Assembly (NCBI RefSeq): GCF_016756495.1
Contig: NZ_AP023243.1
Coordinates: 5,522,501-5,586,500 of the forward strand
DNA: 64,000 nucleotides
Reading direction: 5' to 3'
Source: Mesorhizobium sp. 113-3-3
GTDB lineage: Bacteria; Pseudomonadota; Alphaproteobacteria; Rhizobiales; Rhizobiaceae
Shown here: positions 1 through 64,000 of the stretch, one piece after another
Layout: every line of letters starts with the position of its first letter
Position numbering within the stretch: position 1 is the first letter of the stretch
Notes under the pieces: generated by a model
The model's input: the letters and a program-made list of their open reading frames with translations, nothing else
Told to the model about the DNA's origin: nothing
The model's database searches: none
Translations under genes and position numbers: made by a program

Positions 1-1223
1 CGCAATCGGTCAACATCTCCTATCTGACGCACTGGTCGCCGGAGACGGTCGCGCTGCTGGAAGCGGCGGCGAAGGACTATGCCAAGACCAATCCGGACGT
101 CAGCGTCACCGTGCGCGCCGTTCCCTTCGGCGATCTCCTGACCACGCTGCGCTCGCAAGGCGGCGGCGCGGACGGGCCGACGATCGGCGGCATCTACGAT
201 CTGTGGCTGCCGGAACTCGCCCGCGACAAGCTGGTCGCGCCCGCTCCCGAAGCGGTGGCCAGCGAGGTCAAGGCCTCATGGCCTGCGGGCGTCACCAGCG
301 CCGCCTCTGTCGGCGGCACGCTCTACGGCATTCCCAACGAGATCGACGTCTATGCGCTGAACTACAACAAGGCGCTGTTCAAGCAGGCCGGCATCGCCGC
401 GCCGCCCAAGACCTGGGACGAGTTCAAGGACGCGGCCAAGAAGCTGACCAACAAGGAGGCCGGCCAGCAGGGCTTCGGCATGATCAACAGTTGGGCGGCC
501 GGTGTCGTCCACCCCTTCGCCTCGCTGCTGGTGTCCAATGGCGGCGATCTCGTCAAGGACGGCAAGCCCGCGCTGGACAGCCCGCAGGCCACGCAGACCT
601 TCCAGCTCTATGAGGACCTGATCAAGTCGGGTGCCAGCGTGCCGGCCATGGCGACAGCGGATGCCAACACCACCGGCCCGTTCCTGGATAATTTCGTCTC
701 CGGCAAGACCGGCATGATCATCATGGCCAATTGGTGGGAAAGCGCGCTGAAGACCGGCATGGGCGACAAGTTCGCCGACATCGCCACGGCCCCCATCCCC
801 GTCGGCCCGAGCGGCGACAAGCCGCATTCGATCTCCTATTCCTGGATGACGGTGGTCAACGCCAATGCCGGTGCTGCCGAGCAGAAGGCGGCGTGGGACT
901 TCCTCGCCTGGCTGAACAATCCAAAGTCCGGCAAGAACGGCGCCTCGGCGATGTCCGACATCTTGATGTCGATGGGCATCCTGCCCTCGCGCCTGTCCGA
1001 TATCGAGGCGCACAAGGACAAGCTTGGCTCGGAATTCCTCTCCGGCTACGTCAGCGTGCTCACGGATGCCAAGCCGTTCCCGGTGGTGCCGGGCGGGCAG
1101 GAATTCTCGGAATCGCTGCAGCAGACGATCGAGGCGTTGCAGTATGGCCAGGTCTCGGCCAAGGATGCGCAGGCGACGGCGCAGGCCGACGCCACATCGA
1201 TCCTGGAGCGCGCCGCCAAATAA
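1..1223 (+). CDS. ABC transporter sugar solute-binding protein (5' truncated)
   Basis: The gene enters from the left edge already in frame (codons begin at base 3), so its start and signal peptide lie outside the window. About 406 residues are visible, with the two-lobed fold expected of CUT1 (MalE/UgpB-type) periplasmic binding proteins: an early WSPETVALLE stretch, then YGIPNEIDVYALNYNK and PKTWDEFKDAAKKL, which are typical of extracellular solute-binding family 1. The TAA stop overlaps the ATG of the downstream permease by one base, so it is part of that operon. The ligand is probably a mono- or disaccharide or polyol, but the sequence does not say which. Confidence 0.9.
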   Translation, partial: QSVNISYLTHWSPETVALLEAAAKDYAKTNPDVSVTVRAVPFGDLLTTLRSQGGGADGPTIGGIYDLWLPELARDKLVAPAPEAVASEVKASWPAGVTSAASVGGTLYGIPNEIDVYALNYNKALFKQAGIAAPPKTWDEFKDAAKKLTNKEAGQQGFGMINSWAAGVVHPFASLLVSNGGDLVKDGKPALDSPQATQTFQLYEDLIKSGASVPAMATADANTTGPFLDNFVSGKTGMIIMANWWESALKTGMGDKFADIATAPIPVGPSGDKPHSISYSWMTVVNANAGAAEQKAAWDFLAWLNNPKSGKNGASAMSDILMSMGILPSRLSDIEAHKDKLGSEFLSGYVSVLTDAKPFPVVPGGQEFSESLQQTIEALQYGQVSAKDAQATAQADATSILERAAK

Positions 1224-2113
1224 TGATCCAGAGGTACCGTGCCTCGGCGGGCATCATGCTTGCGCCCGCCGTGACGCTGATCGGCATCTTCATCCTTTTG
1301 CCGATGCTGCTCACCGTCTGGCTGTCCTTCCAGGACTGGTCGACGCAGACGCCGTTTTCCAGCGCCAGCTTCATCGGGCTCGACAATTTCCGCGAGATCT
1401 TTGGCGCCTCCTCGGTCGGGCGTGATTTCAAGGGCGCGCTCACCAACACCGCCATCTACACCGCGCTCTCCGTCATCCTCATCCTGCCGCTGTCGGTGGC
1501 CTTCGGCCTGATGGTCTACCAGCATGACGTGGCCGGCGGTACGGCGCTGCGAACGGTGCTGTTTTCCACCTACATGGTGCCGATGATCGCGGTGGCGCTG
1601 GTCTGGTCGAAACTCTATTCGCCCAGCGAAGGGCCACTCAACCAGATGCTCGGCCTGGTCGGCATCGGCCCGCAGCCCTTTTTGTCGTCGCCGCGCTCGG
1701 CGTTGGTCTCGATCGTCTTCCTCAATGTCTGGCAGCAGGTCGGCTATTTCACCGTGCTGGCGATCGCCGGGCTGACGCAGATCCCCGGCAGCCTTTACGA
1801 GGCAGCGAAGCTCGACGGCGCCAACCGATTCGAACAGTTCCGCTTCATCACGCTGCCGCTGATGCGGCGCACGCTTTTGTTCAGTGCCGTCATCGCCATC
1901 ATCAACGCCGTGCAGGTGTTCGAGCCGGTGGCGCTGATCACGCAAGGCGGGCCGGTTGGCGCGACCAACGTGCTCACCTACCACATTCGGCGCGTCGGCA
2001 TCGAACGCGCGCAGGGCGGGCTGGGTTCGGCCATGGCTGTCATGCTGATGCTGTCGCTGATCGTCGTGGTCTGCGCGCTGTTTGCTCTCGCCAACCGGAA
2101 GGATCAGGAATGA
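1223..2113 (+). CDS. Sugar ABC transporter permease, MalF/UgpA type
   Basis: This is a 296-residue inner-membrane permease. The start is the ATG overlapping the stop of the binding-protein gene (TAATG). A hydrophobic N-terminal helix (APAVTLIGIFILLPMLLTV) is followed by about five more membrane segments. The cytoplasmic coupling loop EAAKLDGANRFEQFRFITLP matches the EAA motif that docks with the ATPase. It presumably pairs with the next permease to form the channel. The family is clear; the substrate is unknown. Confidence 0.92.
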   Translation: MIQRYRASAGIMLAPAVTLIGIFILLPMLLTVWLSFQDWSTQTPFSSASFIGLDNFREIFGASSVGRDFKGALTNTAIYTALSVILILPLSVAFGLMVYQHDVAGGTALRTVLFSTYMVPMIAVALVWSKLYSPSEGPLNQMLGLVGIGPQPFLSSPRSALVSIVFLNVWQQVGYFTVLAIAGLTQIPGSLYEAAKLDGANRFEQFRFITLPLMRRTLLFSAVIAIINAVQVFEPVALITQGGPVGATNVLTYHIRRVGIERAQGGLGSAMAVMLMLSLIVVVCALFALANRKDQE

Positions 2114-2973
2114 GCGGGGGATCGTCCAGCCGGCTGTCGCGCAAGCGCCCGTCGGGCCGCAAGGCGCTGCTGGCGACGCTGATGCTGCTGGTCGCCGTGG
2201 CCTCGGCCTTCCCGCTGGTGTGGATGGTGCTGTCGAGCCTGAAAACGCCGGCCGAAAGCATGCAGGTGCCGCCGGTGTGGATACCGCATACGCCGAGCCT
2301 CGACGCCTATGAAAAAGTTTCCGGCGTGGTCAATGTCGGCCGCTCGATGTGGAATTCCCTGGTCATCGCCTCGATCACCACCGCCGGCATCCTGATCACG
2401 AGCATGATGGCCGGCTATGCTTTCGCCAAATACCATTTCCCCGCCAAATCGCTGCTGTTTTCGGTGCTGATCGCCACCATGTTCCTGCCGCCGATCGTGA
2501 CGCTGATCCCGCTCTACCGCCTGGTGGGCTCGATCGGCCTCAACGCCAGCCTCGCCGGCATCATCGTGCCCAACCTCGCCAATGCCTTCGGCATCTTCCT
2601 GATGCGCCAGTTCATTTCAGGCGTGCCCGACGATCTGATCGACGCCGCGCGCATGGACGGCGCTTCGGAACTGCTGATCCTGTTCAAGATCGTGGCGCCC
2701 AGCGTTGCGCCGGCCATCGCCGCGCTGGCGCTGTTCGCCTTCGTCTATCACTGGAACAGCTATCTCTGGCCGCTGACGGTCCTGCAGGGCAATGCCGACG
2801 CCTATCCGATCGTGATCAGCCTCAGCCGCCTGCTCAGCTACAACAGGGGCGCGGTGAACACCGGCCTGGTGATGGCCGGCGCGACACTGGCCGTGCTGCC
2901 GCCGCTCATCCTCTTCGTCCTGCTGCAACGCTTCTTCGTCGATTCCATCGTCGGCTCGGCCATCAAGGGATAG
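2110..2973 (+). CDS. Sugar ABC transporter permease, MalG/UgpE type
   Basis: This 287-residue permease starts at an ATG overlapping the previous stop (ATGA), so translation is coupled. It has the MalG-type layout: an N-terminal helix, the periplasmic stretch PPVWIPHTPSLDAYEKV, several membrane segments, and the EAA loop DAARMDGASELLILFKIVAP near residues 178-197. No ATPase gene follows; the convergent pobA begins 5 bases after the stop. The ATPase must be encoded upstream of the window or borrowed from another sugar importer. Confidence 0.92.
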   Translation: MSGGSSSRLSRKRPSGRKALLATLMLLVAVASAFPLVWMVLSSLKTPAESMQVPPVWIPHTPSLDAYEKVSGVVNVGRSMWNSLVIASITTAGILITSMMAGYAFAKYHFPAKSLLFSVLIATMFLPPIVTLIPLYRLVGSIGLNASLAGIIVPNLANAFGIFLMRQFISGVPDDLIDAARMDGASELLILFKIVAPSVAPAIAALALFAFVYHWNSYLWPLTVLQGNADAYPIVISLSRLLSYNRGAVNTGLVMAGATLAVLPPLILFVLLQRFFVDSIVGSAIKG

Positions 2974-2978
2974 CTGCT

Positions 2979-5203
<2,225 letters not shown>

Positions 5204-5222
5204 GTCCTGTTCTTCCTGACCA

Positions 5223-5837
5223 TCAGCTGTCGAAGAAGACCGTTTCCTTCTCCCCCTGGAGATGGACGTCGAAGACATAGGTGTCGCCGTGGCGCTCGGC
5301 GATCAGCGTCGGCACGCGAACGCGATGCTCGATGCGCGCCAGGATCGGATCCTCGCCATTGGCTTTTTCCTCGTCGGAAAAATAGAGTCGTGTGTGCAGG
5401 CCGAGATTGATGCCGCGCGCGACGATCCACAGCGTGATGTGCGGCGCCATCAGGCGACCATCCCGGAACGGCACGCGGCCGGGCTTGATCGTCTCGAAGG
5501 CACAGACGCCCGTGTCCATGTCGGTCGGGCAGCGGCCCCAGCCGAAGAAGTTCGGATCGGCCGCGCCGCGCAATTCGGCCGGCGAATTGTAGAGCCCGTC
5601 GGCGTCCGCCTGCCAGATCTCGATCAGCGCATCCTTGAGCGGCGTGCCGGTGCCGTCGAGCACGCGGATATTGAGAGCGATGCGCTCGCCCCTGGTTTTG
5701 TCGTTGACCATGGTCGAGCCAAGATCACTCTCATAGACGCCGCTGATGCCGCAGAAATTCGGCGTCAGCCCGATATGGACGTACGGCCCGGCTGTCTGCG
5801 AAGGGCTCTCCTTGAGCCTGTCGAGCGACTGGCTCAT
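5223..5837 (-). CDS. pcaG: Protocatechuate 3,4-dioxygenase alpha subunit
   Basis: PcaG is the alpha subunit of the intradiol dioxygenase that opens protocatechuate between the two hydroxyls. The 204-residue product contains the family signatures TAGPYVHIGLTPNF near the N-terminus and LIEIWQADADGLYNSP around residue 75. The alpha subunit does not hold the iron but shapes the active site of PcaH. The start is ATG 5837, overlapping the pcaH stop; the upstream extension reads through pcaH in another frame and is rejected. Confidence 0.96.
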   Translation of the reverse strand: MSQSLDRLKESPSQTAGPYVHIGLTPNFCGISGVYESDLGSTMVNDKTRGERIALNIRVLDGTGTPLKDALIEIWQADADGLYNSPAELRGAADPNFFGWGRCPTDMDTGVCAFETIKPGRVPFRDGRLMAPHITLWIVARGINLGLHTRLYFSDEEKANGEDPILARIEHRVRVPTLIAERHGDTYVFDVHLQGEKETVFFDS

Positions 5838-6592
5838 CAATTGCCCTCCAGCCGGTTTTCGAACAGTGACGAACGGCGGCCGCGCAGCACGATGTCGAAC
5901 CTGTAGGCGAGCGCATCCATCGGAATGGTCGCCTGCGTGTCGAGGACGGCTGTCAGCGCCTCGATGGCCGCCTTGTCGGCGATACCGCGCACGATCGGGC
6001 ATTTCCAGATCAGCGGGTCGCCCTCGAAGTACATCTGCGTGATCAGGCGCTGGGCAAAGCCATGGCCGAAAACCGAGAAATGGATGTGCGCCGGGCGCCA
6101 GTCATTGGGTCCGTTCGGCCAGGGATAGGGCCCGGGCTTGACGGTGCGAAAGGCGTAGAAGCCATCCTCACCTGTAATGGTGCGGCCGCAGCCGCCGAAA
6201 TTCGGATCGAGCGGTGCCAGATAGCCATCCTTCTTGTGACGGTAGCGGCCGCCGGCATTGGCCTGCCAGAATTCGAGGAGCACGCCGGGAACGCCAACCC
6301 CGCGCTCATCGAGCACCCGCCCATGGACGATGATGCGCTCGCCGATGGCGCTCTCGCCGGGCCTGGCGAAATTGTGGATCAGGTCGGCGTCGAGTTCTCC
6401 CAGCATGGCATGGCCGAAAACCGGTCCGGCAATTTCCGACAGCGTGTTGTCGAAGGACAGAAGTGCCTTTTGCGGCGAGCGCAGCACCGAACTTTTGTAG
6501 CCCGGCGTCAGCGCCGGCGGATGCCATGTCCGGTCGCGCTGGAAGAAAGCGCCGGTCTCGGGCCTCCGGTTCGAGCCGGACTCAGCGGGCAT
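5837..6592 (-). CDS. pcaH: Protocatechuate 3,4-dioxygenase beta subunit
   Basis: PcaH is the iron-bearing beta subunit of protocatechuate 3,4-dioxygenase. In the 251-residue product the four expected Fe(III) ligands are present: Tyr117 (NAGGRYRHK), Tyr156 (PYPWPN), and His169 and His171 (RPAHIHFS). The intradiol signature [16 protein letters not shown] is intact. The start overlaps the end of pcaC by about 11 bases and the stop overlaps the pcaG start, so all subunits are translationally coupled. Confidence 0.96.
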
Positions 6593-6989
6593 TGTCGGCT
6601 CCGTCCATTTCCGAAAACAGGTCCTTGGCTATTCTGAAGGCACGGTTGGCGGCCGGCACGCCGGCATAGATGGCGACATGCAGGAACGCCTCGCAGATAT
6701 CGTCGCGCGTCGCGCCGGTGTTGGCGGTGGCGCGCACATGCAGGGCGACCTCCTCATCATGGCCGAGTGCGGCCAGCAGCGCCAGCGTGACGATCGAGCG
6801 CTCGCGCTTGCTGAGGCCCGGCCGTGCCCACACCGTTCCCCAGGCGGCCTCGGTGATCAGTTCCTGGAAGGGCTGATCGAAATCGGTGGCAGCGATCTCG
6901 GCCCGATCGACATGCCGATCGCCGAGCACCGCGCGGCGCACCGCGAGACCAGTGCGATACCTGGCTGCGTTGCCGGGGACTTCATCCAT
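6582..6989 (-). CDS. pcaC: 4-carboxymuconolactone decarboxylase
   Basis: PcaC decarboxylates gamma-carboxymuconolactone to beta-ketoadipate enol-lactone. The 135-residue protein is a single CMD (AhpD-like) domain with the conserved stretches [20 protein letters not shown] and [19 protein letters not shown]. The start is taken at ATG 6989 ([15 protein letters not shown]), which has a GGAG leader and overlaps the end of pcaD by only 8 bases. The alternative ATG 11 codons upstream is deeper in pcaD and lacks family similarity. Confidence 0.95.
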
Positions 6990-7791
6990 GGTTTTGTGCT
7001 CCAGAGGCAAGCGACGCGACAAATTCGCGGATCAGGGCGACCAGCGCTTCAGGCTGTTCGACGCAAGGGATATGTCCGGCGTCGCGGATGATCTCGAAAC
7101 GCGAACCGGGGATAAGGGCGGCCAGCGAGCGGACGAGAGGAGGAGGCGTCGAGCCATCCCGCTCACCGACGACGCAGAGCGTCGGCACCGAGATGCGGCG
7201 CGCCGCGTCGGTGAAATCGGCGTCGCGGATAGCGGCGCAGGTTCCGAGGTAGCCGGCGGGTGCTTGCCGCGTCATCATGTTCCAGTAGCCGTCCAGCTCG
7301 GCCACCCGCGCGGTGTGGAAGGCCGGAGTGAACCACAGTTTGAGCACGCTATCGGCAATGGCCTGGATGCCTTTGCGCTCGACGACCGCGATGCGGGTGT
7401 TCCAGCTCTCATTCGTGCCGATCTTGTGGGCCGTGTCGCACAGGATCAAGGCCTCGACGATCCCGGGGCGCCTGGCATAGAGGGCTTGTGCGATCATGCC
7501 GCCGACCGAGAGGCCGCACAGCACCACCTTCTTCCACCCGAAATGATCGATGAGGCCCGAGAGATCGTCGACATGATCGTCGATCGACTTGATGTCGCCG
7601 ATGTCGGACAGCCCGTGGCCGCGCTTGTCATAGACCAGCAAGGACATTTCGCCATCAAGTGCGGCGACAACATCGTCCCAGATCCGGAAATCGGTGCCCA
7701 GCGAATTGATGAATATGATCGCGCACGCATTGCCGGTCGCCTTGACGTGGCGATGATGCAGCGTGATGCCGCCGATGGTGACGAATGGCAC
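6982..7791 (-). CDS. pcaD: 3-oxoadipate enol-lactonase (GTG start)
   Basis: PcaD hydrolyses beta-ketoadipate enol-lactone to beta-ketoadipate. The 269-residue alpha/beta hydrolase shows the oxyanion region NSLGTDFRIW, the nucleophile elbow CGLSVGGM, an acidic residue in GERDGSTPP and the catalytic His in AGHIPCVEQP. The start is placed at GTG 7791 (reading VPFVTIGG), because a strong GGAGGA Shine-Dalgarno lies just upstream. The in-frame ATGs at 7815 and 7857 lie at or before that ribosome site and inside the conserved promoter module. It is the first gene of the pcaDCHGB-pobA operon. Confidence 0.93.
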   Translation of the reverse strand: MPFVTIGGITLHHRHVKATGNACAIIFINSLGTDFRIWDDVVAALDGEMSLLVYDKRGHGLSDIGDIKSIDDHVDDLSGLIDHFGWKKVVLCGLSVGGMIAQALYARRPGIVEALILCDTAHKIGTNESWNTRIAVVERKGIQAIADSVLKLWFTPAFHTARVAELDGYWNMMTRQAPAGYLGTCAAIRDADFTDAARRISVPTLCVVGERDGSTPPPLVRSLAALIPGSRFEIIRDAGHIPCVEQPEALVALIREFVASLASGAQNHG

Positions 7792-7800
7792 GATTTCGAT

Positions 7801-7877
7801 CCTCCTCCCCCACATTGCACAAGGCATTTGGTTCGGTAAAATGATATTTTTCGCCATTCCATTAACTCAGGGGTTAT
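7801..7877 (-). promoter_or_regulatory. pcaD promoter module, copy 1 of a duplicated 77-bp element
   Basis: Read on the minus strand, this segment aligns without gaps to 8848-8924 on the plus strand, with 61 of 77 bases identical by hand count. The match includes 24 consecutive identical bases (7827-7850). It starts with the PcaQ-type palindrome and ends in the GGAGG ribosome site of pcaD. The core presumably holds the RNA-polymerase site. Confidence 0.85.
7862..7877. promoter_or_regulatory. Candidate PcaQ binding site in the pcaQ-pcaD intergenic region
   Basis: The minus strand reads ATAACC-CCTG-AGTTAA. This matches the ATAACC-N4-GGTTAA-type palindrome that PcaQ recognises in Sinorhizobium at all but one arm position. 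It sits between the divergent genes, 7 bases before the pcaQ ATG, where it can activate pcaD and also affect pcaQ itself. Confidence 0.8.
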
Positions 7878-7884
7878 CAAATCC

Positions 7885-8802
7885 ATGGCCGAAAGCCGCA
7901 TCCGCTTCCGTCACCTGCAGGCATTCCTGGAAGTCGCGCGGCAAGGCAGCGTGGCCCGCGCCGCCGACTTCCTGCATGTCAGTGCGCCTGCGGTGACCAA
8001 GACGTTGCGTGAGTTGGAGGAGGCGCTCGGTGTCGCCGTCGTCGAACGTGACGGGCGCGGCATTCGCGTCACAAGGCTCGGCGAGATCTTCCTCGGCCAT
8101 GCCGGCTCGGCGATTACGGCGTTCAAGCGCGGCGTCGATTCCGTTCGCCAGGACGGCGCCATCAATCGCCATCCGATCCGCATCGGTGCGCTGCCGACCG
8201 TGTCGGCCAAAGTCATGCCGCAGGCCATCAGCCTGTTCCTCGGGGAAAATACCGGGGCGGCTATCAAGATCGTCACCGGCGAGAACGCCGTGCTGCTCGA
8301 GCAATTGCGTACCGGCGCGCTCGATCTGGTCGTCGGGCGGCTGGCGGCGCCCGAAAACATGACCGGCTTCTTCTTCGAGCATCTCTATTCCGAACAGGTG
8401 CTGTTCGTTGTGCGCGCCGGACACCCCCTGCTCGAACCGGGAGCGGATATCTTCGCACGGCTCGACGAATTCCCGGTGCTGATGCCGACCCGGGAATCCG
8501 TCATACGCCCCTTCGTCGATCGCCTGTTCATCACCAATGGCATGACCGCGCCGGCGACCGAGATCGAAACCGTCTCGGACTCTTTCGGCCGCTCCTTCAT
8601 GCGGCAGAGCAATGCGGTGTGGATCATCTCTGCAGGGGTCGTCGCCAACGAAATCGCCAGTGGCGCCTTCGTCGCCCTGCCGGTCGACACCGAGGAAACC
8701 AAGGGGCCGGTCGGCTTGACGATGCGGACGGATACGGCGCCCTCGCCCGCCTTCACAATCCTGCTGCAAACCATTCGCGAGGCGGCAAGGCCGGGCAAGT
8801 GA
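7885..8802 (+). CDS. pcaQ: LysR-type activator of the pca operon
   Basis: PcaQ is a LysR-type regulator that in rhizobia and Agrobacterium activates pcaDCHGB in response to pathway intermediates. The 305-residue product begins with a winged helix-turn-helix (RFRHLQAFLEVARQGSVARA, then DFLHVSAPAVTKTLRELEEA), followed by an effector domain from about residue 90. Identity rests on the N-terminal similarity and the divergent position next to pcaD, which is the standard arrangement. No good Shine-Dalgarno is visible before ATG 7885. The candidate operator lies immediately upstream, which would fit autoregulation. Confidence 0.95.
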   Translation: MAESRIRFRHLQAFLEVARQGSVARAADFLHVSAPAVTKTLRELEEALGVAVVERDGRGIRVTRLGEIFLGHAGSAITAFKRGVDSVRQDGAINRHPIRIGALPTVSAKVMPQAISLFLGENTGAAIKIVTGENAVLLEQLRTGALDLVVGRLAAPENMTGFFFEHLYSEQVLFVVRAGHPLLEPGADIFARLDEFPVLMPTRESVIRPFVDRLFITNGMTAPATEIETVSDSFGRSFMRQSNAVWIISAGVVANEIASGAFVALPVDTEETKGPVGLTMRTDTAPSPAFTILLQTIREAARPGK

Positions 8803-8847
8803 GGCGTCGGACCGTTCGGGCCGGGCTGCATCCTCTTCAGAAATTCG

Positions 8848-8863
8848 CTAACCCCAGGGTTAA
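8848..8863. promoter_or_regulatory. Candidate PcaQ binding site upstream of the HAAT operon
   Basis: The sequence CTAACC-CCAG-GGTTAA is a near-perfect match to the ATAACC-N4-GGTTAA PcaQ palindrome, better than the site at pcaD. Established work in Sinorhizobium meliloti shows that PcaQ also activates a protocatechuate-inducible ABC importer, so this is the expected location. Confidence 0.85.
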
Positions 8864-8924
8864 TGAAATACCGCAAAATATCATTTTACCGAACCAAAAC
8901 GCTGGTGCACTGTGCCGATGGAGG
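8848..8924 (+). promoter_or_regulatory. Promoter module of the aromatic-acid ABC operon, copy 2 of the 77-bp element
   Basis: This segment is a near-copy of the pcaD promoter (61 of 77 bases shared, no gaps), including an identical 24-base block at 8875-8898. It lies directly after pcaQ and 19 bases before the start of the binding-protein gene. The two operons should therefore share PcaQ control. Confidence 0.85.
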
Positions 8925-8943
8925 ACTACAGAGGGAGGAATGC

Positions 8944-10260
8944 ATGACCTACGTTAGCGGTAGCAGATCCAGTATTCGTGGCGTGTCGCGGCGCCAGTTC
9001 ATCGCCACCTCGATCGCCGGCGGCGCGGCACTCGCGCTCGGCGGCAGCAAGGCCTTCGCCCAGGCAGCCGGCACGCTCAAGGTCGGCTTCGTCAGCCCGC
9101 GCACCGGGCCGCTGGCCGGCTTCGGCCAGACCGACGGCTATGTGCTCGACCTTGCCCGCAAGGCACTCGCCGGCGGCCTCGAGATCGGCGGCAAGAAGTA
9201 TAGCGTCGAAATCCTCGACCAGGACACGCAGTCCGATCCTTCCCGCGCGGGCCAGCTCGCCAAGGACCTGATCAACAATCAGGCCATCGACCTGATGCTG
9301 GCGGTGTCGACGCCGGAGGTGATCAATCCGGTGGCCGACGCCTGCGAGGCCGCGGGGGTGCCCTGCCTGTCGACCGTCATGCCGTGGGAAGCCTGGTATT
9401 TCGGCCGCGGCGCCAAGCCCGGCGCGCCCTCGCCGTTCAAGTGGACCTATCATTTCGGCTTCGGCGTCGGCGAATTCTTCAAGGCCTATATCTCGCAATG
9501 GAACCTGATCGAGACCAACAAGAAGGTCGGCGTCATGTATCCCAACGACGCCGACGGCAACGCCATCCGCGCCAATCTGGCGCCGCTCTTGGCCAAGCAG
9601 GGTTTCACCATCGTCGATCCCGGCGCCTATGAAACCGGCACCACGGACTATTCCTCCCAGATCGCGCTGTTCAAGCAGGAAGGCGTCGAGATCTTCAACT
9701 CCTTCCCGATCCCGCCGGACTTCGCCGCCTTCTGGCGCCAGGCGGCACAGCAGGGGCTGATCAAGCAGATCAAGATCGCCCAGGTCGCCAAGACCGGCCT
9801 GTTCCCCTCCGACATCGAGGCGCTCGGCGATCTCGGCATGAAGATTTCGAGCGCCGCCTACTGGCACAAGGCGTTCCCCTATAAATCGCCTCTCACCGGC
9901 GTTTCGGGCACCGAGCTCGCCGACGGCTACGAGGCGGCAAGCGGCAAGCAGTGGACACAGCAGCTCGGCGCCTCGATGTCGCTGCTCGACGCCGGCTTCG
10001 AAGCGCTGAAGGCGAGCTCCGACGCCAAGGACAAGGCGGCGGTAGCCAAGGCGCTGAGCACGCTGAAGACCGAGACCATGATCGGCAAGGTCGATTTCAC
10101 CAGCGGCCCTGTCGCCAATGTCTCGCCCGGTCCGATCATCGGCACGCAATGGGTGGCCGCCAAGGAAGGCAGCAAATTCCCGCTCGACTATGTCGTGACC
10201 GAGAACGCCACCGACCCGAAGGTGCCTGTCGAAGCCAAGCTTCTGCCTTACAACGGCTGA
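8944..10260 (+). CDS. Branched-chain-type ABC solute-binding protein, probably for protocatechuate
   Basis: This 438-residue periplasmic binding protein belongs to the Leu/Ile/Val-type (HAAT) family. The N-terminus has a Tat-type twin-arginine signal (VSRRQFIATSIAGGAAL) ending near AFAQA, so it may be exported folded. The mature part begins TLKVGFVSPRTGPLAGFGQ, as usual for the family. The start is ATG 8944 with GGAGG upstream; the 27 in-frame codons before it are promoter sequence. Position under a PcaQ-type promoter and synteny with the S. meliloti protocatechuate importer suggest the ligand is protocatechuate or a related aromatic acid. Confidence 0.9.
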   Translation: MTYVSGSRSSIRGVSRRQFIATSIAGGAALALGGSKAFAQAAGTLKVGFVSPRTGPLAGFGQTDGYVLDLARKALAGGLEIGGKKYSVEILDQDTQSDPSRAGQLAKDLINNQAIDLMLAVSTPEVINPVADACEAAGVPCLSTVMPWEAWYFGRGAKPGAPSPFKWTYHFGFGVGEFFKAYISQWNLIETNKKVGVMYPNDADGNAIRANLAPLLAKQGFTIVDPGAYETGTTDYSSQIALFKQEGVEIFNSFPIPPDFAAFWRQAAQQGLIKQIKIAQVAKTGLFPSDIEALGDLGMKISSAAYWHKAFPYKSPLTGVSGTELADGYEAASGKQWTQQLGASMSLLDAGFEALKASSDAKDKAAVAKALSTLKTETMIGKVDFTSGPVANVSPGPIIGTQWVAAKEGSKFPLDYVVTENATDPKVPVEAKLLPYNG

Positions 10261-10284
10261 TGGACCGCTGACGAGGATCGCCTG

Positions 10285-11025
10285 GTGACCCATCCGCAAC
10301 AACAGGCTGTTCTCACCGCTGCCGGTATCCACAAGCGCTTCGGCGCGCTTGTGGTGCTGGATGCGGTCGACTTCACCATGTCGGCCGACGAAGCGGTCGG
10401 CATTGTCGGCCCGAACGGCGCCGGCAAGACGACGCTGCTCAGCGTGCTCGCGGGTGCCTTTCCACCGAGCTCAGGCACGGTCCGCTTCAAGGGTGGTGAC
10501 GTGACGGCGCTGCCGGCGACGCAGCGCTGCCGGCTTGGGCTGGTGCGCACGCACCAGGTGCCCAAACCATTCAGCGGCATGACCACATTCGAGAATGTCT
10601 TCGTCGCCGCCTCGCATGGCGCCGGCCTTGCCCGCGATGAAGCCTATGAAGAGGCGCTCGGCTCGCTGAAACTGTGCGGCATGCTCGGTGTCGCCAACCG
10701 CCGCGCCGAAACGCTCGGCCTGCTCGACCGCAAGCGGCTGGAACTGGCGCGCGCGCTTGCGGCAAGGCCGACGCTGCTGTTGCTCGACGAGATCGGCGGC
10801 GGCCTGACCGACGGCGAGGCCGGCGAGCTTGTCGACACGATCAAGGAATTGCGCCGGCGCAAGATCGGCATCGTGTGGATCGAGCACATCGTCCATATCC
10901 TGCTGCAGGTCGCCGAGCGGCTGATCTGCATGGACGCTGGGAAAATCATCGCCGACGGCGATCCGCAGGCCGTCATGGCCGATCCGGAGGTCGTGCGCGC
11001 CTATCTCGGCGGAGGCCCGAAATGA
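10285..11025 (+). CDS. HAAT ABC transporter ATPase, LivG type, with degenerate signature motif
   Basis: This is a 246-residue cytoplasmic ATPase with a GTG start 24 bases after the binding-protein gene. Walker A is GPNGAGKTT (residues 42-50), Walker B ends in LLLLDE with Glu169, and the H-loop is WIEHIVHIL (His201). The expected LSGGQ/LSYGQ signature is absent: the aligned segment (about 144-153) reads LGLLDRKRLE. The partner ATPase carries a normal signature, so one of the two ATP sites would be non-canonical. It overlaps the next gene by four bases. Confidence 0.92.
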   Translation: MTHPQQQAVLTAAGIHKRFGALVVLDAVDFTMSADEAVGIVGPNGAGKTTLLSVLAGAFPPSSGTVRFKGGDVTALPATQRCRLGLVRTHQVPKPFSGMTTFENVFVAASHGAGLARDEAYEEALGSLKLCGMLGVANRRAETLGLLDRKRLELARALAARPTLLLLDEIGGGLTDGEAGELVDTIKELRRRKIGIVWIEHIVHILLQVAERLICMDAGKIIADGDPQAVMADPEVVRAYLGGGPK

Positions 11026-11750
11026 GCCTGTTGTCGGTCGAGGATCTCGTTGTGCGGCATGGCCTCTTACAGGCGGTGCGCGGCGTGAGCTTCACTGTCG
11101 AGCGCGGCGAGACTTTGGCGCTGGTCGGCGCCAACGGCGCTGGCAAGACAACGCTGCTCAGGGCAATCGCCGGCGCGCATCAGCCGGCCGCCGGGCGCGT
11201 GCTGCTGGACGGAGCCGATCTCACCAGCGTGCCGTCGCACAGGCGCGTCGGCATGGGCATCGCCCTGGTGCCGGAGGGGCGAAAGCTCTTCGTGCAGATG
11301 ACGGTCGAGGAAAACCTTCTGCTCGGCAGGACAGCCGGCCGGACGGGCGACTGGAGCGTCGACAAGGTACTGGAGATGTTTCCGAACCTGAAGCCGCGCC
11401 GGCACGCCAAGACCGGCCATCTCTCGGGCGGCGAGCAGCAGGCGACGGCGATCGGCCGCGCGCTGATGAGCAACCCGGACGTGCTTTTGCTCGATGAGGT
11501 TTCGCTCGGCCTGTCGCCGCTGATCGTCGACCGTGTCTATGCGGCCCTGCAGGGGTTGATCGCTTCCGGCACGACCATCATCCTGGTCGAACAGGATCTC
11601 AACCGAGCGCTGTCGGTTTCCGACAGGGTGATCTGCATGCTGGAAGGTCGCATCGCGCTCGAAGGGCCGAGCAAGGCAGTGTCGCGCGACGATGTGACGA
11701 AGGCCTATTTCGGCCTGCACCGGAAAAGCCCCGGGAGCGTTCCGGCATGA
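11022..11750 (+). CDS. HAAT ABC transporter ATPase, LivF type
   Basis: This 242-residue ATPase has Walker A GANGAGKTT (36-44), the signature LSGGEQQATAIGRAL and Walker B LLLLDE. ATG 11022 overlaps the stop of the first ATPase, and the stop overlaps the downstream permease. It forms a heterodimer with the preceding LivG-type ATPase and drives import of the operon's aromatic ligand. Confidence 0.94.
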   Translation: MSLLSVEDLVVRHGLLQAVRGVSFTVERGETLALVGANGAGKTTLLRAIAGAHQPAAGRVLLDGADLTSVPSHRRVGMGIALVPEGRKLFVQMTVEENLLLGRTAGRTGDWSVDKVLEMFPNLKPRRHAKTGHLSGGEQQATAIGRALMSNPDVLLLDEVSLGLSPLIVDRVYAALQGLIASGTTIILVEQDLNRALSVSDRVICMLEGRIALEGPSKAVSRDDVTKAYFGLHRKSPGSVPA

Positions 11751-12643
11751 GCAATCAGATCATCCAAGGCGTTCTTCTCGGCGGCTACTACGCGCTGATC
11801 GCCTGCGGCCTGTCCTTCATGTTTTCGGTGATGCGCATCATCAACCTCGCGCATGGCAGCCTTGCCGTGTTCGCCGCCTTTGCCCTGTGGTGGCTGGCCT
11901 CACGGTTCCATATCTCGCCGTTCATCGGCCTGCTCATCGTGCTGCCGCTGATGGCGGCGATCGGCTGGGCGCTGCAGCGCTTCCTGCTCGAGCGCAGCGC
12001 GCGCGGCGGTGCGCTGCTGCCGATCCTGACCACGTTTGGCCTCGCCATCGTCATCGACAACATGCTGTTCGAGCAGTTCGGCGCGGACACGCGTTCGCTG
12101 GCGCCCTATATCGGCAGCCTGTCCTATGATTCCTGGGAGTGGCCGGGCAGCATCTATGTCGGCAAGCTAGCCGTGATCATGTTCGCCACCGCCGTGATCC
12201 TGCTCGGCGGGCTGCAACTGTTCCTCACCCGCACAAGGCTTGGCCGCTCGATCCGTGCCACCTCGGAAGATCCCGACACAGCCGGCCTGGTCGGCGTCGA
12301 CGCGCGCCGCGCCAATGCTATCGCTGCCGCTATCGCCATGGTGACGGTCGGCCTTGCCGGCGCTTTCCTGGGCATGCGCGCCACCTTCGATCCCTATGCC
12401 GGCGCGCCGCAATTGCTGTTCGCCTTCGAAGCGGCGGTTATCGGCGGCGCCGGTTCGCTGTGGGGCACGCTGATCGGCGGCATCGTGCTGGCGCTGGCGC
12501 AGACGCTCGGCGCGCAGGTGCATCCGCAAGGCTTTCTGATCGGCGGCCATGCCGTGTTCCTGGTCGTGCTGTTCGTGCGGCTTTCGACCTCCGGCCTCGG
12601 CCTGCGCGGCCTGTTGCGTCTGCCTTCCCGGAGCGCGTCATGA
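11747..12643 (+). CDS. HAAT ABC transporter permease, LivH type
   Basis: This 298-residue inner-membrane permease begins with the LivH-like GVLLGGYYALIACGLSFMFS and has GAGSLWGTLIGGIVLALAQT near residue 240. Multiple hydrophobic helices run throughout. The start and stop both overlap neighbouring genes (ATGA), placing it within the five-gene importer operon. Confidence 0.94.
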   Translation: MSNQIIQGVLLGGYYALIACGLSFMFSVMRIINLAHGSLAVFAAFALWWLASRFHISPFIGLLIVLPLMAAIGWALQRFLLERSARGGALLPILTTFGLAIVIDNMLFEQFGADTRSLAPYIGSLSYDSWEWPGSIYVGKLAVIMFATAVILLGGLQLFLTRTRLGRSIRATSEDPDTAGLVGVDARRANAIAAAIAMVTVGLAGAFLGMRATFDPYAGAPQLLFAFEAAVIGGAGSLWGTLIGGIVLALAQTLGAQVHPQGFLIGGHAVFLVVLFVRLSTSGLGLRGLLRLPSRSAS

Positions 12644-13704
12644 GCGCCGTCTCCTCCTCACCGGTCATCGAGCGCGGCACGACGGCGTCGCGGATCGCGG
12701 CGATTGCGGTCGCCGTCATCATCGCGCTGCTTGCTTTCGCCCCACAGGTCCTCTCGGCCGGCGCGGTCGACCGCATGACGGCATTGTTCATCTATGTGAT
12801 CCTGGCGGCGATGTGGAACGCGCTTGCCGGCTTTGGCGGCCTGGTCTCCGTCGGCCAGCAAGTGTTCTTCGGGCTCGGCGCCTATTTCGCCATCCGGTTG
12901 GCCGATGTCGGCCTCAACCCCTTTGCCGCGCTTTTCGTCTCGGCGATCGTTGTCGGCGCGGTCTCCTGGCCGCTGTCGCTGTTCATGCTGCGGCTGAGAA
13001 ACGGCGAGTTCGCCATCGGCATGTGGGTGATCGCGGCGCTGACGCATCTCCTGGTCAATCTCGACCGGCTGGTGCAAGGCGAGACCGGGACGTCGCTGAT
13101 CTCGCTCAATGTCTACGATGCCGGCACCCGACGGACTGTTATCTACTGGCTGGCGCTGGCGTCGATGACCGCGCTGCTTGCCATTCTGTTCGGCCTGCTG
13201 CGCGGCAGCACGGGTGCCGCCATCCGCGCCATCCGCGACAATGAGGATGCCGCCGCCTCGGTCGGCGTGCGCGTCACCGGCACGAAGCGGCTTTTGTTCG
13301 TGCTTGCCGCCTTCGGCATCGGCATTGCCGGGGCGCTGTGGCTGGCGACCTCCATCACCTTCCAGCCGAAGACCTACTTCAACGTTCAGTGGACCGCCTA
13401 CATGATCTTCATGGTGCTGGTCGGCGGCATCGGCACGTTCGAGGGCGCCATTCTCGGTGCACTGGTGTTCTTCCTCATCGAGACCTGGTTCGGCGGCACC
13501 GGCGTCTGGTATCTGGTCGGCCTCGGCGCCACGGCGGTGCTGTTCTCGCTGTTCCTGCCGCGCGGCCTGTGGGGGACGATCGAGGAGCGCTTTGGCTTGC
13601 GGCTGCTGCCGGTCGGCTACCGCGTCAGGCTTCTGGCCACCGCTGTCGACGGCGACGCGACACCCTCGCCACAACAATCCACGACATCTCGGGAGAAAGC
13701 ATGA
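12640..13704 (+). CDS. HAAT ABC transporter permease, LivM type
   Basis: This 354-residue permease partners the LivH-type protein. It shows the LivM pattern ALAGFGGLVSVGQQVFFGLG near residue 65 and AIRAIRDNEDAAASVGVRV near residue 195. A hydrophilic C-terminal tail of about 35 residues extends beyond the last helix. The start is ATG 12640, in the stop of livH. The upstream 167 codons in this frame are a shadow of that gene. Confidence 0.94.
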   Translation: MSAVSSSPVIERGTTASRIAAIAVAVIIALLAFAPQVLSAGAVDRMTALFIYVILAAMWNALAGFGGLVSVGQQVFFGLGAYFAIRLADVGLNPFAALFVSAIVVGAVSWPLSLFMLRLRNGEFAIGMWVIAALTHLLVNLDRLVQGETGTSLISLNVYDAGTRRTVIYWLALASMTALLAILFGLLRGSTGAAIRAIRDNEDAAASVGVRVTGTKRLLFVLAAFGIGIAGALWLATSITFQPKTYFNVQWTAYMIFMVLVGGIGTFEGAILGALVFFLIETWFGGTGVWYLVGLGATAVLFSLFLPRGLWGTIEERFGLRLLPVGYRVRLLATAVDGDATPSPQQSTTSREKA

Positions 13705-14492
13705 CCATGCTTTTCGGCAAGACGATCCTCATCACCGGCGTCGCTTCCGGCATTGGCGCGCGCACGGCGGAACTTGCCGGCCAGCTTGGCGCCGATGTCA
13801 TTGGCGTCGATGTGCGCGAGCCGGCGGCAGCGGTGGGCAGTTTCGTCAAGGCCGATATCTCGTCGAAGGCCGGCGTCGACGAACTGGTCGCACGCCTGCC
13901 GCAGCGCATCGATGCGCTCTGCAATGTCGCCGGCCTTTCCGGCAACACCGGCGCGGCAGCGACGCTGGCCGTCAATTTCTACGGCCTGCGGGCACTTTCG
14001 GAGGCATTGGCGCCAAAACTTCGTGAAGGCGGCGCCGTCGTCAACGTCGCCTCTATCGCCGGCTATGGCTGGCGCGCCAATCTTAACCGTGCGGCCTCGA
14101 TGGTCGGCATCGAGGGTTTTCCCGATGTCGCTGAGGTGGTCGCCAATCACGCGGTCAAGAACGAGGAAGGCTATCCCGTCTCGAAGGAACTGCTGTTGCT
14201 GTGGACCTTTCGCGCGGCGCACCAGGACCTGTTCAAACGCCGTGGCATTCGCGTCAATGCGGTGAGCCCGGGACCGGTCGAGACGCCGATCCTGAAGCAG
14301 TTCCGCACCGTGCTTGGCGATGCCCGCGTCGACAGCGACATTGCCAGGGTCGGACGGGCCGGCACATCCGGCGACATAGCGCCTGTCGTACTGTTCCTGT
14401 GTTCGGACGGCGCGCGCTGGGTCAACGGCGCCAATGTGCCGGTCGACGGCGGCCTCGAAGCATCTATCAACGCCGAAGTGCTCGGCTTCTAA
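13701..14492 (+). CDS. Short-chain dehydrogenase, coniferyl-alcohol-dehydrogenase-like
   Basis: This is a 263-residue classical SDR. The cofactor motif TGVASGIG is at 12-19, the catalytic Ser is near 118 (VNVASIAGYG), and Tyr158 and Lys162 form YPVSK. The overall pattern (CNVAGLSG, SPGPVETPIL, GARWVNGANVPVDGG) resembles the Pseudomonas CalA type, which oxidises coniferyl alcohol to coniferaldehyde. The ATG overlaps the livM stop, so it belongs to the PcaQ-linked importer operon. Specificity is inferred; other aryl or hydroxysteroid alcohols remain possible. Confidence 0.8.
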   Translation: MTMLFGKTILITGVASGIGARTAELAGQLGADVIGVDVREPAAAVGSFVKADISSKAGVDELVARLPQRIDALCNVAGLSGNTGAAATLAVNFYGLRALSEALAPKLREGGAVVNVASIAGYGWRANLNRAASMVGIEGFPDVAEVVANHAVKNEEGYPVSKELLLLWTFRAAHQDLFKRRGIRVNAVSPGPVETPILKQFRTVLGDARVDSDIARVGRAGTSGDIAPVVLFLCSDGARWVNGANVPVDGGLEASINAEVLGF

Positions 14493-14525
14493 TCACGAAG
14501 CTCCACCGGAGCGAGGGAGACAATC

Positions 14526-15971
14526 ATGGATATCGGACTTCTGATCGACGGCGACAAAAGGGATGCGTCCGGCTCGGCCTCTTATGAGCGCATGGACCCG
14601 TTCACCGGCAAACTGGCAACGCGCGCCGCGGCGGCGAGCGTCGCCGACGCCAATGCCGCTGTGGAAGCCGCGGCCGCGGCCTTTACGACCTGGTCGAAGA
14701 CCGGGCCTGGCGAACGCCGCGCCCTGCTGTCCAAGGCGGCAGATGTGATGGCCTCCAAGGTCGGCGAATTCACCAGGCTGATGATGGAAGAGACCGGGGC
14801 CACCGGTCCCTGGGCCGGCTTCAACGTGATGCTGGCGGCCAACATGCTGCGCGAGGCGGCGGCGATGACGACGCAGATTTCGGGAGAGATCATCCCCTCC
14901 GACAAGCCGGGGACGCTGGCCATGGCGATCCGCCAGCCGGCCGGCGTGTGTCTCGGCATCGCGCCGTGGAATGCGCCGGTCATTCTCGGTACCCGCGCCA
15001 TCGCCATGCCGATCGCCTGTGGCAACACCGTGGTGCTGAAGGCCTCGGAAATGTGCCCGGGCACGCACCGGCTGATCGGCCAGGTGCTGGTCGAGGCCGG
15101 CCTGCCCAAGGGCGTCATCAATGTCGTCACCAACGACCCCAGGGATGCCGCTGCGATCGTCGAGGCGCTGGTCGCGCATCCCTCGGTCAAGCGCGTCAAC
15201 TTCACCGGCTCGACCAAGGTCGGCCGCATCATCGCCGAGCTCGCCGGCCGGCACCTGAAGCCGGCACTGCTTGAACTCGGCGGCAAGGCGCCGCTGCTGG
15301 TGCTCGACGATGCCGACATCGACGCGGCGGTCAATGCCGCCACCTTCGGCGCCTTCATGCATCAGGGCCAGATCTGCATGTCGACCGAGCGGCTGATCGT
15401 CGACGAGAAGGTCGCCGACGAATTCGTTTCCAAGCTCGCGGCCCGCGCCTCGCAGCTGCCGGCGGGCGATCCGCGCGGCCATGTGGTGCTAGGCTCGCTG
15501 ATCAGCAGCCAGGCGGCCGACAAGATGGAGGAGCTCGTGGCCGATGCTGTCGCCAAGGGCGCCAGGCTTGTCGCCGGCGGCAAGCGCACTGGCACCGTTG
15601 TCGAGGCAACGCTGCTCGATCATGTCACGCCGGCCATGCGCGTCTATGCCGAAGAATCCTTCGGGCCGGTCAAACCGGTCATCCGGGTGAAAGGCGAGGA
15701 CGAGGCCGTGCGTGTCGCCAACGATACGGAATACGGCCTGTCGTCGGCCGTGTTCAGCCGCGACATCAAGCGAGCCATGGCGGTCGCCGCGCGCATCGAG
15801 GCCGGCATCTGTCACATCAATGGCCCGACGGTTGGTGACGAGGCGCAGATGCCGTTCGGCGGCGTCAAGGGCTCGGGCTACGGCCGCTTCGGCGGCAAGG
15901 CCTCGATCGCCGAATTCACCGATCTGCGCTGGGTGACGATCGAGGATCCCGGCCAGCACTATCCGTTCTGA
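14526..15971 (+). CDS. NAD(P)-dependent aldehyde dehydrogenase, vanillin/benzaldehyde type
   Basis: This 481-residue ALDH has the catalytic Asn149 (APWNAPV), Glu250 (LELGGKAP) and Cys284 (QGQICMSTER). The segment IRQPAGVCLGIAPWNAPVIL and the gap-free length are typical of vanillin/salicylaldehyde dehydrogenases. A good ribosome site (GAGGGAGA) precedes ATG 14526, 33 bases after the SDR. With the SDR it could take aryl alcohols through aldehydes to acids such as vanillate or ferulate. No vanillate demethylase is present in the window. Confidence 0.85.
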   Translation: MDIGLLIDGDKRDASGSASYERMDPFTGKLATRAAAASVADANAAVEAAAAAFTTWSKTGPGERRALLSKAADVMASKVGEFTRLMMEETGATGPWAGFNVMLAANMLREAAAMTTQISGEIIPSDKPGTLAMAIRQPAGVCLGIAPWNAPVILGTRAIAMPIACGNTVVLKASEMCPGTHRLIGQVLVEAGLPKGVINVVTNDPRDAAAIVEALVAHPSVKRVNFTGSTKVGRIIAELAGRHLKPALLELGGKAPLLVLDDADIDAAVNAATFGAFMHQGQICMSTERLIVDEKVADEFVSKLAARASQLPAGDPRGHVVLGSLISSQAADKMEELVADAVAKGARLVAGGKRTGTVVEATLLDHVTPAMRVYAEESFGPVKPVIRVKGEDEAVRVANDTEYGLSSAVFSRDIKRAMAVAARIEAGICHINGPTVGDEAQMPFGGVKGSGYGRFGGKASIAEFTDLRWVTIEDPGQHYPF

Positions 15972-16004
15972 GCCGACCCTCGCTGCGGGCATCGATAGCA
16001 AAGG

Positions 16005-16931
16005 TCAAACGGCCAGGGACGGCGTGAAGCGAACGCTGGCGGATCGCATCAGACCGGGCGCCAGCACGATGCAGCCAGTGTCGATACGGCCGCCGGCGCG
16101 GTTGAAGGCATCCGTGATGTTGCTGACCGGCTCGACGCAAAAGAACGGCTCGCCTGGCGGCGTGTAGAGGACGAGGAAATCGAGCGGCGCCTCGGCCTCG
16201 ATGTCCAGCCGACGCCCCTGCTCCGGCCAGGTGATCCGGGCACGGCGCGCCCATCCGGTGAAGACCGTGTCGAAGTCCGCTTCCGATACGTCAAAGCCGA
16301 TGGACGGGTCGGCTCCAGCTGGCGGCAGGACGTGCCTGACGGGCAGGACCTCCCCATCGATTTCCCACATGCCCGACACCGGCGCCTGGACATGCGTCCA
16401 CGGCGTCGACGGGAAATAGGGATGGAGGCCGAAGCCGACCGGCATCGGCGCGTCCGACAGGTTGCGCACTGTCACGGTTATGCAAAGCATGCCGTCGGCC
16501 AGCGTGACCTCTTGCTCGGCCTCATAGCTCCATGGCCAGGAATCGGCGGCGTGGCGATAGCGCAGGACGATCGTGCTCGCTTCATGCCTGACAACCGCCC
16601 ACGGGCTGCGCCAGCCATGGCCATGCTCATGGTGCGGGTCCTCGGGTCTGCTGGGGAGCTGGACGGTACGTCCAGCGAACTCGAAGCGGCCACCCCTTAT
16701 GCGGTTGGAATAGGGAACGAGCGGGAAGCAGGCCATGGCGCCGGCATCGCGGCCGCTGATCGCCGCCGGATCCGCCGGGCGTAACCAATCCACAGCGGCG
16801 CCATCTTGCCACCATCGATACGACGCCAGCGCGCCGCCGGCGGCCGGAGCAATGTCGACTGTCGCGATGCCGTCGCTGATCGAGACCAGTTCCGAGTGCT
16901 GCGCGGCAATGGCAGCAAAATTCTTTGTCAT
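16005..16931 (-). CDS. Aldose 1-epimerase family protein
   Basis: This 308-residue galactose-mutarotase-fold enzyme interconverts alpha and beta anomers of aldoses. Expected catalytic regions are visible: the His-rich PHHEHGHGWR near residue 95, GFGLHPYF near 175, and the catalytic-Glu loop VEPVSNITDAFN near 275. The start is ATG 16931, preceded by GGGGGAG. It is divergent from the GntR regulator of a sugar-oxidation operon, so it probably supplies the anomer used by the sugar 1-dehydrogenase. Confidence 0.88.
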   Translation of the reverse strand: MTKNFAAIAAQHSELVSISDGIATVDIAPAAGGALASYRWWQDGAAVDWLRPADPAAISGRDAGAMACFPLVPYSNRIRGGRFEFAGRTVQLPSRPEDPHHEHGHGWRSPWAVVRHEASTIVLRYRHAADSWPWSYEAEQEVTLADGMLCITVTVRNLSDAPMPVGFGLHPYFPSTPWTHVQAPVSGMWEIDGEVLPVRHVLPPAGADPSIGFDVSEADFDTVFTGWARRARITWPEQGRRLDIEAEAPLDFLVLYTPPGEPFFCVEPVSNITDAFNRAGGRIDTGCIVLAPGLMRSASVRFTPSLAV

Positions 16932-16948
16932 CGGCGCTCCCCCGTCCC

Positions 16949-16983
16949 TTGACTCCAATAACCACGGCATTAAGACATATCAT
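16949..16983 (+). promoter_or_regulatory. Candidate promoter of the GntR/sugar-acid operon
   Basis: TTGACT (16949-16954) is followed after 16 bases by TAAGAC (16971-16976), a weak -10. Transcription would begin at or next to ATG 16984, giving a very short or absent leader. No Shine-Dalgarno is visible there. The assignment is tentative. Confidence 0.35.
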
Positions 16984-17784
16984 ATGAATAGTATGAAGAA
17001 TAAGAAATCTTTTAGCACGGCGCGCACGTCGCGGGTTGCCGTGGCGGTTTCCAGCGGCTCCACCGCGCTGCACGCGACCGTCGTCGAGCAGATCGGCCTG
17101 CGCATCGTGCAAGGCGACTTCCTGCCCGGCGAGGCGCTGCCCAATGCCGACGATTCCAGCGTGATGCTGGGGGTCAGCCGTACGGTGCTGCGCGAGGCCA
17201 TCAAGGTGCTGGCCGGCAAGGGGCTGGTCGAATCGCGGCCAAAGACCGGCACACGCGTGCGCCCGCGCTCCGACTGGAATTTCCTCGATCCGGACGTGCT
17301 ATCCTGGCGCTACGCCGGCGGCGTCAGCGCCGATGATGTCCGTGCGCTGTTCGAACTGCGCCGCGCCATCGAGCCCATGTCCGCCGCGTTGGCCGCCCAG
17401 CGCGCCACCCCGGCACAGATTGCCGAGATCCATGCTGCACTGGCCGAAATGGAAGCGGTGAGCGATGACGGCGACCGCTTCGCCAAGCCCGATCTGGTGT
17501 TCCACCAGACCATCCTGCGCATGACCGGCAATGAGCTGATCGGCTCGCTGGCGGCACTGGTTGAAACCGCACTGGTGATGAGCTTTCGCCTCTCCAACGA
17601 CAATCCGGAGGGCCAGCGCCACTCCTTGCCGCTGCATCGCGAGGTGGCCGAGAAGATCGCTGCCGGCGACGCGGCCGGCGCGCAAAAGGCCCTGCTGGTG
17701 CTCATCGACAATGCCGAGGACGACGTGCGCCGCAGCGTCGAGAACCGCAACAAACGCCGCACCGACCGGGGCCAGCAATCGTGA
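16984..17784 (+). CDS. GntR-family (FCD) transcriptional regulator
   Basis: This 266-residue regulator has an N-terminal winged helix (LRIVQGDFLPGEALPN, GVSRTVLREAIKVLAGKGLVESRPKTGTRV) and an all-helical FCD effector domain from about residue 115 with metal-ligand-type Asp/His residues (PDLVFHQTIL). The pattern FLDPDVLSWRYAGG is common in DgoR-like regulators of sugar-acid operons. It is the first gene of the plus-strand operon, and its stop overlaps the dehydratase start. ATG 16993 is an alternative start. It probably senses a sugar acid. Confidence 0.88.
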   Translation: MNSMKNKKSFSTARTSRVAVAVSSGSTALHATVVEQIGLRIVQGDFLPGEALPNADDSSVMLGVSRTVLREAIKVLAGKGLVESRPKTGTRVRPRSDWNFLDPDVLSWRYAGGVSADDVRALFELRRAIEPMSAALAAQRATPAQIAEIHAALAEMEAVSDDGDRFAKPDLVFHQTILRMTGNELIGSLAALVETALVMSFRLSNDNPEGQRHSLPLHREVAEKIAAGDAAGAQKALLVLIDNAEDDVRRSVENRNKRRTDRGQQS

Positions 17785-19508
17785 CCGAGACCAAACGCAA
17801 ACTGCGGTCCGAAGCCTGGTTCGGCGGTGAAGGCAAGAACGCCTTCATGCACCGCAGCTGGATGAAGAACCAGGGCATCCCAGCCGACGCCTTTGACGGC
17901 CGCCCGGTGATCGGCATCTGCAACACCTGGTCGGAGCTGACGCCGTGCAATGCGCATCTCCGCGCCCTGGCCGATCACGTCAAGCGCGGCGTCTACGAGG
18001 CCGGCGGCCTGCCGCTGGAATTCCCTGTCATGTCGCTGGGCGAGAGCAACATGCGCCCCACCGCCATGTTGTTCCGCAATCTGGTCAGCATGGATGTCGA
18101 GGAATCTATCCGCGGCAATCCGATCGACGGCGTTATCCTGCTGGTGGGCTGTGACAAGACCACGCCGGCGCTTCTGATGGGGGCCGCCTCTTGCAATTTG
18201 CCGACCATCACCGTCTCCGGCGGGCCGATGCTCAACGGCAAGTTCCGTGGACAGGATATCGGCTCGGGCACCCATGTGTGGAAGTTTGCCGAGGAAGTGA
18301 AGGCCGGCCGCATGCCGGTCGCCGACTTCCTCGCCGCAGAACAGGGCCAGAGCCGGTCGGCCGGCAGTTGCATGACCATGGGCACGGCCTCGACCATGGC
18401 CAGCATGGTTGAAGCGCTCGGCATCGGCATGCCGGACAACGCCGCGATCCCTGCGGTGGATTCGCGCCGTGGCGTGCTCGCCCAGCTGGCCGGACGCCAG
18501 ATCGTCGATCTGGTCCACCGGGACGTGAAAATTTCGGACATTCTTACAAGGCAGGCGTTCGAGAACGCCATCCGCGTCAATGGCGCGATCGGCGGCTCGA
18601 CCAATGCGGTCCTGCATCTGATCGCCATCGCCAACCGCGTCGGTATCGATCTCAGCCTCGACGACTGGGACCGTCTTGGCCGCGACGTTCCAACCATTGT
18701 CGACCTGATGCCGTCAGGCCGGTTCCTGATGGAAGATTTCTACTATGCCGGGGGGCTGGCTGCGGTCATGGCGTCGCTTGATGAAGTGGGGCTTCTTCAT
18801 CGCGACGTCATGACCGTCAGCGACAAGACGATCGGCGAATTGATCGACGGCGCGCCGAACTACAACCGCGAGGTCATCCGGCCGCTGAGCGAGCCGCTGA
18901 CCGAGCAAGGCGGCATCTCGATCCTGCGCGGCAATCTGGCGCCCAATGGCGCCGTCATCAAGCCTTCGGCGGCAACACCCGAACTGATGCAGCATCGCGG
19001 CAAGGCCGTCGTCTTCGAGAACATCGAGCATTACTACGCCCGCATCGACGATCCGGATCTGGATATCGATGCCTCCTCGGTGATGGTGCTGAAGAATTGC
19101 GGGCCGCGCGGCTATCCCGGCATGGCAGAGGTCGGCAATATGCCGCTGCCGGCGAAACTGCTCAAGCAGGGTGTCTCCGACATGGTGCGCATCTCGGATG
19201 CGCGCATGAGCGGCACCGCCTACGGCACGGTGGTGCTGCATGTCGCGCCGGAGGCCGCGGCCGGTGGCGCGCTGGCCCTGGTGCGCGACGGCGATCTTAT
19301 CGAGCTCGATGTCGCCGGCCGCCGGCTTGAGCTGCTGGTGTCGGATGAAGAGCTGGCGATCCGCCGCCGCGACTGGAAGCCGCCGGCGCCGCCCGAAGGC
19401 GGCTACCAGAGCCTCTATGTCGAGCGCGTGCTGCAGGCCGACAAGGGCTGCGATTTCGACTTCCTCGTCGGCCGGCGCGATGCCGGCATTCCCCGGCATT
19501 CCCACTAG
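17781..19508 (+). CDS. IlvD/EDD-family sugar-acid dehydratase, L-arabinonate-dehydratase-like
   Basis: This 575-residue cytoplasmic enzyme removes water from an aldonic acid to give a 2-keto-3-deoxy acid. The three cysteines expected to hold the [2Fe-2S] cluster are present: Cys47 (GICNTW), Cys124 (VGCDKTTPA) and Cys197 (GSCMTMGTAST). The catalytic-Ser region is DARMSGTAYG near 475. The length and the MHRSWMKNQGIP start resemble Rhizobium L-arabinonate/D-xylonate dehydratases rather than biosynthetic IlvD. ATG 17781 overlaps the gntR stop. The exact acid (arabinonate, xylonate, galactonate or fuconate) cannot be told. Confidence 0.9.
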   Translation: MTETKRKLRSEAWFGGEGKNAFMHRSWMKNQGIPADAFDGRPVIGICNTWSELTPCNAHLRALADHVKRGVYEAGGLPLEFPVMSLGESNMRPTAMLFRNLVSMDVEESIRGNPIDGVILLVGCDKTTPALLMGAASCNLPTITVSGGPMLNGKFRGQDIGSGTHVWKFAEEVKAGRMPVADFLAAEQGQSRSAGSCMTMGTASTMASMVEALGIGMPDNAAIPAVDSRRGVLAQLAGRQIVDLVHRDVKISDILTRQAFENAIRVNGAIGGSTNAVLHLIAIANRVGIDLSLDDWDRLGRDVPTIVDLMPSGRFLMEDFYYAGGLAAVMASLDEVGLLHRDVMTVSDKTIGELIDGAPNYNREVIRPLSEPLTEQGGISILRGNLAPNGAVIKPSAATPELMQHRGKAVVFENIEHYYARIDDPDLDIDASSVMVLKNCGPRGYPGMAEVGNMPLPAKLLKQGVSDMVRISDARMSGTAYGTVVLHVAPEAAAGGALALVRDGDLIELDVAGRRLELLVSDEELAIRRRDWKPPAPPEGGYQSLYVERVLQADKGCDFDFLVGRRDAGIPRHSH

Positions 19509-19519
19509 AGAGGCGCGCG

Positions 19520-20299
19520 ATGACGGATGAGATCGGCAGCTACGCGACCTACCCGAGCCTCAAGGGCCGCAGCGTCTTCATCACCGGCGGCGGCAGCGGC
19601 ATCGGCGAAAGCCTCGTGCGCCATTTCTGCGCGCAAGGCAGCCGCGTCGCCTTCGTCGATCTGGCGGAGGAGCCTTCCAGGCGCCTGGTCGAGACGATCG
19701 GGGCCGAAGGACACTCCGCGCCGCTGTTCATTCCGTGCGATCTGCGCGATGTCGAGCAGCTGCAGGCGGCAACCGTGCAAGCGATGCAGCACAATGGCCC
19801 GATCCAGGTGCTGTGCAACAATGCCGGCAACGATGACCGCCATCAGACCAAGGACGTGACGGTCGCCTACTGGGACGACCGCATGGCGGTCAATCTGCGC
19901 CACCAGTTCTTCGCCGCGCAGGCGGTGCGTCCGCAGATGAGCGCGCTGGGCGGTGGCTCGATCATCAATTTCGGTTCCATCACCTGGATGGTCGGCGATC
20001 CCGATTGTCCGGCCTATGTCACCGCGAAGGCCGCTGTCTACGGCATGACACGGGCGCTGGCCCGCGAACTCGGCCCCGAGCGCATCCGTGTCAACTGCAT
20101 GGTGCCGGGCTGGGTGATGACCGAGCGCCAGATGCGCCTGTGGCTCAATCCGGCGGGTGAACGCCAGATCGCCGAGAGGCAGTGCCTGCCCGACCGGCTG
20201 CAACCCTCCGATATCGCGCGCATGGCGCTGTTCCTCGCCGCCGACGACAGCCTGATGTGCACGAGCCAGCAGTTCATCGTCGATGCGGGCTGGGTGTGA
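19520..20299 (+). CDS. SDR sugar 1-dehydrogenase, D-xylose-dehydrogenase (XylB)-like
   Basis: This 259-residue SDR has the cofactor site TGGGSGIG (22-29), the substrate stretch NNAGNDDRH (100-108), Ser153, and Tyr166/Lys170 (YVTAK). The NNAGNDDRH segment, the YPSLKG N-terminus and the terminal VDAGWV strongly recall Caulobacter XylB, which oxidises D-xylose to the lactone. It sits between the sugar-acid dehydratase and the FAH-family enzyme, which fits the first oxidation of a non-phosphorylating pathway. The true sugar could be another pentose or a deoxyhexose. Confidence 0.85.
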   Translation: MTDEIGSYATYPSLKGRSVFITGGGSGIGESLVRHFCAQGSRVAFVDLAEEPSRRLVETIGAEGHSAPLFIPCDLRDVEQLQAATVQAMQHNGPIQVLCNNAGNDDRHQTKDVTVAYWDDRMAVNLRHQFFAAQAVRPQMSALGGGSIINFGSITWMVGDPDCPAYVTAKAAVYGMTRALARELGPERIRVNCMVPGWVMTERQMRLWLNPAGERQIAERQCLPDRLQPSDIARMALFLAADDSLMCTSQQFIVDAGWV

Positions 20300-20331
20300 C
20301 CCGTACAGCTCCAAGGGAAGAAGGGTATTTC

Positions 20332-21330
20332 ATGCGTCTTGTTCAGTACAGAATGCCGGATGGCAGCAGGGGGGTCGGCCGTGTCTCCAAGGATGGCGAT
20401 CATCTGCACCCGCTCACGGGAACGAGCACCGTGCTGGAGTTGGCGGAAGCCGCGATCGCGCGCGGCCTTTCCATTGCGGCGCTCGTCGAGGAGCGCACGA
20501 CGGCCGAGCAGATCGACTATGACCAGTTGCTGAGCGATGGCCGCGTGCTCGCTCCCGTCGACCACCCGGAGCCGGCGCGCTTCCTGGTTACCGGGACCGG
20601 CCTGACCCATACCGGAAGTGCCGCCGCACGCAACCAGATGCATGTTCTGACCCATGGCGACGGTGCCGAGGAATCGGATTCGCTGAAAATCTTCCGCATG
20701 GGCCTGGAGGGCGGCAAGCCTGGCGCTGGCAGGATCGGCATCCAGCCCGAGTGGTTCTTCAAAGGCGTCGGCACCTGCGTTGTGCCGCCCGGCGCCGAGC
20801 TGCCGATGCCGGCATTCGCGAAAGCCGGAGCGGAGGAAGCCGAGATCGTCGGGCTTTACCTCAATGGCCCGGACGGCCATCCCTATCGCATCGGCTACGC
20901 GCTCGGAAACGAATACTCCGACCACGTGACGGAGGGCGAGAACTACCTCTACCTCGCTCACTCCAAGTTGCGCTCCTGTTCGATCGGACCCGAGCTGCTG
21001 ATCGGCGACCTGCCCGAAGAGGTTCGGGGCCAGTCCAGCATCCTGCGCGACGGCACTGTCATCTGGGAGCAGGAGTTCCTGTCTGGCGAAGCGCACATGT
21101 CACACTCGATCGCCAATCTCGAACACTTCCACTTCCGCTACCCGATGCACCGAAGGGCGGGCGACCTGCACGCCTATTTCTTCGGCGCGGCGGTGATGAG
21201 TTACGCCTCCGGCATCAAGACAGCTTCCGGCGACGAGTACGAAATCCAGGCACAGGCATTCGGCAAGCCGCTGCGCAACCGGATGGTGGCGGTGCCGGAC
21301 GAGGGACTGGTCACCGTCACCCAGTTGTGA
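20332..21330 (+). CDS. FAH-superfamily protein, GguC/AraD1 type
   Basis: This 332-residue fumarylacetoacetate-hydrolase-fold enzyme resembles the GguC/AraD1 group, with the characteristic FLVTGTGLTHTGSA, SLKIFRMGLEGGKP and IGIQPEWFFKG stretches. Metal-binding acidic residues occur in AGAEEAEIVG and GNEYSDH. In this context it should act on the 2-keto-3-deoxy acid made by the dehydratase, either dehydrating or cleaving it. The start is ATG 20332 with an AAGGGAAGAAGGG leader. The reaction is inferred from neighbours, since the family has several activities. Confidence 0.82.
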   Translation: MRLVQYRMPDGSRGVGRVSKDGDHLHPLTGTSTVLELAEAAIARGLSIAALVEERTTAEQIDYDQLLSDGRVLAPVDHPEPARFLVTGTGLTHTGSAAARNQMHVLTHGDGAEESDSLKIFRMGLEGGKPGAGRIGIQPEWFFKGVGTCVVPPGAELPMPAFAKAGAEEAEIVGLYLNGPDGHPYRIGYALGNEYSDHVTEGENYLYLAHSKLRSCSIGPELLIGDLPEEVRGQSSILRDGTVIWEQEFLSGEAHMSHSIANLEHFHFRYPMHRRAGDLHAYFFGAAVMSYASGIKTASGDEYEIQAQAFGKPLRNRMVAVPDEGLVTVTQL

Positions 21331-21382
21331 CGGCAGAGGTCCGGAAATTACGGTCCACCAGAACGACAATGGGAGATTAAAA

Positions 21383-22408
21383 ATGGGACTGAAGAAAGCG
21401 TTTCTAAGACTGGCGACAATCGGGCTCGGCATCGGCCTGATGACATCGGCGGCACTGGCCGCGAACCTGCGGGTGCTTGCGTGGGACGGCTATGCCGACG
21501 CGGACTGGGTGAAGGATTTCACCGCCGCCACCGGCATCGGCGTCGATGTCGTCTTCATCGGCAGCGATGACGAGATCTGGGCCAAGATCAAGGGCAGCGA
21601 AGGCCAGGATTTCGACGTCTTCGCCGTCAACACCGCCCAGCTGCAGCGATACATCAAGGCCGATCTGGTGTCGCCCATCGACATCACCAAGCTGCCCAAC
21701 CAGAAAGAGGTTCTGCCGCGCTTCCGCGATCTGTCTCAGGTCAGCGGCGACACCAAGGACGGCAAGGTCTACGGCATTCCGTTCTGCTTCGATTCCATCG
21801 GCCTGATCTACGACACCGACAAGGTCAAGCCGGCGCCGACGTCGATGTCGGTGCTGTGGGACCCGGCCTATAAGGGCAAGGTCCTGGCCTACGACAATGG
21901 CGAGCACAATTTCTCGTTCACCGCGCTGACGCTAGGCTACAAGGATCCGTTCAACCTCGACGCCGGGCAGATGGCGGCGGTCAAGGCCAAGCTCGTCGAA
22001 CTCAAGCGCAATGTGCTGAGCTTCTACACCACCGCCGACGAGGCGCAGCAGATCTACCAGAACAATGACGTTGCCCTGATCTGGGCCAATTACGGCCAGC
22101 AGCAGGTCAAGGCGCTGCAGAAGATCGGCGCCCATGTCGCCTACGTCAATCCGAGTGAAGGCGCTCTGGCCTGGCTCGACAACTGGGTGATCTCCAAGGG
22201 CGTGCGCGACAATGCGGCGGCCGAGAAATGGATCGACTTCATGCTGACGAAGAAGGTCAGCGGCGAGCTTTCCGAGCGTACCGGCTTCGGCAACACCGTG
22301 GTGGAGTCGAGCAGCGCCGGCAGCAACGACAAGCTGGTCTGGCTGAACAATGTCGAGGACCCGCTGAAGCGGTCGGACATGTGGAACGAGATCAAGGCGA
22401 CGCCCTGA
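21383..22408 (+). CDS. PotD-like ABC transporter solute-binding protein
   Basis: This 341-residue periplasmic protein has a Sec signal peptide (LRLATIGLGIGLMTSAALAA). It belongs to the spermidine/putrescine-type binding family: LRVLAWDGYADADWVKDF, DVFAVNTAQLQRYIK, WDPAYKGKVLAYDNGE. It is preceded by GGGAGATTAAAA and lies 52 bases after the FAH gene, in the same transcription unit as the sugar-acid enzymes. The ligand is therefore uncertain: PotD-type proteins also bind other compounds, and here it may carry the pathway substrate rather than a polyamine. Confidence 0.88.
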   Translation: MGLKKAFLRLATIGLGIGLMTSAALAANLRVLAWDGYADADWVKDFTAATGIGVDVVFIGSDDEIWAKIKGSEGQDFDVFAVNTAQLQRYIKADLVSPIDITKLPNQKEVLPRFRDLSQVSGDTKDGKVYGIPFCFDSIGLIYDTDKVKPAPTSMSVLWDPAYKGKVLAYDNGEHNFSFTALTLGYKDPFNLDAGQMAAVKAKLVELKRNVLSFYTTADEAQQIYQNNDVALIWANYGQQQVKALQKIGAHVAYVNPSEGALAWLDNWVISKGVRDNAAAEKWIDFMLTKKVSGELSERTGFGNTVVESSSAGSNDKLVWLNNVEDPLKRSDMWNEIKATP

Positions 22409-22437
22409 TCCTATCCGCAGCCCGATCTGGAAGGACC

Positions 22438-22464
22438 CGGCGGTCCGGACGTTCCGGACCGCCG
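22438..22464 (+). repeat. Perfect 12-bp stem-loop between binding-protein and ATPase genes
   Basis: Arms CGGCGGTCCGGA (22438-22449) and TCCGGACCGCCG (22453-22464) pair perfectly around a 3-base loop. There is no U-tract, so it is not a classical terminator. It could protect the binding-protein mRNA or partly block read-through, giving more binding protein than channel. Confidence 0.7.
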
Positions 22465-22485
22465 CAGCGCATGCGAGACCATATC

Positions 22486-23589
22486 ATGAACCAGAACACC
22501 GACCTGCTGACGCTGCGGTCCGTCTCGAAATCCTACGGCACGGTTCCCGTTCTGCACGACATCGACCTGTCCATCCGGGATGGCGAGTTCCTGACCGTTC
22601 TTGGACCGTCCGGTTCAGGCAAGACCACCGTCTTGCGGCTGATCGGCGGGCTGGAGCCGCTGACCGCGGGCGAGATCCACCTCGACGGCCAGGACATCAG
22701 CCGCATGCCGATCAACAAGCGGCCGTTCAACACCGTGTTCCAGGACTATGCGCTGTTCCCGCATATGACCGTTTCCGGCAATGTCGGCTATGGGCTCTCG
22801 GTGCGCCATGTCAAGCGCAAGGAAATCGCGCGCCGCGTGGCGGAGGCCCTCGAGCTGGTGCAGCTCGGGCGCTTCGCCGACCGTTTTCCGGCGCAGCTTT
22901 CCGGCGGTCAGCGCCAGCGTGTCGCGCTCGCCCGCGCGCTGATCTGCCAGCCGCGCCTGATCCTGCTCGACGAACCGCTCGCCGCGCTCGATCTGGAGCT
23001 GCGCCGGCAGATGCAGGAATTCCTGAAATCCATCCAGCGCGAGATCAAGACCACTTTCCTGTTCGTCACCCACGACCAGGAGGAAGCCATCGGCATGGCC
23101 GACCGGATCTGCGTCATGCAGGCCGGCCATATCCGCCAGCTCGGCACGCCGCACGAGCTTTACTATAAGCCGAATTGCGAGTTCGTGGCGCGCTTCTTCG
23201 GCGAGAACAATCTGGTCGCCGGAAAGCTCGGTCCTGTCCAGGGTGATCAACGGACGATCGAGACGGCACTTGGGCGGCTTGTTTGTTCGATCAGCAACCA
23301 ACCGCATCTGAAGGCCGCAGCGGATGGCGCCGGCGCCTTCGCGGCGTTCCGTCCCGAGGCCTTGCATCTTGCGGATGCTACGGACTGCGGCAACCGCTTT
23401 TCCGGCAGCATCGCCGACCTCGCCTTTGCCGGCTCGTCCACCATCGCGACCATCACGGCGGGGGCGGACACTGCCGCGCAACGCCTGCGGCTGCGCATGC
23501 CGAGCCGGATCGACGGCAGCGCGCTGAAATCCGGCGAGACGGTTTCGCTTTCGTTTGCGCCGCATGAAGGCCATCTGGTGCTGGCATGA
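22486..23589 (+). CDS. PotA-like ABC transporter ATPase
   Basis: This 367-residue ATPase has Walker A GPSGSGKTTV (40-49), the signature [15 protein letters not shown], Walker B LILLDEPLAALD and the H-loop FVTHDQEEA. A C-terminal TOBE-type regulatory domain follows from about residue 270. The start is taken at ATG 22486; ATG 22471 is equally in frame and neither has a strong ribosome site. It energises the PotD-like importer. Confidence 0.93.
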   Translation: MNQNTDLLTLRSVSKSYGTVPVLHDIDLSIRDGEFLTVLGPSGSGKTTVLRLIGGLEPLTAGEIHLDGQDISRMPINKRPFNTVFQDYALFPHMTVSGNVGYGLSVRHVKRKEIARRVAEALELVQLGRFADRFPAQLSGGQRQRVALARALICQPRLILLDEPLAALDLELRRQMQEFLKSIQREIKTTFLFVTHDQEEAIGMADRICVMQAGHIRQLGTPHELYYKPNCEFVARFFGENNLVAGKLGPVQGDQRTIETALGRLVCSISNQPHLKAAADGAGAFAAFRPEALHLADATDCGNRFSGSIADLAFAGSSTIATITAGADTAAQRLRLRMPSRIDGSALKSGETVSLSFAPHEGHLVLA

Positions 23590-24458
23590 GCGCGGCCGGC
23601 TCGATATCTTCCGCCGAACGGCGCTTCTCGCTGCTGGTGACGGTGCTGGCTTTCGCCCTGCCGGTGATCTTCGTCCTGGTGCCGCTGGCGATCTTCCTGG
23701 TCTACAGTTTCTTCAGCGTCGACCAGGGCACGATCGTCTACACGCCGACGCTCGGCAACTATGTCAGGTTCTTCACCGATCCGATCTTCCTGCCGGTGTT
23801 CTGGAACACCATCGTGCTGTGTGTGTCGGTCGCCGTCATCTGCATCCTGCTTGCCTACCCCGCCGCCTATTTCCTGACGACGCTGAGGGGGCGGTGGCGT
23901 TACGCCCTGCTGATGCTGCTTCTGGTGCCGCTGTTGATGAGCTACGTCATCAAGATCTATGCGATCCGCAGCATCCTTGGCCTCAACGGCTTCCTCAACA
24001 AGGCACTGGTGGCAATCGGCATCCTGCACGAGCCGTCGACGCTCTTCGTGTTCAACATGAACGCCATCCTGTTGACGCTAAGCCTGCTTTTGATCCCCTT
24101 CGCCATCCTGCCGATCTTCCTGTCGCTGGAGCGGATACCGCAGACCTTGCTGCGTGCCTCCGACGATCTTGGCGCCAGCGGCCTGCAGACGTTCCTGCGC
24201 ATCACCTTGCCGCTCAGCCTGCCCGGCGTCGCCTCGGCGGCGAGCTTCGTCTTCGTGCTGGCGATCGGCGATTTCCTGACGCCGCAAATGGTCGGCGGGA
24301 TCAGCGGCTTCACCTTCGGCCGCATCCTCTACAGTCAGTTCGGCACGGCCTATAACTGGCCGTTCGGCGCGGCACTCTCGGTGGCGCTGGCGATCGTGGT
24401 GATCTGCGCCATCCTGGTCGGCGAACGGTCCGGTCGCAACCGGGGAACGTCGCTATGA
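23586..24458 (+). CDS. PotB-like ABC transporter permease
   Basis: This 290-residue inner-membrane permease has an N-terminal helix LPVIFVLVPLAIFLVYSFF and about five further helices. Its coupling loop ASDDLGASGLQTFLRITLPLSLPG is near residue 195. ATG 23586 overlaps the ATPase stop and the stop overlaps the next permease. It forms the channel with the PotC-like protein. Confidence 0.93.
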   Translation: MSAAGSISSAERRFSLLVTVLAFALPVIFVLVPLAIFLVYSFFSVDQGTIVYTPTLGNYVRFFTDPIFLPVFWNTIVLCVSVAVICILLAYPAAYFLTTLRGRWRYALLMLLLVPLLMSYVIKIYAIRSILGLNGFLNKALVAIGILHEPSTLFVFNMNAILLTLSLLLIPFAILPIFLSLERIPQTLLRASDDLGASGLQTFLRITLPLSLPGVASAASFVFVLAIGDFLTPQMVGGISGFTFGRILYSQFGTAYNWPFGAALSVALAIVVICAILVGERSGRNRGTSL

Positions 24459-25255
24459 ACGCGCTGCCCCGCCCCTCCACAATCTTCCTGGCAGCGATCA
24501 CGACGCTCGTCGCGGTGCTACTCTACAGCCCGCTGTTCGTGCCGATCGTGTCGTCGTTCTTCGCGATTTCGCATGGCAATGTCGACTGGTCTTCGCCCAC
24601 GCTTTCGACCTATGTCGCGCTGGCCGAAAACCACGATATCCTGGCTGCCTTGCGCACCACGCTGATCGTCGGCATCTGCACCGTCATCCTGTCGGTGGTC
24701 AGCGGAACGCTGCTGGCGCTCTATTATCACGGCCGCCGCTCCGGGCGCTCGATCCTGCAGTTCATCATCTTCCTGCCGTTCCTGATGCCGCCGATCATCA
24801 GCGGCCTGGCGCTGCTGATCTTCTTCCGCGAGATCGGCCTCGAACGCTCACTGCTGACGGTCGTCATCGGCCATACGGTCTTCGTGCTGGCGATCGTCTA
24901 CCGCACCGTGCTGATGCGGCTGCAGTCTATGAGCCGCACGCTGGTCGAGGCGTCCTACGATCTCGGCGCCACCGGCTGGCAGACCTTCTGGCGCATCATC
25001 CTGCCGAACCTGTCGAGCGCCATGGTCGGCGGCGCCATCCTGGCCTTCGCCCTGTCGTTCGACGAGACGATGATCACCATCCTGGTCACCGGCACGCAAA
25101 GCACGCTGCCCGTCCGGCTGTGGGCCATGATGCGGCTTGGCTTCTCGCCCGACATCAATGCGCTGGTGGCGCTGATCCTGATGTTCACCGTGCTGCTGTG
25201 CGTGCTCGCCGCCCGTTTCCTGATCCCCAGGCAGATGGCAACGGAGCGAAGCTGA
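24455..25255 (+). CDS. PotC-like ABC transporter permease
   Basis: This 266-residue permease has the family's coupling loop EASYDLGATGWQTFWRIILP near residue 165 and six predicted helices. The start overlaps the PotB-like stop by four bases. It is the last gene of the operon that begins at the GntR regulator. The convergent oxidase gene ends 24 bases further on. Confidence 0.93.
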   Translation: MNALPRPSTIFLAAITTLVAVLLYSPLFVPIVSSFFAISHGNVDWSSPTLSTYVALAENHDILAALRTTLIVGICTVILSVVSGTLLALYYHGRRSGRSILQFIIFLPFLMPPIISGLALLIFFREIGLERSLLTVVIGHTVFVLAIVYRTVLMRLQSMSRTLVEASYDLGATGWQTFWRIILPNLSSAMVGGAILAFALSFDETMITILVTGTQSTLPVRLWAMMRLGFSPDINALVALILMFTVLLCVLAARFLIPRQMATERS

Positions 25256-25279
25256 GTGCCGGCTACAGGCCGACGCTTA

Positions 25280-26677
25280 TCATCGGGCAGCTGGATCGAG
25301 GTCGAAGACACGTCCCGGATTGAGGATGTTCTTCGGGTCGAGCGCCGTCTTCAGCCGCCGCATCGTGGCGATTTCGGCGTCGCTGCGCACCAGATGCAGC
25401 CACTGCTTCTTGTCGAGGCCGATGCCATGCTCGGCCGAAACGCCGCCTCCCGCCGCCGCAACGCCGCGATAGACGATGCCGTACGCGGCCGCCGGATCCG
25501 CCGTCAGAACCTGATAGTGCAGATTGCCGTCGCCGAGATGACCGAAGACATAGATGTCGGCGCCGGGGTCGACGGCATGGATGGCGGCGTCGGCTTCCTG
25601 CAGGAACGCGCCCATGCGCGCCAGCGGGATGCTGATGTCGACGCCGATCAGGCCTTTGATCGAAAACAGCACGCGATTGGCGTCCTCCCGCACGTCCCAG
25701 AGCGCCCGGAATTCACGCGGCGACTGCGAGACGACGACATCGTCGACCACGCCGTCCTCGACCGCCTGCATCAGGACTTCGGCGAAGCGCTCACTATCGC
25801 GCTCGGGCTCGCTGCCCTGGATTTCGGCCAGCACATAGACGGGTGAGCCAACCGGCAACGGTGCCGGCATCGCCATGCTGGCCGCCATGACGTCATAGAG
25901 CGGCGCGAAATTCACCTCATAAGCGGACAATAACGGGCCGAGCCTTTGCCGCAGCAGCCCAAGCAAGGCGATCGCCGCATCGAGCGAAGCGAGCGCGCAG
26001 AAGGCGTTCACCTCGGAGGCCGGCTTTGGATGCAGCCTAAGCGCGGCGCGGGTGACGACGCCAAGCGTCCCTTCCGCGCCGATGAAGAGCTGGCCAAGGT
26101 CGTAGCCTGAATTGTCCTTGGGCAGGCCTTTCAGCGAGGTCAGCACGCTGCCGTCGGCCAGCACGGCCTCCAGCCCCAGCACCTGCGCGCGGTACATGCC
26201 GTAGCGCAGCACGCGGATGCCGCCGGCATTGGTGGCAATGTTGCCGCCGACCGTGGCCGAACCGCGCGCGCCGATATCGACGCCGAACATCAGCCCGGCG
26301 CCGTCGGCCGCCTCCTGCACCGCCTGCAGCGTCGCGCCGGCTTCGGCGACGATGGTGGCGGCTTGAGTGTCCGGCACGGCGAGGCCGCTCATGCGCTCCA
26401 GCGACAGCACGATCTCGCCCGGCTGGACACGCGTGCCACCGGCCAGCCCGGTGCGTCCGCCCTGGATGACGACCGGCTGGCCGACAGCGTTGCAGCCAGC
26501 GAGCGCTGCCGCTACACCAATAGTATCGCGCGGACGCAGCACCACTTCGGGCAGCACGCCAAGTTTGCCGTCGGGATCGTCGCGATAGCGCTGGTCGACA
26601 TCGGAGCCGGCAAGCACACCGCCCGCGCCCAGCCGATCGCCAAGGGCAGAGAGAAGCCGTTGCGTTTCGGGCGACAT
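25280..26677 (-). CDS. FAD-linked 2-hydroxyacid oxidase/dehydrogenase (GlcD/D2HGDH-like)
   Basis: This 465-residue flavoenzyme has an N-terminal PCMH FAD-binding domain (QPVVIQGGRTGLAGGTRV, GARGSATVGGNIATNAGG) and a C-terminal FAD-oxidase domain with GHLGDGNLHYQV and SAEHGIG. The family includes glycolate oxidase GlcD, D-lactate and D-2-hydroxyglutarate dehydrogenases. It is convergent with the sugar-acid operon. If that pathway releases glycolaldehyde or a 2-hydroxyacid, this enzyme could oxidise the product. The substrate is not determinable here. Confidence 0.88.
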   Translation of the reverse strand: MSPETQRLLSALGDRLGAGGVLAGSDVDQRYRDDPDGKLGVLPEVVLRPRDTIGVAAALAGCNAVGQPVVIQGGRTGLAGGTRVQPGEIVLSLERMSGLAVPDTQAATIVAEAGATLQAVQEAADGAGLMFGVDIGARGSATVGGNIATNAGGIRVLRYGMYRAQVLGLEAVLADGSVLTSLKGLPKDNSGYDLGQLFIGAEGTLGVVTRAALRLHPKPASEVNAFCALASLDAAIALLGLLRQRLGPLLSAYEVNFAPLYDVMAASMAMPAPLPVGSPVYVLAEIQGSEPERDSERFAEVLMQAVEDGVVDDVVVSQSPREFRALWDVREDANRVLFSIKGLIGVDISIPLARMGAFLQEADAAIHAVDPGADIYVFGHLGDGNLHYQVLTADPAAAYGIVYRGVAAAGGGVSAEHGIGLDKKQWLHLVRSDAEIATMRRLKTALDPKNILNPGRVFDLDPAAR

Positions 26678-26883
26678 CGGCTCACGCGCCTGCGTGGTGA
26701 AGCGCGTCGTCCAGCGACCGGATGGGCCGATGAGTATTTCCGTCCGACACGCTCGCCATCCTTCAATTGCAGCCAGCCGATCCTATTCGGGATCGCCTGT
26801 CGTGCAAGCGATATCGCCTGCCCCGGGTGACACCGGCATCAATCACGGCAAGACGCGGTTGATGCCGGCGTCATTGTGCCTGC
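26678..26883. other. Intergenic region with palindromes and a stem-loop
   Basis: This gap is upstream of the oxidase gene and downstream of the minus-strand binding-protein gene. It holds GATCC-N6-GGATC (26779-26794), the near-perfect 18-bp palindrome GCAAGCGATATCGCCTGC (26804-26821) and a 10-bp perfect stem, CCGGCATCAA / TTGATGCCGG (26833-26842 and 26859-26868). The stem begins 15 bases beyond the stop of the binding-protein gene and may end or protect its transcript. No open reading frame of note is seen. Confidence 0.55.
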
Positions 26884-28143
26884 TTACTGAAGCTTGGCCT
26901 GCAGCGCGTTGACGTCGTCGGTGGTCATTTCGCCGTCCGTGGTCACCTTGCCGTCGATGATCTTCCACAGCCGGAATGGACCGGTGATGTCGCCAAATTT
27001 GTCGAAGGCGACCGGACCGATGACGCCTTCGTAGCGGATCGGCTTGCCGTCCTTGATCAGGCCGAGCGCCTTGGCGAATTCCTCCTTGCCGGCAAAGATC
27101 GGCGTGCCGGCCGGATCGACCGCCTTATACATGGCGTCCTTGATCTTGGCCGGATCCTCGGAGCCGGCAATGGCGATGGCGAGGCCAACGATGGCGCCGG
27201 CATCATAGGAACGGTCGGCTGCCGGGTTCGACGGTTCGATGCCGGAGAACGCCTTGTAATTCTTGGTGAAATACTCGGTCGATGCGGTCGGGCTGGTTCC
27301 CGACGACGTGCCATAGGCGTCCTTCAGATAGTCGGCGCCGACGGACTCGATGAAGTCAGGGCTGTTCATGCCGTCATTGAGCAGGAATTTCTGCACGCCG
27401 CCCTGCGAAATCCAGGTGCGGGCGACGGTTGCGCCGTCGACCGGCGTGCTGACCAGATAGAGGCCGTCCGGCTCGCCGGCCATTGCAGCCGTGACTTCCG
27501 AGGCATAGCTCGACTGCTTCTCGTTGTAGGGCGTGTCGGAGACGATGGTGCCGCCGAGCGCTTTGTAGGCGCGCGAGAATTCGGCCACCATGTTGACGCC
27601 GAAATCGTTGTTGACGTGGATGATCGACAGTTTCTTGAAGCCCTTGTCGATGGCGTATTTGGCGGCGGCCACACCTTGCAGCGCATCGGACGTGATGGTG
27701 CGGAAGAAGATGCCGTTGGTCTTGCCGTCGCGGCCGAGCGCGGTCAGCGTCGGCGAGGAGGACGCCGGCGAGACCTGGACGATCTTGGCAGGTGCTGTGA
27801 CCGAGGTCAGGATCGGGATCGACACCGACGAGATGATGCCGCCGATGATGACCGGCACCTTCTTGACCTGCACCAGCTGGGTCGCGGCGTCGACGGCAAT
27901 GTTGCCCTGGCTCTGGCTGTCGCGCGTATCGGTCACCAGATCGCAGCCGCGCACGCCGCCGGCGTCGTTGATATCGCGAAAAGCCATTTCGACCGACTTG
28001 GCGCCGGCCTGGCCGTATTCGCCGGCCGGACCGGTCAGCTCCATGACGAGGCCGACGGTGATCTTGCAATCGGCAGCCTGCGCGGCACCCGCCATCGTGA
28101 CGAGAGCAAGCGCGGTGGTGAGTTGGAGTATCGTCTTTCTCAT
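26884..28143 (-). CDS. Branched-chain-type (HAAT) ABC solute-binding protein
   Basis: This 419-residue periplasmic protein has a Sec signal (MRKTILQLTTALALVTMAGAAQA) followed by the family start CKITVGLVMELTGPAGEYGQ. The start is ATG 28143 with AGGGGAAC upstream; the longer frame is not supported. It is the last gene of a minus-strand operon led by a GntR regulator. Its ATPases and permeases are evidently those on the plus strand at 31366-34794, since no others are close. The ligand is unknown. Confidence 0.9.
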   Translation of the reverse strand: MRKTILQLTTALALVTMAGAAQAADCKITVGLVMELTGPAGEYGQAGAKSVEMAFRDINDAGGVRGCDLVTDTRDSQSQGNIAVDAATQLVQVKKVPVIIGGIISSVSIPILTSVTAPAKIVQVSPASSSPTLTALGRDGKTNGIFFRTITSDALQGVAAAKYAIDKGFKKLSIIHVNNDFGVNMVAEFSRAYKALGGTIVSDTPYNEKQSSYASEVTAAMAGEPDGLYLVSTPVDGATVARTWISQGGVQKFLLNDGMNSPDFIESVGADYLKDAYGTSSGTSPTASTEYFTKNYKAFSGIEPSNPAADRSYDAGAIVGLAIAIAGSEDPAKIKDAMYKAVDPAGTPIFAGKEEFAKALGLIKDGKPIRYEGVIGPVAFDKFGDITGPFRLWKIIDGKVTTDGEMTTDDVNALQAKLQ

Positions 28144-28192
28144 TGTTGTTCCCCTTTCGTTACTCGACACTAATTTGATCTCTGGAGCCTGT

Positions 28193-28624
28193 TCAGCGTT
28201 CCGGCACCTGCAGCCAGGTTTCATGCAGGTGTCGCCATTCGACGCCGTTGGGCGCCGATGAACTGGTGGTGAAGACAGCGCTCGACTGGCGGCGGCTGTG
28301 CTTGCCGCCGCGCAACTGCGCCTCCACGTAAAGGACGACGATGGAGTCCTCGGTTTGCCAACCGGGCCTGATATCCTCGATCGAAATGGCAAAGCCTTCG
28401 TCGCATGTGGCGCGGCTTGAGCGGACATGATCAATCACGGCGTCACGGTCCAGGATCTGGCCGCTCGGAGCGATCAGGGTCAAGCCTTCGCCCATGGCAC
28501 GCTCGAATCGCGAGAAATCCACCATGTCGGCACGCGCGGCGACGAACCAGTCCACGAAGAAGCGATGCAGGCCGACGACCTCGGCGCTGGCCTGCGAAAA
28601 CAGCGTGGGGTTGCCGGCGCTCAT
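28193..28624 (-). CDS. NTF2-like / DUF4440-type small protein
   Basis: This 143-residue cytoplasmic protein has an NTF2-like layout: a helical start (VGLHRFFVDWFVAARADMVDFSRFERAMGEGLTLI), then beta strands ending EWRHLHETWLQVP. Such proteins are enzymes (isomerase-like) or binding proteins, and no catalytic residues can be assigned. The start overlaps the aldo/keto reductase stop (ATGA), so it is coupled to that gene. The function is unknown. Confidence 0.72.
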   Translation of the reverse strand: MSAGNPTLFSQASAEVVGLHRFFVDWFVAARADMVDFSRFERAMGEGLTLIAPSGQILDRDAVIDHVRSSRATCDEGFAISIEDIRPGWQTEDSIVVLYVEAQLRGGKHSRRQSSAVFTTSSSAPNGVEWRHLHETWLQVPER

Positions 28625-29676
28625 GTGCGGCCTGCGTTCAAATTGTAGTGCATGATCGAGCCGTGGCGGCCATGCCGGTCGCGCTCCAGCGTATAGACGT
28701 CGCCCAGGGGACCTTGGCTTTGCGCGATCACGGCTGCGATCTTCGCGTGGTCGTCGGCATCGAGTGCGACGTCCATGATCTTTGCATTGGCCAATGCGTG
28801 AGCCTGGTTACGGGCGCCGACGATGACAGCCGCCACTTGGCGCTGTTCCAGCACCCAGGCGCTGGCGATGGTGGCGATGTCGACGCCGTGGCGGTCGCCA
28901 ATGGCCTTCAGTGCCTGCAGCAGTTGCTGGAACAGGTCCCAGCCGCCGAAATCGTCGATGATCAACTTGTATTTGACCAGCGAGCGGTTTTCGAGCGGCG
29001 TCGCGGGTTCGGCGACCCCAAGCCATCTGTCGCTGAGGAAGCCGCCGGCCACCGAACCATAGCAGAGGAAGGAGACGCCGTTTGTCTTCGCAAGCGCTGC
29101 GAGCTTGTGTGCTGGCCGCTGATCGAGCACCGAATACTGCAGTTGCTGGCTGACCAGCGGAATGCCGGCGGCGAGGATTTCGGCGAGCCGCGGCGTGTCG
29201 AAATTGGTGGTGCCGAGATTGCGCACCTTGCCCTCGCGCCGAAGCTCGTCGAGCCAGCCCATCGCCTCGACATAGCGAGGCTGGTCATAGTCCCACCAAT
29301 GGAACTGCACGAGATCGAGCCGCTCCGTCTTCAGCCTGCGCAGCGACTGATCGACGATGCCCCTGATGTAATCCCGGCTGATCGTGGCCAGCCTTTCGAG
29401 GTCGGGCACCAGTTTGGTGTGCACCTTCATTCTTGCGGCAATGTCGAGGCCGCGCGCGCTGGCCAGGCGCAGGCGCGCGGCGCCGATCAGTTCCTCGACG
29501 CCGGTGTAGATGTCGGCGCAATCATAGGTCCAGATGCCGGCATCGAAAGTGGCGATCAGGTCGGTCACCGCTTGGTTGCGGTCGATGGCGCCATGGCCGC
29601 CGGCAAGCTGCCAGCCGCCGCGAATGACGCGCGAGATGGTGTAGCCGGGGCCGAGTTCGAAAGTCTTGGCGGTCAT
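28621..29676 (-). CDS. Aldo/keto reductase
   Basis: This 351-residue NAD(P)H-dependent (beta/alpha)8 oxidoreductase has the expected tetrad: Asp52 and Tyr57 (YDCADIYTG), a Lys in MKVHTK (84 or 88) and His126 (VQFHWWDY). The C-terminal GARNQAHALANAK fits the cofactor loop. It overlaps both neighbours by four bases. It probably reduces or oxidises the carbonyl or hydroxyl of the compound imported by this cluster. Confidence 0.88.
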   Translation of the reverse strand: MTAKTFELGPGYTISRVIRGGWQLAGGHGAIDRNQAVTDLIATFDAGIWTYDCADIYTGVEELIGAARLRLASARGLDIAARMKVHTKLVPDLERLATISRDYIRGIVDQSLRRLKTERLDLVQFHWWDYDQPRYVEAMGWLDELRREGKVRNLGTTNFDTPRLAEILAAGIPLVSQQLQYSVLDQRPAHKLAALAKTNGVSFLCYGSVAGGFLSDRWLGVAEPATPLENRSLVKYKLIIDDFGGWDLFQQLLQALKAIGDRHGVDIATIASAWVLEQRQVAAVIVGARNQAHALANAKIMDVALDADDHAKIAAVIAQSQGPLGDVYTLERDRHGRHGSIMHYNLNAGRT

Positions 29677-30026
29677 CCCTTGTCATTCTCCTTCGGCAGC
29701 GGCACGGCCGTGGTCTCGGCATGGCTGAACCGCCGTTTGCCGGTCCTGACGATCCTGAGCCGGCTGGCGCAGTTGGGGTCGGGACAAGCGATCTCGGCAT
29801 CCGAGGTCATCCAGTCATTGGCGTCGGTGGGGCGCTGCTTTGCCGCCAGCAGCGGCAGCACAGCGGCGAGCGAGTAGATCGAGAAGCCCTGCCCTGCTGG
29901 CATCGACAGCATCTCGCCCTTCAGCTCGAAATAGTCGCCGGCCCTGGCGCCGCAATAGATCGGCTTGCCCTCGGGGACGACCGCCTCGACGCGAAGGTCG
30001 AAGAGTTCGAAACTGTCGTCGGCCAT
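29673..30026 (-). CDS. TIGR04076-like small protein
   Basis: This 117-residue protein of unknown function has an N-terminal beta region with a conserved-looking cysteine (GKPIYCGARAGDYFELKGEML), FSIYSLAAVLPLLAAKQRP in the middle and a CPDPNCASRLRI segment that could bind metal. The pattern fits the uncharacterised TIGR04076 family. The start is ATG 30026, one base after the stop of the upstream gene; the longer version starts inside that gene. It is translationally coupled to the aldo/keto reductase. Confidence 0.68.
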   Translation of the reverse strand: MADDSFELFDLRVEAVVPEGKPIYCGARAGDYFELKGEMLSMPAGQGFSIYSLAAVLPLLAAKQRPTDANDWMTSDAEIACPDPNCASRLRIVRTGKRRFSHAETTAVPLPKENDKG

Positions 30027-30027
30027 G

Positions 30028-30516
30028 TCAGGCCTCCACCAGGCTGAAGGTGACATCGCAGGCGCCGTTGCGGCGGATTACGCCACAGGCGGCGGCGAAC
30101 TGCTCACGCTCCTGCGGCAGCACCTGCGCCACCACGCTGCCGGCCAGCCAACCGATCGGGAACAAAAGCCGCGCGCCTTGCCCGTAGTACAGGCCGATGT
30201 CGAAAATGGCATTAGGGTTGCCGCCCCACATGCGCGGCGGCACATAGGACAGCACGATGTCGCCCGGCTGCGGGGTCAGCGTCGCGTTCTCCGCCGGCAA
30301 CGGTTTGGCGAAGGACCGGCCTTCGAGATCCACCGATGGAACCGGGCAGGAAATTTCTGGCCCGGTCCACATGGCATGGATGCCGGGGACCACGCGTGGC
30401 GTGGCGAGGTAGGTCTGGAGAAAGGCAGCGTTTTCCGGAGCCTTTTCGGGCAGCAGCAGCGCCGTCACGGAAAGCTTCGAGCGCGGCTCGGTGATCCTGA
30501 TGGCGGGCGTTGTCAT
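30028..30516 (-). CDS. DUF3830-like (cyclophilin-like fold) protein
   Basis: This 162-residue protein has strand-rich sequence with GDIVLSYVPPRMWGGNPNAIFD and GLYYGQGARLLFPIGWLAGSV. This resembles the DUF3830 family, whose members have a cyclophilin-like barrel and no known activity. The start is ATG 30516, in the stop of the GntR gene; the longer reading of 273 codons is a shadow of that gene. Family assignment is from memory and is moderate. Confidence 0.6.
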   Translation of the reverse strand: MTTPAIRITEPRSKLSVTALLLPEKAPENAAFLQTYLATPRVVPGIHAMWTGPEISCPVPSVDLEGRSFAKPLPAENATLTPQPGDIVLSYVPPRMWGGNPNAIFDIGLYYGQGARLLFPIGWLAGSVVAQVLPQEREQFAAACGVIRRNGACDVTFSLVEA

Positions 30517-31241
30517 GTCAGGTCTTTCGTGGACTGGAGCTTGTCGCGCAGGAAGGCAAAGGGTCGGCTGATATCGGCCACCAGCGCCTCGCGCGCCGCT
30601 TGCGCATCCTGCTTGGCGAGAGCCGCGACGATGCTGCGGTGATAGTGCGCGGTGTCCACCTCGCCGGCGTCGGAAAAGGCGTAGATGGCGACGCGGATGC
30701 AGGGGCCCGATTGCAGCCACAGGCTTTCGATCATAGGGATCAGCACGGCCGAACCGCAGCAGCGGTAGATCTCGAAATGGAAGCTCTGGTTGAGCGTCGC
30801 TTCGCGGTCGATATCCTTCTTGTGCTTGAGGGCCCGCATCTCGTCCCACTCGCCGAGCATGGCTTCAATCGAAGCGATCTGGCGCGGGTTCATGCGCGTG
30901 GCGGCAAGCGCGATCGCTTCGCCTTCGATGAGTGAGCGGGCGCGCAGAAGGTCATCGATACGCTCCAGCGTGATCGGCGGCACGCGCACCGAGCGGTTGG
31001 GCAGCGCCTCCAGCGCCTTTTCCGTGATCAGCCGGCCGAGCGCTTCGCGCACCGGCATGGTCGAGGTGACCAGCGCATCGGCAAGGCCACGGATGGTCAG
31101 CACCTGGTTCGGTTCGAAAAGCCCGCCAATCAGAGCGCGGCGCAACTCGGAATAGACGCGATCCTGAACGGTCTCGCGGCCGACCGGCGTGAGCTGGGCT
31201 GCGATCGTTTCGTTGTTTCGCTCGATGGCAGCCTTCTGCAT
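30513..31241 (-). CDS. GntR-family (FCD) transcriptional regulator
   Basis: This 242-residue regulator has an N-terminal winged helix (DRVYSELRRALIGGLFEPNQVL, STMPVREALGRLITEKALE) and a helical FCD domain with Asn/His ligand positions (TLNQSFHFEIYRCCG). It heads the minus-strand operon. The start is ATG 31241; the upstream in-frame codons run through paired TGATCA motifs and are probably operator DNA. It likely represses both this operon and the divergent transporter operon until its ligand is present. Confidence 0.86.
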   Translation of the reverse strand: MQKAAIERNNETIAAQLTPVGRETVQDRVYSELRRALIGGLFEPNQVLTIRGLADALVTSTMPVREALGRLITEKALEALPNRSVRVPPITLERIDDLLRARSLIEGEAIALAATRMNPRQIASIEAMLGEWDEMRALKHKKDIDREATLNQSFHFEIYRCCGSAVLIPMIESLWLQSGPCIRVAIYAFSDAGEVDTAHYHRSIVAALAKQDAQAAREALVADISRPFAFLRDKLQSTKDLT

Positions 31242-31293
31242 TCCCGGCTTTTGCCCCGTTTTCGGCTTGCGGATGAAATTAAAGCCGAATAGC

Positions 31294-31316
31294 GTGATCA
31301 AAGCAAGTGTGATCAC
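31294..31316. promoter_or_regulatory. Paired GTGATCA operator motifs between divergent operons
   Basis: GTGATCA (31294-31300) and the palindrome GTGATCAC (31309-31316) lie 15 bases apart, between the GntR gene and the plus-strand transporter operon. The region is more AT-rich than its surroundings. Two similar half-palindromes at about 1.5 helical turns are a plausible GntR operator. Confidence 0.5.
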
Positions 31317-31365
31317 AAATCAAAAATCAGGAGGCGACAACGATCGTCTTCGGCCAGAGGGTTTG

Positions 31366-32166
31366 ATGAGCGAGGCAACCGAACGGCAGGGGAAGGAGAC
31401 CCGTGCGCCGGTTCTGACGGCAAGGAATGTCGTCAGGCGGTTCGGCGGCCTTGTTGCTGTCAACGATGTGTCGTTTGACGTCAAAGCAGGCGAAATCCTC
31501 GGCCTGATCGGGCCGAACGGCGCCGGCAAGACGACGATGTTCGACCTGCTTGCCGGCAGCCTGTTGCCGACCAGCGGCGATATCCTGCTCAACGGCGTGC
31601 GCGTCTCGGGCGAAGCCGCGCATCTGCGCATCGGCCGTGGCCTCGGCCGCACCTTCCAGATCCCGCGCCCGCTGCCCAATCTGACGCTGATCGAAAACAT
31701 CATGCTGGCGGCACAGGGCCAGGCCGGCGAAAAGCTGCTGGCCAACTTCGTCACACCGTGGCGGGTGGCGGCTCAGGAAAAAGCGGCCAGGGCAAAGGCG
31801 CTCGACCTGCTGGAACTGGTCACCCTCACGCATCTCGCACATCAGCCCGCGCGCGTGCTTTCCGGCGGCCAGCGCAAGCTGCTCGAACTCGCCCGCGTCA
31901 TGATGGCCGACCCGGCGATCATCCTGCTCGACGAACCGGCGGCGGGCGTCAACGCGACGCTTCTGGAAGTCATCATCGACCGCATCCGCGACATCAATGC
32001 GCGCGGCATCACCTTCCTGCTGATCGAGCACAATATCGACATGGTGACGCGGCTCTGCCACCGCGTGCTGGTCATGGCGAGCGGCCAATTGCTCAGCGAA
32101 GGCACGGCGGAAGAAGTCGCCCGCGACCCGCGCGTCATCGAAGCCTATCTCGGGGGCACGGCATGA
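31366..32166 (+). CDS. HAAT ABC transporter ATPase, LivG type
   Basis: This 266-residue ATPase has Walker A GPNGAGKTTMFD (49-60), the signature LSGGQRKLLELARV, Walker B IILLDEPAAGV and the H-loop LIEHNID. The start is ATG 31366 after AGAGGGTTTG; the N-terminal 15 residues before the domain are hydrophilic. It starts a five-gene operon with the LivF, LivH and LivM homologues and an FAD oxidoreductase, divergent from the regulator and binding-protein operon. Confidence 0.93.
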   Translation: MSEATERQGKETRAPVLTARNVVRRFGGLVAVNDVSFDVKAGEILGLIGPNGAGKTTMFDLLAGSLLPTSGDILLNGVRVSGEAAHLRIGRGLGRTFQIPRPLPNLTLIENIMLAAQGQAGEKLLANFVTPWRVAAQEKAARAKALDLLELVTLTHLAHQPARVLSGGQRKLLELARVMMADPAIILLDEPAAGVNATLLEVIIDRIRDINARGITFLLIEHNIDMVTRLCHRVLVMASGQLLSEGTAEEVARDPRVIEAYLGGTA

Positions 32167-32912
32167 GCGAAACCGTCCTCGATGTCCGTGATCTCGAAGC
32201 CGGCTACGAGCCGGGTGTGCCAATCGTGCGCGGCGCTTCGATCACCGTCGGCAAGGGCGAGATCGTCGTCGTGCTCGGCCCCAACGGGGCCGGCAAATCG
32301 AGTTTCATCAAGGCGATCGCCGGTCTCGTCCCGATCACCGGCGGCACGGTGTTTTTGGACGGTAAGGACATTACCGCCGCACCCGCCCACACCATGGTAC
32401 GGCTTGGCCTGGCCTTCGTGCCGCAGACCGAAAACATCTTTCCGCTGATGTCGGTCGAAGACAATCTGAAAGTCGCCTGCGGAATCCTCGAGCGGCGTGA
32501 AATCCCTGCGCGTATCGACGAGATGTATGCGGCCTTCCCAGATCTCGTGCGCCAGCGCCGCACCGCCGCCGGCAATCTGTCGGGCGGACAGCGGCAGATG
32601 CTCGCGGTCGCCCGCGCCTTGATTGTCCATCCCAAGGTTCTGGTGCTCGACGAACCGTCAGCCGGGCTGTCGCCGAAATTCGTGTCGATGGTGTTCGAGA
32701 TGCTGGCCGGCATCCGCAAATCCGGCGTCACCATCCTCTTGGTCGAGCAGAACGCCAAGGCGGCACTGGCCATCGGCGACCGCGCCTATGTGCTGGTCGA
32801 GGGCAAGGACCGGCACGAAGGCGTCGCTTCCGAACTGTGGAACGACCCGGTCGTCGCCGAGCTGTATCTTGGCCAACGCCCTTCTCGCGCCGGCAAGGGA
32901 GGCGCGGCATGA
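32163..32912 (+). CDS. HAAT ABC transporter ATPase, LivF type
   Basis: This 249-residue ATPase has Walker A GPNGAGKSS (39-47), the signature LSGGQRQMLAVARAL, Walker B VLVLDEPSAGLSP and the H-loop LVEQNAK. The start and stop overlap neighbouring genes by four bases. It pairs with the LivG-type ATPase to power the importer. The C-terminal extension after LYLGQRP is short and basic. Confidence 0.94.
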   Translation: MSETVLDVRDLEAGYEPGVPIVRGASITVGKGEIVVVLGPNGAGKSSFIKAIAGLVPITGGTVFLDGKDITAAPAHTMVRLGLAFVPQTENIFPLMSVEDNLKVACGILERREIPARIDEMYAAFPDLVRQRRTAAGNLSGGQRQMLAVARALIVHPKVLVLDEPSAGLSPKFVSMVFEMLAGIRKSGVTILLVEQNAKAALAIGDRAYVLVEGKDRHEGVASELWNDPVVAELYLGQRPSRAGKGGAA

Positions 32913-33817
32913 GCCTGCAATTTGTCGTCGACGGGTTGCTGACGGGGTCGATGATCGGCCTTGGCGCGATTGGCGTGACGCTGACCTATTCGATCCTGCG
33001 CTTCTCGAATTTTGCCCATGGCGACTTCATGGCCTGGGGCACCTATGCGACTTTGGCCGTGGTCAGCGCCATCGGCGCCACCTTCGGCAAGGTAGCACCC
33101 ATCGCGCCGCTATCCTTCGGCTGGCCGCTCCTGGTTGCGATGGTCGTCGGCATGGCCTTCACCGCCCTGCTGGCGCTGCTGCTCGACAGAGTGCTGTTTT
33201 CGCGGCTGCGTTCGCAAGGCCAGGCGATCATTGTGGTGATGGCGAGCTTCGGTGCGTCCATGGCGCTGCGCAGCCTGCTCGAATTCACCTTCACTTCGCG
33301 TCCGACCTATTTCAGCCGGGCGATCCAGATCGCCATGCCGGTCGGTTTCGGCATCCGCATCACGCCCGACCAGATCGCGCTTCTGCTGCTGACCGCGGTG
33401 CTTGTGCTCGGCGTGCATCTGTTGATGACGCGCACGCAGACCGGCCGCGCCATGCAGGCGCTGAGCCAGAACGCGGCACTGGCCCGTATCGTCGGCATCG
33501 ACGTCGCCAGCGTCGTGCGCGTCACCTGGGTCATCGGCGGCGCGCTTGCCTGCGTCGCCGGCGTGATGATCGGCATCCTCGTGCAGATCCGCCCGTTCAT
33601 GGGCTTCGACATGCTGTTGCCGATGTTCGCCGCAGCCATCCTGGGCGGCATCGGCAGCATTCCGGGCGCAGTGCTCGGCGGCCTGATCATCGGGCTGGCC
33701 GAAGCCGGCGCGGTGCAGCTGATCGGCGCCGAATGGCGCGCCGCCGTCTCCTTCATCATCCTGATGGCGGTGCTGTTCGTGCGGCCGATCGGCCTTTTCG
33801 GAGTTCGGGAAAGATGA
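32909..33817 (+). CDS. HAAT ABC transporter permease, LivH type
   Basis: This 302-residue membrane protein begins QFVVDGLLTGSMIGLGAIGV and carries AAILGGIGSIPGAVLGGLIIG near residue 245, both characteristic of LivH. The ATG at 32909 is embedded in the LivF stop. Eight or so hydrophobic segments are visible. It forms half of the channel of this importer. Confidence 0.94.
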   Translation: MSLQFVVDGLLTGSMIGLGAIGVTLTYSILRFSNFAHGDFMAWGTYATLAVVSAIGATFGKVAPIAPLSFGWPLLVAMVVGMAFTALLALLLDRVLFSRLRSQGQAIIVVMASFGASMALRSLLEFTFTSRPTYFSRAIQIAMPVGFGIRITPDQIALLLLTAVLVLGVHLLMTRTQTGRAMQALSQNAALARIVGIDVASVVRVTWVIGGALACVAGVMIGILVQIRPFMGFDMLLPMFAAAILGGIGSIPGAVLGGLIIGLAEAGAVQLIGAEWRAAVSFIILMAVLFVRPIGLFGVRER

Positions 33818-34794
33818 TCGATCTCATCGGCTACGGCGCCTTTTTCCTGACCACCGCGCTGATCTTCTCGCTGGTCACGCTCGGGCTCAATCTGCAGTGG
33901 GGGCTGACCGGCCTGTTCAATGTCGGCCTCGCCGGCTTCGTCGCCATCGGCGCCTATACCTCCGCGCTGCTGACCACGCCTGACGATGCCGCGCGGCTCG
34001 GTGGCTTCGGCCTGCCGATCCTTGTCGGCTGGCTCGGCGCCATGATCGTCGGCGGCATTGCCGCTGCGCTCACCGGCATGGCGACACTGCGGCTCAGGTC
34101 CGACTATCTGGCGATCACCACCTTCGGCGTTGCCGTGGTCGTGCAACTCGTCGCACTCAACGCACAGAAGCTGACCGGCGGGCCGTTCGGCATCGGCTTC
34201 ATCCCACGCCCTTTCGGCAGCCTTGCCGAGACGCCGCTGCTGTTCAACCTGTCGAACCTCGCCGTCGTCTGCGCGGTGACGCTAGTTGTCTTTTTCGCTT
34301 TGGAGCATCTGTCGCGCAGCCCCTGGGGACGCGTGCTGAAGGCCTTGCGCGAGGATGAGCGGGCGGCGATCTCGCTCGGCAAAAGCGCGCGCTTCTACCG
34401 CGTCCAGGCCTTTGCCGTCGGCGGCGCCATCATGGCACTGGCCGGGGCACTGCAGGCGCATTTCACCGGCTTCATCGCGCCGGACAATTATCTGCCGATC
34501 CTGACCTTTCAGGTCTGGGTGATGCTGATCGTCGGTGGCTCGGGCAGCAATCTTGGCGCGGTCATCGGCAGCATCCTGGTCTGGGGAATCTGGGCCGGAT
34601 CGGGGACACTGACCAGCGTGCTTTTCGCGCCCGAGCAGCAGGCGCGCGCGGCCTCGCTGCAGATCGTCGCCATCGGCGTCATGCTCTGCGTCATCCTGCT
34701 GATCCGGCCGAACGGGCTGTTCGGCGACAGGCTACAGCGGCTACGCGGCAAGCGGGCGAAACTGGCTGCGGGCGAAAGCGGCTCCGATTCATGA
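33814..34794 (+). CDS. HAAT ABC transporter permease, LivM type
   Basis: This 326-residue permease has the LivM pattern NLQWGLTGLFNVGLAGFVAIGAY in a typical position, ALREDERAAISLGK in the coupling loop, and IRPNGLFG before a basic C-terminal tail. ATG 33814 overlaps the LivH stop, and the stop overlaps the oxidoreductase start, so transport and oxidation are linked in one message. Confidence 0.94.
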   Translation: MIDLIGYGAFFLTTALIFSLVTLGLNLQWGLTGLFNVGLAGFVAIGAYTSALLTTPDDAARLGGFGLPILVGWLGAMIVGGIAAALTGMATLRLRSDYLAITTFGVAVVVQLVALNAQKLTGGPFGIGFIPRPFGSLAETPLLFNLSNLAVVCAVTLVVFFALEHLSRSPWGRVLKALREDERAAISLGKSARFYRVQAFAVGGAIMALAGALQAHFTGFIAPDNYLPILTFQVWVMLIVGGSGSNLGAVIGSILVWGIWAGSGTLTSVLFAPEQQARAASLQIVAIGVMLCVILLIRPNGLFGDRLQRLRGKRAKLAAGESGSDS

Positions 34795-36095
34795 ATGCCC
34801 TCGGTCGAGACGGGACGCATGGCGCTTCGCTCTGGCACGCCGTCAGCCGCAACCGCCGGGAACGGCCGGCGCTGCAAGGCGGGCTGGATGTCGATCTGGC
34901 CATCGTCGGCGCTGGATTTTCCGGCCTGTCGACCGCGCTGCACGCCGCCGAAAAAGGCATCTCGGTCGCCGTCCTCGAAGCCGAAATCATCGCCTGGGGC
35001 GCGACCGGGAGGAATGCCGGTTTCGTCGTGCCGAACTTCGCCAAGATGGATCCCGACAACATCCTTGCGCATCTCGGCCCCGAGCGTGGCGAACGCCTGA
35101 TCGACTTTGCCGCCGGCAGCGCCGACCTGGTCTTCGGCCTTATCAAACGGCACGGCATCGACTGCGACGCCGTGCAAAACGGCTGGATCCAGCCGGCGCA
35201 TTCGCCGGCAGCGTTCGAGAAGGTCAAATCGCGTGCCGGGCAATGGGCGCGGCGCGGCCGGCCTGCCGTTATTCTGGATCGGCAACAGGTCGAGGCGCTG
35301 ACAGGGGCGCGCGGCTATGTCGGTGGCTGGATGGACCGTTCGGGTGGCGTGCTCAATCCGGTCGCCTATGCGAACGGACTGGCCGATGCGGCGGAGAAGG
35401 CCGGCGCGCGCCTCTTTGAGCAAACGCGCGTCACCTCGGTCGATCGCGTGGCCGATGGCTGGTCGCTGAAAACGCCGTCGGGCTCGGTGCGTGCCGGCAA
35501 GGTGCTGATCGCCACCAACGCCCATGGCGGGTCGCTCAATCCGCTGCTGCAACGAAGCTATTTTCCGCTGAAGATCTTCCAGATCGCGACCGAGCCTTTG
35601 CCGCGTGAAGTGCGGGCGCGTCTGCTTCCCGGCGGGCAAGGCGTCGGCGACACCAGGCGCAATCTCTTCACCTTCCGCTTCGATGCCGACAACCGGCTGA
35701 TCAGCGGCGGCATGCACATTCTGGGCGCCGGCGCCGACACGCGCGTGCCGCAGACGATCTGGCGGCGGCTGGCCAGGCATCTCGACCTGCCGGACCTGCC
35801 GCCGCTGGCCCATGGCTGGTCGGGAATGGCTGCCGTGGAACCGGATTTCCTGCCGCACCTGCTGGACCTCGGGCCGGGGCTGATCGCCGGCCGCGCCTGC
35901 AACGGGCGCGGCATTGCCATGACGACGGCGATGGGCAAGGTGTTGGCCGACTGGGCTGCGGGAATCGAGGCTCGTGATTTGCCGCTGCCGTTCGCACCGC
36001 CGGCGCCGATCCCCTTCCATGCGGTGCTGCGGCACGCGCCCAACATGCTGCTCGGCTGGAGCATGCTGCGCGACCGGCTGGACGAGACCGGATAA
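34791..36095 (+). CDS. FAD-dependent oxidoreductase, DAO family
   Basis: This 434-residue D-amino-acid-oxidase-fold (DAO) flavoprotein has the dinucleotide motif VAIVGAGFSGLSTALHA at about residues 36-52 (read as LAIVGAGFSG), then GATGRNAGFV and GRACNGRGIAMTTAMG for FAD contacts. Members oxidise amines or amino acids such as gamma-glutamylputrescine, sarcosine or D-amino acids to imines. Its coupling to a HAAT importer points to an imported amino compound, but the identity is unknown. Confidence 0.87.
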   Translation: MNALGRDGTHGASLWHAVSRNRRERPALQGGLDVDLAIVGAGFSGLSTALHAAEKGISVAVLEAEIIAWGATGRNAGFVVPNFAKMDPDNILAHLGPERGERLIDFAAGSADLVFGLIKRHGIDCDAVQNGWIQPAHSPAAFEKVKSRAGQWARRGRPAVILDRQQVEALTGARGYVGGWMDRSGGVLNPVAYANGLADAAEKAGARLFEQTRVTSVDRVADGWSLKTPSGSVRAGKVLIATNAHGGSLNPLLQRSYFPLKIFQIATEPLPREVRARLLPGGQGVGDTRRNLFTFRFDADNRLISGGMHILGAGADTRVPQTIWRRLARHLDLPDLPPLAHGWSGMAAVEPDFLPHLLDLGPGLIAGRACNGRGIAMTTAMGKVLADWAAGIEARDLPLPFAPPAPIPFHAVLRHAPNMLLGWSMLRDRLDETG

Positions 36096-36119
36096 AACGA
36101 TCCCTTCTGGTCGCGCGGA

Positions 36120-36776
36120 TCAGGCCGTCATGCGCAGATTTTCGGAAAGAACCGCGGCTGCCACGGCGATGTCCTGTTCAAGAGAGATCCGCACAGCCGG
36201 GCCATTGCGCTGCTCCAACGCGGCAACAATCCGACGATGCGCATCGTTCGACAGCGGAATGTAGCGATCGGCCTGCATCAGAAGCTTGAGATAAGGCCCG
36301 ACGCGGCCCCAGAGGTCGCGGATCATGTTCAACAGGATCGGCGCGCCGGCATGCTGGTAGATGGCGAAGTGAAACGCCTCGTTCAGCGAGAGATAGGTCC
36401 TGGCATCGCCGGCTTCGATGGCGCGCTGCATGCCGGCGAGCGTCGTCTGGATCTCGACCAATCCGCTTTCGCTCATCCGCAACGCGGCCATCTCGCCCGC
36501 CAGTCCTTCGACGGCGATGCGGATCTGAGTCAGTTCCTCGAAGGCAGGGACGGATAGCAGCGGCACGATTATCGAGCGGTTGTTCTGCATCTCGAGCAGC
36601 CGCTCGGCGACCAGCCTTTGCAGCGCCTCGCGGATCGGCGTCGTCGAAATGCCGAAGGTCTCAGCAAGTTTGCGGATGACAAGCGTCTGGCCCGGGCTGA
36701 AACCGCCTGAAATCAACTCCTGCTTGAGCGCGCCATAGGCGCGGTCGTTGAGGGTTTGATGTTCGAGCTTCAGCAT
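36120..36776 (-). CDS. GntR-family (FCD) transcriptional regulator
   Basis: This 218-residue regulator has a winged helix (NDRAYGALKQELISGGFSPGQ, GISTTPIREALQRLVAERLLE) and an FCD domain with SLNEAFHFAIYQHAG. It is the last gene of the minus-strand operon, 12 bases after the PLP-enzyme gene. It probably binds the palindrome upstream of the operon's first gene (40483-40508) and so controls its own synthesis. It resembles the 30513-31241 regulator in layout but is clearly a different protein. Confidence 0.87.
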   Translation of the reverse strand: MLKLEHQTLNDRAYGALKQELISGGFSPGQTLVIRKLAETFGISTTPIREALQRLVAERLLEMQNNRSIIVPLLSVPAFEELTQIRIAVEGLAGEMAALRMSESGLVEIQTTLAGMQRAIEAGDARTYLSLNEAFHFAIYQHAGAPILLNMIRDLWGRVGPYLKLLMQADRYIPLSNDAHRRIVAALEQRNGPAVRISLEQDIAVAAAVLSENLRMTA

Positions 36777-36788
36777 GCGCGGTCCAGA

Positions 36789-38105
36789 TCACCAGTTCGA
36801 CAATGCGCGATCGAGCGTCTCGGCCAGTTGCTCGGCATTGTCCCTGGCGAAGGGCAGCGGCGGCCTGATCTTCAGCACGTTGCCGCGCGGACCGCAGGAC
36901 GAGATCAGCACGCCGCCCTCGCGCATGGCTTCGACTACAGAAGATGTCTTGCTCGCGGCCAGCGCCTCGTCGCCATCGGCCGTCAGCTCGACGCCGAAAT
37001 AGAGGCCGTTGTGCCTGACGTCACCGACCATGCGGTGCCGGGTCTGCAAATTGCGCAGCAACTCAGCTGTATAGGCGCCGACCATGCGTGCGTTCTCGAT
37101 CAGTCCTTCGCCTTCGATCACCTCCAGAACTGCGATGCCGACGGCGGCGGCGACCGGGTTGCCGCCGAAAGTGTTGAAATAACCGGTGTTGGAGCCGAAG
37201 GACGAGACAAGCCGCGGCCGCACCAGCACCGCGCCCATCGGATGGCCGTCGCCGATCGGCTTGCCCATGGTGACGATATCGGGCTCGAGGCCGTAATTGG
37301 CAAAACCCCACATGCCCTGGCCGAGCCGGCCGAAGCCGGACTGAACCTCATCGGCAATGACGATGCCACCGGCCTTCCTGACGTGATCCGCCGCCTCGCG
37401 CATGACAGCCGCATCGGGGAAGAAAATACCGTCGCTGGAAAAGGCCGAGTCGAGCAGCAGTGCCGCCGGGCGGATATTTTGCGCACGCATGTCCTCGATG
37501 GCGGCGGCGACATTCTTGGCGAAGTCATGCGCGGCGCGGCCATGGTCGCGGAACGTGTCGGGCGCTGCCACGGTGCGGTGGTGCACGGGCACGCCCTTGG
37601 CGCCGACCGCCGCCGGCGACAGCTGCGCGGTGGCGATCGTGGCGCCGTGATAGGCGAAGTCGGTGATGATGACGCCGGTGTTGCCGGTGGAATGCTGCGC
37701 GATGCGGATGGCGAGGTCGTTGGCCTCGCTGCCGGTGCAGGTGAACATGGCGTGGCCGAGATGGGACGGAACGGTACCAAGCAGCTTTTCCGCGTAGTCG
37801 AGGATGATCTCGCTCAGATAGCGCGTGTGCGTGTTGAGCGTGGCGGCCTGCCCCGACAGCGCCTCGACGACGCGTGGATGGCAGTGGCCGACCGAAGCGA
37901 CATTGTTGTAGGCGTCGAGGAATTTGCGACCGCCCGCATCGTAGAGCCAGACACCGCTGCCGCGCACCAGATGGATCGGGTTACGGTAGAAGGCGCGGTA
38001 GGTTGGCCCAAGCAGCCTGGCGCGGCGTTCGAGCAGCGCGCGATCCTGTGCCGAAGCGTCGGTCTCTGTAAAGGCGTTTGTGGGTGAGGACTGAGACACG
38101 GGCAT
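36789..38105 (-). CDS. Class III PLP enzyme (aminotransferase fold; possible phospho-lyase)
   Basis: This 438-residue class-III aminotransferase-family protein has the PLP Lys282 in VTMGKPIGDGHPMGAV, the pyridine-N Asp252 in ADEVQSGFGR, and FTCTGSEANDLA for phosphate binding. The RNPIHLVRGSGVWLYD start and GKPIGDGHP are typical of the AGXT2L group, whose human members (ETNPPL, PHYKPL) are phospho-lyases, not transaminases. The gene directly abuts the kinase gene, with no spacing. A kinase/phospho-lyase pair is inferred; a plain omega-aminotransferase is the alternative. Confidence 0.85.
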   Translation of the reverse strand: MPVSQSSPTNAFTETDASAQDRALLERRARLLGPTYRAFYRNPIHLVRGSGVWLYDAGGRKFLDAYNNVASVGHCHPRVVEALSGQAATLNTHTRYLSEIILDYAEKLLGTVPSHLGHAMFTCTGSEANDLAIRIAQHSTGNTGVIITDFAYHGATIATAQLSPAAVGAKGVPVHHRTVAAPDTFRDHGRAAHDFAKNVAAAIEDMRAQNIRPAALLLDSAFSSDGIFFPDAAVMREAADHVRKAGGIVIADEVQSGFGRLGQGMWGFANYGLEPDIVTMGKPIGDGHPMGAVLVRPRLVSSFGSNTGYFNTFGGNPVAAAVGIAVLEVIEGEGLIENARMVGAYTAELLRNLQTRHRMVGDVRHNGLYFGVELTADGDEALAASKTSSVVEAMREGGVLISSCGPRGNVLKIRPPLPFARDNAEQLAETLDRALSNW

Positions 38106-39164
38106 CTACTCCGGATTGGAATGGTCGAGAAAATAGCGGCGGGCCTCCGCCGACGACAGCCCATCGAGCCGTTCGAGCGAAGTCCAGACCTCGGTGATGA
38201 GGCGCAGCACATAGTCGCGCTTGGCCGGAAAGCGTTCCGCCTGCCAGCTGGCGATGTTGGCGATGAGCGCGAGGCGAGCGCGGATCAGATCGAAAAGGAT
38301 GCCAATCTCCTCGGCCTCGAGCGGCTGCACCGACTGATAGCCGGCGACGAAACGCGCGGCCGGTGCCAGCGGGTGCCCCTCCGCCGGCCAGCGGTAGACG
38401 GCGCCGATGGCGAGGTCGCAGATCAGCGGCGAATGGATCATGTCGCCGAAATCGAGGATGCCGCTGACCACCTCCGGCCGCGAGGCGTCCATTACCACAT
38501 TGTAGGAGTTCATGTCGTTGTGGACGATCTGCGCGCGCAGGCTCGGGATGACCGGCGCCGCATGCTCCTCGAAAGCGTCGATGACGCGCTCGACCATGGC
38601 CCGGTGGCCGGCATCGGCGATATGCGCCATCATCGGCCGCGTCTTGGCGACCTTGCGGATATCCCAGAGCAGGTCGCTGCCGGCCGCCGGATGGAAGAAG
38701 CCGCGCAGTGCCCGGCCAAGGCGGGCGAGGAAAATGCCGAGATTGCGATCCTGCGCCGCCGATGTGGGCGAACGCGACAGCAACTGGCCGGGCAGATAGG
38801 TGACCAGCCGGATGATGCGCGGCGCCGATCCGCCGACGCCCACCGTGAACTGCGCTTCGCCCGCAAGGCTCTTGCGCACCGAAGGAACCGGCAAGGTCGG
38901 GTCGACCGCAAGGATATGGTGGAGCGCCTTGTTCTGGAAATCGGTGAAGCCGGCCTCTTCCGCCGGGTGGGAGACCTTGAGGACGAACTCGCCCTCGCCG
39001 TCGGTCTGAATGTGGAAATTGTGGTCGCGTTCCCCCGGCAGCGGGCGCGCGCTGCCGGTCAGTCCATAGTGCCGGCGCAAGATGGCGAGCGCGTCGGCAA
39101 TCGAGACATCGGGCGCGTCCTCGGCCAGCGTTTCGCCGAAAGCGTCAGTCACGGCTGCGTTCAT
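38106..39164 (-). CDS. APH-fold small-molecule kinase (hydroxylysine-kinase-like)
   Basis: This 352-residue aminoglycoside-phosphotransferase-fold protein has the catalytic loop HNDMNSYN (His215, Asp217, Asn222) and the metal motif DFGD (238-241). The nucleotide lobe includes FVLKVSHP. The closest known logic is the HYKK/AGPHD1 group, which phosphorylates hydroxylysine before a class-III PLP phospho-lyase acts. The start is ATG 39164, preceded by GGAGGCGAGCGC, and overlaps the deacylase stop. Antibiotic resistance is not implied by the fold. Confidence 0.82.
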   Translation of the reverse strand: MNAAVTDAFGETLAEDAPDVSIADALAILRRHYGLTGSARPLPGERDHNFHIQTDGEGEFVLKVSHPAEEAGFTDFQNKALHHILAVDPTLPVPSVRKSLAGEAQFTVGVGGSAPRIIRLVTYLPGQLLSRSPTSAAQDRNLGIFLARLGRALRGFFHPAAGSDLLWDIRKVAKTRPMMAHIADAGHRAMVERVIDAFEEHAAPVIPSLRAQIVHNDMNSYNVVMDASRPEVVSGILDFGDMIHSPLICDLAIGAVYRWPAEGHPLAPAARFVAGYQSVQPLEAEEIGILFDLIRARLALIANIASWQAERFPAKRDYVLRLITEVWTSLERLDGLSSAEARRYFLDHSNPE

Positions 39165-40462
39165 GCGCTCGCCTCCGGACCGATGGGCTCTAGACCGCAC
39201 CAGTCGGCGATGAACAGCGCGATGGTCTGGGTGACCTTGCGCACCGAATCCAGATCGACGGCCTCGTCATAGCCATGCGGCATGCGGCAGATCGGGCCAT
39301 AGACGATCGCCGGCGTGTCGGCATAGAGGCCGAAGAAGCGCGCATCGGTGGTCGCCGAGGTGACGTGTTCCGTCAGCGGCTCGCCCCACACGGCGACATG
39401 GCTGCGGCGCAGCACGGCTTCCATCTCGTCGGCGCCCTCCAGGACATAGCCCTCGGCCATGAAGCCGTTGTAGCTCATCTTGGGCGGGCGATTGGCCAGG
39501 AAAGGATCGGCACGCGCCGCATCGGCGATGCAGGCTTCGAGTTCGGCCCTGGCGTCCTCGAGCTTCTGGCCGGGATAGGTCGCGACCCGCATCTCGAAGA
39601 CGCAGCGCGCCGGAACGCTCGACGTCCATTCGCCGCCTTCGATCTTGCCGAGGTTGAAGCGGATCGGATGCGGATGATCGCAGAAATGCTTGTCGTCGAC
39701 CTTGCGCGCATTCCAGACGATTTCGAGCTGCTTCAGCGCCTGGATGATGAGAAAGGCCTTTTCGATGGCGTTGGCGCCGGCCGAGAAAGCGCCCGACGCA
39801 TGCTGCGGATCGCCGTCGACCTCGACCCTGAACCAGATCGGCCCGACCTGCGCCCGCATCAAGCGCGGTTCCAAGGGCTCGGGAATCAAGGCGGCGTCGG
39901 CGCGGTAGCCGCGTTGCAGGCAGGCGAGCGCGCCATTGCCGGTGCATTCCTCCTCGACCACCGACTGGAGGTAGACATTCGCGGCCGGCTGATAGCCGAG
40001 GCCGCGCAAGGCGGCGAGCGCATAGAGACAGGCCGACAGGCCGGCCTTCATGTCGCCGGCGCCGCGGCCATGCATCCAGCCATCCTCGATGGCCGGGTCG
40101 TAGGGATCGCGCACCCAGCGGTCGAGCGGCCCCGTCGGCACCACATCGATATGGCCGTTGAGGATCAGCGAGCGGCCGGTAGCGTTCCGTGGCGTGTGGG
40201 TGGCAACGACGTTGAAGGCGTCGTCGTAGGAGACGGCAACCGGCGAAAACCCCGGCAGGTCGCGGATCGCGTCGACATCGACACGCCACATGTCGACCGC
40301 ATAACCGTCGGCCTGATAGGCGGCCGCCATGAAGGATTGCGCGGCGTGCTCCTCGCCGCGCTGGGAAGGAAAGCGCACGAGGTCGGCCAGGAATGCAACT
40401 TGCCGCGCGAAGCCGTCATCGACCGCGCGCAAAATGGCTTCGTCGGCAATCCGCTCAGGCAT
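39161..40462 (-). CDS. M20-family deacylase (ArgE/DapE type)
   Basis: This 433-residue zinc hydrolase has the metal site motifs GHIDVVP (His104, Asp106), GRGAGDMKAG (Asp137) and VVEEECTGNG (catalytic Glu near 170). A dimerisation domain lies between. Enzymes of this group remove an N-acyl group from amino acids. It is the first gene of the minus-strand operon, so the natural substrate may be an N-acylated form of whatever the kinase and PLP enzyme use. The start is ATG 40462. Confidence 0.87.
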   Translation of the reverse strand: MPERIADEAILRAVDDGFARQVAFLADLVRFPSQRGEEHAAQSFMAAAYQADGYAVDMWRVDVDAIRDLPGFSPVAVSYDDAFNVVATHTPRNATGRSLILNGHIDVVPTGPLDRWVRDPYDPAIEDGWMHGRGAGDMKAGLSACLYALAALRGLGYQPAANVYLQSVVEEECTGNGALACLQRGYRADAALIPEPLEPRLMRAQVGPIWFRVEVDGDPQHASGAFSAGANAIEKAFLIIQALKQLEIVWNARKVDDKHFCDHPHPIRFNLGKIEGGEWTSSVPARCVFEMRVATYPGQKLEDARAELEACIADAARADPFLANRPPKMSYNGFMAEGYVLEGADEMEAVLRRSHVAVWGEPLTEHVTSATTDARFFGLYADTPAIVYGPICRMPHGYDEAVDLDSVRKVTQTIALFIADWCGLEPIGPEASA

Positions 40463-40482
40463 GATATTCCGCTTTCCCGTGA

Positions 40483-40508
40483 ATGGTGTATCATATCTCA
40501 TATACCAT
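40483..40508. promoter_or_regulatory. Inverted repeat, candidate GntR (FCD) operator
   Basis: ATGGTGTAT (40483-40491) and ATATACCAT (40500-40508) form an inverted repeat with one mismatch and an 8-base AT-rich centre. TGGT/ACCA arms are common in FCD-regulator operators. It lies 20 bases upstream of the deacylase ATG, in the gap shared with the plus-strand GNAT operon. Confidence 0.6.
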
Positions 40509-40639
40509 CTTAGGGAAAGGCGAAGAGACAGGTCGGGCCAAAACGATGGCCCAACCCGGGAAGCTCTTGGCAGGCGGGCTCGGAGTTGGCATCAGCTTCC
40601 TGCATGCCGGCGCAACTGCATGGCAGAGATCGAGGACAA

Positions 40640-41287
40640 ATGCTGGTCACCGAAGGCCCATTGCCGGATGAAATCACCGATCTCACGTCCGGCTACCGGC
40701 GCGTGCCGGCCGGCAAGATCGTCAATGCGGTGACGTGGATGGAATCGCGCGCCCCGATGCGGGGTCTCGCCCAGCCCTTGGCAATGACCCGGATCACCAA
40801 GCCTGACGGCGCCGCCTACCGCGCGATCTTCCTCGAGATCGGCGCTCCCTGGCTGTGGGACCGCGCTGCCGAAATGTCGGATGCCGAAGTCGCCGCGCAC
40901 TTCGCCGACCCGCGCCAGCATCTCTATTACGGCCATGATGAAAGCAGCCGCCATGTCGGCATGGTCGAATTCCGCGTGGCCGATGACAATGAGATCGAGA
41001 TCACCTATTTCGGCCTGTTCCCGGCCTTGACCGGCCGGGGTCTCGGCAAGCGGCTGATGGCCGGTGCGCTCGACCAGGCATGGCGCCTCGACCCTGGCCG
41101 CATCTGGCTGCACACCAGCAGCATCGATCATCACAGCGTCATCGGTTTCTACCGGGCTTGCGGGTTCGAGCCCTATGCGGCCGGTTTCGAAATCACCGAC
41201 GATCCGCGGATCAAGGGAACCCTGCCGCGCGATGCAGCCCCGCAAATCCCGTTGATCGAAACGGAATGGGTGCCCGGCGCCAGATGA
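40640..41287 (+). CDS. GNAT-family N-acetyltransferase
   Basis: This 215-residue acetyl-CoA-dependent transferase has motif A visible as EITYFGLFPALTGRGLGKRLM around residue 125 and motif B as SSIDHHSVIGFYRACGFEPY. Preceding residues form a smaller N-terminal part. The start is ATG 40640 with CGAGGAC upstream. The stop overlaps the start of the large LuxR-type regulator, so the two are translated together. The acceptor substrate (polyamine, amine or protein) is unknown. Confidence 0.85.
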   Translation: MLVTEGPLPDEITDLTSGYRRVPAGKIVNAVTWMESRAPMRGLAQPLAMTRITKPDGAAYRAIFLEIGAPWLWDRAAEMSDAEVAAHFADPRQHLYYGHDESSRHVGMVEFRVADDNEIEITYFGLFPALTGRGLGKRLMAGALDQAWRLDPGRIWLHTSSIDHHSVIGFYRACGFEPYAAGFEITDDPRIKGTLPRDAAPQIPLIETEWVPGAR

Positions 41288-43998
41288 GACCGTCTTCGCA
41301 ACCGGCCGGCCAGGCATCGCCCCACCATCGCCGGTGGGTGCGGCGCGAGAGCATCCTGTCGAGGTTGGAGCGGCATGTCGATACGCGCATCGTTTTGTTC
41401 GCCGCGCCCGCCGGCTTCGGCAAGTCGACGACGATGGCGCAGTGGGCAGCTGAGGTCGCGCGCCACGGCCGGTTGACCGCATGGCTGTCCTGCGAGGCGA
41501 CGGACAATGACGAAGGCGCCTTCCTGTCGCATCTGGTGGGAGCGCTGCGCCATCTGGTCCAGAACCCGGCCGAACTCGACCTCGCCTTCCAGTCGAGCCC
41601 GATCCCGCAGCTCGACGTGGTGCTCGCAGCACTGGTGGCGGGTCTTGCAGCGCGCGACGCCGAGATCACCCTGTTCTTCGACGACTACCACGTCATCGAA
41701 GCGCCGGCGGTCAAGCGGTTCATGGAGCGGCTGACGCGGCAGGCGCTTGCCAACGTCGCCTTCGTCATCGGTTCGCGCAACCTGCCCGACCTGCAACTCG
41801 GCAAGCTCAGGGTGCTTGGCGACGTCTTCGAAATCGGCGCGGACGATCTGCGCTTCGCTTCCTCCGAAGCCGAAGCCTTCTTCAACGATAAATTGGGCCT
41901 CAGCGTCAGCAGCGGCACCGTCGAGACCTTGTGCTCGCGGACCGAAGGCTGGGCCGCCGGCCTGCAGCTCGCCTCGCTGTCGCTCAGTGCCGCGCATGCT
42001 CCGGAAACAGTCATCGGCAATTTCACCGGCGCCAACCGCAACGTCGCCGATTTCCTGATGGGCGAAGTCTTCCTGGGGCTGCCGCCGGCGCTGGCGAAAT
42101 TCCTGCTCCACAGTTCGATCTTCGAGCGCTTCAGCGCCGAGGCGTGCCGGGCGGTCTTGCGCGCGGCGGACGCCGAGGCCGACATCACCGAGATCGAGAC
42201 CCGCAACCTGTTCCTGGTGCCGCTCGATGAGGAGCGGCGCTGGTTCCGCTATCATCACCTGTTCCACGACTTCCTCAGCCGCGAAATGGAACGGCGCGAG
42301 CCGGAGATGATCGCGCCGCTACATCTGGCCGCGGCCGAATGGTTCGGCGAGCGCAAGATGCTGACCGAGGCGATCGGGCATGCGCTCGCCGCCGGCGACC
42401 AGGCCCGCGCGGCGGTGTTCGTCGAGAACAATGCGCTCGAACTCATCGCCCAGTGTCAATTGCTTTACGTCAGGCAGTTGCTGGCACTGCTGCCGAGGAA
42501 CCTGGTCGATCAGCGCATCCGGTTGCAACTCGTCGTGCTGTGGCTGGCAGTGCACTCAAGCCAGCCCGAGATCGCCCAGCAGACGCTGGCCAATGCGCGC
42601 AAGCTGGTTGAGACCGGGCCGGCCGACGGCAAGGATCCGGGCACGCTGACCGGCACCACGATCGAGGCCGAAATCGCCGTCCTCGATGCCGCCGTGCACA
42701 GCACGCTGGAGCAGTTCGAGGACGCGCGGGACACAGCACTTGCCGCCCTGCGCATCATCGCGCCCGACGCCTGGTTCATGGAAGGCGCGACGGCCAATGT
42801 CATCGGTTACAATCTCTACGCGCTTGGCGACCTCGAGGGTGCGCGGGCGGCAGCGGAGGCGGCGCGCAAGGCGCATGAGCGAAGCGGCAGCCTACTCGGC
42901 GTCACCATCGCCAATTGCTACATGGCCGTGATCGAGCGCTCGGCCGGCCGCCTGCCCGCGGCGGAACGGCTGCTGCGCAATACGATTATCGAGGCGAGGA
43001 CGCGGATCGGCGCGAACTCCTATGCCGAGGCACTGGCCGGAACGCTGCTCGCCGAACTCGCCTATGAGACCAACGCATCCGGCGAGGCGCTGACGCTTGT
43101 CGAGAATCTCGGACCGCTGATCGAGGGCGCCGCGGTCATCGTCTATCCCCTGGCCAGCGTGCCGACCTATGCCCGCGTGCTGCAGCTGACCGGTCGCGCA
43201 GACCAAGCGCTCGACATGCTGGAGCGCGTCTACCAGCGCGTGCGCGGTTCCGTCTACCGCCGCCTCGCGTCGGTGCTGGTGCATGACCGCATCCGGCTGC
43301 TCATCGATCAGAACCGCGTCGCCGAGGCACGCGCCCTGCTCGACGAGCATCGCCGCGAAAGCGCCGAGACCGCCCCCACCGTCGCCAACGAATTCGAGTT
43401 CTTCGCCGAAGGCCGGCTGCTGACGGCGGAAAAATCCTACGCAGCTGCCGCGGCGCTTTTCGACGCGCTGCTGGAGCGGACCAAAAGCAGCGGACGCATG
43501 CGCCGCCACATACTGGCGCTGATCCTGCGCGCCAAGAGCGCCAGGAATGACCAGCGCGAGGCCGACCGCCATCTTCTCGAAGGGCTGCGCCTTGCCCAGC
43601 CTTCCGGCTTCATCCGCTCCTTCGTCGACGAGGGCAGGCCTGTCGTCGAAGGATTGATGCGGCTGCGCGCGGCGCAGGCGAAGAGCGACCCGTCCCTGTC
43701 GGCCTATGCAACGCGCATCATCGATGCCGCGCAGACCATGCCTGTGGCGATGCGGAAGCAGGCGGCACCGGCAGCGGAAAAGGAACAACTCACCCAGCGC
43801 GAGACCGAACTGCTGCGCTGCCTGTCGGAAGGCATGTCCAACAGGGATATCGCGTTTGCGCTGTCGGTGAGCGAAACGACGGTGAAATGGCATTTGAAGA
43901 ACATTTTCGGCAAGCTCTCGGTATCGAACCGCGTCCAGGCCGTGCGCGCCGCGCAGGCCGCCGCGAACCTCCGTCCCCCTCCGAAAGGAGGGGCATAG
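41284..43998 (+). CDS. MalT-type LuxR-family ATP-dependent regulator
   Basis: This 904-residue STAND regulator has a P-loop, APAGFGKSTT, at 41-50, a Walker B-like LFFDDYH near 125, a long helical TPR-like middle (about 400-800) and a C-terminal LuxR helix-turn-helix starting at residue 836 (LTQRETELLRCLSEGMSNRD, then SETTVKWHLKNIFGKL). Proteins of this class activate transcription when bound to an inducer and ATP. ATG 41284 overlaps the GNAT stop. It is the likely activator of the downstream deacetylase and importer genes. Confidence 0.9.
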   Translation: MRPSSQPAGQASPHHRRWVRRESILSRLERHVDTRIVLFAAPAGFGKSTTMAQWAAEVARHGRLTAWLSCEATDNDEGAFLSHLVGALRHLVQNPAELDLAFQSSPIPQLDVVLAALVAGLAARDAEITLFFDDYHVIEAPAVKRFMERLTRQALANVAFVIGSRNLPDLQLGKLRVLGDVFEIGADDLRFASSEAEAFFNDKLGLSVSSGTVETLCSRTEGWAAGLQLASLSLSAAHAPETVIGNFTGANRNVADFLMGEVFLGLPPALAKFLLHSSIFERFSAEACRAVLRAADAEADITEIETRNLFLVPLDEERRWFRYHHLFHDFLSREMERREPEMIAPLHLAAAEWFGERKMLTEAIGHALAAGDQARAAVFVENNALELIAQCQLLYVRQLLALLPRNLVDQRIRLQLVVLWLAVHSSQPEIAQQTLANARKLVETGPADGKDPGTLTGTTIEAEIAVLDAAVHSTLEQFEDARDTALAALRIIAPDAWFMEGATANVIGYNLYALGDLEGARAAAEAARKAHERSGSLLGVTIANCYMAVIERSAGRLPAAERLLRNTIIEARTRIGANSYAEALAGTLLAELAYETNASGEALTLVENLGPLIEGAAVIVYPLASVPTYARVLQLTGRADQALDMLERVYQRVRGSVYRRLASVLVHDRIRLLIDQNRVAEARALLDEHRRESAETAPTVANEFEFFAEGRLLTAEKSYAAAAALFDALLERTKSSGRMRRHILALILRAKSARNDQREADRHLLEGLRLAQPSGFIRSFVDEGRPVVEGLMRLRAAQAKSDPSLSAYATRIIDAAQTMPVAMRKQAAPAAEKEQLTQRETELLRCLSEGMSNRDIAFALSVSETTVKWHLKNIFGKLSVSNRVQAVRAAQAAANLRPPPKGGA

Positions 43999-44056
43999 GC
44001 ATCTGGAACAACCCCCTCTTTCGGGTCGGGCCATGGGATCGTTAGCCTGCTAGCCT

Positions 44057-44073
44057 CCTCTGGATTGCAGAGG
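44057..44073 (+). repeat. Hairpin enclosing the ribosome site of the deacetylase gene
   Basis: CCTCTG (44057-44062) pairs with CAGAGG (44068-44073) around a 5-base loop. The right arm contains the GAGG Shine-Dalgarno for ATG 44083, so folding would hide the ribosome site. Short stems of this size also arise by chance. Confidence 0.45.
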
Positions 44074-44082
44074 ACGCTGCTT

Positions 44083-45204
44083 ATGGCGACAGGTTACGTT
44101 TTTCACGAACAGCTGATGTGGCATGACACCGGCCCCAGTGCCGACATGATGCCTCCCGGCCGTTTCGTGGAACCCGGCCGGCACCTGGAATCGCCCGGTT
44201 CGAAGCGCCGGCTGAACAACCTCATCCAGGTCAGCGGCCTGGCGCGCCATCTGGTGCCGATCCTTGCCGAGCCGGTGACGGTCGAGGATCTGCTACGCGT
44301 GCACACGCAGCGCCATGTTGACGACATCAGGATGCTCAGCGAACGCGGCACCGGCTTCGCCGGCCCGCAGGCGCCGATCGGCCTCAACAGTTTCGACATT
44401 GCCCTTTTGTCGGCCGGCACCACCTATGCCGCGATGCGCGCGGTGCTGACTGGCCGCGTCGACAACGCCTATGCGCTGGCGCGGCCACCGGGGCACCATG
44501 CCGAGCCCGACCAGGCGATGGGCAACTGCCTGTTCTCCAACATCGGCGTTGCTGTGCGACGGCTCCAGCATGAGGGCCTGCTTGGCCGCGCGGCGATCGT
44601 CGACTGGGACGTGCATCACGGCAACGGCACCGAGACGGTGTTTTATTCCGATCCGTCGGTGCTGACCATTTCCCTGCACCAGGACAATCTCTATCCGACC
44701 GGGCGCGGCGCGCTGGCCGACAATGGCAAGGGCGAAGGGGAAGGCTACAACATCAACATCCCGCTGCCGGCCGGTAGCGGCACCGGCGCCTATGAGGCGA
44801 CCTTCGATCGCGTCGTCGCTCCGGCGCTGCGCGCCTACAAGCCCGACCTTGTGATCGTCGCTTCCGGTTTCGATGCGTCGGGCTTCGATCCGCTCGGCCG
44901 CATGATGCTCAACAGCGAATGCTTCCGGCGCCTCGCCGCCCGCATGGTGGCGCTGGCTGCCGAGACTTCCAACGGACGGCTGATGATGACCCATGAAGGC
45001 GGCTACTCCGAAGGCTATGTGCCATTCTGCGGCCATGCCGTCATCGAGACGCTGGCCAACCATCGCACCGAAGTGGTCGATCCGCTGTCGGACCATATCG
45101 ACGAATGGGCCGGCCAGGCCTTGCAGCCGCATCAGGCTGCGGTGATCGACGCCGCCGAAGGCCTCCTCGCGGGCCTGCGCCAACGCCTCGCAAGTGCTGC
45201 CTGA
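44083..45204 (+). CDS. Class II histone-deacetylase-family amidohydrolase
   Basis: This 373-residue zinc amidohydrolase is related to acetylpolyamine amidohydrolases. It has the active-site His pair in RPPGHHAEP (138-139), zinc ligands Asp176 and His178 (DWDVHHGNG), Asp264 (SGFDASGFDP), and the catalytic-Tyr loop EGGYSEGY (Tyr308). In bacteria such enzymes release acetate from acetylated small molecules rather than histones. The start is ATG 44083; the TTG six codons upstream is unlikely. It is followed after 4 bases by the importer permease, so it probably deacylates an imported amide. Confidence 0.88.
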   Translation: MATGYVFHEQLMWHDTGPSADMMPPGRFVEPGRHLESPGSKRRLNNLIQVSGLARHLVPILAEPVTVEDLLRVHTQRHVDDIRMLSERGTGFAGPQAPIGLNSFDIALLSAGTTYAAMRAVLTGRVDNAYALARPPGHHAEPDQAMGNCLFSNIGVAVRRLQHEGLLGRAAIVDWDVHHGNGTETVFYSDPSVLTISLHQDNLYPTGRGALADNGKGEGEGYNINIPLPAGSGTGAYEATFDRVVAPALRAYKPDLVIVASGFDASGFDPLGRMMLNSECFRRLAARMVALAAETSNGRLMMTHEGGYSEGYVPFCGHAVIETLANHRTEVVDPLSDHIDEWAGQALQPHQAAVIDAAEGLLAGLRQRLASAA

Positions 45205-45208
45205 CACG

Positions 45209-46066
45209 ATGGATTTTGTCGTCACCACACTCCTCAACGCGCTGACGCTGATCAGCATCCTGATGCTGGTCGGGCTCGGGCTGGCGATCAGCTTCGGCCT
45301 GATGAACGTGACCAATCTGGCGCATGGCGAGTTCGTCACCGTCGGCGCCTTCGCGGTCTATTTCGTCCAGAGCGTCGGCGGCTCGTTCTGGCTGGGGCTG
45401 GCCGCCGCTCCGATTGCCGGAGCCATAGTCGGCTGCATCCTGGAATTCGCCATCATCCGCCACCTCTATTCGCGGCCGGTCTCGACCGTGCTCGCCACCT
45501 GGGGCGTCAGCCTGATCCTGCAGCAAGGGCTGGAACTGACCTTCGGCCTCGGCGCCAAGCCGGTGACGCCGCCGATCGAGGGCACGCTCGATCTGTTCTT
45601 CACCGCCTATCCGGCCTACCGGCTGATCCTGATCGCGATTGCCATGCTGACCTTGCTCGGCGTCGTGCTTTTGATCAGCCGGACCTCCTTCGGGCTCGAC
45701 ATCCGCACCGTCATCCAGAACCGCGAAATGGCCGAGGGCGTCGGCATCAACACGCGGCGCACCTATGCCATCGCCTTCACCTTCGGCGCGGCCATTGCCG
45801 GGCTCGCCGGCGGCCTGGTCGCGCCGCTGGCGATCGTGCTGCCGCAGATGGGCGTGAACTATCTCGCCAACGCCTTCTTCGTCGTCATTGTCGGCGGCGT
45901 CGGCTCGATCGGCGGCCTCGTCGCCGGCAGCGTCTTCGTCGGCGGGCTGACCAGCGTGCTCAACTACCAGATCTCGCCATCGCTGGCGCAAGCGATCGTG
46001 CTGCTGGCGGCCATCGTCGCCGTGCGGCTGCGGCCCAACGGCCTGTTCAACGGAGCGTCGCGATGA
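45209..46066 (+). CDS. HAAT ABC transporter permease, LivH/UrtB type
   Basis: This 285-residue permease begins with TLLNALTLISILMLVGLGLA and has FGLMNVTNLAHGEFVTVGAF and VGGVGSIGGLVAGSVFVGGL near residue 225. ATG 45209 is preferred; GTG 45194 would add five residues overlapping the deacetylase stop. The two ATPases downstream are of the urea/amide subtype, so this is the UrtB-like channel half. The stop overlaps the next permease. Confidence 0.92.
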   Translation: MDFVVTTLLNALTLISILMLVGLGLAISFGLMNVTNLAHGEFVTVGAFAVYFVQSVGGSFWLGLAAAPIAGAIVGCILEFAIIRHLYSRPVSTVLATWGVSLILQQGLELTFGLGAKPVTPPIEGTLDLFFTAYPAYRLILIAIAMLTLLGVVLLISRTSFGLDIRTVIQNREMAEGVGINTRRTYAIAFTFGAAIAGLAGGLVAPLAIVLPQMGVNYLANAFFVVIVGGVGSIGGLVAGSVFVGGLTSVLNYQISPSLAQAIVLLAAIVAVRLRPNGLFNGASR

Positions 46067-47049
46067 TCGCCCGCGACCGCAACTGGCTGCTGATCTTCGC
46101 CGTCTGCGTGGCGCTCGCGGTTCTCTATCCGCTCTTCGCCGACGGCTATCAGTTGACGGTGATCCGCGACGCGCTGATCTTCGGCCTGTTTGCCGCAAGC
46201 CTCGACTTCTTCTGGGGCCGCACCGGCATCCTGTGCTTCGGCCACGCCGCCTTCTTCGGCATTGGCGGCTACATCATGGCGCTGGTCACGCTCAACGACG
46301 CCATCCCCTTCGGCAGCCTGCTCGGCATCATGGGCGCGGTGGCCGGCGCGGCTTTTGTCGCCGCCATCATCGGCTACTTCCTGTTCTTCGGCGGCATCCG
46401 CGGCAGCTATTTCACCATCGTGACGCTCGCCATGGGCGTCATCTGCCAGCAGGCCGCCGTCTCCTGGAGCTCGGTCACCGGCGGCGACAGTGGCCTGATC
46501 GGCATCCCGCCGATCGAATTCGATATCGGCGGAATGCATGTCGATCTCAGCCAGGATCTGCCTTCCTACATCTTCGTTGCGTCCATCGTCGCGGTGGTCG
46601 TGCTGGCGCTGTGGTCGATCAGTCGCGGCCGCTGGGGCACGGTGCTGACCGCCATCCAGGACAATGAAGTCCGGGCGGCAGCGCTTGGCCACAATGCGCC
46701 GCTGCGGCTGCTCGTCACTTTCGTCCTGTCCGCCGCGATCGCCGGGCTTGCCGGGGCGCTCTATGTCTGCATGGCCGGGCTGGTGGCGCCCGATTTGTCC
46801 GGGCTGCTGCTGTCGACGGAAGTCATCGTCTGGGTGGCGGTCGGCGGGCGCGGCACGCTGCTTGGTCCAGTGCTGGGCGCCATCGCCATCCAGCGCGCGC
46901 AGCAGACCATCTCAAGCTTCAACCCGAGCCTGTGGCCGCTGCTGCTCGGCTGCGTCTTCGTCATCATCGTCTTCGTGCTGCCCGACGGCATCCTGTCGAT
47001 CTATGCGCGGCTGAAGAGCCTGTTCAAAGGCCGGAGGCGCGCGCTATGA
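46063..47049 (+). CDS. HAAT ABC transporter permease, LivM/UrtC type
   Basis: This 328-residue permease has FWGRTGILCFGHAAFFGIGGYI near residue 45 and AIQDNEVRAAALGHNA in the coupling loop. The FGHAAFFGIGGY stretch and VTLAMGVICQQAAVSWSSVTGG resemble urea/amide UrtC/FmdF-type permeases. The start overlaps the UrtB-like stop, and the stop overlaps the ATPase start. Confidence 0.92.
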   Translation: MIARDRNWLLIFAVCVALAVLYPLFADGYQLTVIRDALIFGLFAASLDFFWGRTGILCFGHAAFFGIGGYIMALVTLNDAIPFGSLLGIMGAVAGAAFVAAIIGYFLFFGGIRGSYFTIVTLAMGVICQQAAVSWSSVTGGDSGLIGIPPIEFDIGGMHVDLSQDLPSYIFVASIVAVVVLALWSISRGRWGTVLTAIQDNEVRAAALGHNAPLRLLVTFVLSAAIAGLAGALYVCMAGLVAPDLSGLLLSTEVIVWVAVGGRGTLLGPVLGAIAIQRAQQTISSFNPSLWPLLLGCVFVIIVFVLPDGILSIYARLKSLFKGRRRAL

Positions 47050-47750
47050 GCGATGTGCTGCTCCAGGCCGAGAATGTCGGCATCCGCTTTGGCGGGCTGC
47101 AGGCGCTGGAAGGGTTGAACCTGACGGTGTGCGACAGGGAGCTCTGCTGCATCATCGGGCCGAACGGCGCCGGCAAGAGCACCTTCCTCAACCTTTTGAC
47201 CGGCACGCTGCGCCCGACCAGCGGCAGCGTGCGTTTCCTCGGCCACGACATTGCCGGCCTGCCGCTGCACCGCATCGCCCGGCTCGGCATTGCCCGAAAA
47301 TTCCAGATTCCGTCGGTCTTTCCGAGCCTCTCGGTCGAGGACAATCTCAAGGTCGCACGGTGGGGCGCCCCCTCCCCGGCTCGTCCGGTCGGCGAACTGC
47401 TTGACCTCGTCGCGCTTGGCAGCCGCGCCGCCACTCTGGCCGGCGAACTCGCGCATGGCCAGAAGCAATGGCTGGAGATCGGCATGGCGCTGGCGATCGA
47501 GCCAAGGCTGCTTTTGCTCGACGAACCGACCGCCGGCATGACACCGCAGGAAACGCTGGCGACAGCCGAGATGCTGCTGCGGCTCAAGGGCGAGTTCTCG
47601 ATCGTGGCGGTCGAGCACGACATCCGCTTCGTACGGGCGCTGAACTGCGAGACGCTGGTGCTGCATCAGGGACGCCGGCTGCGCAGCGGTCCTTTCCACG
47701 ACATCGAGACCGACGAAATGGTCCGCGACGTCTATCTGGGGAGGCGCTGA
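47046..47750 (+). CDS. ABC transporter ATPase, UrtD type
   Basis: This 234-residue ATPase has Walker A GPNGAGKSTF (38-47), the signature LAHGQKQWLEIGMAL and Walker B LLLLDEPTAGMTP. The GQKQWLEIGM and PTAGMTPQET stretches are hallmarks of the urea/short-chain-amide UrtD subgroup rather than LivG. It is coupled to the permease upstream by overlap. Confidence 0.93.
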   Translation: MSDVLLQAENVGIRFGGLQALEGLNLTVCDRELCCIIGPNGAGKSTFLNLLTGTLRPTSGSVRFLGHDIAGLPLHRIARLGIARKFQIPSVFPSLSVEDNLKVARWGAPSPARPVGELLDLVALGSRAATLAGELAHGQKQWLEIGMALAIEPRLLLLDEPTAGMTPQETLATAEMLLRLKGEFSIVAVEHDIRFVRALNCETLVLHQGRRLRSGPFHDIETDEMVRDVYLGRR

Positions 47751-47752
47751 CC

Positions 47753-48454
47753 ATGCTGCGGACATTGGCGGTCTCGGCAGGCTACGGCCTGCTCCCGGTG
47801 CTGAACGGTATCGACCTCAGCGTGGCGTCAGGCGAAGTCGTCGGCCTGCTCGGCCGCAACGGCGCCGGCAAGACGACACTGCTGCGCGTCATCGCCGGCG
47901 GCCTGAAGGCAAGCGGCGGCGCGGTGGTTCTCGGCGACCAGGACCTTACCAACGCGCCGGCCTTCCGCCGCGCGCGAGCCGGCATCGCGCATGTGCCGCA
48001 GGGGCGCGGCATCTTCAACCAGCTGACCGTGCGGCAGAACCTCGAAGTCGGCACGCGCGCCGCCCGGGACCGTGGCGACGGCGGCATTCCTGACGACATC
48101 TTCGGCTATTTTCCGATCCTGCGCGAACGCGAAGCGCAAATCGCCGGTACGCTGTCGGGCGGCCAGCAGCAGATGCTGGCGATCGGCCGTGCGCTGTGCG
48201 GCCTGCCGTCGGTGCTGCTGCTCGACGAGCCCTCGGAAGGCATCCAGCCGAACATCGTGCAGTCGATCGCCGAGCTGGTGCCGCGCATCGCGCGCGAGCG
48301 CGGCATCGCGATCGTTCTGGTCGAGCAGAATCTCGATCTCGTTCTCAAGGCGGCGGACCGCTGCCTGGTGATGGAGAAGGGCAGGACCGTGCACGAAGGC
48401 ACGCCGGAGGCGTTCGCCGACGAGAGCCTGCTGAAGGATTTGTTGGCCCTATAG
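47753..48454 (+). CDS. ABC transporter ATPase, UrtE type
   Basis: This 233-residue ATPase has Walker A GRNGAGKTT, the signature LSGGQQQMLAIGRAL and Walker B LLLDEPSEGIQPNIVQ. The EPSEGIQPNIVQ string is diagnostic of the UrtE/FmdF-associated subgroup. The start is ATG 47753, with GGGGAGG spanning the end of the preceding gene. Together with the UrtD-type partner it indicates a urea or amide ligand. Confidence 0.93.
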   Translation: MLRTLAVSAGYGLLPVLNGIDLSVASGEVVGLLGRNGAGKTTLLRVIAGGLKASGGAVVLGDQDLTNAPAFRRARAGIAHVPQGRGIFNQLTVRQNLEVGTRAARDRGDGGIPDDIFGYFPILREREAQIAGTLSGGQQQMLAIGRALCGLPSVLLLDEPSEGIQPNIVQSIAELVPRIARERGIAIVLVEQNLDLVLKAADRCLVMEKGRTVHEGTPEAFADESLLKDLLAL

Positions 48455-48473
48455 GCGCGCCCTAAGCGCGCCT
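48453..48473 (+). repeat. Stem-loop between ATPase and binding-protein genes
   Basis: AGGCGCG (48453-48459) and CGCGCCT (48467-48473) form a perfect 7-bp stem with a 7-base loop, starting at the ATPase stop codon. A second GGCGCGCC block occurs about 40 bases on, before the binding-protein gene. No U-tract follows. It may tune expression of the binding protein relative to the channel. Confidence 0.5.
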
Positions 48474-48534
48474 GGGACCTGTTGACTTTGTAAGGCGTGC
48501 ATGGGGCGCGCCTGGACTGGAAGGGAACATAACA

Positions 48535-49704
48535 ATGATAAGCAGAAGAACGATCCTCAAATCCGGCGGCGCTGCCGCCGCCTTCGCCATGGTCGGCGCG
48601 CCGTCGATCCTGCGCGCCGCCGACACCGTCAAGGTCGGCCTGTCGATCCCGATCACCGGATTGCAGGCGATCCTCGGCGAGACGCTGCTCAACTGCTACA
48701 AGCTCGCCGCCGCCGAACTCAACGCCGCCAACGGCATTGGCGGCCGCCAGGTCGAACTGTTCATCGAGGACAACCAGACCACGACCAAGGGCTCGATCGA
48801 CAAGGCGCGCAAGCTCCTCAACGAGGACAAGGTCGACGTGATCATGGGCACGATCATTTCGCCCGAGCGCAGCGCGACGCTGTCGGTGACCTCGAAGGCC
48901 AAGAAGCTTTTCTTCTACCCGACCAATTTCGAAGGCGGCGAATGCAATCGCTACTTCGTCGCCACCGGGCCGATCCCGATGCAGCAGGTCGACCCGATGA
49001 TGCCGTGGGTGGCCGAGAATCTCGGTAAGACGATCTATGTCATGGCCTCCGACTATGCCTGGCCGCAAAAGATGACCGAGGCGATCACGGCGGCCTATGA
49101 GAAGGCCGGCGGCAAGATCATCGGCGCCGACTACTATCCATTCGGCACCACGGATTTCGGCCCTGCCTTCCAGAAGATCAAGTCGCTGAAGCCCGATGTC
49201 GTCTGGTCGATGGTGGTCGGCAACGACGCCGTCACGCAGCTCAAGCAGTATCGCTCCTTCGACATCAAGCAGCCGCTGATCGCGCCGCTCGACGAGGTCT
49301 TCAACAAGGACGCGCTGCCGCCCGGCGTTGCCGCCGGCACCTACGCGCCGCAGCCCTACTGGATGGCGCTCGACAATCCGGTCAACAAGAAGTTCATCGC
49401 CAGCTTCCGCGAAAAGTTTGGTCAGGAAAAGATGGTCAACGGCATCGGCGAGGCCGGCTATAACGGCCTGCATCTCTACGCACTGGCCGCCGAGAAGGCC
49501 GGATCGTTGAAGGACGACGATGTGCTCAAGGCGCTGCCGACCATCGAGTTCGACGCCCCGCAAGGCAAGATCCGCGTCGATGCCTCCAACAACCACACGC
49601 TCTGCCATTCCTATGTCGGCAAGGCGGCGGCGGACGGCATCAGCTACGAAATCGCCAAGGATTTCGGCACCATCGCGCCGGTCACGCCCTACTGCAAAGT
49701 GTAG
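48535..49704 (+). CDS. Urea/amide-type ABC solute-binding protein
   Basis: This 389-residue periplasmic protein has a clear Tat signal (ISRRTILKSGGAAAAFAMVG) with a cut near ILRAAD. The mature start DTVKVGLSIPITGLQAILGE, FFYPTNFEGGECNRYF and YGRTTDF-like region (PFGTTDFGPAFQKI) belong to the UrtA/FmdD/AmiC-like group that binds urea or short amides. AAGGGAAC precedes ATG 48535. Unusually for urt operons it is the last gene, not the first. It should capture the compound acted on by the deacetylase-family enzyme. Confidence 0.9.
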   Translation: MISRRTILKSGGAAAAFAMVGAPSILRAADTVKVGLSIPITGLQAILGETLLNCYKLAAAELNAANGIGGRQVELFIEDNQTTTKGSIDKARKLLNEDKVDVIMGTIISPERSATLSVTSKAKKLFFYPTNFEGGECNRYFVATGPIPMQQVDPMMPWVAENLGKTIYVMASDYAWPQKMTEAITAAYEKAGGKIIGADYYPFGTTDFGPAFQKIKSLKPDVVWSMVVGNDAVTQLKQYRSFDIKQPLIAPLDEVFNKDALPPGVAAGTYAPQPYWMALDNPVNKKFIASFREKFGQEKMVNGIGEAGYNGLHLYALAAEKAGSLKDDDVLKALPTIEFDAPQGKIRVDASNNHTLCHSYVGKAAADGISYEIAKDFGTIAPVTPYCKV

Positions 49705-49724
49705 GCCCTCGCACACAACCAATC

Positions 49725-49752
49725 CTGACGGCGGCTTTGTCGCTGCCGTCAG
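49725..49752. terminator. Bidirectional hairpin between convergent genes
   Basis: CTGACGGC (49725-49732) pairs with GCCGTCAG (49745-49752), and the stem extends inward to 10 of 11 pairs around a 6-base loop. It lies between the convergent binding-protein and TPP-enzyme genes and overlaps the latter's stop codon. The U-tract is poor on both strands, so the termination role is inferred. Confidence 0.55.
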
Positions 49753-51395
49753 GCCTTCACCGGCGCCGGCAGCCGCTCGCGCAATTCGTCGACGAGCACC
49801 CTGGTGTTTTCGGAATAGTCGATCGGCACGACGACGAGATGCACGCCGCCGCCAGCAAAAGCCTGTTCCAGCGCTGGCCGCAAGTCGGCGATCTCCGCAA
49901 TCCTGGTCCCTTTGGCGCCATAGGCTTCGGCATACTTGACGAAGTCGGGATTGCCGAAGGTCATGCCGAAATCCGGGAATTCGTCGACCGCCTGCTTCCA
50001 GCGGATCATGCCATAGGCGTGGTCTTCCAGCAGCAGGACGACGAGGTTGAGCTTGAGCCTGACGGCGGTCTCCAGTTCCTGGCTGTTCATCATGAAGCCG
50101 CCGTCACCGCAAATGGCCATGACACGGCGCTGGGGATAGAGCAGTGACGCCATCATCGCCGACGGCAGGCCGGCGCCCATCGTGGCCAGCGCATTGTCGA
50201 GCAGCAGCGTGTTCGCCATGCGCGTGCGGTAGTTGCGGGCGAACCAGATCTTGTACATGCCGTTGTCGAGGGCGAGGATCCCGTCCGCCGGCATCACGGT
50301 GCGCACGTCGTGCACGATGCGCTGCGGCGTGAAGCGATCTTCGGTGGCGCGCGCTGCGATCCGGCTCAAGATGCCCTCCCTGAGCGGCAGCAAGGCCTGC
50401 GCGTTGGGGATCTTGCCCTTGACACGGTCGGCCAGCAGCGCCAGCGAAGGGCCGAGGTCGCCGACGATTTCGGCTTGCGGGAAATAGACCTGCTCGACAT
50501 CGGCCGTTTGATAGCCGACATGGATGACCTTGGGCCCGTTGGCGCCCATGATGAAGGGCGGTTTCTCGACCGTGTCGTGGCCGATGGTGATGATCAGATC
50601 GGCCTGTTCGATGGCTTCGTGCACATAGTCGCGCTCCGAGAGCGCCGCCGTTCCCATGTAGAGCTCGGTTCCGCCAGGCACGGTGCCCTTGCCCATCTGC
50701 GTGGTGAAATAGGGAATTTGCGTGCGCAGCACGAACTGGGCGACATCGGGGGTCACGCGCGGCCGCGACGCCGCCGCGCCGAACATCAGCAGCGGACGCT
50801 TGGCCTCCATGATCATGCGGGCGGCGCGGTCGAGCGCAGCGGCGCTGGCCGTGGGCAGGTCGACCGGATGCGTCGGCACCAGCGCGACCGGTTCGCACTC
50901 CGCCGCCGCAATGTCTTCCGGCAATTCCAGATGCACGGGTCCGGGCCGCTCTTCCTGGGCAACGCGGAAGGCCTCGCGCACCAGCGACGGGATCATTTTC
51001 GGCGAGACGATCTGGCGCGACAGCTTGGTCAGCGGCTTCATCGCCGCGACGATGTCGACGATCTGGAAGCGCGCCTGCCGCGATGACAAGATGCCCTTCT
51101 GGCCGGTGATCATGATCATCGGCATCGCGCCGAGCAGTGCGTAGGCCGAGCCGGTCGTCAGGTTGAGCGCGCCGGGGCCGAGCGTGGTGATGCACACGCC
51201 TGCCTTGCCGGTCAGCCTGCCATAAGTGGCGGCCATGAAGGCGGCCGCCTGCTCGTGGCGGGTCAGGATCAGCTGGATCGACGAGCGGCGGATGGATTCG
51301 ACGATGTCCAGGTTTTCCTCGCCCGGAATGCCAAAGATCCGGTCGACCCCTTCATTCTCGAGGGCCGCGACGAACAGATCCGAACCTTTGGTCAT
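49749..51395 (-). CDS. Thiamine-diphosphate enzyme, acetolactate-synthase-like (AlsS type)
   Basis: This 548-residue TPP enzyme has three domains in the usual order: a pyrimidine-binding domain with catalytic Glu48 (TRHEQAAAFMA), a central domain, and a PP domain with the Mg/TPP motif GDGGFMMNSQELETA near 440. The length and QKGILSSRQARFQ-like stretch fit catabolic acetolactate synthases, which condense two pyruvates, but glyoxylate carboligase or oxo-acid decarboxylase activity cannot be excluded. No regulatory small subunit is adjacent. The start is ATG 51395 with AGGAGAGG upstream; the longer reading is rejected. Confidence 0.83.
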   Translation of the reverse strand: MTKGSDLFVAALENEGVDRIFGIPGEENLDIVESIRRSSIQLILTRHEQAAAFMAATYGRLTGKAGVCITTLGPGALNLTTGSAYALLGAMPMIMITGQKGILSSRQARFQIVDIVAAMKPLTKLSRQIVSPKMIPSLVREAFRVAQEERPGPVHLELPEDIAAAECEPVALVPTHPVDLPTASAAALDRAARMIMEAKRPLLMFGAAASRPRVTPDVAQFVLRTQIPYFTTQMGKGTVPGGTELYMGTAALSERDYVHEAIEQADLIITIGHDTVEKPPFIMGANGPKVIHVGYQTADVEQVYFPQAEIVGDLGPSLALLADRVKGKIPNAQALLPLREGILSRIAARATEDRFTPQRIVHDVRTVMPADGILALDNGMYKIWFARNYRTRMANTLLLDNALATMGAGLPSAMMASLLYPQRRVMAICGDGGFMMNSQELETAVRLKLNLVVLLLEDHAYGMIRWKQAVDEFPDFGMTFGNPDFVKYAEAYGAKGTRIAEIADLRPALEQAFAGGGVHLVVVPIDYSENTRVLVDELRERLPAPVKA

Positions 51396-51484
51396 GAACC
51401 GCCTCTCCTGCAATGCGTACGTTCCGCCCTCATATGCCATTGGAAAGCGGCGCCTCAAAGAGCGCAAGCCTGCTCTGTTGGCAA

Positions 51485-52387
51485 TCAGCCCATCAGTTTC
51501 GGCAAGTCGGCCGCCAGCGCATCGACGGCGAGCCGGACCTTGAGCGGCAGATGCGGCGTCCGCAGCCACAGCGCATGGCAGTCGTAGGGATAGCGCGGCT
51601 GGTCCGGCAACAGCGCGACCAGCGCACCGGCCTTGATGCGCTCGCGGACCAGCCACCAGGGCAGCCACGCCAGCCCCATGCCTTCGACCGCTGCGTCGGC
51701 GATGGCATCGAGATCGTCGAGCCGCAGCCGGCCGCTGGGCATGATCTCCTGTGCGGCTTGCCCTTCACGGGGAAACAGCCAGGGCTGAACGGCCTGGCCG
51801 AGTCGGCGGTAGACAATGGCCTGATAATTGGCGAGGTCATCGATCCGCCGCGGTTCGCCATGAATTCCGAGATAGGAGGGCGCGGCGCAGACGACCATGT
51901 CCTGCCGCGCAACACGCCGCGCGATCACGCCAACCTTGTCGTCCAGATCACCGGTTCGGATCGCGAGATCATAACCGTCCTCGGCGAGATCGGCGAAGCG
52001 GTCGCTGAGCGACAGGTCGAGCTCCAGCATCGGATACTGTCGCGCCAGCTTCAGCAGTACGGGGGTGACGCAGTGACGGCCGAAATGCGCCGGCATGGTC
52101 ACCCGCAGTCTGCCTCTCGGTTCGGCAAACTGGTCGGCGGCGAGTGCATCGGCGGCTTCCGCCTCGGCCAGCACGATGCGGCAGCGCTCGTAGTAGGCGC
52201 GGCCGAAATCGGTCAGGCTCTGCCGGCGCGTGGTGCGGTTGATGAGGCGCACGCCGAGCCGTTCTTCGAGAAGCCGGACATGTTTGCCAACCATCGGTCC
52301 GGACAGGTCGAGCGCGACCGCCGCGGCGGCGAACGAGCCGAGGTCGACCGCCTTGACGAACACGGCCATGCTCTCGAGCCGATCCAT
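51485..52387 (-). CDS. LysR-family transcriptional regulator
   Basis: This 300-residue regulator has an N-terminal helix-turn-helix (DRLESMAVFVKAVDLGSFAA, GKHVRLLEERLGVRLINRTT) and a substrate-binding domain from about residue 90 (GRLRVTMPAHFGRHCV). It is divergent from the quinone-oxidoreductase-like gene, and a perfect GAAACC-TCT-GGTTTC palindrome sits just before its start. Regulation of that neighbour is the simplest reading. It lies 89 bases upstream of the TPP enzyme on the same strand. Confidence 0.92.
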   Translation of the reverse strand: MDRLESMAVFVKAVDLGSFAAAAVALDLSGPMVGKHVRLLEERLGVRLINRTTRRQSLTDFGRAYYERCRIVLAEAEAADALAADQFAEPRGRLRVTMPAHFGRHCVTPVLLKLARQYPMLELDLSLSDRFADLAEDGYDLAIRTGDLDDKVGVIARRVARQDMVVCAAPSYLGIHGEPRRIDDLANYQAIVYRRLGQAVQPWLFPREGQAAQEIMPSGRLRLDDLDAIADAAVEGMGLAWLPWWLVRERIKAGALVALLPDQPRYPYDCHALWLRTPHLPLKVRLAVDALAADLPKLMG

Positions 52388-52391
52388 ATTC

Positions 52392-52406
52392 GAAACCTCT
52401 GGTTTC
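52392..52406. promoter_or_regulatory. Perfect inverted repeat, candidate LysR operator
   Basis: GAAACC (52392-52397) and GGTTTC (52401-52406) flank TCT, 5 bases upstream of the LysR ATG. The position suits autorepression and control of the divergent oxidoreductase gene. Confidence 0.6.
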
Positions 52407-52444
52407 TACTGCTTTATCCCTACGTCCATTTATCCATGAATCCT

Positions 52445-52475
52445 TTGACTGCATAGCTCATTCGGTTCAGATAAT
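52445..52475 (+). promoter_or_regulatory. Candidate promoter of the oxidoreductase gene
   Basis: TTGACT (52445-52450) and GATAAT (52470-52475) are separated by 19 bases, slightly long. A GGAG ribosome site (52477-52480) follows before ATG 52490, which would leave a very short leader if this is the start region. Confidence 0.4.
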
Positions 52476-52489
52476 TTGGAGTAGACCGA

Positions 52490-53479
52490 ATGACACGTGT
52501 AGTTCGCTTTCACCGGCATGGTGGCCCCGAGGTTCTGTGCATCGAGGATATCGACCCTCCCCCACCTGGTCCGGGCGAGGTTCAGATCCGCGTCAAGGCA
52601 CTCGGCCTCAATCGTGCCGAGGCGCTGCTGCGTGCGGGTATCTATATCGAGACGCCCGCCCTCCCCTCCGGGCTTGGCCTTGAGGCGGCGGGCGTTATCG
52701 AGGCAACAGGCGAAGATGTAACGGGTTTGGCGCCGGGCGACGCTGTCAGCGTCATCCCGCCGCAATCGATGGTGCGCTGGCCGGCCTATGGCGAGATGGT
52801 CACCTATCCCGCCACGCTCATCGCCAAGCATCCGCCATCGCTCGACTGGCAGACGGCGGCGGCTGTCTGGATGCAATATCTCACCGCCTATGGCGCGCTG
52901 ATCGACATCGCCAGACTGCGTGGCGGAGATGCCGTCGTCATCACCGCAGCCTCAAGCAGCGTCGGGCTCGCGGCGATCCAGATCGCCAACAGCGTCGGCG
53001 CGACAGCGATCGCGGTGACGAGAACATCGGCCAAGAAACAGGCCTTGCTCGGTGCCGGAGCGGCGCATGTTGTCGTCCTGGCCGAAGAGGATCTCGCCGC
53101 AACGCTGAGCGAGATCGCGGGACCGCAAGGCGTGCGCGTCGTGCTCGATGCAATCGGCGGCCCGATCTTCGAGCCGCTGACGGCGGCGATGTCAAAGGGC
53201 GGCATTCTCATCGAATATGGCGGGCTCAGCCGCGAGCCGACGCCGTTCCCTCTGGCTGCCGTCCTGGGCAAGACGCTGACGCTGCGTGGCTACCTCGTCC
53301 ACGAGATCACCGGCGATCCAGAGAAGCTGGAAGCCGCCAAGGCGTTCATCCTCGAAGGCCTGGAGACGGGCACGCTGCGGCCGATCATCGACAGGAGCTT
53401 TGCCTTCGACCAGATCGTCGAGGCGCATCGATATCTCGAATCGAACGAGCAGTTCGGCAAGATCGTGGTGACGATCTGA
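52490..53479 (+). CDS. Zinc-independent MDR-family quinone oxidoreductase / alcohol dehydrogenase-like
   Basis: This 329-residue medium-chain dehydrogenase/reductase has an N-terminal GroES-like domain (GPGEVQIRVKALGLNRAEALLR), then a Rossmann domain with VVITAASSSVGLAAIQIAN near residue 150. Zinc-ligand cysteines typical of true alcohol dehydrogenases are not seen, which points to NADPH:quinone or enoyl reductase activity. GGAG precedes ATG 52490. The last 19 bases of the gene, including the stop, form the first unit of a tandem repeat. Confidence 0.87.
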   Translation: MTRVVRFHRHGGPEVLCIEDIDPPPPGPGEVQIRVKALGLNRAEALLRAGIYIETPALPSGLGLEAAGVIEATGEDVTGLAPGDAVSVIPPQSMVRWPAYGEMVTYPATLIAKHPPSLDWQTAAAVWMQYLTAYGALIDIARLRGGDAVVITAASSSVGLAAIQIANSVGATAIAVTRTSAKKQALLGAGAAHVVVLAEEDLAATLSEIAGPQGVRVVLDAIGGPIFEPLTAAMSKGGILIEYGGLSREPTPFPLAAVLGKTLTLRGYLVHEITGDPEKLEAAKAFILEGLETGTLRPIIDRSFAFDQIVEAHRYLESNEQFGKIVVTI

Positions 53480-53517
53480 GATCGTGGTGACGATCTGAGA
53501 TCGTGGTGACGATCTGA
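53461..53517 (+). repeat. Three perfect tandem copies of a 19-bp unit
   Basis: The unit GATCGTGGTGACGATCTGA occurs at 53461-53479, 53480-53498 and 53499-53517 without mismatch. Copy 1 encodes the last five residues and stop of the oxidoreductase. Each unit holds a GATCG...CGATC inverted repeat able to form a small hairpin. It looks like recent slippage expansion of the gene end. Confidence 0.95.
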
Positions 53518-53713
53518 ACAACGGCGACGGCGAACAAATCATTCCTGCCGTCAATATCGCCCTTGAAGGCCCGGCTGCGCATTCCTAACTGTCTGGTGCG
53601 GGCCGGGCCCCTCTGACGATCGCTTCTGGTGATTGTGATGTCGGACCGCTTCAACGGGCCCGTTTCCACCCTTTTGGTCAAGCGGGCTCAATCCTTTCGG
53701 TTTGGAGCCCCGT

Positions 53714-54013
53714 ATGACATCTTCCCTTCTTGGTCTGGTTTGCCCTTCCTGCCGCGTCGCCCTCACAATGAGCGAACGCCAGGGTATCGAGATCGATTAT
53801 TGTCCGCAGTGCCGTGGCGTCTGGCTTGATCGAGGCGAACTCGACAAGATCATCGAGCGGTCCGGCAGGGAGGCATCGCCCGCGCCGCAGCCACAGCCGG
53901 CAGCCTTCTCGCAGCCGCAACATGCCCATGGCCGCGATGACGATTATTCGCGCTCGCAGGGCCACCGTTATCCAAAGCGGAAGAAATCGTTCTTCGAAGA
54001 ATTGTTCGATTGA
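53714..54013 (+). CDS. Small zinc-ribbon (zf-TFIIB) protein
   Basis: This 99-residue protein has a four-cysteine zinc ribbon, CPSC (Cys10, Cys13) and CPQC (Cys30, Cys33), followed by RGVWLDRGELDKIIER, the signature of the zf-TFIIB family. The middle is rich in Pro, Gln and Ala, and the C-terminus is basic then acidic (KRKKSFFEELFD). The start is ATG 53714 with GGAG 7 bases upstream. Members are often next to membrane or stress proteins and have no defined activity. Confidence 0.88.
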   Translation: MTSSLLGLVCPSCRVALTMSERQGIEIDYCPQCRGVWLDRGELDKIIERSGREASPAPQPQPAAFSQPQHAHGRDDDYSRSQGHRYPKRKKSFFEELFD

Positions 54014-54091
54014 CCCCGTAGCGCCGCCCGCTGCGCGAGCCGGCGTTTGCTGAAAGCTTCTAAAAATCACACCGATAAAGGTTCATCTCCG

Positions 54092-55078
54092 ATGATGTCT
54101 CGCACCAGCCGATTTGCAGCCCTGTTTGCAGGACTGTTCCTCGCATTCTCCATGGTCGCGATCGATCATGCCGAGGCTCGGCGCGGCGGCAGTTTCGGCA
54201 GCCGCGGCACGCGCACATTCCAGTCTGCGCCGCCGACCAGGACCGCGCCGGCGCCGACCGCTCCGGTCGAGCGTTCGATGACGCCCAACACCGGTGTGAA
54301 CTCTGCCGCCCGGCAGCCGCAGGCCGGCCCGCAAAGACCCGGTTTCATGAGCGGCTTCGGCGGCACGATGATGCGCGGCCTGCTGATCGGCGGCTTGATC
54401 GGCCTGCTCGTGGGCCAAGGGTTCGGCGGCCTGGCCGGCATGTTCGGCTTCCTGCTTCAGGCCCTGCTCATCGGTGGCGCGATCATGCTGGCCATCCGCT
54501 TCTTCCGCTCGCAATCCGCGCGTGGCCCAGCGCCCGCGCTCGCTGGTGCCGGCAATGCCCAGGCGTCGCGATTTGAGAACCGCGGAACGTCACAGCCGCA
54601 GACTGCGGGCTCGTTCACGATCCCCGGCTTTGGCGGTGGTTCGGGCGGAGGCTCTCCGGCCGATGTCTCCGAGGAGATCACGCTGGCTCAGACCGATCTC
54701 GCCGCCTTCCAGCAGTTGCTGACCGACGTCCAGGAAGCATTCGGGCGCGAAGACCATGCCGCGCTCCGCCGGGCGACGACGCCCGAAATGGTGTCCTATT
54801 TCTCGGAAGAGCTGGCCGACAATGCCCAGAAAGGCCTCAGGAACGAGGTCTCCGACATCACTCTGCTGCAGGCCGACATCGCCGAAAGCTGGCGCGAGGA
54901 CGACCGCGACTACGCCACGGCCGCGTTGCGCTATGAGTCTCGCGACGTGATGCGTGAACGGGCCAGCGGCAAGGTCGTCGAGGGTGACCAAGACCGTCCG
55001 ACAGAGACGACCGAGTTGTGGACGTTCACGCGTCAGAATGGCTCGAACTGGAAGCTCTCGGCAATCCAACAGGCCTGA
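54092..55078 (+). CDS. Tim44-like domain membrane protein
   Basis: This 328-residue protein has a signal/anchor at the N-terminus (FAALFAGLFLAFSMVAIDHA), a Pro/Thr/Ala-rich linker, and glycine-rich hydrophobic segments near residues 90-135 (GLLIGGLIGLLVGQGFGGLAG, LLQALLIGGAIMLAI). A C-terminal Tim44-like domain from about 190 includes DLAAFQQLLTDVQEAFGRED and ELWTFTRQNGSNWKLSAIQ. The fold resembles mitochondrial Tim44/MRPL45. In alphaproteobacteria such proteins are inner-membrane and of unknown role. The start is the first of two adjacent ATGs (54092/54095). Confidence 0.85.
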   Translation: MMSRTSRFAALFAGLFLAFSMVAIDHAEARRGGSFGSRGTRTFQSAPPTRTAPAPTAPVERSMTPNTGVNSAARQPQAGPQRPGFMSGFGGTMMRGLLIGGLIGLLVGQGFGGLAGMFGFLLQALLIGGAIMLAIRFFRSQSARGPAPALAGAGNAQASRFENRGTSQPQTAGSFTIPGFGGGSGGGSPADVSEEITLAQTDLAAFQQLLTDVQEAFGREDHAALRRATTPEMVSYFSEELADNAQKGLRNEVSDITLLQADIAESWREDDRDYATAALRYESRDVMRERASGKVVEGDQDRPTETTELWTFTRQNGSNWKLSAIQQA

Positions 55079-55436
55079 GACCAGGCCAGTTTGTCCGAGG
55101 GGTCGCAGGCGCCCCAGCGCACGATCCTGACGCACATCGGCGTGCCGATTTCGACGGCGCGTCCGTAGTTTCCGCGCGCCGAGAATAAGGCGCCTCCCGG
55201 TTCAGACTGCCGACAAGACCAGACAGGCGCTGCGCAGGATTTCCTCTCCTGCCCGGCCGCGCTTGAGCGCGCCAGGCTGCCAAAAATTTCGGCTGTCGTC
55301 GCTTGCAACGTAAACCCATATGTGAAAATACTATTTACAAAAGAAGATTGGCGGGAGGAGACGTCTTGCATTCAGGCGCTTCGAGGCGTGTTCCAACGAT
55401 TGCTGGGGAACTCCTGCGAGATCGCTGGAGCCAGCC
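55079..55436. other. 358-base gap without a convincing gene
   Basis: Several short open frames exist on the minus strand, but they overlap the Tim44-like gene and show no recognisable domain. The right half becomes AT-rich (about 55309-55350). A candidate promoter, TTGCAA (55303-55308) with AATACT (55327-55332) and an 18-base spacer, faces the MaoC gene, which begins at 55437. This would leave a leader of roughly 100 bases of unknown purpose. Confidence 0.5.
55303..55332 (+). promoter_or_regulatory. Candidate promoter of the MaoC/CoA-transferase operon
   Basis: TTGCAA and AATACT each match 4 of 6 consensus bases with an 18-base spacer, in the only AT-rich part of the gap upstream of 55437. 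This is sequence resemblance only. Confidence 0.35.
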
Positions 55437-55988
55437 ATGAGCGACTTCGCGCCGACCGTCGGTGTCGCCTCGACACACCCCAAGAACATGCCTGAGGCGC
55501 ACGCCGCGCTGCCGGTGTGGAACGCCGAAAACTGGTTCTACGAGGACTGGCCGGTCGGCCAGAAAATCCGTTCGTTGCGGCGCACGATGGCCGAGGGCGA
55601 CAGCCACCTCTTCAACACGCTGGTGCTGGACATCCACCCCTATGTGCAGGACCAGATGTTCGCCGAAAGCGAAGGCATTTTCGGCAAGCGGTTGATCGCC
55701 GGCGCGTTCGTCTTTTCGGCGGGGCTGGGGCTGGTCGCCACCAACTGCGTCAACGCCTTTTCCTATGGCTACGACAAGCTCCGCTTCATCAAGCCTGTCT
55801 TCATCGGCGACACGATCTATTCGATCCGCTCCAACCTCGACAAGAAGCCGCGCTACAAGGAGATGGGGCTGATCCGCGCCAGCTACGAGGTGTTCAAGGG
55901 CGAAGGCGAGCTGGTTTTGTATTGCGAGCATTTGCAGACGGTGAAGTACCGCAACCCGGCCGAGTTCGTCGGCAAGACGGAGAAATGA
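55437..55988 (+). CDS. MaoC-family (hot-dog fold) dehydratase
   Basis: This 183-residue hot-dog-fold protein of the MaoC/enoyl-CoA-hydratase group has [22 protein letters not shown] at the N-terminal side and [18 protein letters not shown] before the hot-dog helix, then [12 protein letters not shown]. It probably hydrates or dehydrates a short acyl-CoA. The stop overlaps the CoA-transferase start, so the two enzymes should act in sequence on one acid. Confidence 0.85.
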
Positions 55989-57151
55989 AGATGCCGGCTT
56001 TGGCCGAATTGCCGCTTGCCGGCCTGACCGTCGTCGACATGAGCCAGTTCCTGTCCGGGCCCTACTGCTCGCTGCGGCTGCTCGATCTCGGCGCGCGCGT
56101 CATCAAGATCGAGCGCCCGGATGGCGGCGACCTGTCGCGCCGGCTCTATCTCAGCGACACCGAGATCGGCGGCGATTCCACCATTTTCCACGCCATCAAC
56201 CGCGCCAAGGAAAGCTTTGCCATCGACCTCAAGAACGAGGCCGATCTCGACGCGCTGCGCGGGCTTCTGGCCAAGGCCGACGTGCTGATCCAGAATTTCC
56301 GCCCGGGCGTCATCGAGCGGCTGGGCCTCGATTATGAGGCTGTCCGCAAAATCAACCCGCGGCTCGTCTACGCGTCGATCAGCGGCTATGGCGAGGACGG
56401 GCCATGGGTCAAGCGGCCGGGCCAGGATCTGCTGGCGCAATCCCGCTCCGGCGTGATGTGGCTGAATGGCGACGAGGACCAGGGACCGGTGCCATTTGGG
56501 CTCGCCATCGGCGACATGCTGGCCGGTGCTGCCTGCGCGCAAGGCATTCTGGCGGCACTGGTGCGGCGCGGCATCACCGGCCAGGGCAGCCATATCGAAA
56601 CCAGCCTGCTGGAAGCGCTGGTCGACTTCCAGTTCGAGGTGCTGACCACGCATCTCAATGACGGCCGCCGCTTGCCCAGGCGCTCCAGCTTCCGCAGCGC
56701 ACATGCCTATCTCTCGGCGCCCTATGGCGTCTACCCGGCCAAGGACGGCTACCTCGCCATCGCCATGACGCCGATCCCCAAACTGGCCGACCTGCTGTCC
56801 CTCGACGAACTGGCGCCTTACCGCGACGAACCGGCGTCGTGGTTCACCGCGCGCGACGACATCAAGGCGATCATCGCGCAAAGGATCGCCAGCAAGACGA
56901 TCGATGAGTGGCTCGATATTCTCGAACCGGCCGACATCTGGTGCGCCAAGGTGCTGACCTGGCCGGAAATGCTGGCCAGCGAAGGTTTTCAGTCACTCGA
57001 CATGCTGCAGACGGTGACGCGCGAGGACGATGTCTCGATCCTCACCACCAGGTCGCCGCTCAGGGTCGACGGGATCAGGGCCAAGGTCGATCGCGCAGCA
57101 CCACGCATCGGCGAGCACAGTGCCGCGATCCGCGCGGAGTTCGGCCTTTGA
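55985..57151 (+). CDS. Family III CoA transferase (CaiB/BaiF)
   Basis: This 388-residue class III CoA transferase moves CoA between carboxylic acids. It has [49 protein letters not shown] and the catalytic Asp148 in RPGQDLLAQ. The start is ATG 55985, in the MaoC stop. The following gene starts in this stop (TTGA), so all three are coupled. The acid substrate is unknown. Confidence 0.9.
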
Positions 57152-58308
57152 CCAGGCTCAAGGGCATGACCTGGAGCCATCCGCGCGGCTACGATCCCAT
57201 GGTCGCCTGCTCGTCGCTGTGGGAGCAGAAGACCGGCGTCGCCATTGAATGGGACAAGCGCTCGCTGCAGGATTTCGAATCCTTCCCGGTCGAGGAACTG
57301 GCGCGCGCCTATGACCTGATCGTCATCGACCACCCGCATGTCGGCCAGATCACGGCGGAAAGCTGCCTCGCGCCGCTCGATGTCGCCGGCCGCGAGGCGG
57401 AGCGCGCAGCGCTAGCCTCAGGCAGCGTCGGCCAGTCCTATCCAAGCTACGCCTGGCAAGGGCGGCAATGGGCGTTTCCGATCGATGCGGCCAGCCAGGT
57501 CCAAGCCTGGCGGCCGGATGCGCTCGATGCGCCGCCGGCGCGCTGGAGCGAGGTGCTCGATCTCGCCCGGCAGGGCCGTGTGCTGTTGCCATTGCGGCCG
57601 CCGCATGTGCTGATGGTGTTCTACACGCTGGCCGGCAATCTCGGTCATCCCTGCGCCACCGACCCGTCCCGTGATCTCATCGATATCGCGACCGGCAGTC
57701 AGGTCTTCGAAGCGATGCGCGAGGTCGCCGCCCTGGTCGAACCAGCCTGTTTCGAGATGGATCCGATTGCGGTTTCCGAACGCATGGCGGCGGCCGATTC
57801 CAAGATCGTCTGCGCACCGCTGATCTATGGCTACGTCTCCTATGGAATATCAGGATTTCGTGCCCACCGGCTGGCCTTTACCGACATAGCGGCCGTCGGT
57901 TCCAACGGCCCAATCGGTTCGGCGCTCGGCGGCACGGGCATAGCGGTGTCGGCCTTTTCCAAAGCCCGGGATGCGGCGGTCGACTTTGCCTACTGGGTCG
58001 CCAGTGGTGAAATCCAGCGCGGTCCCTATGCCGCCGCCGGCGGACAGCCGGGTCATGCCGCCGGCTGGGAAGACCAGACCGTCAACGCCGCGACCGGCAA
58101 TTTCTATCGCGACACGCGCGCGACGCTGGAGGGTGCATGGGTGCGGCCGCGCCATGACGGCTACATGGCGTTCCAGCAGGCAGCGTCCGACCGCCTTCTT
58201 TCCGGCATCACCGGCAGGCACAAACCCGCCCAGGTCGTTGCCGACCTCATCAGCCTGTTCCGAGGGAGTGCCACGCAGGTGTCCTGCGCTGCCGGCGGAG
58301 GAGCCTGA
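57148..58308 (+). CDS. Solute-binding-fold protein lacking a signal peptide
   Basis: This protein of 386 residues from TTG 57148, or 380 from ATG 57166, resembles family-1 sugar-binding proteins: YDLIVIDHPHVGQITAESC, WAFPIDAASQVQAWRPDAL, GGTGIAVSAFSKARDAAVDF. Neither start gives a hydrophobic signal: the N-terminus is [16 protein letters not shown], so the mature fold begins at once. The TTG would overlap the CoA-transferase stop. No permease is adjacent on this strand. It could be a cytoplasmic ligand sensor or a gene that lost its export signal. Confidence 0.75.
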   Translation: MTRLKGMTWSHPRGYDPMVACSSLWEQKTGVAIEWDKRSLQDFESFPVEELARAYDLIVIDHPHVGQITAESCLAPLDVAGREAERAALASGSVGQSYPSYAWQGRQWAFPIDAASQVQAWRPDALDAPPARWSEVLDLARQGRVLLPLRPPHVLMVFYTLAGNLGHPCATDPSRDLIDIATGSQVFEAMREVAALVEPACFEMDPIAVSERMAAADSKIVCAPLIYGYVSYGISGFRAHRLAFTDIAAVGSNGPIGSALGGTGIAVSAFSKARDAAVDFAYWVASGEIQRGPYAAAGGQPGHAAGWEDQTVNAATGNFYRDTRATLEGAWVRPRHDGYMAFQQAASDRLLSGITGRHKPAQVVADLISLFRGSATQVSCAAGGGA

Positions 58309-58332
58309 ACGAAAGCGAACGGCGGAGAACGT

Positions 58333-58349
58333 CTGGGGCTATGCCCCAG
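58333..58349. terminator. Perfect hairpin between convergent genes
   Basis: CTGGGGC (58333-58339) and GCCCCAG (58343-58349) pair around TAT, in the 62-base gap between convergent genes. There is no clear U-tract, so it is only a candidate terminator. Confidence 0.5.
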
Positions 58350-58370
58350 CGAGATACCGAGGCAATCCAA

Positions 58371-59210
58371 CTATTCCAGCCGCCACAGCATGCGGGCATT
58401 GCCCGACAGCAACCTGTCGCGCTCCGCGATGCTGCAGCCGGAAAGCAGCGCGTGGGTCGCGGCAACCCAGGTCGACAGGCCGCCGCCAAGCGTGCAGACC
58501 GGCCAGTCGCTGCCCCAGACGACACGGTCCCAGCCGAATGCGGCGATGGTGTGCTCGACATAGGGCCGCAGCGTCGCGACAGTCCAGCTGCCGGGATCGG
58601 CATAGGCGACGATACCGGAAATCTTGGCCATGACGTTCGGGCGGCGCGCGATCTCGCTCATGTGCTCGCGCCAGGGATGCTCGCCCTTGCCCTTGATGTC
58701 GGGAACGCCGCAATGATCGAGGATGAACTGGACGTCGGGCGCAAGGTCCGCCAGCGCAATCGCCTTGGGAATCTGGTGCGGCAGCACGACGAGGTCGAAG
58801 GTCAGCCCGGTGCCGCCAAGCTGCTTGATGTTGTCGCGAAACACCGCGCTTTCGGACAGATCGTCCGGCACGACATGGAGCACGCGGCGGAAGCCCTTGA
58901 CGAAAGGCGTTGCCCGCTGCCGTTCGAGATAGGCCGGAAAGTCCGCATCTTCCGGCCGGCAGGACGCGATCGCCCCCACCAGCATGCTGCCAGCCTGCCG
59001 CGACAGACCTTCGACCCGTGCGGTCTCGGCTTCGATGTCGGCCGGATCGACATCGACCTCCATATGCAGCACGCGCTCGACGCCGACGCGCTGCGCCTCG
59101 GTGGCGTATTCCTCATAGGAGAAATCGCGGTTGAGCGGCGGCACGCCGGCAAGCCAAGGATAGTGCAAGGCCGAGCGATCGATGAGATGCAGATGGGTGT
59201 CGATGATCAC
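58371..59210 (-). CDS. Amidohydrolase-2 family lactonase (L-fuconolactonase-like)
   Basis: This 279-residue TIM-barrel metal hydrolase begins (V/M)IIDTHLHLID, with His6 and His8 as metal ligands. It continues with the middle-strand FILDHCGVPDIKG and the terminal VVWGSDWPVC bearing the catalytic Asp. COG3618 members include sugar lactonases. GTG 59210 is preferred over TTG 59225 because AGAGGAACT lies between them as ribosome site. It follows the IclR gene and may open a lactone made from the imported sugar. Confidence 0.85.
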   Translation of the reverse strand: MIIDTHLHLIDRSALHYPWLAGVPPLNRDFSYEEYATEAQRVGVERVLHMEVDVDPADIEAETARVEGLSRQAGSMLVGAIASCRPEDADFPAYLERQRATPFVKGFRRVLHVVPDDLSESAVFRDNIKQLGGTGLTFDLVVLPHQIPKAIALADLAPDVQFILDHCGVPDIKGKGEHPWREHMSEIARRPNVMAKISGIVAYADPGSWTVATLRPYVEHTIAAFGWDRVVWGSDWPVCTLGGGLSTWVAATHALLSGCSIAERDRLLSGNARMLWRLE

Positions 59211-59253
59211 TGGAGTTCCTCTCAATTGTCTTTGTCAAATCATCTCACGGAGG

Positions 59254-59276
59254 AATTCTTCATTCAAATAAGAATT
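59254..59276. promoter_or_regulatory. Inverted repeat upstream of the amidohydrolase gene
   Basis: AATTCTT (59254-59260) and AAGAATT (59270-59276) are perfect arms around CATTCAAAT. The segment resembles TTCAT-containing motifs upstream of the IclR gene and may be an IclR-type operator, or it may mark the end of the IclR transcript. Confidence 0.4.
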
Positions 59277-60061
59277 TACGCTGCCGAGCCCACTGCCGAC
59301 CCAGCCAAGTGCGACAGCTTCTCGCAGGTTGCCAGCAACAGTTCGATGGTCCTGGTAATGTCGGGCGCGGATGGAGCGTTGACCACGGTGATGTAGGGGA
59401 TCGACAGCGCGGCGAGCGCCTTGCCGTCGGAACTGCGCACCGGCGCCGACAGGTTGAAGACGCCGGCGGTCTGCATCGAGGCCATCATCTCGTAGCCACG
59501 GTCGCGTATCTGGTCGAGCCGCGTGAAGAACTCGGTCGACTGCGCCGTCTTGTCGGTGCTGCGGACGTGTTCGGAAATCATCATCTGCCGCTCTTCCTGC
59601 GAGCGGAACGCAAGCAGCACATGGCCTGAACCGGTGTCGAACAGGCTGATGTGGGAGCCGACGCGGATCGAGATCCCCCAGTAGTTCGGCGCCTCCTGCT
59701 GGGCGATAACGACGGCGGAACCACGATCAAAAACAACGAGTTGGTTGGCCTGCTGCGAAGTCTCGGCAAGCTCGCGCATCAACGGCGTGGCGTAGGAAAC
59801 CAGCCGCCGGACGGGAGCGTGCAATTGCGCCAGGCCGAAAAGCTTGAGCGTCAACGAGTAGCGGTCGCCGTCAAGCCTGGTGACATAGCCGCGCCGCACC
59901 AGCCGGTCGAGCATGCGGTAGAACTCATTGGGGCTACGGTCGAGTTTCTTGGCGATTTCGGCCTGTGTCAGGCCACCGTCGACGCCGGCCAGCAGTTCAA
60001 GGATGTCGAGCCCCTTGTCGAGCGCCGGCGCGCGATAGCGCTCGTCTTCGCTGTCGTCCAT
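59276..60061 (-). CDS. IclR-family transcriptional regulator
   Basis: This 261-residue regulator has an N-terminal winged helix (LDKGLDILELLAGVDGGLTQ, AEIAKKLDRSPNEFYRMLDRL) and a GAF-like effector domain (GISIRVGSHISLFDTGSGHV, AALSIPYITVVNAP). ATG 60061 has GGAG 9 bases upstream. It is divergent from the sugar importer and upstream of the amidohydrolase on the same strand, so it probably controls both. Confidence 0.92.
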   Translation of the reverse strand: MDDSEDERYRAPALDKGLDILELLAGVDGGLTQAEIAKKLDRSPNEFYRMLDRLVRRGYVTRLDGDRYSLTLKLFGLAQLHAPVRRLVSYATPLMRELAETSQQANQLVVFDRGSAVVIAQQEAPNYWGISIRVGSHISLFDTGSGHVLLAFRSQEERQMMISEHVRSTDKTAQSTEFFTRLDQIRDRGYEMMASMQTAGVFNLSAPVRSSDGKALAALSIPYITVVNAPSAPDITRTIELLLATCEKLSHLAGSAVGSAA

Positions 60062-60230
60062 GGGGCATTTCTCCAGTGAAATCGATTCTTCATATACGCA
60101 TAAATGGAGCCGGCGGAAACAAATTTCGCCTTGACGTATCTATGAATGTTTTGTTTGTATATGAATGTCGCGCTCTTGCCACACGGACAACGTTGCGGTC
60201 GCCGCCAGGCGTCCCTAGGGAGGAAACCAA
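60062..60230. promoter_or_regulatory. Divergent IclR/importer control region with TTCATATAC motifs
   Basis: TTCATATAC (60089-60097) and its reverse complement GTATATGAA (60157-60165) face each other. A direct repeat TATGAATGT occurs at 60141-60149 and 60160-60168. TTGACG (60131-60136) is a candidate -35 for the importer; its -10 is unclear. AGGGAGGAAACC provides the ribosome site of the binding-protein gene. Confidence 0.5.
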
Positions 60231-61550
60231 ATGAACAGACTGCTTTCCGGCGTGTGCGCCGGTGCATTGGTGCTTGCGTCAGGTGCAGGCACGGCCCTTG
60301 CCGGCGACCTGCCTGGCAAGTTTGAAGGCGTCACCGTCGACGTGAAGCTGATCGGCGGCCAGCAATATGAAAAGCTCTATGAGCGCATTCCCGAATGGGA
60401 GAAGGCGACCGGCGCCAAGGTCAACATCCTGACCAAGAAGAATGGCTTCGACATCGACAAGGAGCTCAAATCCGATATCGCCTCGGGCAGCACCAACTGG
60501 TGCGTCGGCTGGAACCACTCGTCCTTCGCGCCGCAATATACGGGCCTCTACACAGACCTCAGCAAATTGCTGCCCAAGGAAGAGATCGATGCCTTCGTGC
60601 CATCGACGATCAAGGCGGCAACCATCGACGGCAAGCTCGAAATGCTGCCGCGCGCGCAGTTCGACGTCTCGGCGCTCTACTACCAGAAGAGCCTCTACGA
60701 GAACGCCGACAACAAGGCCAAGTTCAAGGCCAAATACGGCTATGACCTGGTGCCGCCGGACAGCTGGAAGGAAGTCACCGACCAGGCCGAGTTCTTCGCC
60801 AACCCGCCCAATTTCTACGGCACGCAGTTCGCCGGCAAGGAAGAGGCGATCAACGGCCGCTTCTACGAAATGGTGGTCGCCGAAGGCGGCGAGTACCTCG
60901 ACAAGGACGGCAAGCCGGTCTTCAATTCCGAGGCCGGCATCCGGGCGCTCGACTGGTTCGTCAATCTCTACAAGGCCAAGGCCGTGCCGGCCGGAACCAC
61001 CAACTATCTCTGGGACGATCTCGGCCAGGGCTTTGCCTCGGGCACCGTCGCCATCAATCTGGACTGGCCGGGCTGGGCTGGGTTCTTCAACGATCCGAAG
61101 TCGTCGAAGGTGGCGGGCAATGTCGGTGTGAAGGTCGCGCCGAAGGGCTCTTCTGGCAAGCGCACCGGCTGGTCCGGTTTCCACGGTTTCTCGGTGACCG
61201 AGAACTGCCCGAACAAGGAGGCCGCGGCTTCGCTGGTGTGGTGGCTGACCAATGAGGACAGTCAGAAGCTCGAGGCCGCCGCAGGCCCGCTGCCGACCCG
61301 CACGGCGGTGTGGGACTGGGACCTGAAGCAGGCCGAAAACGATCCCTACAAGAAGGAGGTTCTCTCCGCCTTCCAGGAAGAAGCCAAGCACGCCTTCGCC
61401 GTGCCGCAGACGCCTGAGTGGATCGAAATTTCGAACGCCGTCTATCCGGAACTTCAGGCGGCGATCCTCGGCGACAAGACCTCGAAGCAGGCACTGGATG
61501 AAGCGGCCGCCAAGGCGACGCAGATCCTGCAGGACGCCGGCAAGCTCTAG
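60231..61550 (+). CDS. Sugar ABC transporter solute-binding protein
   Basis: This 439-residue CUT1-type periplasmic binding protein has a Sec signal (LLSGVCAGALVLASGAGTALA) ending before GDLPGKFEG. The segments VNILTKKNGFDIDKELKSDI, PRAQFDVSALYYQKSLYEN and LDWPGWAGFFNDP are typical. It is well translated (AGGGAGGA leader) and separated from the permease by an 11-bp-stem hairpin. The ligand is a carbohydrate of unknown identity, possibly one giving a lactone. Confidence 0.92.
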   Translation: MNRLLSGVCAGALVLASGAGTALAGDLPGKFEGVTVDVKLIGGQQYEKLYERIPEWEKATGAKVNILTKKNGFDIDKELKSDIASGSTNWCVGWNHSSFAPQYTGLYTDLSKLLPKEEIDAFVPSTIKAATIDGKLEMLPRAQFDVSALYYQKSLYENADNKAKFKAKYGYDLVPPDSWKEVTDQAEFFANPPNFYGTQFAGKEEAINGRFYEMVVAEGGEYLDKDGKPVFNSEAGIRALDWFVNLYKAKAVPAGTTNYLWDDLGQGFASGTVAINLDWPGWAGFFNDPKSSKVAGNVGVKVAPKGSSGKRTGWSGFHGFSVTENCPNKEAAASLVWWLTNEDSQKLEAAAGPLPTRTAVWDWDLKQAENDPYKKEVLSAFQEEAKHAFAVPQTPEWIEISNAVYPELQAAILGDKTSKQALDEAAAKATQILQDAGKL

Positions 61551-61567
61551 AACCGTCTCCCAAGGCT

Positions 61568-61594
61568 GCCTCCCCCATCAGGAATGGGGGAGGC
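61568..61594 (+). repeat. Perfect 11-bp stem-loop between binding-protein and permease genes
   Basis: GCCTCCCCCAT (61568-61578) and ATGGGGGAGGC (61584-61594) pair perfectly around a 5-base loop, 17 bases after the binding-protein stop. No U-run follows. This is the position of the malE-malF type hairpins that raise binding-protein levels by stabilising the 5' part of the message. Confidence 0.8.
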
Positions 61595-61634
61595 AATCGC
61601 GTCTTGTCGCAATGCAAACACCCACAGGATTCTG

Positions 61635-62531
61635 ATGAAGGGCTTCAAGCCATCGGCGCCGTTCCTGCTGCTGCTTCCAGCCATCATCGTGCTGGCGGCG
61701 GTCGTCGTCGTGCCGCTGCTTCTGTCGCTCTATTCCAGCTTCACGCCGTTCCGCCTGACCAAGCCCGAAACGTTCTTCATCTTCGTCGGTTTCCGGAACT
61801 ATCTCTCGATCCTGGCCAACAGCGATTTCTGGTGGGCGTTCGGCCGCACGGTGCTGCTGCTGACCATCGCGCTCAACCTCGAAATGCTGCTTGGCCTTGG
61901 CCTTGCCATGCTGGTCGAGAAGGCGACGCGCGGCCAGCGCATCCTGCGCACGCTGATGATGTTTCCGATGATGTTCTCGCCGATCCTCGTCGGCTTCCAG
62001 TTCAAGTTCATGTTCAACGACAATATCGGCCTGGTGAACAACGCCCTGCAGTCGCTAGGGCTCACGCAGGACGCCATCCCGTGGCTGATCGAGGGCCATC
62101 TCGCCTTCATCGCCATCTCGATCGCCGAGATCTGGTCGTCGACCGCGATCTTCGCCATCCTGATCCTGGCCGGCCTGCTCGCCATGCCCAAGGAGCCTAT
62201 CGAGGCGGCGCGCGTCGACGGCTGCACGCCCTGGCAGACGTTCCGTTATGTGACGTGGCCGTTCGTCATGCCGTTCGCCTACATCGCCATGACCATCCGC
62301 TCGCTCGACGTCGCGCGCGCCTATGACATCGTCAAGATCATGACCGATGGCGGACCGGCGGGCCGCACCGAGCTGTTGTGGACGCTGGTGGCGCGCACCG
62401 CCTACAGCGACGGGCGCATGGGCATGGCCAATGCCATGGCCTATTTCTCGATCCTGCTGTCGATCGCCTTCACCGTCTATTTCTTCAACAAGCTCGCCGC
62501 GGCGCGCACGCAGATCGGTGCGGAGTGGTGA
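61635..62531 (+). CDS. Sugar ABC transporter permease, MalF/UgpA type
   Basis: This 298-residue membrane protein starts at ATG 61635 after CAGGATTCTG. It has an N-terminal helix APFLLLLPAIIVLAAVVVV, further helices, and the coupling loop EAARVDGCTPWQTFRYVTWP near residue 195. The upstream in-frame codons fall in the hairpin and are not coding. The stop overlaps the next start by one base (TGATG). Confidence 0.93.
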   Translation: MKGFKPSAPFLLLLPAIIVLAAVVVVPLLLSLYSSFTPFRLTKPETFFIFVGFRNYLSILANSDFWWAFGRTVLLLTIALNLEMLLGLGLAMLVEKATRGQRILRTLMMFPMMFSPILVGFQFKFMFNDNIGLVNNALQSLGLTQDAIPWLIEGHLAFIAISIAEIWSSTAIFAILILAGLLAMPKEPIEAARVDGCTPWQTFRYVTWPFVMPFAYIAMTIRSLDVARAYDIVKIMTDGGPAGRTELLWTLVARTAYSDGRMGMANAMAYFSILLSIAFTVYFFNKLAAARTQIGAEW

Positions 62532-63397
62532 TGGACGAGAATTCTTCCGCCCGCCTCAAGCGCCGGCTGCTGAGCATCGTCCATCGCGTCGGCCTGTTCC
62601 TGGCGATGCTGACCATCTGCCTGCCCGGCCTCTGGATCGTGCTGTCGTCGCTGCGGCCGACCGTGGAGATCATGGCCAAGCCGCCGGTGTGGATTCCTCA
62701 GGAGATTTCCTTCGACGCTTATATCGCGATGTTCTCGGGCATCGGCAAAGGCGGCATCCCCGTCATCGAATATTTCCGCAACTCGCTGATCATCTCGGTC
62801 ACCTCGACGGTCATCGCGGTGGCCATCGGCATGGCCGGCGGCTATGCCTTCGCGCGCTATCGCTTCCGTGGCAAATCGAGCGTCTTCCTCGGCCTGATGC
62901 TGACGCGCACGGTGCCGGGCATCGCGCTGTCGCTGCCGCTGTTCTTCCTCTATGTGCGGCTTGGCATCATCGACACGCATTTCGGGCTGATCCTCGCCTA
63001 TGTCGCGCTCAACGTGCCGTTCACCATCTGGCTGATTGACGGCTTCTTCCGCCAGGTGCCGAAGGACCTCGCGGAGGCCGCGCAGATCGATGGCTGCACG
63101 CGCTGGCAGGCGTTCTGGCAGGTCGAGTTCCCCCTCGCCGGGCCTGGCATCGCATCCGCCGCCATCTTTGCCTTCCTGACCTGCTGGAACGAATTCGCGC
63201 TGGCTTCGCAGCTAACCCGCTCGGTCAGCGCCAAGACGTTGCCGGTCGGCCTGCTCGACTACACGGCCGAATTCACCATCGACTGGCGCGGCATGTGCGC
63301 GCTCGCCGTGGTGATGATCATCCCGGCGCTCACCCTCACCTACATCGTCCAGAAACACCTTGTCGGCGGCCTGACCTCCGGCGCGGTGAAAGGCTGA
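62531..63397 (+). CDS. Sugar ABC transporter permease, MalG/UgpE type
   Basis: This 288-residue permease has [18 protein letters not shown] after the first helix, [16 protein letters not shown], and the EAA loop [20 protein letters not shown] near 190. It pairs with the preceding permease. The ATPase gene begins 4 bases downstream, so the operon order is binding protein, permease, permease, ATPase. Confidence 0.93.
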
Positions 63398-63401
63398 TCC
63401 C

Positions 63402-64000
63402 ATGGCAACGGTTTCCCTCAAAAAGCTGACGAAGCGCTACGGCAATATCGGGATCGTGCACGGCATCGATCTCGACATCGCCGACCGCGAATTCATCGCG
63501 CTGGTCGGCCCGTCCGGCTGCGGCAAGTCGACGACTTTGCGCATGATCGCCGGGTTGGAGGAAATCAGCGCCGGCTCGATCGAGATCGGCGGGCGCGTCG
63601 TCAACGATCTGCCGCCGCGCTCGCGCAACATCTCGATGGTGTTCCAGTCCTATGCGCTCTACCCGCATATGACCGTGCGCGAGAATCTCGGCTTCTCCTT
63701 GAAGATCGCCGGAGCGGCCAAGGAAGAGATGGACCGCCGCGTCGCCGAGGCCTCGGCGATTCTGGGCCTCGACACGCTGCTCGACCGCCGCCCGTCGCAA
63801 CTGTCGGGCGGCCAGCGCCAGCGCGTCGCCATGGGCCGCGCCATCGTGCGCGATCCCGACGTGTTCCTGTTCGACGAGCCGCTCTCCAACCTCGACGCCA
63901 AGCTCAGAACGCAGATGCGCACCGAAATCAAGAAGCTCCATGCCAAGGTGCAGTCGACGGTGATCTACGTTACCCATGACCAGGTCGAGGCGATGACGCT
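63402..64000 (+). CDS. Sugar ABC transporter ATPase, UgpC/MsmK type (3' truncated)
   Basis: The reading frame opens at ATG 63402 and is still open at the window edge, giving 199 codons. Walker A is [16 protein letters not shown] (36-51), then [12 protein letters not shown] at the Q-loop, the signature [15 protein letters not shown], Walker [17 protein letters not shown] and the H-loop [11 protein letters not shown]. The TOBE/MalK regulatory domain must lie beyond the window. It energises the sugar importer and could also serve systems that lack their own ATPase. Confidence 0.93.

Follow-up and report, generated by a model that had tools for sequence, protein, structure and literature searches.

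A pcaD promoter copied across pcaQ to the front of an ABC importer operon in Mesorhizobium, as read from sequence comparison

Introduction

The activator PcaQ of Agrobacterium and Sinorhizobium is encoded divergently from pcaD of the pcaDCHGB operon, with an operator shared between both genes, an arrangement which is also found in the Mesorhizobium locus described here. In 2008, MacLean reportedly footprinted pcaD from -78 to -45, and M. loti is said to be named there among the conserved sites. Agrobacterium PcaQ activates pcaBGHCD and is autorepressed (PMC12285266), and the HAAT importer pcaMNVWX of S. meliloti (SMb20568 operon) is under PcaQ control (PMC4495286, PMC5002191). The pcaM gene of Rhizobium leguminosarum is treated in PMC4495286, and regulon statistics in PMC4560400.

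The window, a stretch of 64,000 nucleotides from Mesorhizobium sp. 113-3-3, carries two copies of a PcaQ-type promoter on either side of pcaQ, one before pcaD and one before an importer operon, while the S. meliloti stretch examined (L109) carries a single copy. The initial annotation referred to Sinorhizobium as a precedent for PcaQ control of both operon types, which holds insofar as a PcaQ-controlled HAAT importer exists there; pcaMNVWX is, however, not orthologous to the importer of the window and thus not a direct parallel. S. meliloti pcaMNVWX resembles the window importer in its HAAT type and in a PcaQ operator followed, at an offset of 32, by an element close to TCATTTTAC, but differs in that extended identity with the pcaD promoter is not seen. 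The annotated Phyllobacterium pcaMNVWX, unlike the window operon, includes no dehydrogenase genes. Closer in gene order, solute-binding protein to aldehyde dehydrogenase, is an operon on Rhizobium plasmids (L114, L115), six proteins of which are 76-86% identical to those of the window, although another aldehyde dehydrogenase gene and a divergent AraC-type gene precede it.

Results

The gene names are backed by NCBIfam models, with PcaD (TIGR02427), PcaQ (TIGR02424) and PobA (TIGR02360) all above cut-off. The gene pcaD (6982-7791, minus strand, GTG start) is by gene order the first of pcaDCHGB-pobA (about 2979-7791). Between both promoter copies lies pcaQ (7885-8802, plus strand), which codes for the LysR-type activator (414.7 bits, cut-off 303.8); its closest named relatives are from Mesorhizobium species (M. 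jarvisii, 99%). The importer operon follows on the plus strand with a HAAT-type solute-binding protein (8944-10260, ATG start; 79-86% identical to proteins of other genera), two ABC ATPases, LivG-like (10285-11025) and LivF/UrtE-like (11022-11750), and two permeases, LivH/UrtB-like (11747-12643) and LivM/UrtC-like (12640-13704), these four with family matches below the curated cut-offs. The short-chain dehydrogenase at 13701-14492 belongs to the coniferyl-alcohol dehydrogenase subfamily (NF009092, 368 bits, cut-off 242), a name which depends on a single subfamily model. The aldehyde dehydrogenase gene (14526-15971) is the last of the cassette; four relatives without the cassette resume at 16005-16018. 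The presence of two dehydrogenase genes hints at a pathway in which aromatic alcohols or aldehydes are oxidized to acids; with PobA and the Pca enzymes encoded next door, this would feed protocatechuate. Comparison of the solute-binding protein with solved structures gave putative leucine/isoleucine/valine-binding proteins as best match (E 1.8e-12) and no substrate, and no characterization of the operon was found in the literature on coniferyl alcohol dehydrogenase and rhizobial ABC transporters.

The two promoter modules, the source copy on the minus strand at 7801-7877, which extends from the operator to the Shine-Dalgarno site of pcaD, and the derived copy on the plus strand at 8848-8924, show 61 identities in a gap-free alignment of 77 positions, the longest uninterrupted run being 24 bases, exactly as counted by hand in the initial annotation. 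Also the extent from operator to ribosome site is as described there, as similarity dwindles past the operator at one end and past GGAGG(A) at the other. In 127,848 placements along the two strands of the window, the 77-mer matches at 18.6 positions on average (s.d. 3.7), the second-best ungapped match within the window reaches 37 of 77, and the binomial tail for 61 of 77 is about 2e-21 at p = 0.27. With up to three mismatches allowed, the 21-mer ATATCATTTTACCGAACCAAA occurs in the 7.73-Mb genome (three contigs) at these two places only, both free of mismatches, and its backward control nowhere. Equally, the operator combined with TCATTTTAC at the spacing of the window is, with up to three mismatches, restricted genome-wide to both copies, each without mismatch, against three matches of the backward control. 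Among the Mesorhizobium pcaQ loci examined, the pcaD promoter module is present in all (61/61).

Both modules start with a PcaQ-type operator, ATAACCCCTGAGTTAA for pcaD (7862-7877, minus strand) and CTAACCCCAGGGTTAA for the importer operon (8848-8863, plus strand), the latter being a palindrome of the proposed ATAACC-N4-GGTTAA kind with an exact TAAC-N6-GTTA. The second conserved element TCATTTTAC is found 32 bases downstream of the operator TAAC in the pcaD copy (7836-7844, minus strand) and exactly, with the same spacing, in the importer copy (8881-8889, plus strand), and thus is placed as in other PcaQ promoters. Spacing suggests TTTACC as -35 (7835-7840, minus strand) and, 17 bases further, CAATGT as -10 (7812-7817, minus strand) of pcaD, and TTTACC (8885-8890) and CACTGT (8908-8913), both on the plus strand, as their counterparts before the importer. 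With these putative hexamers, the predicted transcription start of pcaD falls some 66 bases away from the centre of the operator; a distance of about 66 is reported for pcaD. TCATTTTAC would then lie at about -40 to -32, overlapping the -35 TTTACC, and may combine the -35 with the activation subsite of a LysR-type promoter.

The ORF-finder starts ATG 7857 (pcaD) and ATG 8863 (importer) lie inside the promoters, upstream of the predicted transcription starts, and are likely mis-annotations. The copied Shine-Dalgarno-like GGAGG (8920-8924, plus strand) is not followed by a nearby start codon, and the importer operon has its own Shine-Dalgarno site at about 8934-8939. Among the relatives, a start codon 4-15 bases past the Shine-Dalgarno site is seen in 16 of 45 importer copies versus 45 of 45 pcaD copies. 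On the other side of the pcaD operator, only 7 bases separate its end from the ATG of pcaQ and no Shine-Dalgarno site is visible for pcaQ (7862-7885), so that pcaQ may be leaderless and placed for autorepression.

Although the run of 24 identical bases had been put forward as a mark of duplication, its core recurs in PcaQ promoters outside the genus, that of Sinorhizobium pcaD among them, and the run is therefore not specific to this duplication. In a first survey of 199 genomes of the family, the 21-mer matched in 35, mostly at one place per genome, and 26 of the 29 loci examined adjoin pcaQ; matches without pcaQ or pcaD are L085, L100 and L106. As choice by the 21-mer favours conserved sites, loci were chosen anew by the PcaQ protein, which matched in 88 of the 199 genomes at 89 loci, 74 of them with a readable PcaQ N-terminus (the 15 left out had none in the fetched stretch). 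Outside Mesorhizobium this gave 72 loci, 58 with adjoining pcaD and 14 without a pcaD match. At 55 of the 58 pcaD loci, TCATTTTAC with at most one mismatch, 47 times exact, lies 32-33 bases from the operator TAAC, while none of 1440 shuffled sequences reached as good a total; the pcaD loci without the two-part pattern are L229, L236 and L244. Among PcaQ-like loci without adjoining pcaD, 2 of 14 fit the pattern with up to three mismatches, and some distant PcaQ loci have a weak second element or none, the Halomonas-type ones (L071-L079) being among those that lack it. All 21 rows of true pcaM promoters, from at least 13 genomes with some places counted twice, carry TCATTTTAC, as does, exactly, the pcaD promoter of S. 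meliloti. In the pcaM promoter of S. meliloti, TCATTTTTG, which differs from TCATTTTAC by two changes, likewise stands at offset 32 behind the operator ATAACCGGGGGATTAT, a site quoted in PMC5002191; the reference point of this site was taken as the transcription start, as the start codon is about 134 bases off in the sequence. These alignments show that the second element is conserved across PcaQ loci, and TCATTTTAC would have a role in promoter function. From a family-wide search for the two-part pattern with two mismatches (81 of 199 genomes) no count is drawn, because the backward control matched in many genomes, too.

Variants of the second element were also encountered. In L171, L172 and L215, from at least three genomes of other genera, it reads TGATTTTAC, with the identical change in each; the PcaQ genes of L171 and L172 contain one TGA within the matched frame. 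In L261 (G190), a gene coding for a protein 79% identical to PcaM is preceded by a perfect operator and TCATTTTAC, then by the differing sequence TTTGGTCATC.

That the whole promoter and leader had been copied across pcaQ, as initially proposed, agrees with three features of the relatives: likeness of the two promoters in stretches which are not conserved elsewhere, pcaD 5' remnants, and the promoter tree. In 46 genome pairs, from 45 Mesorhizobium loci and the window, the paired pcaD and importer promoters agree on average at 62.2 of 77 positions (57-67). In comparison, for 66 pcaD promoters from other genera the mean agreement with the Mesorhizobium consensus of pcaD is 45.0 of 77, though the best of them, with 59, comes close below the Mesorhizobium pair. 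Broken down by part, the agreement within the Mesorhizobium pair versus that of other genera is 0.99 versus 0.77 for the element and 0.73 versus 0.64 for the operator, but 0.79 versus 0.43 for the spacer, 0.73 versus 0.39 downstream and 0.69 versus 0.34 for the Shine-Dalgarno part. Orthologous loci with similarity in the 16-bp operator alone were looked for and not found.

Most telling, the importer leaders of six relatives (L034, L035, L036, L047, L051 and L160; L047 and L148 probably represent one genome) retain, in decayed form, the start codon and the adjoining 5' part of pcaD. Aligned to their own pcaD from the Shine-Dalgarno site onward, these leaders score 30-37 against at most 22 in 50 shuffles each; that of L160 reads MPFVSNDGIALHHR, where its own PcaD starts VPFLNIGGVTLHHR. 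The same alignment against shuffles gave no clear remnant in the other 40 of 45 leaders (L003-L065), short leaders being unable to show any; five of the 45 (L023, L029, L032, L041 and L063) score barely above their own shuffles, L024 and L030 reach just the best shuffle score, and the remaining non-remnant leaders score below. No remnant is found in the importer leader of the window, which comprises only 24 bases. In a FastTree phylogeny with 60 of the 66 promoters of other genera (at most five mismatches to the core), all 46 importer promoters fall into one group (support 0.93), nested in a Mesorhizobium-only group of 92 leaves (support 0.81), which gives moderate support to a single origin of the importer promoters. 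The deeper nodes inside the Mesorhizobium group have little or no support (0 for one node of 63 leaves), which leaves the timing of the copying uncertain. The donor promoter of pcaD is still present at 7801-7877, and the importer copies of these six relatives carry donor sequence beyond the functional site. Agreement where other promoters differ, together with decayed pcaD starts in the leaders, shows at the level of sequence that the pcaD promoter and the 5' end of the gene were copied, and in which direction.

In L160 (6040-6260; G262), the start codon of the decayed pcaD shares its reading frame with the gene of the binding protein, so that a short PcaD-importer fusion could be made.

Gene conversion between the copies is not claimed. 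Paired copies agree slightly better than unpaired ones (62.2 versus 61.3; 0 of 5000 shuffles), also without column 44 (0 of 3000 shuffles) and additionally without one clade (p 0.0007), but the excess fades once close relatives are thinned, with p of 0.02, 0.05, 0.15 and 0.55 for 25, 16, 10 and 8 representatives, respectively.

The binding protein of the importer is encoded in 63 of 146 Mesorhizobium genomes. The 21-mer is present once forward and once reverse in 62 of these 63 versus none of the 83 genomes without the binding protein, in which it is found in two same-strand copies in 3, in one copy in 29 and not at all in 51. The single exception (G346) is a contig end, where the contig starts inside the binding-protein gene; in G335, gene and 21-mer pair are on separate contigs. 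Among 18 genomes named by locus, the gene is missing from the 15 that have no second copy next to pcaQ and present in the three controls. Across the genomes compared, promoter and operon are thus shown to be linked. Losses of the cassette must have happened, as in L017 and L042 the 3' end of the operon's aldehyde dehydrogenase gene is left directly behind pcaQ. The cassette is cleanly missing in L043, L050, L053 and L059, where pcaQ is followed by DNA matching the window from 16005-16018 onward; in L049 and L058 it is followed by DNA matching the window at 25-31 kb, and L056, L060 and L064 showed no match to window DNA beyond pcaQ. Transfer of the cassette between species may also have occurred.

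Of the HAAT importer expected from the initial annotation, the HAAT-like character is retained, but not orthology with Sinorhizobium PcaMNVWX. Searched in the genome of the window, Phyllobacterium PcaM finds 24% identity as best hit by E-value, and no hit that spans most of its length exceeds 27%; pcaMNVWX was not found in this genome with this query, and the solute-binding protein does not qualify as an orthologue of PcaM. The PcaM proteins of 11 other Mesorhizobium are 77-84% identical to the same query. True pcaMNVWX, which in Mesorhizobium has its own PcaQ-type promoter, is located convergently with pcaQ in L018, L019, L021, L028 and L057 (M. amorphae and others; PcaM 78-80%) and behind pobA in L148 and L150 (83-84%). 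That the importer operon replaces pcaMNVWX as a rule was considered and rejected. True PcaM (at least 70% identity) and the importer operon occur together in 1 of 13 genomes, where 5.6 would be expected in 146 (hypergeometric 0.005, kinship ignored), which is suggestive only, and of the 94 genomes in which the 21-mer occurs, 22 possess neither of the two; the 13 genomes are the 16 matching PcaM minus three with hits of 38-54% identity.

In other genera, the genes of the importer operon have another upstream context. An aldehyde dehydrogenase gene precedes the operon of close relatives in all eight long stretches, throughout which a PcaQ-type promoter was not found, and the promoter core is absent from 12 of 12 loci of other genera within the approximately 1.5 kb examined upstream. 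On the two Rhizobium plasmids, a divergent AraC-type gene is annotated upstream besides the aldehyde dehydrogenase gene, and no PcaQ promoter was found at these loci either. The second permease is 69-76% identical in other genera. Before the operons of four more distant relatives (56-60%) in other genera a different gene is located, with a dehydrogenase-like hit in L134 and L135 and none identified in L136 and L137.

Discussion

On the whole we consider it quite probable that the promoter of pcaD, along with the start of pcaD, was copied to the front of the importer operon and brought both operons under joint control of PcaQ. Copying would have occurred early in, or before, the Mesorhizobium radiation. 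Of the divergent pcaQ-pcaD region, the part facing pcaD would have been copied, including operator, second element, core promoter, leader and pcaD start with at least the first approximately 15, perhaps approximately 40, codons; it would have been inverted, placed on the far side of pcaQ and joined to a seven-gene operon of importer and dehydrogenase genes which had probably lost its first gene. The pcaD scrap would then have decayed, down to the leader of 24 bases in the group of the window.

Joint control of both operons is expected, as the copied promoter most likely brought the importer operon under PcaQ. With the pathway inducer, PcaQ would activate pcaDCHGB-pobA jointly with the importer operon, using two nearly identical promoters; it would bind the palindrome approximately 66 bases before the start, with each promoter working by way of TCATTTTAC and the -35 which overlaps it. 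At 8848-8924, binding and induction would follow the same scheme. The importer would take up a presumably aromatic substrate, the oxidation of which feeds protocatechuate.

The likeness of the promoters might also stem without any copying from the shared sequence demands of PcaQ and RNA polymerase. Operator and TCATTTTAC are indeed kept across many genera in the promoters of both pcaD and pcaM, and the 24-base run falls there, but this reading is very improbable: the promoters agree also where there is no conservation elsewhere, pcaD coding remnants stand behind the importer promoter, and pcaM promoters, under equal constraint, share by eye with pcaD only operator and element, not the spacer. 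Those remnants, a pcaD-type start retained behind the promoter in six relatives, make it hardly conceivable that the common sequence is translated, as a coding leader or extended N-terminus, even though the frames from 7857 and 8863 are both open into the respective gene. The shared bases are read in different frames (KNIILPNQ versus RKISFYRT), and both ATGs are upstream of the predicted transcription start.

Copying granted, it could have happened elsewhere, the operon having been imported already with a PcaQ promoter and a pcaD fragment. The patchy distribution of the operon and its plasmid-borne relatives in Rhizobium are in line with such an import, which is nevertheless distinctly unlikely, as none of the 12 loci of other genera has such a promoter in the stretch examined, the importer promoters group with Mesorhizobium pcaD promoters, and the remnants resemble pcaD of their own genome. 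A PcaQ promoter copied within Mesorhizobium could finally be a relic, with the importer driven by another promoter and PcaQ control absent or minor. We regard this as unlikely; the copied Shine-Dalgarno site indeed looks unused in the window, but operator, element and spacing have been kept in derived copies while the adjoining pcaD scrap decayed, and in 146 genomes the divergent pair never occurs without the operon.

Promoter capture is a known kind of event. In Cit+ E. coli of the long-term evolution experiment, a duplication (rnk-citT) reportedly set an existing promoter before a transporter gene. Different from this, the copy in the window is natural, inverted and presumably regulated, and is kept with its operator in many species of the genus. 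The window clearly adds a new natural example to promoter capture by regulons, and the scar of the event is unusually good. The growth of regulons is often argued from point mutations that create sites, whereas here a whole promoter and the start of the old gene were copied, and the stages of decay of the pcaD scrap can be traced across one genus. A report of the importer-promoter copy was not found in the accessible parts of the PcaQ and Mesorhizobium literature, including PMC5002191, PMC12285266, PMC4495286, PMC4560400 and PMC12442348 and few subscription journals.

The comparison provides a testable definition of PcaQ promoters beyond the 16-base palindrome and predicts the substrate class and the regulator of the importer. 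A more far-reaching proposal, which we put forward tentatively, is a two-part PcaQ grammar of palindrome and, about three turns downstream, TCATTTTAC, with the Mesorhizobium regulon having grown by copying the whole unit, start of the target gene attached, onto an operon for phenylpropanoid-type alcohols that filled the transporter role of pcaMNVWX elsewhere.

Additional observations concern related genes at other places. In G264 (L161 and L162, contig C147), two pcaQ-pcaD loci are present about 32 kb apart on one strand, and the importer was not found. The window itself contains more HAAT-type genes at 47150-47900 and 48571-49641, a region which is matched by the importer-operon DNA of relatives and is the site of the best hit (24%) of the PcaM query.
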